DNA of 32,357 nt from Eubacteriales Family XIII. Incertae Sedis bacterium. Its GTDB lineage: Bacteria > Bacillota > Clostridia > Peptostreptococcales > Anaerovoracaceae. The notes under the pieces are model-generated. The model worked only from the letters and a program-made list of their open reading frames with translations. It had not been told where the DNA came from and did not search any database. Shown in pieces: positions 1-32,357 of this stretch. A program made the position numbers and the translations under genes. The stretch's first letter is position 1. Every line of letters starts with the position of its first letter. Location: assembly GCA_031278255.1 (NCBI GenBank), contig JAITKU010000247.1:1-32357 (forward strand), given 5' to 3'.

Positions 1-140
1 ACGGAATAAAGTTGACAAATTTGGCGCAGAATTTTTTTCGTCGAGCAAGGCGCAAAACGCAGACGAACCCTAAGGTTCGGCGAGGCTTTGCAACACAGTT
101 CGGCGGAAAAAAGGCAAGCTAAATGTCCGGTTTATTCCGT
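1..140. repeat. Long imperfect inverted repeat (MITE-like / palindromic repeat unit) with perfect 10-bp terminal inverted repeats
   Basis: ACGGAATAAA at 1-10 is the exact reverse complement of TTTATTCCGT at 131-140. The arms keep pairing inward (TTTTTTTCGTCGA vs CGGCGGAAAAAA) to a central CGAACC-CTAA-GGTTCG hairpin. Confidence 0.75.
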
Positions 141-154
141 AACGAATCCTAAGC

Positions 155-562
155 CTATGTGTCGCGATCCGCCGCGCGCGGCTGTTTCAGGTTGCCGATC
201 TTCTTGCTTCGCTCCCGCAGGATGCTTTCGATGTTTTCGAGCGGGATATCCCGCTCCGCCATCAGGACGAGCAGGTGATAGAGCAGGTCGCAGAGTTCGT
301 TTTCGAGATCGGCGCGCGCCCGCGCGGGACCCGCGGCGCGATCGGCCCGCCCGCACGCCGTTTCCTCCCGCCCCGCCGCCGCAATCGCCTCGGCCGCCGC
401 CAGATTCTTCGCCGCTATGATCGTTTCGGCGCATTCCTCGCCGCATTTTTTCAGAATCTTGTCGAGGCCCTCCCGAAACAGGTAGCAGGTGTAGGACCCC
501 TCCGCCGGCGTCCGCTTGCGCGACAGCGCGACTGTGTACAGTTCCCGCAGCGCATCATCCAT
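155..562 (-). CDS. hisE: Phosphoribosyl-ATP pyrophosphatase
   Basis: [53 protein letters not shown]...[15 protein letters not shown] is HisE-like. The start at 562 has a GGAGG RBS; it lies within the track ORF 155..658. Confidence 0.9.
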
Positions 563-914
563 GTGAACCTCCGTATAACAATCCGGTCCGATAAAAGCAG
601 GTCCTGTTCCCCGTATGACAGGCCGCGCCCGTCTGTTCCACCACGACGAGCAGCGCATCGTCGTCGCAGTCGGGCGTTACGGATACGACGCGCTGGAAAT
701 GCCCGGAGCTTTCCCCCTTGTTCCAAAGCGCGCCGCGCGAACGGCTGTAAAACCACGTGAAGCCCGTCTCCAGCGTCTTTGCGAGGCTCTCCTCGTTCAT
801 GTAGGCGAGCATAAGCACCTCTCCCGTGCCGCGCTGCTGCACGACGGCCGGTATCAGTTCCGATTTTTTGAAATACCCCGCGAGGTCCGGGCGCACATCC
901 CGTTGCGCTTCCAA
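555..914 (-). CDS. hisI: Phosphoribosyl-AMP cyclohydrolase
   Basis: [19 protein letters not shown]...[39 protein letters not shown]: HisI motifs. Confidence 0.95.
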
Positions 915-976
915 TGGGAATCTCCTTTCCGTCCGGCATTCTCGCGCGCCTTGCCGCCGCGCGCGGGACCCGAATC

Positions 977-1738
977 CTACAGCAGCCTGACCGGAACGCC
1001 CGCCCGCGCCAGTTCGCCTTTCACATCCGCCACGGAGAGTTCTCCGTAATGGAATATCGAGGCGGCCAGCGCCGCGTCCGCGTCCGTTTCGCGAAAAAGT
1101 TCCGTAAAATCGGATATCTTCCCGCCGCCGCCCGACGCGATGACGGGGATGCGCACGGCGGCGCAGATCGCGTTCAGCATACCCGTGTCGAAGCCGCTTT
1201 TCGTCCCGTCCGCGTCCATGGACGTAAGGAGTATCTCACCCGCGCCGCGCCTTTCGGCCTCCCGCGCCCATTCCGCGGCGTCAAGCCCCGTGTCGATCCG
1301 TCCGCCGTGAACGTAGACCTTGTAACGACCCGCGCCCGCGCCTTTCGCGTCTATCGCCACGACGACGCACTGACTGCCGAAACGCGCGGCCGCCTCCGAG
1401 ATCAGATCCGGGTTCTTGATCGCGGCGGAATTCACGGAAACCTTATCCGCCCCGGCGCGCAGCAAGCCGCGAAAATCCTCGACGCTCCGAATGCCGCCGC
1501 CCACCGTCAGCGGGACAAAGACGTGCTTCGCGGTTTTAAGCACCACGTCCGCCATCGTGTCACGCCCCTCGTGGGTGGCCGTTATATCGAGAAACACGAT
1601 CTCGTCCGCGCCCTGCCGGTCGTAGGCCATCGCGCATTCCACGGGATCGCCCACCTCCTTGATATCGACGAAATGGATCCCCTTGACAACCCTGCCGTCG
1701 CGCACGTCGAGGCAGGGGATGATGCGTTTTGCGAGCAT
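977..1738 (-). CDS. hisF: Imidazole glycerol phosphate synthase cyclase subunit
   Basis: [36 protein letters not shown]... is HisF; the start was trimmed from track ORF 977..2455. Confidence 0.96.
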
Positions 1739-1770
1739 CCTGTATCCTTTCTTCCGGGCGGCGGCGCGGC

Positions 1771-2493
1771 TTACGCGGTCGCCGCGGCTTCCGCGATCGC
1801 CTCGCGCAGCGACAGCCTCCCCTTGTACAGGGCCTTGCCGAGGATGGCGCCGTACAGGCCCATCCGCGCGAGTTTCCGCACGTCCGCCGTGTCCGTGACG
1901 CCGCCGCTGGCTATGATATCGCAGGAAACGGCGTCCCGCAGGGCCGCAAGCTGCTCGAAATTCGGGCCCGAGAGCGCGCCGTCCTTTGAGATATCGGTAA
2001 ATATGATCGTGCGAACCCCCATGTCCTCCATCCGCTTCGCCAGCGCGATATAATCCGCGCCCCCGTCCGCGAGCCAGCCCGCGGTGCGCACGCGCCCGTT
2101 CATCGCGTCTATGCCCGCCGCGATGCGCGCGCCGTGCTTTCGGACGGCGGCGCGCATGAAGTCCGGATCGTGCAGGGCGGCCGAACCGAGGATCACGCGG
2201 CTTACGCCGCGCGCCAGATAATACTCTACGGAGTCCATATCCCGAACGCCGCCGCCGAACTCGACCGCGAGGCCGCTTTCGCGCGCGACCCGCGTGACCT
2301 GCGCCGCGTTGACGCGCCTGCCCAGGGCGGCGCCGTCCAAATCCACCATATGAATCCACCGCGCGCCCGCGGCGCGAAATCCGCGCGCCGTTTCGAGCGC
2401 ATCGTCCGCGACCTGTTCCGCCGTGTCGAAATCGCCGCGCGTCAGGCGCACGCATATGCCGTCCTTGATATCGATTGCAGGAAAAATTATCAT
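1771..2493 (-). CDS. hisA: ProFAR isomerase
   Basis: [23 protein letters not shown]...[23 protein letters not shown] is HisA. Confidence 0.95.
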
Positions 2494-2504
2494 ATTATTA
2501 CACT

Positions 2505-3107
2505 TTAATCCAATTCACAGAAATTCCGCAATATGCGCAGCCCCACCGCGCCGCTCTTCTCCGGATGAAACTGGCAGCCGAACACATTGTCGCGAAATAC
2601 GAGGCCCGGAACGCGCTCGCCGTATTCGGTGTAGAGCGCGATGTGCCGCCTGTCCGTGACGGCCTTGTAGGAGTGGACAAAATACAGCCTGTCGCCCTCC
2701 TTGATATCGCGGGAGAGCGGGCAGACGGCCTCGTGCTTCACGTCGCTCCAGCCTATGTGCGGTATCTTCAGGCCCGGGGCCGCAATCCGGTCCACGCGTC
2801 CGGCGATCAGACCGAGACCGCGCGTTTTCTCGAATTCAAAGCCCAGATCGAACAACAGCTGCATACCGAGGCAGATGCCGAGCAGGGGCTTGCGTTCCGC
2901 CTCGCGCGCGATCGCGTCCGCGAGTCCCGCCGCTTCGAGTTTGCGCATCGCGTCCGGAAAGGCGCCGACGCCCGGCAGTATCAGTTTGTCCGCTCGCGAG
3001 AGCGCCGCGCGCTCCGCCGTGATCACACTGTCAAAGCCGAGGAAATCCAGCGCGTTTTTCACGCTGAACAGATTGCCCGCGCCGTAATCGATTATCGCTA
3101 TCATCAC
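2505..3107 (-). CDS. hisH: Imidazole glycerol phosphate synthase glutamine amidotransferase subunit
   Basis: MMIAIIDYGAGNLFSVKNAL...LLGICLGMQLLF...GCQFHPEKSG: GATase I. Confidence 0.96.
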   Translation of the reverse strand: MMIAIIDYGAGNLFSVKNALDFLGFDSVITAERAALSRADKLILPGVGAFPDAMRKLEAAGLADAIAREAERKPLLGICLGMQLLFDLGFEFEKTRGLGLIAGRVDRIAAPGLKIPHIGWSDVKHEAVCPLSRDIKEGDRLYFVHSYKAVTDRRHIALYTEYGERVPGLVFRDNVFGCQFHPEKSGAVGLRILRNFCELD

Positions 3108-3679
3108 AGACTGCCCTTTGTCGAGAGCGCGTCGCCGCCCGTGCGCCGCACGGCTTCCTTCAGCGCGTGCGCGAAAGCTTTAAAGACCGCTTCGCACTTG
3201 TGGTGATCGTTCTCGCCGTACAGTATGTTGATATGCAGCGTCAACTGCGCGTTGGAGGCGAAAGCCCTGAAGAACTCCTTTACGAGCTGGGTATCGAGTC
3301 CCCCTATCGCGGGCCCCTCGAAAGCGCCGTTGAACACCGACACGCCGCGGCCGCAGACATCGACGGAACACGCGGCGAGCGCCTCATCCATGGGGGCGGT
3401 GAAGTTCCCGTACCGGGCGATCCCCTCCCGCGCCACGGCGCGCGCGAAAGCCAAACCGAGCGCGATGCCCACGTCCTCAACCGTGTGGTGCCCGTCCACG
3501 TGCAGATCGCCCCTGCATTCGATCTCGACGCCAAAGCCGCTGTGTACGGCAAAGGCCGTCAGCATATGGTCGAAGAAACCGATTCCCGTTGAAATAACGG
3601 GGCTTTCGCCGCCGTCCGGCAAGAGTCGCACACGGATATCGGTTTCCGCCGTGCTTCGTTTGATTTCGCTGTTTCTCAT
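3104..3679 (-). CDS. hisB: Imidazoleglycerol-phosphate dehydratase (monofunctional)
   Basis: STGIGFFDHMLTAFAVHSGF...DLHVDGHHTVEDVGIALG...NDHHKCEAVFKAFAHAL. The start could be 3679 or 3697. Confidence 0.95.
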   Translation of the reverse strand: MRNSEIKRSTAETDIRVRLLPDGGESPVISTGIGFFDHMLTAFAVHSGFGVEIECRGDLHVDGHHTVEDVGIALGLAFARAVAREGIARYGNFTAPMDEALAACSVDVCGRGVSVFNGAFEGPAIGGLDTQLVKEFFRAFASNAQLTLHINILYGENDHHKCEAVFKAFAHALKEAVRRTGGDALSTKGSL

Positions 3680-3786
3680 ACTTCCCCGCTTTCTCATCGC
3701 CGCGCGACGCCGGCTTCCCCTGCGCGGCGGCAAGCTCCGCGCGGCCCGGCCGAAACGCGCCGGAACCCGTGCCCGCCCGAACGGAA

Positions 3787-5097
3787 TCAGACCGAAAATC
3801 GCGCCCTTATCGCGTCCGCGTGGGCGCCGAGGCCCTCCCTTTCGGCGATCGTTATGATATCGTCCCGCGCGGCCGCCAAAGCCTCCCGCGCGTAGTGCGT
3901 GTAACTCATGCGCTTCACAAAGTCGTACACGCCGAGCGGAGAGGCGAAGCGCGCGGCGCCCGCGGTGGGCAGCACGTGGTTCGGCCCCGCATAGTAATCC
4001 CCGAGCGGTTCCGGCGCGTAAGGCCCGCAAAAGACAGAGCCGGCGTTTTGGATTCGCCCGAGGTACGACAGCGGATCCTCCAGCAGGATCTCGAGATGTT
4101 CCGGCGCGATCCGATCGGCGAGCGCGAGCATTTCATCCACGCTCCGGCACACGACGATCAGGCCGAAGTTTTCGAGCGAGGCGCGCGCGATCTCACCGCG
4201 CAAAAGCGCGCGCAGACGGCGCGCAAGCTCATCCGCGACGGCCGCGGCGATCTCTGCGCTCGTCGTCAGCAGCACGGCGGCGGCGTTCGCGTCGTGTTCG
4301 GCCTGGCTGAGCATGTCCGCCGCGATGTACGCGGGCGAAGCGCCGGCGTCCGCCAGCACCAATATCTCGCTGGGTCCCGCTATCATGTCGATATCGACCC
4401 TGCCGTACAGGAGCCTTTTCGCCGTCGCCACGAATATATTTCCGGGGCCCACGATCTTATCCACGCGCGGGATGCTTTCCGTCCCGTAGGCGAGGGCGGC
4501 GACGGCCTGCGCGCCCCCCGTCAAAAAGAGCTTGTCCACGCCCGCGATACAGGCCGCCGCCAGGATATCGGGGTTTGCCGTATAGCGCGTTTCCGCCCCC
4601 TCGCGGACCGGCGCGGGCGGCGTGACCACGATGAGTTCCGAAACGCCCGCGAGCTTCGCGGGAATGCCGTTCATGAGAACGGTCGAGGGATAGGCCGCCG
4701 TACCGCCCGGCACGTAGAGTCCGACGCGCGCGAGTCCGCGAACGGTCTGCCCGAGCGTCACGCCCGCCTCGCGGATCTCGTAGCCCGCGCATATCTGCCG
4801 TTCGTGGTAGCGGCGTATGTTGGCCGCGGCGCGTTCGAGCGCCCCGCGAAGCGGGGGCGCCATGGCGTTCAGGGCCGCCTCGAAGTCCGCCGGACCCCGC
4901 TCAAGCTTCGCGGGACAAGCCCCGTCGAAACGCAGGCCGTACGCGCGCAGGGCGTCGTCGCCGTTCTCGCGGACCGCGCGCAGGATATCCCGCACCGTTT
5001 CCTCCGTGTCGCGGTCGCGCGCCTCGGCGCGCGCCTCTATTCGCTTCAGGGCGGCGTATTCCGCCGCGCCGTCGGCGTTTATAAGCTGTATGTTCAT
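3787..5097 (-). CDS. hisD: Histidinol dehydrogenase
   Basis: GLYVPGGTAAYPSTVLMNGIPAKLAGV...DMIAGPSEILVLADAGASPAYIAADMLSQAEHD; 4-bp overlap with hisZG. Confidence 0.96.
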   Translation of the reverse strand: MNIQLINADGAAEYAALKRIEARAEARDRDTEETVRDILRAVRENGDDALRAYGLRFDGACPAKLERGPADFEAALNAMAPPLRGALERAAANIRRYHERQICAGYEIREAGVTLGQTVRGLARVGLYVPGGTAAYPSTVLMNGIPAKLAGVSELIVVTPPAPVREGAETRYTANPDILAAACIAGVDKLFLTGGAQAVAALAYGTESIPRVDKIVGPGNIFVATAKRLLYGRVDIDMIAGPSEILVLADAGASPAYIAADMLSQAEHDANAAAVLLTTSAEIAAAVADELARRLRALLRGEIARASLENFGLIVVCRSVDEMLALADRIAPEHLEILLEDPLSYLGRIQNAGSVFCGPYAPEPLGDYYAGPNHVLPTAGAARFASPLGVYDFVKRMSYTHYAREALAAARDDIITIAEREGLGAHADAIRARFSV

Positions 5098-6764
5098 CCC
5101 GCGCGCACCCCTTGCAACTTCGCCGCAAGCGCGTCGATCTCTTTCTTTTTCAACTTCATGCTCGCGACGTTCACGATCATGCGGGCCGAAACCGCGCGAA
5201 TCTCCTCTATGACCGCCAGCCCGTTCTCCCGCAGCGTGTTACCCGATTCCACGATATCCACAATGCCGTCCGCGAGGCCGAGCAGGGGCGCGAGTTCGAC
5301 GGAGCCTTCTATGCGGATGATCTCCACATCCATGCCCTTGCTCTCGAACCAAGCCGCCGCCACATTCGGATACTTCGTGGCCACGCGCTTCGCACCGAAA
5401 CCGCCGTAGAAGTCCGCGCCCGCGCGCGCCGCCAGCGCGAAGCGGCATTTGCCGACGCCGAGGTCCAGAATCTCGTAGTACACGCCGCCCTGCTCGGCGA
5501 TCGTATCCTTGCCGACGACGCCGACATCGCAGACGCCGTGTTCCACGTAGGTGATCACATCCGCGGCTTTCGCGAGTACGACCTCTATGCCCGTCCCCGG
5601 CATGGGAAGCAACAGGCGGCGGCCCTTGGTTTGCAGGGGACCCACATCATAGCCCGCGGCCCTCAACATCTCGACGACCTCCCCCTCCAGCCGGCCTTTT
5701 GTGAGCGCGATTCGCAGGCGCGGCGCGGCGGATTTTGGCGCGGCGGAGGCGGCGGGCGGCGCGTCCGCCGCGGCGCGGGACCGTTGCAGATGCCCGTCCG
5801 CCAGCGCGTCCACGTGAAAGGCGAAGCCCGTGGCCGGCAGGTCCTCGCCGAAATCCTTGAAGAGTCCGTCGTAACGCCCGCCGGAAAGCACGGCGTCCCC
5901 CGAGGAAGCCGTATATCCCTTAAACACCAAGGAACTGTAATATTCGGCTTGATTTACCAAACCGAAGTCTATCATAATCCGGTCTTTCAGGTCAAGCCCC
6001 CGCAGTATTTCGTATACGCGCTCCAAATAGGCGAGCATATTCGGCAGCACGGGATCGCGCCCCCTAAACAGCGCGCGCGCCTCCCGCAGCGCCTCCGCGC
6101 CGCCGAAGAGTCCGGGCAGGGCGCGCAGCATATCCGCCACGTCGCTCTGCCGCGCCCCCTCGAGTACATCGCCGAGGGCCGCGTAATTCTTCGCCGCGAT
6201 GTGCCGGTGTATGCTTTCCTTTTCTTCAGGCCCCGCTTCGAGCAAAGACATCAGCCTGTTGAACACGCCGACGTGCCCGATCTCGATGCGAAACGGCGAC
6301 GGGGCGCAGACGGCCAGGGCCTCCGCCGCCGCGCCGAGAATCTCCGCGTCGGAATCAAACGAGGAATCGCCGATCAATTCTATGCCCATCTGCATGATCT
6401 CGGCGCGCTTTCCGCGCAGCGCGGGCTGCCGGCGAAAGACCTGCTGCGCGTAATAGATGCGGATCGGCAACGCGCTGCCTTTCAGCTTCGTGGCCGTCAT
6501 GCGCGCGATCGGGATGGTCGAATCCGGCCGCACGGTCAACAGCCGGCCCCGGTTGTCGGTCAGCTTATACATGCTCTCCGGCCGATAATAGGCCGCCTTG
6601 CTCGAAAACACATCGTAAAACTCAAGGCCCGGGGTCCGCACCTCGCGGTAGCCCCGCTTCTCGAAAACGCCGCGCAGCAACCCGATTACGGCGTTTTGGG
6701 CCTCGCATTCCCGAAACAGCAAATCCCCCGTTCCCTCGGGCGTGATCTTGTCATTGCGTATCAT
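5094..6764 (-). CDS. HisZ-HisG fusion: ATP-PRT regulatory subunit (N-terminal) joined to short-form ATP phosphoribosyltransferase (C-terminal)
   Basis: N-terminal HisRS-like HisZ (GTGDLLFRECEAQN...RPDSTIPIARM...YYAQQVFRRQ), an Ala/Pro-rich linker, then HisG (LRIALTKGRLEGEVVEMLRAAGYD...GVVGKDTIAEQ...DIVESGNTLRENGL), all in one open frame. Confidence 0.9.
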   Translation of the reverse strand: MIRNDKITPEGTGDLLFRECEAQNAVIGLLRGVFEKRGYREVRTPGLEFYDVFSSKAAYYRPESMYKLTDNRGRLLTVRPDSTIPIARMTATKLKGSALPIRIYYAQQVFRRQPALRGKRAEIMQMGIELIGDSSFDSDAEILGAAAEALAVCAPSPFRIEIGHVGVFNRLMSLLEAGPEEKESIHRHIAAKNYAALGDVLEGARQSDVADMLRALPGLFGGAEALREARALFRGRDPVLPNMLAYLERVYEILRGLDLKDRIMIDFGLVNQAEYYSSLVFKGYTASSGDAVLSGGRYDGLFKDFGEDLPATGFAFHVDALADGHLQRSRAAADAPPAASAAPKSAAPRLRIALTKGRLEGEVVEMLRAAGYDVGPLQTKGRRLLLPMPGTGIEVVLAKAADVITYVEHGVCDVGVVGKDTIAEQGGVYYEILDLGVGKCRFALAARAGADFYGGFGAKRVATKYPNVAAAWFESKGMDVEIIRIEGSVELAPLLGLADGIVDIVESGNTLRENGLAVIEEIRAVSARMIVNVASMKLKKKEIDALAAKLQGVRAG

Positions 6765-6867
6765 GAACGTCTCCGTCTCCTCCGTCTGTTCGTTTCGGAC
6801 ACAAGCCCCCCGCTCGCGGGCGCGGGCCGGCCCATCTCCAAAACCCCGCTCGGCCTCTCGGCGGCCG

Positions 6868-6903
6868 CTTTATCATTTTATCACGATAAAGCGATAAAGT
6901 CAA
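6868..6903 (-). promoter_or_regulatory. Sigma-70-type promoter of the his operon overlapped by a four-half-site operator array
   Basis: Minus strand TTGACT (6903-6898), 17-nt spacer, TAAAAT (6880-6875), extended TG. Plus-strand 6868-6899 reads CTTTATCA TTTTATCA CGATAAAG CGATAAAG. Confidence 0.75.
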
Positions 6904-6936
6904 GCGCGCGCCGCGCATTTTTTCCGCGCCCCCGCC

Positions 6937-7218
6937 TCATTCCTCGATGTCCGCATCCTCCGCGAGCGGAAACGGAATAACAATATTTCGGGCGTCCGCC
7001 AGGGAATCGGCGGGGACGTAGATATCGATGGGGCATATGCTGTTCGCGCCCATAAAAATCTCGAGGAAATTGCCCGCGCCTTTCCAGCGCCGCTCGCTCG
7101 GGACGCCCTCTCCGCGCAGCTTGGATTCGAGTATGTCCGCCTCCATGCTGTCGGTCGCGGTGCAGAGGTACACGCCGTCGCGCCATTCTTTTTTTTCGGC
7201 CTCTTTCTTTTCAAACAT
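6937..7218 (-). CDS. Small DUF2007-like (putative signal-transducing) protein
   Basis: VYLCTATDSMEADILESKLRGEGVPSE...FMGANSICPIDIYVPADSLADARNIV resembles the GlnB-like DUF2007 fold family. Confidence 0.6.
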   Translation of the reverse strand: MFEKKEAEKKEWRDGVYLCTATDSMEADILESKLRGEGVPSERRWKGAGNFLEIFMGANSICPIDIYVPADSLADARNIVIPFPLAEDADIEE

Positions 7219-7276
7219 CGATCTTCCTCCCGCCGCGCAAGGCTCCGTTTCGGACCGGCGCAGACGCCGCCCCGCG

Positions 7277-9022
7277 CTACAGCGCCTTACTCGCGATCTC
7301 CCGCTGCAACTTATCGATCAAATCGGCCGCGCGGAAAGTCCCGATCTCGCCCTCCTTGCTCGATCGCACGGGCAGCAGACCCGTCTCCAGTTCCCGCTCG
7401 CCCACGACAACGATGTAGGAATCGCGCGCGTTGCGCGCCTCCCGGATCTTGTAACCGATCTTCTCGTTGCGCAGATCCGCGGCGGCGCGCAACCCGGCCT
7501 CGGTAAAGCGCGCGGTGAGTTCCCGCGCGAAATCGTTGAAGCGCTCCGTCACCGTTAAAAATTTCACATGTACGGGCGCGAGCCACAGGGGGAATTTGCC
7601 CGCGAAATGCTCCGTCAATATCGCGATGAAGCGCTCTATGCTGCCAAAGACGACGCGATGGATCATGATCGGCCTGTGCTTCTCGCCGTCGCTGCCCACA
7701 TAATTCAGATCGAAGCGCTGCGGCATCTGGTAATCGAGCTGCACGGTGCCGCATTGCCAAGTTCTGCCTATGCTGTCCTCGAGATGAAAATCCAGTTTGG
7801 GACCGTAAAAAGCGCCGTCGCCCTCGTTGACGATATAGGCCATGCCCTTGTTTTCCATCGCCCGCCGCAGCGCGGAGATCGCCGCCGTCCATTCCGCTTC
7901 CGTTCCCATGGCTTTCTCGGGCCGCGTGGACAGTTCCACATGATACTTGAAGCCGAATATCGCGTACACGCTGTCTATGAAATCGATGACGCCCATGACC
8001 TCGTCCTCGATCTGATCGGGCAGCATGAAGATGTGCGCGTCGTCCTGCGTGAAAGTCCTGACCCGCATAAGGCCGTGCAGGACGCCCGACAGTTCGTGCC
8101 TGTGGACCTGCCCCATCTCGGCGAGCCTGATCGGCAGGTCGCGGTAGCTGTACAGCCTGCGCTTGTAGGTCAGCATGGCGCCCGGGCAATTCATGGGCTT
8201 GATCGCGTAATCGCCCTCGTCTATCCGCGTGAAATACATGTTGTCCTTGTAATGTTCCCAGTGCCCGGAATCGTGCCAAAGCGTCTCGTTCAGGATCAGC
8301 GGCGTCTTGATCTCCAGATAACCGCGCCGCACGTGTTCCTGCCGCCAAAAGCCCTCCAGACTGTTTCTGAGGATCATGCCGTTCGGCAGGAAGAACGGGA
8401 AGCCCGGACCCTCGTCGTAGATGGCGAACAGGTCCATCTCCCGGCCGATCTTCCTGTGATCGCGCTTCTTCGCCTCTTCGAGCCGCGCCAAATGCGCGTC
8501 GAGTTCTTCCTTGCTCGGAAAAGCCGTGCCGTATATGCGCTGCAGCATCTTGTTCTTCTCGCTGCCGCGCCAGTACGCGCCGGCCACGCTCATAAGCTTC
8601 ACGGCCTTTATCGCGCCCGTCGATTCCATATGCGGACCCGCGCAGAGGTCCGTGAAATCGCCCTGCTTATAAAAGGAGATGGCCGCGTCCGCGGGCAGGT
8701 CATCGATCAACTCGACCTTGTAAGGCTCACCCCGCTCCTCCATGAGCCTGCGGGCCTCGGCGCGCGGCAACTCGAAGCGCTCCAGCGGCAGATCGGCGGA
8801 AACGATCCGCTTCATCTCCTTTTGCAGCTTCGAGAGGTCCTCGTCCGTGAACTTGTGTTCGAGATCGAAGTCGTAATAAAAGCCGCTGTCTATGGCGGGC
8901 CCGATGGCCAGCTTCGCCTCCGGAAACAGGCGCTTCACGGCCTGCGCCAGTATATGCGAAGCGGTATGGCGATACGTATCCCGCATCCGCGCGTCCTCAA
9001 AGTCGATTTTTTCCTTTGCCAT
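7277..9022 (-). CDS. thrS: Threonyl-tRNA synthetase, short form without N-terminal TGS domain
   Basis: RHTASHILAQAVKRLFPEAKLAIGPAIDSGFYYDFD...YAIKPMNCPGAMLTYKRRLYSYRDLPIRLAEMGQVHRHELSGVLHGLMRVRTFTQDDAHIF. The start at 9022 has an RBS-like AGGAAAAAG. Confidence 0.97.
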   Translation of the reverse strand: MAKEKIDFEDARMRDTYRHTASHILAQAVKRLFPEAKLAIGPAIDSGFYYDFDLEHKFTDEDLSKLQKEMKRIVSADLPLERFELPRAEARRLMEERGEPYKVELIDDLPADAAISFYKQGDFTDLCAGPHMESTGAIKAVKLMSVAGAYWRGSEKNKMLQRIYGTAFPSKEELDAHLARLEEAKKRDHRKIGREMDLFAIYDEGPGFPFFLPNGMILRNSLEGFWRQEHVRRGYLEIKTPLILNETLWHDSGHWEHYKDNMYFTRIDEGDYAIKPMNCPGAMLTYKRRLYSYRDLPIRLAEMGQVHRHELSGVLHGLMRVRTFTQDDAHIFMLPDQIEDEVMGVIDFIDSVYAIFGFKYHVELSTRPEKAMGTEAEWTAAISALRRAMENKGMAYIVNEGDGAFYGPKLDFHLEDSIGRTWQCGTVQLDYQMPQRFDLNYVGSDGEKHRPIMIHRVVFGSIERFIAILTEHFAGKFPLWLAPVHVKFLTVTERFNDFARELTARFTEAGLRAAADLRNEKIGYKIREARNARDSYIVVVGERELETGLLPVRSSKEGEIGTFRAADLIDKLQREIASKAL

Positions 9023-9046
9023 TTTTCTTTTTCCTTTCCTGCGGTT

Positions 9047-9075
9047 ATTATACATTGCCCGCGGGAAGATGGCAA
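9047..9075 (-). promoter_or_regulatory. Promoter of thrS
   Basis: Minus strand TTGCCA (9075-9070), 17 nt, TATAAT (9052-9047), about 25 bp upstream of the ATG. Confidence 0.6.
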
Positions 9076-9101
9076 GAAATTTCCCGTCAATCGCCCACCG
9101 G

Positions 9102-9554
9102 TCAATGCGGCAGTTCGTACATGGCTTCCCGTTCGAGCGCGGTCACGGTCAGAAAGGGCAGACGGAAGATATCCTTCGTCGCAACGCGCAGTTTTACGAT
9201 GACGGAGGGGTGGCGGATCACGCCGAAAGCGCCGGCGCTCCCGCCGTAGACGCCCCGATCGTCGTAAAACGACACGGCGGCGGCGATGGGTTCCGTCGCC
9301 GCAACGTCCGGGGCCGGGACGCCGGAGGACGCCAGCATATAGGCGACGCAGGCGCGGCCCTCGCTCTCGTTGAAGATCATGCGACCCTCGGCATAGGCTT
9401 CCTCGTCGAAGTAGAGGGCGGCGCCGGCGGCGCATTCCTCCGCAAGCGCTTTCAAAGCCGTCTGCGCGCGCATGTACCGCCCCATATCGTTCTGACAGAA
9501 CACGAAAGCCGTGCAGATCAACAGCATACCGATGAATACGATCAGGGCTTTCAT
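9102..9554 (-). CDS. Membrane-anchored pilin-like / TadE-like protein of the Tad-like operon
   Basis: MKALIVFIGMLLICTAFVFCQNDMGRYMRAQTALKALAEECAAGAALYFDEE: short N-terminal TM segment followed by a helical region; overlaps the preceding gene. Confidence 0.6.
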   Translation of the reverse strand: MKALIVFIGMLLICTAFVFCQNDMGRYMRAQTALKALAEECAAGAALYFDEEAYAEGRMIFNESEGRACVAYMLASSGVPAPDVAATEPIAAAVSFYDDRGVYGGSAGAFGVIRHPSVIVKLRVATKDIFRLPFLTVTALEREAMYELPH

Positions 9555-9970
9555 GGCTCGTCCCGCAGCTTCTCGCTGGCCGTGCTTCCCTCTATGACGT
9601 AGACGCCCGCGTTTTCTTCGTCGGATATGCCCATCAACCGGTTCCCCGCCATGATCCGCTCGATCGGGACCTCGACCCTGTAGGGGATCATCTCCCGCTC
9701 GTCGAACGCGTTCCGCCTGTACCGCACGCGGTTGTCCGTCTCGATGACGATCTCGCTTTCGGCGAGCTTAAAGCGCTTGGCGATGTCGCGCGCGAGCGCC
9801 GCCTTGATCGCGGGCGTGAACCGGCCCTCCTGCTTGGCCTGTTCCTTTGCGCCGTAGACGAGTTCCTGCAGGGCCGCGATCCTGCCCTGATTCATCTGTT
9901 CGAGCGCAAACTGCATGATGAACACCATGATGAGCGGCAACATCGCCGCCAACACGATAAATTGTTTCAC
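9551..9970 (-). CDS. Membrane-anchored pilin-like protein of the Tad-like operon
   Basis: (V/M)KQFIVLAAMLPLIMVFIMQFALEQMNQGRIAALQELVYGAKEQAKQEGRF...IPYRVEVPIERIM. GTG start at 9970 with upstream GGGAGG. Confidence 0.6.
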   Translation of the reverse strand: MKQFIVLAAMLPLIMVFIMQFALEQMNQGRIAALQELVYGAKEQAKQEGRFTPAIKAALARDIAKRFKLAESEIVIETDNRVRYRRNAFDEREMIPYRVEVPIERIMAGNRLMGISDEENAGVYVIEGSTASEKLRDEP

Positions 9971-10034
9971 AGTCTTGTCCTCCCTCGGCACATGGGCATA
10001 AAGCGCGCCGCGGCCGCGCGGGGTTTTCGCCCCG

Positions 10035-10181
10035 TCACGGTTCCCGCGTGCGCAGTTCGATCTCGTCCGCCCATATCCCTTTCACCGTCGATAGCATCGA
10101 ATGCTCGCCGGGGCCCGCGATCATGCTGTAGATCGCAAGCCCGAGCGCCAGCATCGCGATCAAAACGATAAACTGCTTCAT
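10035..10181 (-). CDS. 48-aa single-TM protein of the Tad-like operon (absent from the supplied ORF track)
   Basis: Translated by hand: MKQFIVLIAMLALGLAIYSMIAGPGEHSMLSTVKGIWADEIELRTREP*. ATGA overlap with the upstream stop; N-terminus nearly identical to its neighbours. Confidence 0.65.
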   Translation of the reverse strand: MKQFIVLIAMLALGLAIYSMIAGPGEHSMLSTVKGIWADEIELRTREP

Positions 10182-10324
10182 GACTCGTCAAATTTGAGGA
10201 CCGATTCCATTTGACGCTTCGTCTCATCCGTAATCACCTCCGTCGTGACTTCAAACGACAGGATCATCCACGAAATCGCGATGCCCAGTATCACCGTGGC
10301 CAATAAGATAATCGTCTGTTTCAT
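10178..10324 (-). CDS. 48-aa single-TM protein of the Tad-like operon
   Basis: MKQTIILLATVILGIAISWMILSFEVTTEVITDETKRQMESVLKFDES. Start at 10324 is preceded by AAGGAG; stop overlaps the next ATG. Confidence 0.65.
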   Translation of the reverse strand: MKQTIILLATVILGIAISWMILSFEVTTEVITDETKRQMESVLKFDES

Positions 10325-10379
10325 CGTAAACTCCTTTCCGAGTTCTTTCAATCCGAACGGCGGCGCCCCGTGCCCGGCG

Positions 10380-11027
10380 CTAGAAAAACAAGTCGCGCAG
10401 CATGTCCCGCTGTTCCACAAAATACGCGATAAATATGAAATTCACAAATATGAGCAATATATTGACAATTACGGGAATGTAGATCAAATCGCTCAGCAGT
10501 TCGTCCCGTTTCTTGCGTGCCGTGACGCGCATCTCTTTCAGGCTTTTCTGGTAAGAGATCAGCGACGCGGTGAGTTCGCGCGGATCGATATCGTCCCATT
10601 GCAGGACAACGCGGATGAAATCCAGTCCGAGTCCGTCGCCGACCGCCTCCCCGAATTTCTTCGCGGCCTCCTCCCGTTTGTTGAGCCGCAGAAGCCCCAG
10701 GGTCTTGGCGTAGGCGGGCTGCAGTACGCCCCGGTTCTCCGCGAGCCTCTGCAACGCGAGGTCCGCGCTCATGCTCCCGCTCATCCCCACGGCCGTGACA
10801 TTCCGCAGGAAGCTGATGGCCTCGTAGATTTCCCTGTCCTTGCGCTCTTTCTGCAGCTGTTCCCGCAGGTCTTTGAGTCCCGCGCGCAGACGCGCTCCCG
10901 TGCGCCGCGCCCCGTCCCTGCCGCGATCGAGAACGGCCAGACGGCGCCTGACGGGCAGTGTCAGCCAGCGTGCGGCGCAGGCCGCGAGCAGACAGGCCCC
11001 GTATACGCAGTAAGTGATCCGCTCCAT
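10380..11027 (-). CDS. TadC-like inner-membrane platform protein (type II secretion F-like)
   Basis: N-terminal TM, long amphipathic helices (RNVTAVGMSGSMSADLALQRLAENRG...YQKSLKEMRVTARKKRDELLSDLIYIPVIVNILLIFVNFIFIAYF), and position in the operon. Confidence 0.55.
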   Translation of the reverse strand: MERITYCVYGACLLAACAARWLTLPVRRRLAVLDRGRDGARRTGARLRAGLKDLREQLQKERKDREIYEAISFLRNVTAVGMSGSMSADLALQRLAENRGVLQPAYAKTLGLLRLNKREEAAKKFGEAVGDGLGLDFIRVVLQWDDIDPRELTASLISYQKSLKEMRVTARKKRDELLSDLIYIPVIVNILLIFVNFIFIAYFVEQRDMLRDLFF

Positions 11028-11039
11028 ATGCCCCTCCTT

Positions 11040-11987
11040 TCAGTAATCCAGCTTCCGGTGCGTGGCAAGTTCGATCAGGATCACGTTCACGACGAAGAAC
11101 ATGGCGATCAGGACCAGCAACGTGAAGCCCGCGGGCGTGCCGAGTTGGTTCCGAAGCAGCTCGGGGAAAGACAGGCCGAGAAAGCGTATCGAGAGTACGA
11201 TCGAACCGAGGTACAAAAAGGGCGCGAAAAAGGTGATAATGCGCGAGGATTCCGCGTTCATCCGTTTCGTTTCCTCCATGACGGCCCGCGCGTCGCGCAG
11301 TTGCACGAGGATGTCCTCTATACCGGGGGATACGTTCATGCCCTGCTCGGCGCCGAGCCTGATGTTGTAGGCCAGCATACGGCTCCAGTTCGTATCGACG
11401 GCGCGCGCGAAAGCCTCCGTTGCGCGCTGCAGTTTTTCGCTGTTTCCCGCATTCCGGATCGCGAGCAGCAGTTTGAAGAGATGTCTGCCGCAGACGCGGA
11501 ACTCCGCGCTGTTCGCGACCAGCTTTTCGAGCGTTTCACAGACGTTGTAATTCTCTATCCTGTAGCGATTCAGAAAGGCCGCCACAAGACGCTCCCCCTC
11601 TTGGCTTCCGCGCCGCCTTATCGTCTCGGCCCGTATCCTGAGCAGGAGATAGGGCGTCAAACCGGCCGCGAGCGCGCCCGGCACGACCGCGGGCAAGCGC
11701 ATACTCTGCAGACCCGCGAAGAGCATACACAGGAAGATAAGCCCGCTCACGATCCGAAAGGTATTCGTCGAGTACCGCCTCTTGCACACGGTATGCAGCA
11801 GCGAGGCGATGTGTTCCTCCAAGGCGTCCGCCCGCGCGACGCGGCTTCCGAGATAGAGCCTGTGCCGCGTTTTCAGGACCAGAAGCAAGGTCCTGCACTG
11901 CTCGATACGCGCCAGCAGCAGCCCGCCCGCGAAGAGCGCGTAGAAAACGCCCGTGATCAGTATGCCGATGTTTTCCGTGCCTATCAT
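11040..11987 (-). CDS. TadB-like platform protein (type II secretion F-like)
   Basis: MIGTENIGILITGVFYALFAGGLL...EQGMNVSPGIEDILVQLRDARAVMEETKRMNAES... and C-terminal TM segments. ATGA overlap with the ATPase gene. Confidence 0.6.
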   Translation of the reverse strand: MIGTENIGILITGVFYALFAGGLLLARIEQCRTLLLVLKTRHRLYLGSRVARADALEEHIASLLHTVCKRRYSTNTFRIVSGLIFLCMLFAGLQSMRLPAVVPGALAAGLTPYLLLRIRAETIRRRGSQEGERLVAAFLNRYRIENYNVCETLEKLVANSAEFRVCGRHLFKLLLAIRNAGNSEKLQRATEAFARAVDTNWSRMLAYNIRLGAEQGMNVSPGIEDILVQLRDARAVMEETKRMNAESSRIITFFAPFLYLGSIVLSIRFLGLSFPELLRNQLGTPAGFTLLVLIAMFFVVNVILIELATHRKLDY

Positions 11988-13345
11988 GAAGCTTTCCCTC
12001 CCTCCGCCAATCTTCGCAGCGCCGCGTCGAAGCGGCGGAAAGCCTCCGCGTCCTCCTCCTCGCCCGCGATCCGCTTGTCCGCGCCGATATGGTAATGCCA
12101 ATTCCAGCGATCCTCCGCGTGGACATAGCTGCAGATCTCCGTCATCGCGACGCGGCGGCTTTCGGGATGCAGGCCCAGTTCATAGATACCGCGCAGCCGC
12201 TTCTTTCCCCTGTTTTTGAGCTGGATGAAATGAAATACGTAGTCGAAGCTGCCCGCAACCCTGCGCGCCGTCTCCTCGATCTCGCCGCCCATCGTGCGCA
12301 CGATCTCCACCGCAACGTCGTGCGCAAAACTCATGGGATCGCGCGTATGAAAGGTGAGTTTCATGCGGCGCGTGCCCTTCCGCGCCATGCGGACCGCCGT
12401 ATCCAGCGCGACGCCGTCCCGCGCCTCCGCCAGAATAAAGTAATCCGCATCGCTTCGCAGGAGATTTTTCGAGATGTTCTGCAGCTTCTCCCGATCCGCG
12501 ATCAGCTGGATGATCGGCGCCTTTGGCATGAGTTTGTGCAGCGGAATCTCCGGATCCGTCTCCACCATCACGCCCTCAAGCCGGCTGTCCTCGCAATTCT
12601 GCCAGGTGGAGAGGAAAGTGGTCTTTGCCGAACGGACGGGGCCGCAGAACGCCACGTTGTAACCCACGCGCGCCATGTGCTTGAAGAACTCCACCGCCTC
12701 GGCCGGTATGGAACCCCGCGCGGCCTGCTCCTCAAAACTGTAGTGCGGTATGATGTAGCGTCTGAATATGATCGCGTCCTGCCCGAACTTGGTCATGCCG
12801 CCGCGAAATATCGTCACCCGCGTCCCGTCCAGCATGTACAGCTCATGAAACTCCTTGTCGAGGCGCTCGTCCGGCGTCAGCAACAGGAAAGCGCGCAACA
12901 TCTGCTCCCTGCGCTCCGGGCCGATCCGCTGCGGCTTCAGGCACATCGCGCCGTCCTCCAAAAAGTAGACGCGATCCCCTATGATCTTCGCGGAACTGCT
13001 CTCCGAGAAAGCGTCCGTGAACCACTCCGACATGCCGGCCAATCCCCAATTCTCGTGATAAACGGCGTCCGTCAGGGAAGGATACCAACTCGGAAAGGCG
13101 GTCCTTTCGCCCTTGAACCTGCGCAACAGGCCCGATATCTTGTTCTTAAAATAGGAGACCTCCTTTTCATAACCGATGATGGCCCGCTTCTGGATCGCAA
13201 GTATCCTGTGCGCGTCGTTCTTCTCTTCCTCCCATTCCCGCCGGAACTCGGCTTCGATCTTCTCACAGATACCCGCAAAACTCAAGGCCTCCCGGTCGCG
13301 CGGCGATTGCTCGGCCAGATATCGCTCTATATAAAACTTTTCCAA
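11984..13345 (-). CDS. CpaF/TadA-like secretion ATPase with non-canonical Walker A
   Basis: FFKHMARVGYNVAFCGPVRSAKTTFLSTWQNCED...RSDADYFILAEARDGVALDTAVRMARKGTRRMKLTFHTRDP. TTG start at 13345 preceded by AAGGAG; frame matches track ORF 11984..13504. Confidence 0.75.
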   Translation of the reverse strand: MEKFYIERYLAEQSPRDREALSFAGICEKIEAEFRREWEEEKNDAHRILAIQKRAIIGYEKEVSYFKNKISGLLRRFKGERTAFPSWYPSLTDAVYHENWGLAGMSEWFTDAFSESSSAKIIGDRVYFLEDGAMCLKPQRIGPERREQMLRAFLLLTPDERLDKEFHELYMLDGTRVTIFRGGMTKFGQDAIIFRRYIIPHYSFEEQAARGSIPAEAVEFFKHMARVGYNVAFCGPVRSAKTTFLSTWQNCEDSRLEGVMVETDPEIPLHKLMPKAPIIQLIADREKLQNISKNLLRSDADYFILAEARDGVALDTAVRMARKGTRRMKLTFHTRDPMSFAHDVAVEIVRTMGGEIEETARRVAGSFDYVFHFIQLKNRGKKRLRGIYELGLHPESRRVAMTEICSYVHAEDRWNWHYHIGADKRIAGEEEDAEAFRRFDAALRRLAEGGKAS

Positions 13346-14103
13346 CGCTTTCTCCTTTTGCGCGAGGCGGATCCGCCCCCATCCCCGCCGACCAGCGCGT
13401 CCGTCAGCGCCGCGATATCGTCCGCAAAACCGTCCGCCGCGCTCGCCCACAGGGTTTTGCGTTCGATCTCCGCCTGCCGCCCGCCCCGGACGAAGCGTAC
13501 GCAATAAAACCGCCCCTCTTCCTCCGCGAGCCTGCGCGCCACGTAATCCACGGGATAGATGTCTTTCTCGATATAGTTGTTCAGGATATAGGCTTTCGGC
13601 ATGACGCCGAGTCTTTCGTACAAAACCCTGCGCTTCTCCCAGCGCGCCAGCGCCGTTTCCTGCTGTGTCAGCACGAGGAAGCGGTTTGCGTCGTACAAAA
13701 GCGCGCCGAACGCAAGGCCGTTGTCCAAGCGGTTGCCGCCGTCCACAACGACGAAATCAAAGACCCGCCCGGCCACGTCCATCAGGAAAGCGGTCGCTTC
13801 GGGCATGTAGTAGCGCTCCTCTTCCTCGTTGGCGATGCCGCCGAGTACAAACAGGTTCCTAAGTCGCAGACAGTGCGCGATCAACTCCTCCTCGCCGAGC
13901 AGCCGGCTTTCGATCCGGCTCTTCAGCGCGTCTACGCTCTCCGCGCCCTCACGCACGTACTCCGTACTCTCGCGGCCGTTCAAGGCCAGAAACAGCACCT
14001 TTTTCTCGGGCAACCTCTCGGCGACGGACTCCGCCGCGGACAGGGCCACCATCGTCGCGCCCACCTTATTGTCGATCCCATGAAATATGAAATGTTCGCT
14101 CAA
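13327..14103 (-). CDS. CpaE/MinD-like P-loop ATPase of the Tad-like operon
   Basis: MSEHFIFHGIDNKVGATMVALSAAESVAERL...VFDFVVVDGGNRLDNGLAFGALLYDANRFLVLTQQE: ParA/MinD-like fold with a degenerate P-loop. Confidence 0.7.
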   Translation of the reverse strand: MSEHFIFHGIDNKVGATMVALSAAESVAERLPEKKVLFLALNGRESTEYVREGAESVDALKSRIESRLLGEEELIAHCLRLRNLFVLGGIANEEEERYYMPEATAFLMDVAGRVFDFVVVDGGNRLDNGLAFGALLYDANRFLVLTQQETALARWEKRRVLYERLGVMPKAYILNNYIEKDIYPVDYVARRLAEEEGRFYCVRFVRGGRQAEIERKTLWASAADGFADDIAALTDALVGGDGGGSASRKRRKRWKSFI

Positions 14104-14106
14104 CTG

Positions 14107-14766
14107 TCATCCCTCCCTTTGAATCAATAGGAGCGAGGGCGCGCCCGCGCTCTCGGCAAAGGCCCGTATCGTCTCGTAGGCCGCCTTGGTCGCGATGATC
14201 TCCACATGGTCTATCATCGCGTTCGCGTCCGTGCGCGATTTCCTGTCGAGCGTCTCGGACAGCGTTTCGCCGCTCGGCAGCATATCGCGCACCTCGAGTT
14301 CCCCCGCGTCCTTTACAAAGGCGAGCCGGTAGCGCCCAAGGCCCGTCCCGTCGCCGAGCGCGGACGCGATCTCCACCGTATCGCCGCGCCGCAGCGCGCT
14401 GCTGCGCATGGCAATCCACGCGGCCGGTATCACGAAGAAGGATTCCCCCTCCTTCAGATAACTCTCCTCGAGCGCAAATACGTCCGAGGACAACTGCTGC
14501 CGCGCGGAAACGGGCCAAGCCGTTCTCTTTCCCACGATCTCCTTTTCACGCCCCGCGGAAAAGCCGTTCTCGATCACGCCGTCCTTGGGGACCAGCACGG
14601 TCGCGAGCATATCCGCGCGCACGACCGCGCCCGCACGGATGTCCGCGCCCGCGACCACCACCCGATCCATGAGCAGCTTACTCCGCCCCGTCGTTTCCCA
14701 GAACACGAGCCCGGCAACGGAGAGAATCGCCAGCAATACGCCCAAAGCCGGCCTCCATCGTTTCAA
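14107..14766 (-). CDS. CpaB-like SAF-domain protein
   Basis: One N-terminal TM then MDRVVVAGADIRAGAVVRADMLATVLVPKDGVI...ETL...GDTVEIASAL. TTG start at 14766 is 7 nt after GGAGG. The track start at 14910 falls inside the promoter. Confidence 0.65.
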   Translation of the reverse strand: MKRWRPALGVLLAILSVAGLVFWETTGRSKLLMDRVVVAGADIRAGAVVRADMLATVLVPKDGVIENGFSAGREKEIVGKRTAWPVSARQQLSSDVFALEESYLKEGESFFVIPAAWIAMRSSALRRGDTVEIASALGDGTGLGRYRLAFVKDAGELEVRDMLPSGETLSETLDRKSRTDANAMIDHVEIIATKAAYETIRAFAESAGAPSLLLIQREG

Positions 14767-14890
14767 AACATCGCCTCCTTTCTCTGTGGGAATCCGCCTC
14801 GCCCGCCGCGTAAAAATCGCCGCGGCGCTTTCATCCGGCCGGCGCGGCGATTTCCGCGCATCCGACGCAAGGGCCTCCCATTTATTTTTT

Positions 14891-14918
14891 ATTATACCAT
14901 CATATTCCATAATGTCAA
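14891..14918 (-). promoter_or_regulatory. Consensus sigma-70-type promoter of the Tad-like operon
   Basis: Minus strand TTGACA (14918-14913), 16-nt spacer, TATAAT (14896-14891). Confidence 0.85.
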
Positions 14919-15002
14919 GATGTTTTTTGAAGAAATTTAAAATATTTTAAAATAATCCTTTAAAAGGATATATGAATGCGCGCGACGCCGTCGTTTGCGC
15001 CG

Positions 15003-15033
15003 AAAAAAAAAGCCGTTCTGTCGAAGCGGCTTT
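15003..15033 (-). terminator. Rho-independent terminator of the acyl-CoA operon
   Basis: Minus strand AAAGCCG-CTTCGACAGAA-CGGCTTTTTTTTT: 7-bp stem (plus an inner TTC/GAA pairing) followed by a T-run. Confidence 0.9.
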
Positions 15034-15190
15034 CATCAGAGGTCCTATTTGCATTGCGGCCGGGTTCGCCGTAAATCCTGTTTGAGGGAACAAAGGCGCC
15101 GGGGGATTGGGCGTCGTCGTTCAAGTTCAGTATGGCTTTCTTCACGATCCCGCTTTGTACGCATACAAATCACCCCATCCGATTTATGCG

Positions 15191-15234
15191 CAGGACCGCA
15201 CAACGCCGCCTCACGGCCGGCGCGTGCGGTCCTG
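15191..15234. other. Strong hairpin in the 3' region of the acyl-CoA operon
   Basis: CAGGACCGCAC (15191-15201) pairs perfectly with GTGCGGTCCTG (15224-15234), with a further inner CGCCG/CGGCG pairing. Confidence 0.7.
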
Positions 15235-15274
15235 TGGTTTGCGCGAGGCCCGGGATTCCGGACCGGCGTCGGCG

Positions 15275-16606
15275 TCAGCGCTTGTTGCTCCTGCGCCAAA
15301 CGCCCAGCTGTTCCGCTTCCCGGATCAATTCATCCCGAAAATCGGGATGCGCGATCGAAATAATCGCCTCGGCCCGCTCCCAGAACGTGCGTCCTTTCAG
15401 GTCCACGACGCCGTATTCCGTAACGAGGAAATGCACCATGGTCCGCGGCGCCGTCACGACGGCCCCGGGCGTGAGGACGGACTTGATTCTGGATACCAGC
15501 GCGCCCTTTTTCGTATAGGCGGAACTCATGCAGATGAAAGCCCGCCCGCCTTTCGAGCGATACGCGCCGTAGGTGAAATCCACCTGCCCGCCCGTTCCGC
15601 TGATCTGTCTGGTACCCGCGGATTCCGAACACACCTGCCCCAGAATATCCACCTCGACGCAGTTGTTGATCGCCACAACCTTGTCGTTTTTCGCGATCAC
15701 GAAAGGATCGTTCGTGTAATCCACCGGATAGAAAGCGACCTGCGGATTGTCGTTGATGAAATCGTAGGTTGTTCGGCCGCCCAGCGCAAAGGTGCAGACG
15801 ACCTTGTATTTGTCGATGTTCTTTCGCGCGCCCGTCACGCGGCCCGCGTCGATCATATCCACAAAGGAATCCACGAACATCTCCGTGTGGATGCCGAGGT
15901 CTTTCAGATCGGATTTTGCGATCATCGCGCCCACGGCGTTCGGCATACCGCCGATCCCCAGTTGCAGACAGTCCCCGTCCTCCAGGCGTTCCATAATCAA
16001 TTCCGCGATCTTCTGATCCGTCTCGCTCGGAACGATGGGCGGCAGTTCCGGCAGCAGCCAATTCGCCTCCGTGATCTTGGACACCTTGCTGATGTGGACG
16101 GCCTCTTGAAAACCGCCGTAGCACTTGGGCATGTTGGGATTCACTTCGAGTATGATCGTATCCGCGGTTTCGCAGAGCGCCATCGCGTGCGACACCTGCG
16201 GCCCAAAATTGAAATATCCCCATTCGTCCATCGGGGGAACGGCCAGAAACAACACGTTTGTATCGATGTGTTCCCTGTAATACCGCGGCTGTTCGTGATA
16301 CAGCACCGGCAGATGCCAGCACAGACCTTGGTCACTGAGTACCCTTTCAAAGGCGCCCAGATGCGTGCTGTTATACGTGAAATGCGCGTTTTCGGGATCC
16401 GCTTTCACCACCTCCGGCGTCCCGATGCGCGAGGTTCCGCGAATCTTCACGTCGAACAGCTCGTCCTTTCTCTTGGCAAGCGCCCTGTCCAATTCCACGA
16501 CCTGACCCGCGAAAGCGCCGTATTCCACCCAATCTCCGGATTTGACCGCTCGGACGGCCTCATCCGCCGTAACCAGTTTGCGCCTGTATTCTTCTCGATA
16601 ATTCAC
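15275..16606 (-). CDS. Acetyl-CoA hydrolase/transferase family CoA-transferase (butyryl-/4-hydroxybutyrate CoA-transferase-like)
   Basis: ESAGTRQISGTGGQVDFTYGAYRSKGGRAFICMSSAYTKKG...VTEYGVVDLKGRTFWERAEAIISIAHPDFRDELI. Confidence 0.9.
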   Translation of the reverse strand: MNYREEYRRKLVTADEAVRAVKSGDWVEYGAFAGQVVELDRALAKRKDELFDVKIRGTSRIGTPEVVKADPENAHFTYNSTHLGAFERVLSDQGLCWHLPVLYHEQPRYYREHIDTNVLFLAVPPMDEWGYFNFGPQVSHAMALCETADTIILEVNPNMPKCYGGFQEAVHISKVSKITEANWLLPELPPIVPSETDQKIAELIMERLEDGDCLQLGIGGMPNAVGAMIAKSDLKDLGIHTEMFVDSFVDMIDAGRVTGARKNIDKYKVVCTFALGGRTTYDFINDNPQVAFYPVDYTNDPFVIAKNDKVVAINNCVEVDILGQVCSESAGTRQISGTGGQVDFTYGAYRSKGGRAFICMSSAYTKKGALVSRIKSVLTPGAVVTAPRTMVHFLVTEYGVVDLKGRTFWERAEAIISIAHPDFRDELIREAEQLGVWRRSNKR

Positions 16607-16630
16607 TTCAAGACCTGCCTTTCACCCGAA

Positions 16631-18430
16631 TCAATCGATAAAGTATCGGTCCTCCATCTGCAAGAACGCCGCGTCATTCTTCACAATCGCGTCCAGCCGG
16701 CCCGTCACCTGCGGCAGTATGGCGCCGATGAAGAACTTGGCGGTGTTGATCTTGGAGTTGAGGAAATCGGCGTCGGTCTCGGCATCGGCTTTCAGCTTCT
16801 CGGAAGCCGTGACCGACTGCGAAAGGAGCATCCACGCCGTCGCAAGGTCTATCGCGATGTTCAGGTAAGGCGTCGCGAAAGAGTAGGCCAAGAACGCGTT
16901 TTCTTTCAGGCGCGCCCGCAAAAGATCGCTCGTTTCGACGAACTTATTTACATATATTTCCATATCCGCCGCGTAAGCGGACAGTTCGGGGATCGCCTCG
17001 GCCGCCCGTATGACGGCGCGCATCTCGTCGATCAGCGCTTTGAAAGCGGTCGCGTCCCGCATGACGATCTTGCGTCCCAGCAGATCGTTCGCCTGTATGC
17101 CGTTGGTTCCCTCGTAGATGCTCGTGATCTTGCAATCGCGCGCCAACTGCTCCACGTAGTATTCTTGGCAGTATCCGTAGCCGCCGAAAATTTGAATCGC
17201 CGCGGTGCAGACATCGAAGCCCCTTTCGGAGCCGCCCGCCTTGCAGATCGGCGTCAGGATTTCAACCAAGTCGCTGTACTTCTGCCTCTCGGCCTCGTCC
17301 GAGACGAGTTCCTTCAGATCCAGACATTTGGCGGCGTACAGCAGGAGTGCGCGGATGCCCTCGGTGTAACTCTTCATGAAAAGGAGATTTCTTCTCACGT
17401 CGGGATGCTCGATGATGGGCACCTGCGGACCCGTCTTTTGTCCGAACGCGACGCCCTGCTTCCGTTCCCGCGCAAAATCCAAGGCGTGCAGATAGGCGGA
17501 ACTGCCCATGGAGATGCCCTCCATGCCCACCACGATGCGCTGCTCGTTCATCATGTTGAACATGGTGACGATGCCCTTGCAGCGGCCGCCGATCAACTCG
17601 CCGATGCAGTTGTCGTTGTCGCCGTAGGCCAAGGAGGCCGTGGCGGAGCCTTTCATGCCCATCTTATGCTCGATGCCCGTGCAGACGACATCGTTGTCCG
17701 CCCCAAGGCTTCCGTCGTCATTGACCCTGATCTTGGGGACGATGAAGCAGGACAGACCCTTCGTGCCCTCGGGATCGCCCTCCACTCTGGCCAAAAGGAT
17801 ATGCACGATGTTCTCCGTGAGGTCCGAATCCCCCTGGCTGATGAATATCTTGTTGCCCTTGATCTTGTATGTCCCGTCCTCGTTCGGCGTCGCTTTCGTG
17901 CGGATGGCGCCCACGTCGCTGCCCGCCTCCGGCTCGGTGAGGTCCATGCAGCCGCCCCACACGCCCTCCCAGACGGGACCCAGATACTTCGCCTTTTGCT
18001 CCTCCGTCCCGAATATCTCAATGACCTTTCCCGCGCTGTGCGTGAGGCAGGTATAGACCATCAGGGACTGATTGGCCGCGAAGAACAGCATCTGCGTGAG
18101 GTAGTTGAGCATCGCAGGCATCTGCTGTCCGCCGAGATCGAAATCCTCTGCGGGCGCCGTCCAGCCCCCCTCGCAGAACTTCTTATAGGCCGCGTGAAAC
18201 GCCGCCGGAACCGTCACCTTGCCGTTGTCGAAAGCCACCCCCGTCTTGTCGCCCGTTTCGTTGATGGGATAATACTCGCTCACCGCCAGCTTTTCCGCCG
18301 TGTCGATCGCCATATCGACCGTGTCTTTCGCATAGTCGCTGAACTTCTCGTACGCGAACAGATCGGCTATCTTCAACTGATCGTAGATAGCAAATCCGGC
18401 GTCTTTCAGGTCTATTAATTTGTTACCCAT
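16631..18430 (-). CDS. Acyl-CoA dehydrogenase (about 600-aa DmdC-like form with C-terminal extension)
   Basis: GGCMDLTEPEAGSDVGAIRTKA...CKITSIYEGTNGIQANDLLGRKI. Start MGNKLIDLK at 18430 with a GGGAGG RBS. Confidence 0.92.
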   Translation of the reverse strand: MGNKLIDLKDAGFAIYDQLKIADLFAYEKFSDYAKDTVDMAIDTAEKLAVSEYYPINETGDKTGVAFDNGKVTVPAAFHAAYKKFCEGGWTAPAEDFDLGGQQMPAMLNYLTQMLFFAANQSLMVYTCLTHSAGKVIEIFGTEEQKAKYLGPVWEGVWGGCMDLTEPEAGSDVGAIRTKATPNEDGTYKIKGNKIFISQGDSDLTENIVHILLARVEGDPEGTKGLSCFIVPKIRVNDDGSLGADNDVVCTGIEHKMGMKGSATASLAYGDNDNCIGELIGGRCKGIVTMFNMMNEQRIVVGMEGISMGSSAYLHALDFARERKQGVAFGQKTGPQVPIIEHPDVRRNLLFMKSYTEGIRALLLYAAKCLDLKELVSDEAERQKYSDLVEILTPICKAGGSERGFDVCTAAIQIFGGYGYCQEYYVEQLARDCKITSIYEGTNGIQANDLLGRKIVMRDATAFKALIDEMRAVIRAAEAIPELSAYAADMEIYVNKFVETSDLLRARLKENAFLAYSFATPYLNIAIDLATAWMLLSQSVTASEKLKADAETDADFLNSKINTAKFFIGAILPQVTGRLDAIVKNDAAFLQMEDRYFID

Positions 18431-18599
18431 GAATCCTCCCATGCGACCTTTCGGTCGTCGTAAGCCGCACGCCGGCTCGGAATGGACAAGCCCGCAGTAA
18501 AACCGCGGGGTATCGTCCCGGCGTTCATTGATATATTTTCCCCGGAACCGAGCGAAGCCGCGAGGAACGCAAAGCCCGAGGAAGAAAGCGCCCGCGCGC

Positions 18600-19787
18600 C
18601 TACTTTATGTTTTCGATTATGAACGCCCCGGCCGGTCCGCCGCTGGCGCACATGGAAGAACACGCGTAACGGCCGCCGCGCCGTTTCAGTTCGTAGACGG
18701 CCGCCATGATGATGCGCGCGCCCGTCATACCCACGGGATGCCCGAGGGGGATGCCGGAGCCGTAGGCGTTTAAGCGATCCAAGGGTATCTTGAGTTCGCG
18801 GTTGCAGCCGAGTACCTGCGCGGCGAAAGCCTCGTTCAACTCCCAGTAATCGATATCGTTCAGGTCCAGCTCGGCGTACCGCAGCGCCTTGTGTACGGCC
18901 GGCACCACGCCCATGCCCATGATGCGCGGCTCAACCGATCCGGTCGCGGCCGATACGACGCGCGCCAAGGGTTTTATTCCCAGTTCTTTCGCCTTGTCCG
19001 CCGACATCATGATGACAGCCGCCGCGCCGTCGTTCAGACCGGAGGCGTTGAAAGCCGTGACCGTCCCGTCTTTTTTGAAAACGGGGCGCAGCTTCGCCGC
19101 CATTTCGAGCGTGTAATCCCGCTGCGGATGCTCGTCGGTGTCGAATATCTGCACGCCCTTGCGCGACTTGATCTCCACGGGGACGATCTCCTCCTTGAAG
19201 ATGCCCGTATCCATCGCCTTGCAAGCCCGCTCGTGGCTCATCACGGCATACTCGTCCTGCTCCTCGCGGCTGATCCCGTACTGCTCGGCGATGTTTTCGG
19301 CCGTAACGCCCATGTGGTAGCCCTCAAAGGCGCAGACCAAACCGCCGATCATCATGCTATCCTGCACCGTCTCGCCGTCGCCCAGGCGGTACCCCTTGCG
19401 CGCGTTCATGAGAAGGTAAGGCGCGTTTGACATGCTCTCCATGCCGACTGCGGCGCCCACCTCTATGCGGCCGAGCATAATGGCCTGCGAGAGAAAGTCC
19501 GCGGCGCGCATGGACGAGGGGCACTGCTGGTGTACGGTCGTGGATGTGGTTTCGACGGGACAGCCGGCTTTCAGCGTAACCCATCTGGCCGAGTTGCCGG
19601 GAGCGCCGGCCTGATTCACGTGTCCGGCGATGACTTCCTCTATCAGATCGGCTTCGATCCCCGCCCTTTCTATGGCGCCTTTCAGCGCCAAGGTCCCGAG
19701 TTCATGCGCTTTCAACGACTGCAATCCGCCCATATAATCGCCGATGGCCGTGCGCGCGCCCGCCGCGATTACAACCTCTTTCAACAT
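18600..19787 (-). CDS. Acetyl-CoA acetyltransferase (thiolase)
   Basis: MLKEVVIAAGARTAIGDYMGGL...VHQQCPSSMRAADFL...NAYGSGIPLGHPVGMTGARI...CASGGPAGAFIIE. Start 19787 with GGAGG. Confidence 0.93.
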   Translation of the reverse strand: MLKEVVIAAGARTAIGDYMGGLQSLKAHELGTLALKGAIERAGIEADLIEEVIAGHVNQAGAPGNSARWVTLKAGCPVETTSTTVHQQCPSSMRAADFLSQAIMLGRIEVGAAVGMESMSNAPYLLMNARKGYRLGDGETVQDSMMIGGLVCAFEGYHMGVTAENIAEQYGISREEQDEYAVMSHERACKAMDTGIFKEEIVPVEIKSRKGVQIFDTDEHPQRDYTLEMAAKLRPVFKKDGTVTAFNASGLNDGAAAVIMMSADKAKELGIKPLARVVSAATGSVEPRIMGMGVVPAVHKALRYAELDLNDIDYWELNEAFAAQVLGCNRELKIPLDRLNAYGSGIPLGHPVGMTGARIIMAAVYELKRRGGRYACSSMCASGGPAGAFIIENIK

Positions 19788-19877
19788 AATTGCCTCCATT
19801 GCAGCCTATGGCCGCCACAAATAATACGCGAAAATATTCCTCTGTGAAGATTCTGTTTTCACGCCTGCTTCCTGCCA

Positions 19878-20643
19878 TCATCTCCCTATGAACGCGGCCT
19901 TGCGCTTTTCCATAAATGCGCGCATCCCCTCTTTCTGATCCGCAGTGGCGAAGAGCAGGGCCCAGTGACTCGCCTCAAACGCGGAACCCGTATCGAGGTC
20001 CGTATCGGCGGCGGCGTTGATGCACGCCTTTGCCAGCTTCAGCGCGACAGACGCCTTGCCCGCAAGCTCCTCGGCCAGCTTCAGAGCCTTCTCCAAGGGG
20101 CTCTCCGCCAAAACATCGACCAAGCCGCATTTCCAAGGCCGCCTCGCCCTTGAGCGTCGCGCCCGTGAAGATCAATTGCTTCGCCTTGGAAAGCCCGACC
20201 AGCCGCGGAAGCCGTTGCGTGCCGCCCGCCCCCGGGAATATGCCGAGATTGATCTCCGGGAAACCCATCTTCGCGTCCGGCGCCGCGATCCTGATATCGC
20301 AGCACAGCGCCAGTTCCATGCCGCCGCCGAGGGCAAAGCCCTCGATGGCCGCGATCACGGGCTTCGGGCAGTTCGCGATCTTGTTGAAGGTCTTGGAAAA
20401 AGAGAAAGCGCGGGCTTCCTCCGGACTGAGTTCCGCCATATTGGTGATGTCGGCACCCGCCGCGAAGTTCTTTTCGCCCGTTATAACGACGGCCCCCGTA
20501 TTCTTATCGGCGGCAAGTTCGTCAAAGACCTTGTCGAGTTCGGCGACCGTCTCCGCGTTCAGGGCGTTCAGACTCTTGGGACGGTTCAAATTTATGATGG
20601 AAACATTGTTTTCGTTGCGGACGATTATGTTTTTGCAGAGCAT
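19878..20643 (-). pseudogene. Enoyl-CoA hydratase/crotonase interrupted by a single +1 frameshift near 20127
   Basis: MLCKNIIVRNENNVSIINLNRPKSLNALN...AAIEGFALGGGMELALCCDIRIAAPDAKMGFPEINLGIFPGAGGTQRLPRLVG continues in another frame as LVDVLAESPLEKALKLAEELAGKASVALKLAKACINAA. Removing one G at 20127 restores ...LEMGLVDVLAE.... Confidence 0.85.
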
Positions 20644-20663
20644 CTTCCTCACATACCCTTTCT

Positions 20664-21527
20664 TTATCTTTCCGTGTAGTCGTAATAACCTTTCCCCGTC
20701 TTACGGCCGTAGTCGCCCCTTCCGAATCGTTCCGTCAGGCTGGGACTGGGCCTATCATCTAAATTTCCCGTTTCTCGGAAACGTTCCATGCCGAGATGAT
20801 ATTCGAGATCGATGCCCGTCATGTCCAGCAGTTCAAAAGGACCCATCGGATGTCCGAACGCGCCCTTGACCGCGGCATCTATATCCTCGATCGACGCAAT
20901 CCCCTGATCCAGCAGATAGCAGGCCTCCTTGGTCAAGACGCTGAAAATTCGATTGCACAGAAACCCGTAGATTTCCTTTTTGACTTTGGCGGGTTTTTTT
21001 CCGAGTGCGCGCGCCAACTCCATGACTTTCTCCACCGTATCGTCGGACACATGCGGCCCCTGTACGACCTCTACAGTCTGCATGATCAGAGCGGGATTGA
21101 AGAAGTGCATGTTGAGTACCTTGTCGGGGCGCGCGGTCGCGTCCGCGATCTTGGAACTGACCAGATAGGAACTGTTCGTGGCCAGAATGGCATGCGGCGG
21201 CGCAATTCCGTCCAGCTGCGCGAAGATATTCCGCTTGACGGCAAGGTCCTCGACGGCGGCTTCTATGACGATATCCGCGTTATTCGCGGCCTCCTCTAAG
21301 CCGGAGACAAAATGCAGGTGCTTGTTCACATACTCTATCTGCGCGTCGGTGATCTTCTCTTTCGCTTTCCGCTTGGGCAACCAGCCGTCCACGAAGTCCT
21401 GCGCCCGCCGCAAAGCCTCCGGCGAGGTGTCCGCGCAATAGGTCTCAAAGCCCGAAACGGCGGCAAGCAACGCGATCTGTTGCCCCATCAAGCCCGCCCC
21501 TACCACGCATACCGTTTTGATGTCCAT
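20664..21527 (-). CDS. 3-hydroxyacyl-CoA (3-hydroxybutyryl-CoA) dehydrogenase
   Basis: VCVVGAGLMGQQIALLAAVSGFET...ATNSSYLVSSKIADATARPDKVLNMHFFNPALIMQTVEVV...GPFELLDMTGIDL. Confidence 0.94.
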   Translation of the reverse strand: MDIKTVCVVGAGLMGQQIALLAAVSGFETYCADTSPEALRRAQDFVDGWLPKRKAKEKITDAQIEYVNKHLHFVSGLEEAANNADIVIEAAVEDLAVKRNIFAQLDGIAPPHAILATNSSYLVSSKIADATARPDKVLNMHFFNPALIMQTVEVVQGPHVSDDTVEKVMELARALGKKPAKVKKEIYGFLCNRIFSVLTKEACYLLDQGIASIEDIDAAVKGAFGHPMGPFELLDMTGIDLEYHLGMERFRETGNLDDRPSPSLTERFGRGDYGRKTGKGYYDYTER

Positions 21528-21572
21528 TGTCAGTTATACCTCCTTTTGAAAATCAGATATATTGTAATTTCA

Positions 21573-23168
21573 CTACTGTCCGAATACGGTTTTGCCGCCC
21601 AGGATCGTCTGTTCCACTTTCATCTCCATGATCCGCTCGGGATCATCGTCAACCATCGTGGGATCGATGTTCGTGACAACGATGTCCGCCAGTTTTCCCG
21701 CTTCCAGCGTCCCTTTCCGATGTTCGTCGAAAGTCAGATACGCGCCGGCCGCCGTATAGGAGTATATGACCTCCTGCGCGGTGATCCGCTCTTTCTCGCC
21801 GCAGGACAGACCGCTCACCGACTTCCGCACGATGGCCGCGCGGATGATCGGCTTCGGATCGATGGCCGCCACGGGGAAGTCGCTGCCGGACGCGACGACG
21901 ATGCCGCCGTCCAGCAAAGAACGGAATGGAAAGGATTGCGAAACGCGTTCCCCGTAATTCCTCGTAAGCGTATCGCCGAAATAATACAGGAAACCCGGAT
22001 TCATAAGGGGCAGGACACCCTCCTTGATCACCCGCTCGATGAGGGGCGGATAACAGAACGAGCAGTGTTCTATCCGATGCCGCGCGTCCTTACGCGGCAG
22101 ACGCTCCTGCGCTTTCTTGTAAGCGTCCAACACCATGGTGATCGCGATATCGCCGATCGCGTGCGTGGAAACCTGCACGCCCTGCGAATGCGCTTCCCAC
22201 ACCATCTCGTCCAAGGCTTCCTGCGTGTGATACGTGAGTCCCGCGTTGCCGTCGTACGCGCTCGGCTCGGACATGCGCGCCGTGCCGGCGCCGCCGCTGC
22301 CGTCCAGCATGATCTTGCGCCCCTGCAGCTTGAACAGATCGTTGCCGAGGGGAATGGGCGCGCACGCGTCGCGCAGCCTCTTATACATGGCGTCGAGACA
22401 ATAGGCGGCGACCCTGACTGTGAGGTTTCCGTCTTTCAAGACCCTGTCCCAAACAGCGAGATCCTTTCCCTCTCCGCCGGGTACGCCCATTCCCGTCGTA
22501 CTCGTGATGCCGAGCGCGTTGTACATCCCGCTCAGACGCTTCATCGTCCTCGACAGTTGGGCCGCGCCCACGGGCGGTATGACCTCCGTCATCGCGGAAT
22601 ACGCCGTCTCGCAGAGGCGCCCCGTCAGCTTGCCGTCCCTCTTGACGATCTCGCCCCCGGGCGGATCCTCCGTATCGGGACCGTAACCCCGCGCTTTCAT
22701 CGCGAGCGAATTCGCAAGCCCCACGTGCAGGCATACGCGCGAGATGGCCAAGGGATGGTCCGGAACGGCGGCGTCCAGTTCCTCGAGGTTCGGTTCCCGG
22801 CCCTCCGCGAAAAGGCCCTCGTCGTAACCGTAAGCCTCCACCCATTCGCCCGCGGGCGTCTCGGCGGCCCGCGCCTTGAGTCTCTCGAAGAATTCGCCGT
22901 GAGACTTCGCGCCCGTAAGGTTCACCTTGGACAGGATGCCCACGCCGAACAGGGGATGGCTGTGGTTGTCGTTGAAGCCGGGCAATACCGTCTTGCCCGC
23001 GAGGTCAAGGATCTTGGTATCCGGACCCGTTACCGTCGCAAAGTCCTCGAAATCCCCCACACCCAGGATTGTATCGCCAAAGACGGCGAGCGCGGACCCG
23101 ACGGGATTCTTTTTGTCCATTGTGCGAATGTTCGCGTTCTTGATCACGAAATCGGCCTTGAATGACAT
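21573..23168 (-). CDS. YtcJ-like amidohydrolase (Amidohydro_3 type)
   Basis: VLPGFNDNHSHPLFGV...QVSTHAIGDIAITMVLDAYKKA...RHRIEHCSF...VVASGSDFPVAAIDP...GTLEAGKLADIVV. Confidence 0.88.
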   Translation of the reverse strand: MSFKADFVIKNANIRTMDKKNPVGSALAVFGDTILGVGDFEDFATVTGPDTKILDLAGKTVLPGFNDNHSHPLFGVGILSKVNLTGAKSHGEFFERLKARAAETPAGEWVEAYGYDEGLFAEGREPNLEELDAAVPDHPLAISRVCLHVGLANSLAMKARGYGPDTEDPPGGEIVKRDGKLTGRLCETAYSAMTEVIPPVGAAQLSRTMKRLSGMYNALGITSTTGMGVPGGEGKDLAVWDRVLKDGNLTVRVAAYCLDAMYKRLRDACAPIPLGNDLFKLQGRKIMLDGSGGAGTARMSEPSAYDGNAGLTYHTQEALDEMVWEAHSQGVQVSTHAIGDIAITMVLDAYKKAQERLPRKDARHRIEHCSFCYPPLIERVIKEGVLPLMNPGFLYYFGDTLTRNYGERVSQSFPFRSLLDGGIVVASGSDFPVAAIDPKPIIRAAIVRKSVSGLSCGEKERITAQEVIYSYTAAGAYLTFDEHRKGTLEAGKLADIVVTNIDPTMVDDDPERIMEMKVEQTILGGKTVFGQ

Positions 23169-23221
23169 GACAAACTCCTCCTCTTTTCAAAACGTCTCTT
23201 AAATGTTATTGCTGCCCGGTT

Positions 23222-23268
23222 TTGAAAGGCGGCGGACGGAGCCCTGAGCCGTCAAGCCGCCTGTTCAA
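23222..23268. other. Intercistronic stem-loop between the MFS and amidohydrolase genes
   Basis: TTGAA-A-GGCGGC-g-GACGG ... CCGTC-aa-GCCGCC-tg-TTCAA: near-continuous stem. Confidence 0.65.
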
Positions 23269-23303
23269 CAATTGATTTACGTTTTGCGCTTCAATCGAAC
23301 GAT

Positions 23304-24587
23304 CTAAGCCGGCGTCTTGCCTTCTTCTTTCGCGGCGACTTTCGCGTAGACACCCGGCTTGACCTTGAACGCGAGGAACATGGTCAGCAGCATGATCGCC
23401 ATGAGAACGATCTCGGTGCCCCACAGTCCGACGTATGAACCGCTGACCTTGAAGATCAAGGTGCCGGCCAAGGGACCCATGCTGGCGCCCAGACTGCAGC
23501 CCATGTTGCAGATGCCGACGAGGGAACCGTAATCGCGATTACCGAACAGCTCTCCCACGATCAGCGGCACCGCCACCGTGGCGAGCGCATTCCCGACGCC
23601 GAATACGGCGACGGCGAAGTAGGCCAGTATCGGAACTTGGGAAGCGCCGATCAGCAGCAACAAACCGATGATCAAGAGCGAGATCGCGATCGTCGAACCC
23701 ATTCGCGCGCCCCATTTGTCGCAGGCGACGCCCACGATCAGCTTGCCGAATATGACGGCCAGGGCCGCGATGGACATAAGCGAAGCCCCCGTGACCGGAT
23801 CGAAACCCACGGCGTTGAAATAGAGATACGCGTTGTACATGAATACCAGCGAGGTCAACGAGAACAGGAAGAAAGTGATGAAGATGATCCAAAACAGGGG
23901 CGAGCCGATCGCCTGCTTGGTGGTCAGGCCGACTTTCGCCGCCGCCTGCGCCGTTGCGCCGCCCTCGACCGCGCCGAGCTGCGGTATACCCTTTTCCTGC
24001 GGCGATTTCACGACGATCGCCAAAATCAAGGGCACGAGGAGGAGCGTCAACAGGGCGAGCAGGCGATAGGACATCCTCCAGCCGTAGGTGGAATTGATAT
24101 AGGCCAGCACGGGATTCAGGATCATCGTGCCGATGCCGCTGCCGGTCATCGCAATGCCCATGGCCTTGCCTCTGATCTTCGGGCCGAACCAGAACGTAAC
24201 GAGGAGCGCGACGGCGATGTGGATGATGAACATGCTGGCAAAACCGATAATGGCGGAAAGTACATAAAAATGCCACACCTGCGAGGCGAAAGAGTAACCC
24301 AAGAAGCAGACGGCCGTGACGGCGGCCGCGCACGCCATCAGGAGTTTGGTGTTGTACTTCTGCAAGAGTTTGCCGACGATCAGCGCGGCCAACATGCCGG
24401 TCAGTCCGGCGAGCGTCGTGTGTACGGTAAAGACGCTGACATCCACGTTCCATTCCGTCGTAACGGGAGCGGTAAAGATTCCCGGCAAACTGACGACCGC
24501 AGAAAAGACGACACCCATGAGACACATGCCTGTGATGACGATCCACCACCCGTAATAGAAGCCTTTCTGTGAAGTATCCTGTGCCAT
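23304..24587 (-). CDS. MFS transporter, oxalate/formate antiporter-like (OFA) family
   Basis: MAQDTSQKGFYYGWWIVITGMCLMGVVFSAVVSLPGIFTAPVTTEWNVD, 12-TM pattern. Start at 24587 with GGAGG; the track start 24728 is too early. Confidence 0.85.
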   Translation of the reverse strand: MAQDTSQKGFYYGWWIVITGMCLMGVVFSAVVSLPGIFTAPVTTEWNVDVSVFTVHTTLAGLTGMLAALIVGKLLQKYNTKLLMACAAAVTAVCFLGYSFASQVWHFYVLSAIIGFASMFIIHIAVALLVTFWFGPKIRGKAMGIAMTGSGIGTMILNPVLAYINSTYGWRMSYRLLALLTLLLVPLILAIVVKSPQEKGIPQLGAVEGGATAQAAAKVGLTTKQAIGSPLFWIIFITFFLFSLTSLVFMYNAYLYFNAVGFDPVTGASLMSIAALAVIFGKLIVGVACDKWGARMGSTIAISLLIIGLLLLIGASQVPILAYFAVAVFGVGNALATVAVPLIVGELFGNRDYGSLVGICNMGCSLGASMGPLAGTLIFKVSGSYVGLWGTEIVLMAIMLLTMFLAFKVKPGVYAKVAAKEEGKTPA

Positions 24588-24855
24588 TGTAAATCCTCCA
24601 TTCTTTAATAAAATACACGCCTTCGGACGACTCAAAGGCTTGTGCGCAAACCGCCCGGGCAAACATCGGTTCCGCCGCTCGCCCCCGGTGAATCCGAAGA
24701 GGGCTGACTGTTTGATTGCAAACTCCAAAAGGGCGCGTACCCTCCGTGAGACTGCTTTCGTCCGATAAATCTCCGGTGAATGGGCTGCGCGGCAAAGGCA
24801 CTCTTCATGCGCCGCGCGACAGATAATTTACAATATTGCGAATGTTTAAAAAATA

Positions 24856-24872
24856 TGCAATAAGTGTGCCAA
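24856..24872 (-). promoter_or_regulatory. Sigma-54 (-24/-12) promoter of the acyl-CoA operon
   Basis: Minus strand TTGGCAC-ACTTA-TTGCA; the GG (24870-24869) and GC (24858-24857) dinucleotides are 12 nt apart. Matches TGGCAC-N5-TTGCW. Confidence 0.85.
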
Positions 24873-25053
24873 CGCCGACAAGGCGGGAATTTCAATTGAA
24901 AACGGAAATCGAGCAAGTTTTTACAGAAAGGTTTGATGAAAAAAATCATCTGTTTTTTGCGCCATTCCGCGCGACGCGTCGAAACGCGAAAAAATCAGCA
25001 GTACCGTCGGCATGTACGCATGATGAAAAAAGGAATCGGATTTGATTACTTTT

Positions 25054-27126
25054 TTACCTTGCAATGCGCAGACGCGCCATCTTTTTTACGATCGTCGATT
25101 GATTCAGCCCCAGGGCCGCGGACATTTTTCTCGTCGTGCCGTATTGCTTGAGCGCCTTGCGCAGCAAAGCCGCCTCATAATCGTTCACGATATCCTTGTA
25201 ATTCCGATCGAATAAAATCTCCTCGGGTCTGGGCCGCAAAGACTTGCTGCCGCGCAGCGTCTCGTCCGTCAGGCTCTCGATCGTGTCCCCCTCGCTCGTG
25301 ACCACGGCCCGCTCCACCATATTTTCCAGTTCCCTGACATTCCCCGGCCAGTTGTGGTTCAGCGTCTGCTTGATCGCGGAAGCGCCGAAGGACTTGGAAA
25401 GCTTGTACTTCGCGTTGTATTTGCCCAGAAAATGATGCACGAGCGCCGGGATGTCCTCTTTCCTGTCGCGCAGCGGCGGCACGAAGATGGGCACCACGTT
25501 GAGCCGGTAGTACAGGTCCGGACGGAAATGCCCCGCGGCCACCATCTCGCTCAGGTCCTCGTTCGTAGCGGCGATGACGCGCACATCTATCTTCCGCGGC
25601 GCGACGCCGCCCACGCGCATGATCTCCTGCGATTGCAGGACGCGCAGAAGCTTCACCTGCAACGGGATGGGCAGGGCGCCGATCTCGTCGAGGAAAATGG
25701 TGCCGTTGTTGGCGATCTCGAGGATGCCGAGCTTCCCTTTCTTGCCCGCCCCGGTAAAGGCGCCCGGTTCATAGCCGAACAGCTCCGATTCGAGCAGGGC
25801 CTCCGGTATCGCGCCGCAGTTGATCTTCACGAAAGCCTTGTCCGCCCTGTTCCCGGAACTGAACAGGATCTCCGCCACAACCTCCTTGCCGACGCCGGAT
25901 TCGCCCGTGATGAGGACGGTGGAATCCACCCGCGCGATATGCAGTATCGTCTCCAGCAGACGCCGGCTGCCGGGGTCCGTGAACACGTATTTTTCGGAGG
26001 CGACCGATTTTTTCACCTCCTGCCGGTACAGAATCTCAAGCCGGTTCACCTGCCGCTCCAGTTCGTGCGCGCGGGTGATGTCCTGTATATCCGCGACGAA
26101 GCCGCTGCAGGTCCCGTCTTTCGCGATAATCGGGTTCACCGCGGCCATGAGGCGCGTTTCGCCCAGCTTCGCGTAGCGCGAAAGCCCCTTTGCGCCCTTG
26201 TCGCCGGGTTTTCCCTCCCGAACGCGCAGGCGATCGAGGATATCCTCCCCGAATATGTGTTTGTACGCTTCGATGTTCTTGCCGATGATCGCATCCGTCG
26301 CCTCCGCGAAGATATCCGCCAGCGCCGTGTTCACCTTGACGATATTGCCCCGTTCATCCGTCACGAGTATGCCGTCCGAGGAGGTTTCAATGATGGTTTC
26401 CAATTCCCGCATGAGTTCTTTCGTCTGCGACAATTCCTCATAAACAACCGCCAATTCCGTGAAATCGTTGATGATCGCGATCCCGATCTCACGCTCCCCC
26501 TCCACCTTCGTGCAGGTCACGAGGAAAGTTTTGTCCCCGTGGCGAATCTTGCGGTTGATCGCCGCCTGCCCGGATTGCATGACCTCCGACATGCCGGCCT
26601 GCGGAAAAACCTCGTTGATGTTTTTCCCGATCACCGCGTCGATATCCACGCTCAGAGCCGCCGCGGCCGCGGGGTTGACCACGCGAATCTTCTCCGCGGC
26701 GTCAATGGTGACGATGCCGTTGTAAAGCCCCTTGATGATCGCGTCCAGTTCCAAACGAAGGAATTTTGTGGAATTATAATAGGCGCGTATCGTGTCCGGC
26801 ATGGAATAAAGGCCCACCAATCGCTCGTCTTTCACGACGGGAAGCGCGCTGACGGGCCGCCCGATCAACTCGTCGATATCCTCCTCCGGTTCGATCACGA
26901 TCGGGTTTTTGATCATGACTTTCTCCAGCGGAACGCTTTGATCTATGGCCTCATGCAGCAGGCGGAAAGCCCGCGCGAGGCTTATGACGCCCGTCATCAC
27001 CCCCTTGTCGTCCACGATGGGAATTCCGTTGGTCTTGTGGGACGCAAAGACGTCGACGGCCTTGCCGAAGGGGTCCTTTTCGTTCAGGGTGATGGGATCC
27101 CTGTTCATATATTGACTTATTTCCAA
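25054..27126 (-). CDS. Sigma-54-dependent activator with tandem CBS, two PAS-like domains, AAA+ and Fis/TyrR-type HTH
   Basis: CBS: MNRDPITLNEKDPFGKAVDVFASHKTNGIPIVDDKG. AAA+: LITGESGVGKEVVAE and FGYEPGAFTGAGKKG (GAFTGA). HTH: KMSAALGLNQSTIVKKMARL. Likely TTG start at 27126 after GGGGAGG. Confidence 0.9.
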   Translation of the reverse strand: MEISQYMNRDPITLNEKDPFGKAVDVFASHKTNGIPIVDDKGVMTGVISLARAFRLLHEAIDQSVPLEKVMIKNPIVIEPEEDIDELIGRPVSALPVVKDERLVGLYSMPDTIRAYYNSTKFLRLELDAIIKGLYNGIVTIDAAEKIRVVNPAAAAALSVDIDAVIGKNINEVFPQAGMSEVMQSGQAAINRKIRHGDKTFLVTCTKVEGEREIGIAIINDFTELAVVYEELSQTKELMRELETIIETSSDGILVTDERGNIVKVNTALADIFAEATDAIIGKNIEAYKHIFGEDILDRLRVREGKPGDKGAKGLSRYAKLGETRLMAAVNPIIAKDGTCSGFVADIQDITRAHELERQVNRLEILYRQEVKKSVASEKYVFTDPGSRRLLETILHIARVDSTVLITGESGVGKEVVAEILFSSGNRADKAFVKINCGAIPEALLESELFGYEPGAFTGAGKKGKLGILEIANNGTIFLDEIGALPIPLQVKLLRVLQSQEIMRVGGVAPRKIDVRVIAATNEDLSEMVAAGHFRPDLYYRLNVVPIFVPPLRDRKEDIPALVHHFLGKYNAKYKLSKSFGASAIKQTLNHNWPGNVRELENMVERAVVTSEGDTIESLTDETLRGSKSLRPRPEEILFDRNYKDIVNDYEAALLRKALKQYGTTRKMSAALGLNQSTIVKKMARLRIAR

Positions 27127-27184
27127 AGCGCACCTCCCCTCGCACAGCTTGGCGACAAACGCACGGGACATTCGTTTTGTATAT

Positions 27185-27213
27185 ACTATAATGCGTTTTG
27201 GGGGAATATGCAA
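27185..27213 (-). promoter_or_regulatory. Sigma-70-type promoter of the sigma-54 activator gene
   Basis: Minus strand TTGCAT (27213-27208), 17 nt, TATAGT (27190-27185). Confidence 0.6.
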
Positions 27214-27270
27214 GCGGTATGGCAGGAAAAGTTATGCAGCGTACCCAAAGCGGTAACCGCCCCCGTCTCC

Positions 27271-27978
27271 CTACAGCGGCACTCGAAAATGCGGGGGCGC
27301 GTTCAGCCCGCGTTCCCGAAACGCCAGGGTATAGATTTTTTTGTTGAAATCCAGTATCCCCTCCCTGCGCATCTTGTTCAATTCCAAAGAAAGCGAACTT
27401 CTGTCGAGGCAGAGGTATTGCGCGAGTTCCTCTTGGTTCATGTCGATATCGATCGTAAGACTGCCGCGCTTCTCGCTGAGGATGCTGAAATAGGCCATGA
27501 TCCGGCCGCGCACCGTACGCATGGCCAATATGTCCGACTTGTACATAAGGCGAATGTTCTCGTCCGCCAGAATCGCCGCTATGCGATCGAAGAGCGCCTT
27601 GTTCACGGCGGCGGACACGGCCTCGCCTTGAATCAGGTCATCGAAAGACAACCATATGATGCGCCCGCTTCGGTTGGCCGTGATCGTGGTCGGGCCGGTC
27701 CTGAAAGAAGAGCAGACCGCGTCGAGGTTGACCGCGGCGTACGGGGAAAACGTGCGTATGATCTGCACCCGGCCGTTTATGTGATATTTTTCGCTCAGCA
27801 GACCGCCTCGGATCAAGACGCCGATTTCCGAAACCGGCGCCCCCTGACGGACAAGCACGTCTTTCCTTTCAAAATCCTGTACGCGTCGCCGCACCGAAGC
27901 GCATATCTTCGCGAAGTCCGCATCCGTGAATCCCCTGAAAAGTTCCGCATTTCGCAATAAATCCAAATCCATATCCAT
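27271..27978 (-). CDS. Crp/Fnr-family transcriptional regulator
   Basis: MDMDLDLLRNAELFRGFTDADFAKICASVRRRVQDFERKDVLVRQGAPVSEIGVLIRGGLL... cyclic-nucleotide-binding-like domain, then ELAQYLCLDRSSLSLELNKMRREGILD HTH. The track ORF to 29109 is an overextension. Confidence 0.88.
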   Translation of the reverse strand: MDMDLDLLRNAELFRGFTDADFAKICASVRRRVQDFERKDVLVRQGAPVSEIGVLIRGGLLSEKYHINGRVQIIRTFSPYAAVNLDAVCSSFRTGPTTITANRSGRIIWLSFDDLIQGEAVSAAVNKALFDRIAAILADENIRLMYKSDILAMRTVRGRIMAYFSILSEKRGSLTIDIDMNQEELAQYLCLDRSSLSLELNKMRREGILDFNKKIYTLAFRERGLNAPPHFRVPL

Positions 27979-28021
27979 AGCCGTCTCCGTAAGGACGCGG
28001 GTATTAAGAAACCCCCGTGGC

Positions 28022-28037
28022 TGTTCTATATAGAACA
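28022..28037. promoter_or_regulatory. 16-bp perfect palindromic operator TGTTCTATATAGAACA
   Basis: Exact self reverse complement; lies just downstream of the -10 of the Crp/Fnr-like gene. Confidence 0.75.
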
Positions 28038-28049
28038 CTTTCCGCTTCC

Positions 28050-28079
28050 AGTATATCATAGAATCGCAACGATGTGCAA
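28050..28079 (-). promoter_or_regulatory. Promoter of the Crp/Fnr-like gene
   Basis: Minus strand TTGCAC (28079-28074), 18 nt, TATACT (28055-28050). Confidence 0.6.
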
Positions 28080-28102
28080 ATTTTTTCGCGCAATCTTTCG
28101 TC

Positions 28103-28131
28103 TTGTCAAACGTGCAAAAATGCGATACAAT
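28103..28131 (+). promoter_or_regulatory. Promoter of the RarD-like gene
   Basis: TTGTCA (28103-28108), 17 nt, TACAAT (28126-28131). Confidence 0.65.
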
Positions 28132-28176
28132 TTCCACAGTGACACAAAAACAAACGGACGCGAGGACGTATTTGAC

Positions 28177-29103
28177 ATGCAGGCAAACAATGAACGGACG
28201 TGGGGCGTTTCCGCTGCCGTCGGCGCTTATCTCATCTGGGGTTTTCTTGTGCTTTATTGGAGGCTGATCGACGATCTGCCCTCCCTCGATATCATCTGTT
28301 ATCGCATCGTGTGGACGCCGGCGTTCATGCTGCTTTTGTTTGCGGCGGTCGGCGGGTGGCGCGGCGTCTTTGCGAGCGAGGTCAGGGGGCTTTTCGGCAA
28401 CCCCGGGCAGGCGCTGCGCCTGTTCGCCGCCTCGCTGCTGATCTCGCTCAACTGGTTCACCTATGTGTTCGCCGTCAATCACAACCACGTGGCGGAAGCG
28501 AGCCTCGGGTATTTCATCAATCCCCTGCTCAACTTCGTCCTGTCCATCCTCTTTTTGCGGGAACGCCTGTCGCGCGCGGGCGCGGTCGCCTGCGTCTTTG
28601 CCCTCGCCGGCGTGATCGTCGTCAGCGTGCAGGCGGGCGTCGTTCCTTGGATATCCCTCGTATTGGCCCTGACCTTTTCCCTGTACGGACTGATCAAGGT
28701 CCGGATCAAGCTGCATTCCTATACCGGCTTGATGATGGAAACCCTGCTGATATTGCCTTTGGCGCTCATCTACCTTTCGGTTTTCGCCGACGCCGGTTTT
28801 ATGGGCTGCGACGCCAAGGCAAACGCGCTCGTAATCGGCGCGGGCATCGCGACCGCCGTGCCGCTTTTGCTCTTCGCGGAAGCCGTCCCGAGGATATCCT
28901 ATATTTCCGTCGGCTTTATCCAGTACATCAGTCCCTCGATCACCTTTCTCCTGTCCGTGTTCGTGTTCAGGGAACCCATCCCGCCGATGAAACTGCTCGG
29001 GTTTTGCTTCATCTGGATCGGCATCCTGATCTTCTGCATAGACAGCGTTCGCACGGCGAGGGGCCGCGACCCGCGGAGGCGGACGGAGGAGGCCGAGGCT
29101 TAG
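28177..29103 (+). CDS. rarD: EamA-family transporter, RarD-like
   Basis: GVSAAVGAYLIWGFLVLYWRLIDDLPSLDIICYRIVWTPAFML...LNWFTYVFAVNHNHVAEASLGYFINPLLNFVLSILFLRERLS...GFIQYISPSITFLLSVFVF. Confidence 0.92.
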   Translation: MQANNERTWGVSAAVGAYLIWGFLVLYWRLIDDLPSLDIICYRIVWTPAFMLLLFAAVGGWRGVFASEVRGLFGNPGQALRLFAASLLISLNWFTYVFAVNHNHVAEASLGYFINPLLNFVLSILFLRERLSRAGAVACVFALAGVIVVSVQAGVVPWISLVLALTFSLYGLIKVRIKLHSYTGLMMETLLILPLALIYLSVFADAGFMGCDAKANALVIGAGIATAVPLLLFAEAVPRISYISVGFIQYISPSITFLLSVFVFREPIPPMKLLGFCFIWIGILIFCIDSVRTARGRDPRRRTEEAEA

Positions 29104-29117
29104 ACGCAAAATCCCCC

Positions 29118-29146
29118 TTGACGAAAACGAATGCCTGTTCTATACT
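29118..29146 (+). promoter_or_regulatory. Promoter of the ECF transporter gene
   Basis: TTGACG (29118-29123), 17 nt, TATACT (29141-29146). Confidence 0.7.
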
Positions 29147-29159
29147 TAAATTCATGATA

Positions 29160-29262
29160 TAACGCGATGTGCGGGCGTTTTGCATGTGGAACCGGGTGAA
29201 ATCCCCGGGCGGGGTTTTGCGTCGACGGCGCGGACACTTATACGGTTTTCACCGGTATCGGG
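29160..29262 (+). promoter_or_regulatory. Structured 5' leader with cobalamin-riboswitch-like core motif (tentative)
   Basis: GTGGAACCGGGTGAAATCCCCGGGCGGGG resembles the cobalamin-riboswitch P4 region (GGGAA...GGUGnAAnUCC). A downstream ATACGG-TTTTCA-CC(G)GTAT hairpin precedes the RBS GGGAGAAG. Confidence 0.35.
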
Positions 29263-29272
29263 AGAAGTTCGC

Positions 29273-32071
29273 GTGGAGCGATATCGAATCGAGAATCTGA
29301 AATTCACGTATCCGGAACGCGAAAAGCCCGCGCTGGACGGCGTGGACCTGATCGTCCGGCAGGGCGAATTCCTGACGCTCTGCGGCGTGTCCGGCTGCGG
29401 CAAGACGACGCTCCTGCGACATCTGAAGCCCATCCTCACGCCGCACGGCGCGCGGAGCGGCGAGATACGCTTCGACGGCGCGCCGATTTCCGCGCTGAAA
29501 GAGCGGGAGCAGAGCGCGCGGATCGGCTTCGTCATGCAGAGTCCGGAGAATCAAATCGTCACGGACAAGGTGTGGCACGAACTGGCTTTCGGTCCGGAGA
29601 GTCTCGGCGCGCCGCAGGAGGAGATTCGTCTGCGCGTCGCGGAAATGGCGTCTTTCTTCGGGATACAGACGTGGTTCCACAAGAACGTGACAGAATTGTC
29701 CGGCGGGCAGAAGCAGCTTCTGAACCTCGCGTCCGTCATGACAATGCATCCGGAGGTCCTGCTTCTGGACGAGCCGACGAGCCGTCTGGACCCGATCGCG
29801 GCCTCGGAATTTCTCACCGTCGTCGGCAAGATCAACCGCGAACTCGGCATTACGGTAATCCTCAGCGAACACAGGCCGGAGGAGGTCTTTCCCCTCTGCG
29901 ATCGCGTCGCCGTCATGGAGGCGGGCAAAATCGTCGCGGACGGGACGCCCGCCGCGGTCGGCGCGCTGCTTGGGAAACGCGGCCACGGGATGTTCTTTGC
30001 CATGCCCGCACCCATGCGCATATGGGCGGCGGTCCCCAAAAGGGGGGCGGAAAGCGCCTGTCCCGTCACCGTCAGGGAGGGGCGGGATTGGCTGAACCGT
30101 TTGGCGGCGGACGGTCTTTGTCCCCCCGCGCGCGAAGCGGAAGCCGCGGACCGCGCGCCGAAGCCGAAAATGCCGCCGGCCGCGGAGTTGGACGATCTGT
30201 GGTTCCGCTACGAAAAAAACGCGCCCGACGTGATCAAGGGCCTGTCGTTCAAGGCGTACGGCGGAACGATCACGGCCATCCTCGGCGGCAACGGCACGGG
30301 CAAGACGACGGCGCTGTCGCTGATCTGCGGCATCAACAAACCCTATCGCGGCAAGGTGCGCATCGCGGGCGAACCCCTTGAAAAACACGCGGGCAGCCTC
30401 TTTTCCGGTCTGCTCGGCGTCCTGCCGCAAAATCCGCAGGCGCTGTTCGTGCAAAAGACCGTCGAGGCCGATCTGCTGGAAATCCTCGCGGGCGCGAAGC
30501 TTTCCAAGGAGGAAAAGCGGAAGCGGATCGCCCGGGTGTCCGCGCTGTGCCGCCTGGAGGGACTCCTGTCCGCCCATCCCTACGATCTGTCCGGCGGCGA
30601 ACAGCAGCGCGCGGCGCTCGCGAAGGTGCTGCTCCTGCGGCCGCGCATCCTGCTTCTCGATGAGCCGACCAAGGGACTCGACGCCGCGTTCAAACGCGTG
30701 TTTGCGGGGATATTGAAGCGGCTCGCGGCCTCGGGCGTCGCCGTCATCCTCGTGAGCCACGACCTTGAATTTTGCGCCGAATACGCGGACAGATGCGCGC
30801 TGTTCTTCGACGGCAATATCATCACGGAGGGCGCGCCGCGCGATTTTTTTTCGGGCAACAGCTTCTATACGACGGCCGCAAACCGCATGGCGCGGGACCT
30901 CCTGCCCAAGGCCGTCACGCCGCAGGATGTGATCGCGGCGCTCGGCGGGGAAATACCCGCGCCGCCGCCCATCCCCGAGGAGGACGCGCCGGCGTACGAT
31001 CTTGACGCGCCCGCCTGCGGAGAGGCGGCCGCGCGCGCCGCCGAGGGAGCAAAGGAAGAAAACCCGCCCGCGCAAGGCCCGCCCGCAAACGCGTCGCGCG
31101 TGCGTCTCACGCCCGCGCGCAGGCTCGCCGTCACGCTCGCGACGTTCTGCCTCATCGCTACGGCGCTCTTCGCGGGTACGCGTATCGAGGGTCTTACCGC
31201 TTTCGTTTCGGGCGGCGATTTGGCGATCGGCGCGGCAGAGGGCGCCGCCGTCCGGATGTACGTGGGCATCATACTCGCGCTCGCGGCGGAGGCCTGCGCG
31301 CTGGTATGCGCCCTGACGTGGAAAAGGGAGGAAAGGCCGCGCGCGCAGAGGCCCGCCCCGGAAAACCGCAGGCTGGCCGGGCGCACGCTCGCGGCGGCGG
31401 TGATGATCCTGCTGGCCGTCCCGCTGACCATCTACGTCGGCGTCTACTTTCTCGAGGATCGCAAATATTATTTTATATCCGTACTGATCATCCTCGAAAC
31501 CATGCTGCCTTTCGCGCTGGTCTTTGAGAGCCGCAAGCCGCAGGCGCGGGAACTCGTGATCATCGCCGTGCTGTGCGCGATCGCCGTCGCGGGGCGAACC
31601 GCTTTTTTCATGCTGCCGCAGTTCAAGCCCGTACTCGCCCTCGTCATTATCGCGGGCGTCGCTTTCGGCGGCGAGGCGGGCTTTCTCGTCGGCGCGATGA
31701 CGGGCTTCGTGAGCAATATGTTCTTCGGGCAGGGTCCGTGGACGCCTTGGCAGATGTTCGCGTTCGGCATCATCGGCTTCCTCGCGGGCGTGCTGTTTCG
31801 CAAGGGGCTGCTGCGCCGGGACCGCGGCGCGCTCTGCGTATTCGGCGCGCTGTCGACTTTCGCCGTCTACGGACTCATTATGGACAGCTCGATGGTGCTG
31901 ATGTATCAGATACGGCCCGTGAAAGAGATGTTCTTCGCCGCGTATCTGCAGGGGCTTCCTTTCAACCTCGTCCACGCGACGGCCACGGCCGTTTTTCTCT
32001 TCATCATCTCCCGCGCCATGCTCGAAAAATTGGACCGGATCAAGGTGAAATACGGTCTGATCGAGCGGTGA
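29273..32071 (+). CDS. Single-chain ECF transporter: two EcfA-type ATPase domains fused to an S-component-like membrane domain
   Basis: Walker A SGCGKTTLLRHL and GGNGTGKTTALSL; signatures LSGGQKQLLNLA and LSGGEQQRAALAKVL. C-terminal LPQFKPVLALVIIAGVAFGGEAGFLVGAMTGFVSNMFFGQGPWTPWQMFAFGIIGFLAGVLF is ECF S-like. GTG start at 29273 with GGGAGAAG RBS, in frame with track ORF 29180..32071. Confidence 0.85.
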   Translation: MERYRIENLKFTYPEREKPALDGVDLIVRQGEFLTLCGVSGCGKTTLLRHLKPILTPHGARSGEIRFDGAPISALKEREQSARIGFVMQSPENQIVTDKVWHELAFGPESLGAPQEEIRLRVAEMASFFGIQTWFHKNVTELSGGQKQLLNLASVMTMHPEVLLLDEPTSRLDPIAASEFLTVVGKINRELGITVILSEHRPEEVFPLCDRVAVMEAGKIVADGTPAAVGALLGKRGHGMFFAMPAPMRIWAAVPKRGAESACPVTVREGRDWLNRLAADGLCPPAREAEAADRAPKPKMPPAAELDDLWFRYEKNAPDVIKGLSFKAYGGTITAILGGNGTGKTTALSLICGINKPYRGKVRIAGEPLEKHAGSLFSGLLGVLPQNPQALFVQKTVEADLLEILAGAKLSKEEKRKRIARVSALCRLEGLLSAHPYDLSGGEQQRAALAKVLLLRPRILLLDEPTKGLDAAFKRVFAGILKRLAASGVAVILVSHDLEFCAEYADRCALFFDGNIITEGAPRDFFSGNSFYTTAANRMARDLLPKAVTPQDVIAALGGEIPAPPPIPEEDAPAYDLDAPACGEAAARAAEGAKEENPPAQGPPANASRVRLTPARRLAVTLATFCLIATALFAGTRIEGLTAFVSGGDLAIGAAEGAAVRMYVGIILALAAEACALVCALTWKREERPRAQRPAPENRRLAGRTLAAAVMILLAVPLTIYVGVYFLEDRKYYFISVLIILETMLPFALVFESRKPQARELVIIAVLCAIAVAGRTAFFMLPQFKPVLALVIIAGVAFGGEAGFLVGAMTGFVSNMFFGQGPWTPWQMFAFGIIGFLAGVLFRKGLLRRDRGALCVFGALSTFAVYGLIMDSSMVLMYQIRPVKEMFFAAYLQGLPFNLVHATATAVFLFIISRAMLEKLDRIKVKYGLIER

Positions 32072-32114
32072 GAATCCCCGCGGCGGGGCGAGCGGGCGCG
32101 CGCAAAAAAATAAT

Positions 32115-32143
32115 TTGACACGGCGTCGATACGAGAGTAGAAT
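32115..32143 (+). promoter_or_regulatory. Sigma-70-type promoter of the gene at the window end
   Basis: TTGACA (32115-32120), 17 nt, TAGAAT (32138-32143). Confidence 0.75.
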
Positions 32144-32173
32144 ATAAGCTGAGGAGAATTTTTTTTATTCGGA

Positions 32174-32191
32174 GGTTAGTTTTCGCTAACC
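32174..32191. promoter_or_regulatory. GGTTAG-TTTTCG-CTAACC inverted repeat in a 5' leader
   Basis: Perfect 6-6-6 inverted repeat about 25 nt downstream of the predicted transcription start. Confidence 0.6.
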
Positions 32192-32277
32192 AAAGGGCGA
32201 GATCGTCCGCTCCGCCGCGCGGCGGCCATCCGCCTCCGGCCCGGGCAAAACCCCGCCAACAATGGAAGGAGGAAAAT

Positions 32278-32357
32278 ATGAGTCAAGCAAAAGCCCGAAA
32301 GACGGGCATGGCGCGCCTGTGGGAACTGGCGTCCGTGAAGAAGCTCTTGGTCGCCTG
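32278..32357 (+). CDS. N-terminus of a truncated gene, possibly an ABC transporter permease/ATP-binding protein
   Basis: ATG at 32278 after GGAAGGAGG; MSQAKARKTGMARLWELASVKKLLVA..., cut by the window edge. Family call is weak. Confidence 0.4.
   Translation, partial: MSQAKARKTGMARLWELASVKKLLVA

Follow-up and report, generated by a model that had tools for sequence, protein, structure and literature searches.

A Nine-Gene Tad-Like Operon on the Minus Strand

Within the window (the whole 32,357-nucleotide stretch of DNA analyzed here), nine genes run on the minus strand from 14766 to 9102 downstream of a perfect sigma-A-type promoter and encode, in order, CpaB-like, CpaE/TadZ-like, CpaF-like, TadB-like, and TadC-like products, followed by four small proteins, s1 to s4, that are anchored at the N terminus (Table 1). 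The promoter is recognizable 5' of cpaB at the equivalent position in all four congeners, and a promoter-like site of thrS, the next gene downstream, likely marks the operon end. A prior sequence-only reading described a tightly coupled operon with ATGA overlaps and alternative start codons, a description that holds in full: all nine open reading frames are present, ATGA overlaps connect cpaF with tadB at 11987, s1 with s2 at 10181, and s3 with s4 at 9554, and translation starts at TTG for cpaB (14766), cpaE (14103), and cpaF (13345) and at GTG for s3 (9970). The cpaB start codon is common to the congeners and is preceded by an AAAGGAG-type ribosome site. Pairwise dN/dS values relative to the four congeners range from 0.04 to 0.34 for the large genes, from 0.07 to 0.23 for s2 to s4, and from 0.25 to 0.71 for s1.

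Table 1. Features of the operon and its flanks (window coordinates)
Feature	Position	Strand	Observation
Sigma-A-type promoter, TTGACA-16-TATAAT with TG extension	14891..14918	-	consensus score 12/12
CpaB/RcpC-like SAF protein, TTG start	14107..14766	-	TIGR03177 E=8e-6, SAF E=0.001, both under cut-off
CpaE/TadZ-like P-loop protein, TTG start	13327..14103	-	profile vs canonical TadZ of same family E=1e-6
CpaF-like ATPase, divergent clade	11984..13345	-	profile vs canonical CpaF E=1.4e-17
TadB-like platform protein	11040..11987	-	profile vs canonical TadB E=1.6e-4, 226 columns
Putative TadC-like platform protein	10380..11027	-	weak T2SSF matches in 6/21 orthologues, best E=0.0024; operon position
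s1, 48 aa, leaderless, Flp-sized, MKQTIILLATVILG...	10178..10324	-	MK 71/71, L13-G14 71/71
s2, 48 aa, leaderless, Flp-sized, MKQFIVLIAMLALG...	10035..10181	-	MK 71/71, G14 71/71
s3, 139 aa, leaderless, TadE-like, MKQFIVLAAMLPL...	9551..9970	-	MK 68/68, P12 64/68
s4, 150 aa, leaderless, TadE/TadF-like, MKALIVFIGML...	9102..9554	-	MK 46/47
Promoter-like site of thrS, TTGCCA-17-TATAAT	9047..9075	-	score 11/12

Distribution and Genomic Neighborhoods

Comparative synteny, one of the checks proposed with the earlier reading, recovered the same nine-gene order in 83 distinct loci, mainly from Clostridiales Family XIII, and this recurrence, together with the low pairwise dN/dS, indicates that the nine reading frames are not chance occurrences. 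Counted by the CpaF-like ATPase, 160 of the 298 genomes of this family of gut and sediment Clostridia carry the operon, and 66 of its 92 genera are represented; another family of the same order and Ruminiclostridium-like genomes hold additional copies, and the CpaE/TadZ-like gene is absent from one termite-gut subclade. The flanks consist of housekeeping genes that differ by lineage (e.g., thrS, rpe, and HGSNAT). Some loci are followed by genes for SLH proteins, and two have a nuclease gene as a neighbor, observations too weak to serve as functional leads.

In the Ruminiclostridium-like genomes the operon is preceded by TrbL_4-like and possibly PrgI-like type IV secretion system (T4SS) genes, which raised the possibility of a mobile-element or T4SS context. 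We reject this context for the family of the window, where such neighbors are lacking: BLAST for T4SS-like genes near every other operon copy gave no matches, and the flanks are the lineage-dependent housekeeping genes named above. The nine operon genes include no T4SS gene, neither VirB4/VirD4 ATPases nor a VirB6/TrbL channel. A TrbL_4 search of the source genome was silent, as were its controls.

Divergent Motor, Platform, and Accessory Proteins

Homology of the five larger products to Tad components is remote. Pfam and NCBIfam scans with single proteins returned almost nothing and reached no cut-off, the best scores being E=0.001 for SAF, 8e-6 for CpaB, and 8e-4 for T2SSE; as judged from sequence profiles, the CpaF, CpaE/TadZ, and TadB assignments are confirmed (Table 1). 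The top PDB match of the CpaF-like ATPase is CpaF itself (1.9e-7, positions 128-411), and its catalytic residues K241, E266, E307, R309, and H333 are invariant. The CpaF-like clade is monophyletic and long-branched, the branch that parts it from canonical CpaF is very long and supported at 100/100, and no intermediate forms were found across the class among the top few candidates scored per genome. A PDB profile search with the TadB-like protein found nothing, and the fifth gene may tentatively be called TadC-like.

Small Proteins without Leaders

The start codons of s1 to s4 align exactly between loci, with an initial MK in 256 of 257 sequences. In-frame stop codons lie at most six codons 5' of the start in 22, 31, 21, and 20 loci for s1, s2, s3, and s4, respectively, and immediately 5' of the s2 start in the window, so that many loci have no room for a leader. 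The proposal that none of the four proteins carries a typical class III leader is thus borne out and extends to the loci of the whole family: neither such a leader nor Glu5 is present in s1 to s4, the 71 s1 and 71 s2 sequences included, and no Gly occupies a usable cleavage site.

Other traits are those of type IV pilins, in which the subunits of one system have a common N-terminal segment and divergent remainders. Among the four small proteins of one locus, residues 3-14 are 22-61% identical, as opposed to 11-13% for shuffled sequences, and identity falls to 6-11% from residue 25 on; a DNA pattern for MKQ.I[IV] has three matches across the entire source genome, each of them within s1 to s3. 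s1 and s2 are related to each other (profile E=7e-13), and s4 shows a weak PF13400 match in 6 of 17 sequences. AlphaFold2 models of s3 and s4 (pLDDT 89 for both), assessed by topology only, predict a long N-terminal helix (residues 2-48 and 2-46, respectively) followed by three strands, the architecture of minor pilins with their long α-helix and β-sheet domain. Pro12 of s3 may be set beside the invariant Pro11, counted after the cleaved Gly, of canonical TadE from the same family. Profile comparison of s1 to s4 with canonical Flp, TadE, and DUF5702 detected no significant similarity, PDB sequence-profile searches with s4 and s1/s2 found nothing, and Foldseek of the s3 and s4 models against the PDB, a database with few TadE/TadF entries, gave no significant match. 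Taken by their starts and shared N termini, s1 to s4 look like pilins that are encoded already mature.

A Peptidase and a Canonical Tad Locus Elsewhere in the Genome

The operon had also been read as devoid of secretin, prepilin peptidase, and classical Flp pilin. Neither a secretin nor a peptidase is encoded in the window operon or in the operons examined in detail, and the missing secretin carries no weight, since an outer-membrane secretin is not expected in monoderms. For peptidase and Flp the statement is correct for the operon and fails for the genome, where the search suggested with it found both. An A24 prepilin peptidase lies on contig C136, adjoining genes that by inspection are PilN/PilO-like, and the genome also has type IV pilus genes; contig C238 carries a canonical locus, TadZ-CpaF-TadB-TadC-Flp(47 aa)-TadE-DUF5702, with ordinary leaders and a gene order matched by that of the nine-gene operon. 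The Flp, however, has its own TadZ-CpaF-TadB-TadC set beside it on C238. An A24 peptidase was likewise found in all 153 near-complete relatives, which rejects the idea of operon-bearing genomes devoid of prepilin peptidase, and its proposed dispensability draws no support from genome content.

Alternative Readings

In known systems, pilins are believed to leave the membrane only if they have Glu5 and their leader is cleaved, and s1 to s4 could therefore form a static, single-pass, membrane-resident complex for secretion, sensing, or coupling that is driven by CpaF/TadB/TadC and extracts no filament. The lack of both features speaks for such a complex, as do the missing similarity to known pilins and the T4SS-like genes that precede the operon in Ruminiclostridium-like genomes. 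Against it stand the restriction of these neighbors to those genomes, the shared N termini with divergent remainders, the long unbroken N-terminal helices, and the Flp/TadE/TadF order after tadC, all of the latter being pilin-like; we regard the static complex as rather unlikely, albeit the most serious alternative. Less probable still is an ordinary Tad system, with the pilins processed in trans by the genomic A24 peptidase or with the C238 Flp as the real pilin. Both components exist in the genome, and peptidases can serve several systems (PMC6668835), but s1 to s4 offer neither a usable Gly nor space for a leader, the C238 Flp adjoins an assembly set of its own, and the two CpaF clades are deeply separated; the peptidase and the C238 locus thus do not rescue the conventional reading.

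Misread start codons, with a leader supplied by upstream in-frame sequence, would restore canonical processing, and in the window the frames are indeed open 5' of s1, s3, and s4. Yet MK and ribosome-binding sites recur at the equivalent place in nearly all loci, s2 is closed in the window, and stops within three codons upstream are found in 4, 19, 9, and 11 loci for s1 to s4, which makes this explanation very improbable.

A Proposed Model for Assembly of Mature-Encoded Subunits

We favor, as the probable reading, a deeply divergent Tad-type (T4c) machine of monoderm Clostridia whose subunits s1 to s4 are translated in mature form. By analogy with the Tad homologues, a CpaF-like hexamer and the TadB/TadC-like platform would power assembly, with CpaB on the outer face and CpaE/TadZ as a hub. 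The small proteins would be the substrates, s1 and s2 as main pilins of Flp size and s3 and s4 as TadE/TadF-like minor pilins, and the claim that their processing would then differ from canonical Tad gains support from the leaderless starts, the missing Glu5, and the shared N termini. Their start codons would lie approximately at the position of the prepilin peptidase cut, such that no peptidase step is needed, and Lys2 may fix the N-in topology, normally the task of the charged leader. In place of the pairing between N terminus and Glu5, assembly would rely on different contacts, for which Gln3 and the Gly14 that is invariant in s1/s2 are possible candidates. The product would probably be a thin, constitutively made pilus or pseudopilus that crosses the cell wall and possibly acts in attachment, sensing, or uptake.

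Tad/Flp systems resemble the operon in their CpaB, CpaE/TadZ, CpaF, TadB, and, tentatively, TadC counterparts, which follow a matching order, and in the Flp-sized and TadE/F-sized anchored proteins that follow; here, however, the operon lacks a prepilin peptidase, class III leaders, Glu5, and a recognizable Flp or TadE, and the ATPase and platform proteins are very divergent. Type II secretion pseudopili and Com pili likewise combine an ATPase, a platform, and several small pilins, and a tip minor pilin of such systems can be devoid of Glu5 (PMC10191384), but all their prepilins are cleaved, whereas here no subunit has a leader and the platform appears to be divided between a TadB-like and a putative TadC-like protein. 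Published accounts of type IV filament machines list removal of the leader by prepilin peptidase as a core element (PMC10191384; PMC6668835), and our literature search for pilins that lack a leader or do not depend on the peptidase turned up no relevant report.

The nine genes also occur together in a 4.07 Mb genome, which we take to be that of C. cellulolyticum. Distant tad-like loci without Flp in Gram-positive bacteria, Clostridia among them, were reported by Imam et al. 2011 (PMC3244431), with one in C. cellulolyticum; none of their encoded proteins bears a prepilin signal motif, and they are said to hold tadV and species-specific unknown genes. Matched by description, these loci share with the operon the distantly related tad genes and the missing prepilin motif; they differ in the reported tadV and unknown genes, and leaderless, mutually related N termini were not among the features described. 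The operon class thus appears to have been glimpsed in the 2011 survey yet not explained there, and the leaderless small proteins are a new result.

On a broader view, which we hold tentatively and at somewhat short of even confidence, the operon encodes an anciently diverged type IV filament branch that builds a fiber of mature-encoded pilins without prepilin peptidase or Glu5, and cleavage is not universally required. If true, this would be a natural system for teasing apart leader cleavage, the extraction of pilins from the membrane, and the Glu5 rule, and it may explain why pilin finders based on class III leaders return "no pilin" for such loci. As the operon occurs in culturable anaerobes, these proposals are directly testable, and the Clostridia that carry it may harbor an unrecognized lineage of type IV pili in which a supposedly universal processing step is omitted.

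Identity and layout of the operon

Nine co-directional genes, overlapping or separated by short gaps, encode CpaB-, CpaE-, CpaF-, TadB- and TadC-like proteins followed by four small N-terminally anchored proteins, s1 to s4 (48, 48, 139 and 150 residues). Re-reading bore out the TTG that the sequence-only reading had taken as the cpaB start. A perfect consensus promoter lies upstream of cpaB, and a promoter can be recognised at the equivalent position in the four congeners. The longest open reading frame of thrS, the next gene after the operon, begins within the promoter-like site of that gene, and translation probably starts at the ATG of MAKEKIDF near 9022 instead.

Coordinates of features in the window and in other loci
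Feature	Contig or locus	Position	Strand	Remark
Nine-gene operon	window	14766-9102	-	TTG start of cpaB at 14766
Promoter	window	14918-14891	-	TTGACA-16-TATAAT
thrS promoter-like site	window	9075-9047	-	
thrS start region	window	9022-9055		
Canonical Tad locus	C238, same genome			TadZ, CpaF, TadB, TadC, Flp, TadE, DUF5702
Canonical TadC	L006 (C238)	10633-12045		aBig_2
TrbL_4 block	L149	11958-15995		Ruminiclostridium-like
TrbL_4 block	L150	438-4486		Ruminiclostridium-like
Endonuclease gene	L109	12225-13730		rumen
Endonuclease gene	probably L115	12298-13737		rumen; downstream member of one alignment
134-146 aa protein	L058	5424-5828		
134-146 aa protein	L059	10231-10671		
134-146 aa protein	L153	9279-9683		Pfam-searched copy
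Damaged copy	L152	6458-8443		Ruminiclostridium-like
Damaged copy	L151	8751-10733		

Single-protein searches with the motor proteins were nearly silent. Profiles built from orthologues matched canonical CpaF (E=1.4e-17), TadZ (CpaE profile, E=1e-6) and canonical TadB (E=1.6e-4), and the closest solved structures to the CpaF-like protein are CpaF (1.9e-7), FlaI and VirB11. The TadC-like protein gives weak T2SSF matches in 6 of 21 orthologues (best 0.0024) and is otherwise assigned from operon position. The CpaF-like Walker A reads G-x-V-R-[ST]-[AG]-K-[TS] across 21 sequences; because the lysine, the Asp-box and Walker-B glutamates and the His-box histidine are invariant in this set, the protein is likely an active ATPase. 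When canonical CpaFs from the same genomes and from related ones are placed in one tree with the CpaF-like proteins, a very long branch with 100/100 support divides the two sets, and a class-wide CpaF search scoring the best few candidates per genome found no intermediate forms.

The small proteins start without a leader

The absence of a class III leader on s1-s4, as originally read from the window, holds across loci. In 71 (s1), 71 (s2), 68 (s3) and 47 (s4) loci the best start codon lies no more than one residue from where the profile begins, Met1-Lys2 is present in all but one sequence, and no Glu5 was found in any of these sets. In 22, 31, 21 and 20 loci, respectively, an in-frame stop no more than six codons before the start leaves no room for a leader. 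Every s1 has L13-G14 and every s2 has G14, P12 occurs in 64 of 68 s3 proteins, and the same pattern is kept in distant relatives whose CpaF is 38-44% identical.

Profile comparison relates s1 to s2 (E=7e-13) and s3 to s4 across the first 42 columns (E=1e-5). Within one locus, residues 3-14 of the four proteins are far more similar to each other than shuffles, whereas from residue 25 on they are not. The DNA pattern for MKQ.I[IV] occurs three times in the whole genome, exclusively in s1, s2 and s3; in 12 relatives one to three matches lie inside the operon and others are scattered. In the AlphaFold models of s3 and s4 (pLDDT 89 each), a helix spanning residues 2-48 and 2-46, respectively, leads into a domain of three strands.

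The genome search for TadV/PilD and Flp that had been proposed turned up an A24 peptidase and a canonical Flp. The peptidase lies on contig C136 beside PilN/PilO-like genes, and contig C55 carries PilT/PilC-like genes (both sets of names read from sequence). The canonical Tad locus on C238 encodes CpaF (T2SSE, E=4e-52), TadB and TadC (T2SSF), an Flp1_like Flp, MKNSKKG/MELVQ (slash, cut), and a TadE, SKRG/ATMVEAAVVFP; relatives retain the KKG/MEMVQ form and the TadE leader Gly, Glu5 and Pro11. The family is therefore able to make and process ordinary prepilins, and leader absence is thus specific to the nine-gene operon. The conserved proline stands at position 12 from Met1 in s3 versus 11 from the cut in TadE, a single landmark that would align s3 Met1 with the leader's last glycine. 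Unusually for a platform protein, the N-terminal half of the canonical TadC contains an atrophied bacterial Ig domain.

Distribution and genomic neighbourhood

Of 298 genomes sampled from the family, 160 encode a close relative of the CpaF-like protein, as do 66 of 92 genera. A named-genome scan gave 142 relatives, 80 of which were kept; most come from genomes labelled as Clostridiales Family XIII or as related Clostridia, among them Sinanaerobacter chloroacetimidivorans, Bacilliculturomica massiliensis and Anaerovorax sp. IOR16. Comparative synteny in Clostridia, suggested earlier as a check, recovers the order cpaB-cpaE-cpaF-tadB-tadC-s1-s2-s3-s4 in nearly all sufficiently long loci; a largely termite-gut subclade has lost cpaE and lost or altered s4. 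The nine genes also occur in a second family of the order and in one Ruminiclostridium-like genus of another family (4.1-4.6 Mb), whose 4,068,724-base genome we take to be Clostridium (Ruminiclostridium) cellulolyticum H10. Two genomes (L069/L101 and L123/L128) each carry two diverged copies. L152 and L151, both from Ruminiclostridium-like genomes, hold damaged copies: in one, CpaF reads on into s3 and tadB, tadC, s1 and s2 are missing; in the other, foreign genes, one dockerin/cohesin-like by eye, separate cpaE from cpaF.

Neighbouring genes vary. In the Ruminiclostridium-like loci L149 and L150 the block preceding the nine genes encodes a Toprim_Crpt protein and a weakly PrgI/TcpE-like one besides TrbL_4 (PF19597, 1e-75); T4SS-like parts there adjoin the Tad-like engine. 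In two rumen loci the gene directly after s4 has a DNA/RNA non-specific endonuclease domain, and the L109 protein adds SLH and Ada metal-binding domains to it, which may hint that DNA is handled at the surface; such SLH or nuclease neighbours, found in a few loci, are functional leads only. The most distant loci of the family have a 134-146 aa protein upstream of cpaB, without a Pfam match in the copy searched.

Proposed function

Imam et al. 2011 (PMC3244431) described tad-like loci in C. kluyveri, C. cellulolyticum, C. bolteae, Clostridium sp. L2-50 and D. hafniense that contain tadV and no protein with a prepilin signal motif. The nine-gene operon likewise lacks such a motif, and may belong to the same class as the C. 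cellulolyticum locus. The literature searched yielded no account of type IV pilins made without a leader.

A live rival is that s1-s4 form a non-filament membrane complex, in keeping with profile, PDB and Foldseek searches that tie none of them to known pilins. We favour s1-s4 as pilin-like subunits that would be inserted N-in/C-out already in mature form and serve as substrates of the CpaF-TadB-TadC engine, with Gln3 and Gly14, by their conservation, as candidate substitutes for the N-terminus/Glu5 contact. By default, the product would be a pilus or pseudopilus at the cell surface that serves in attachment or sensing.
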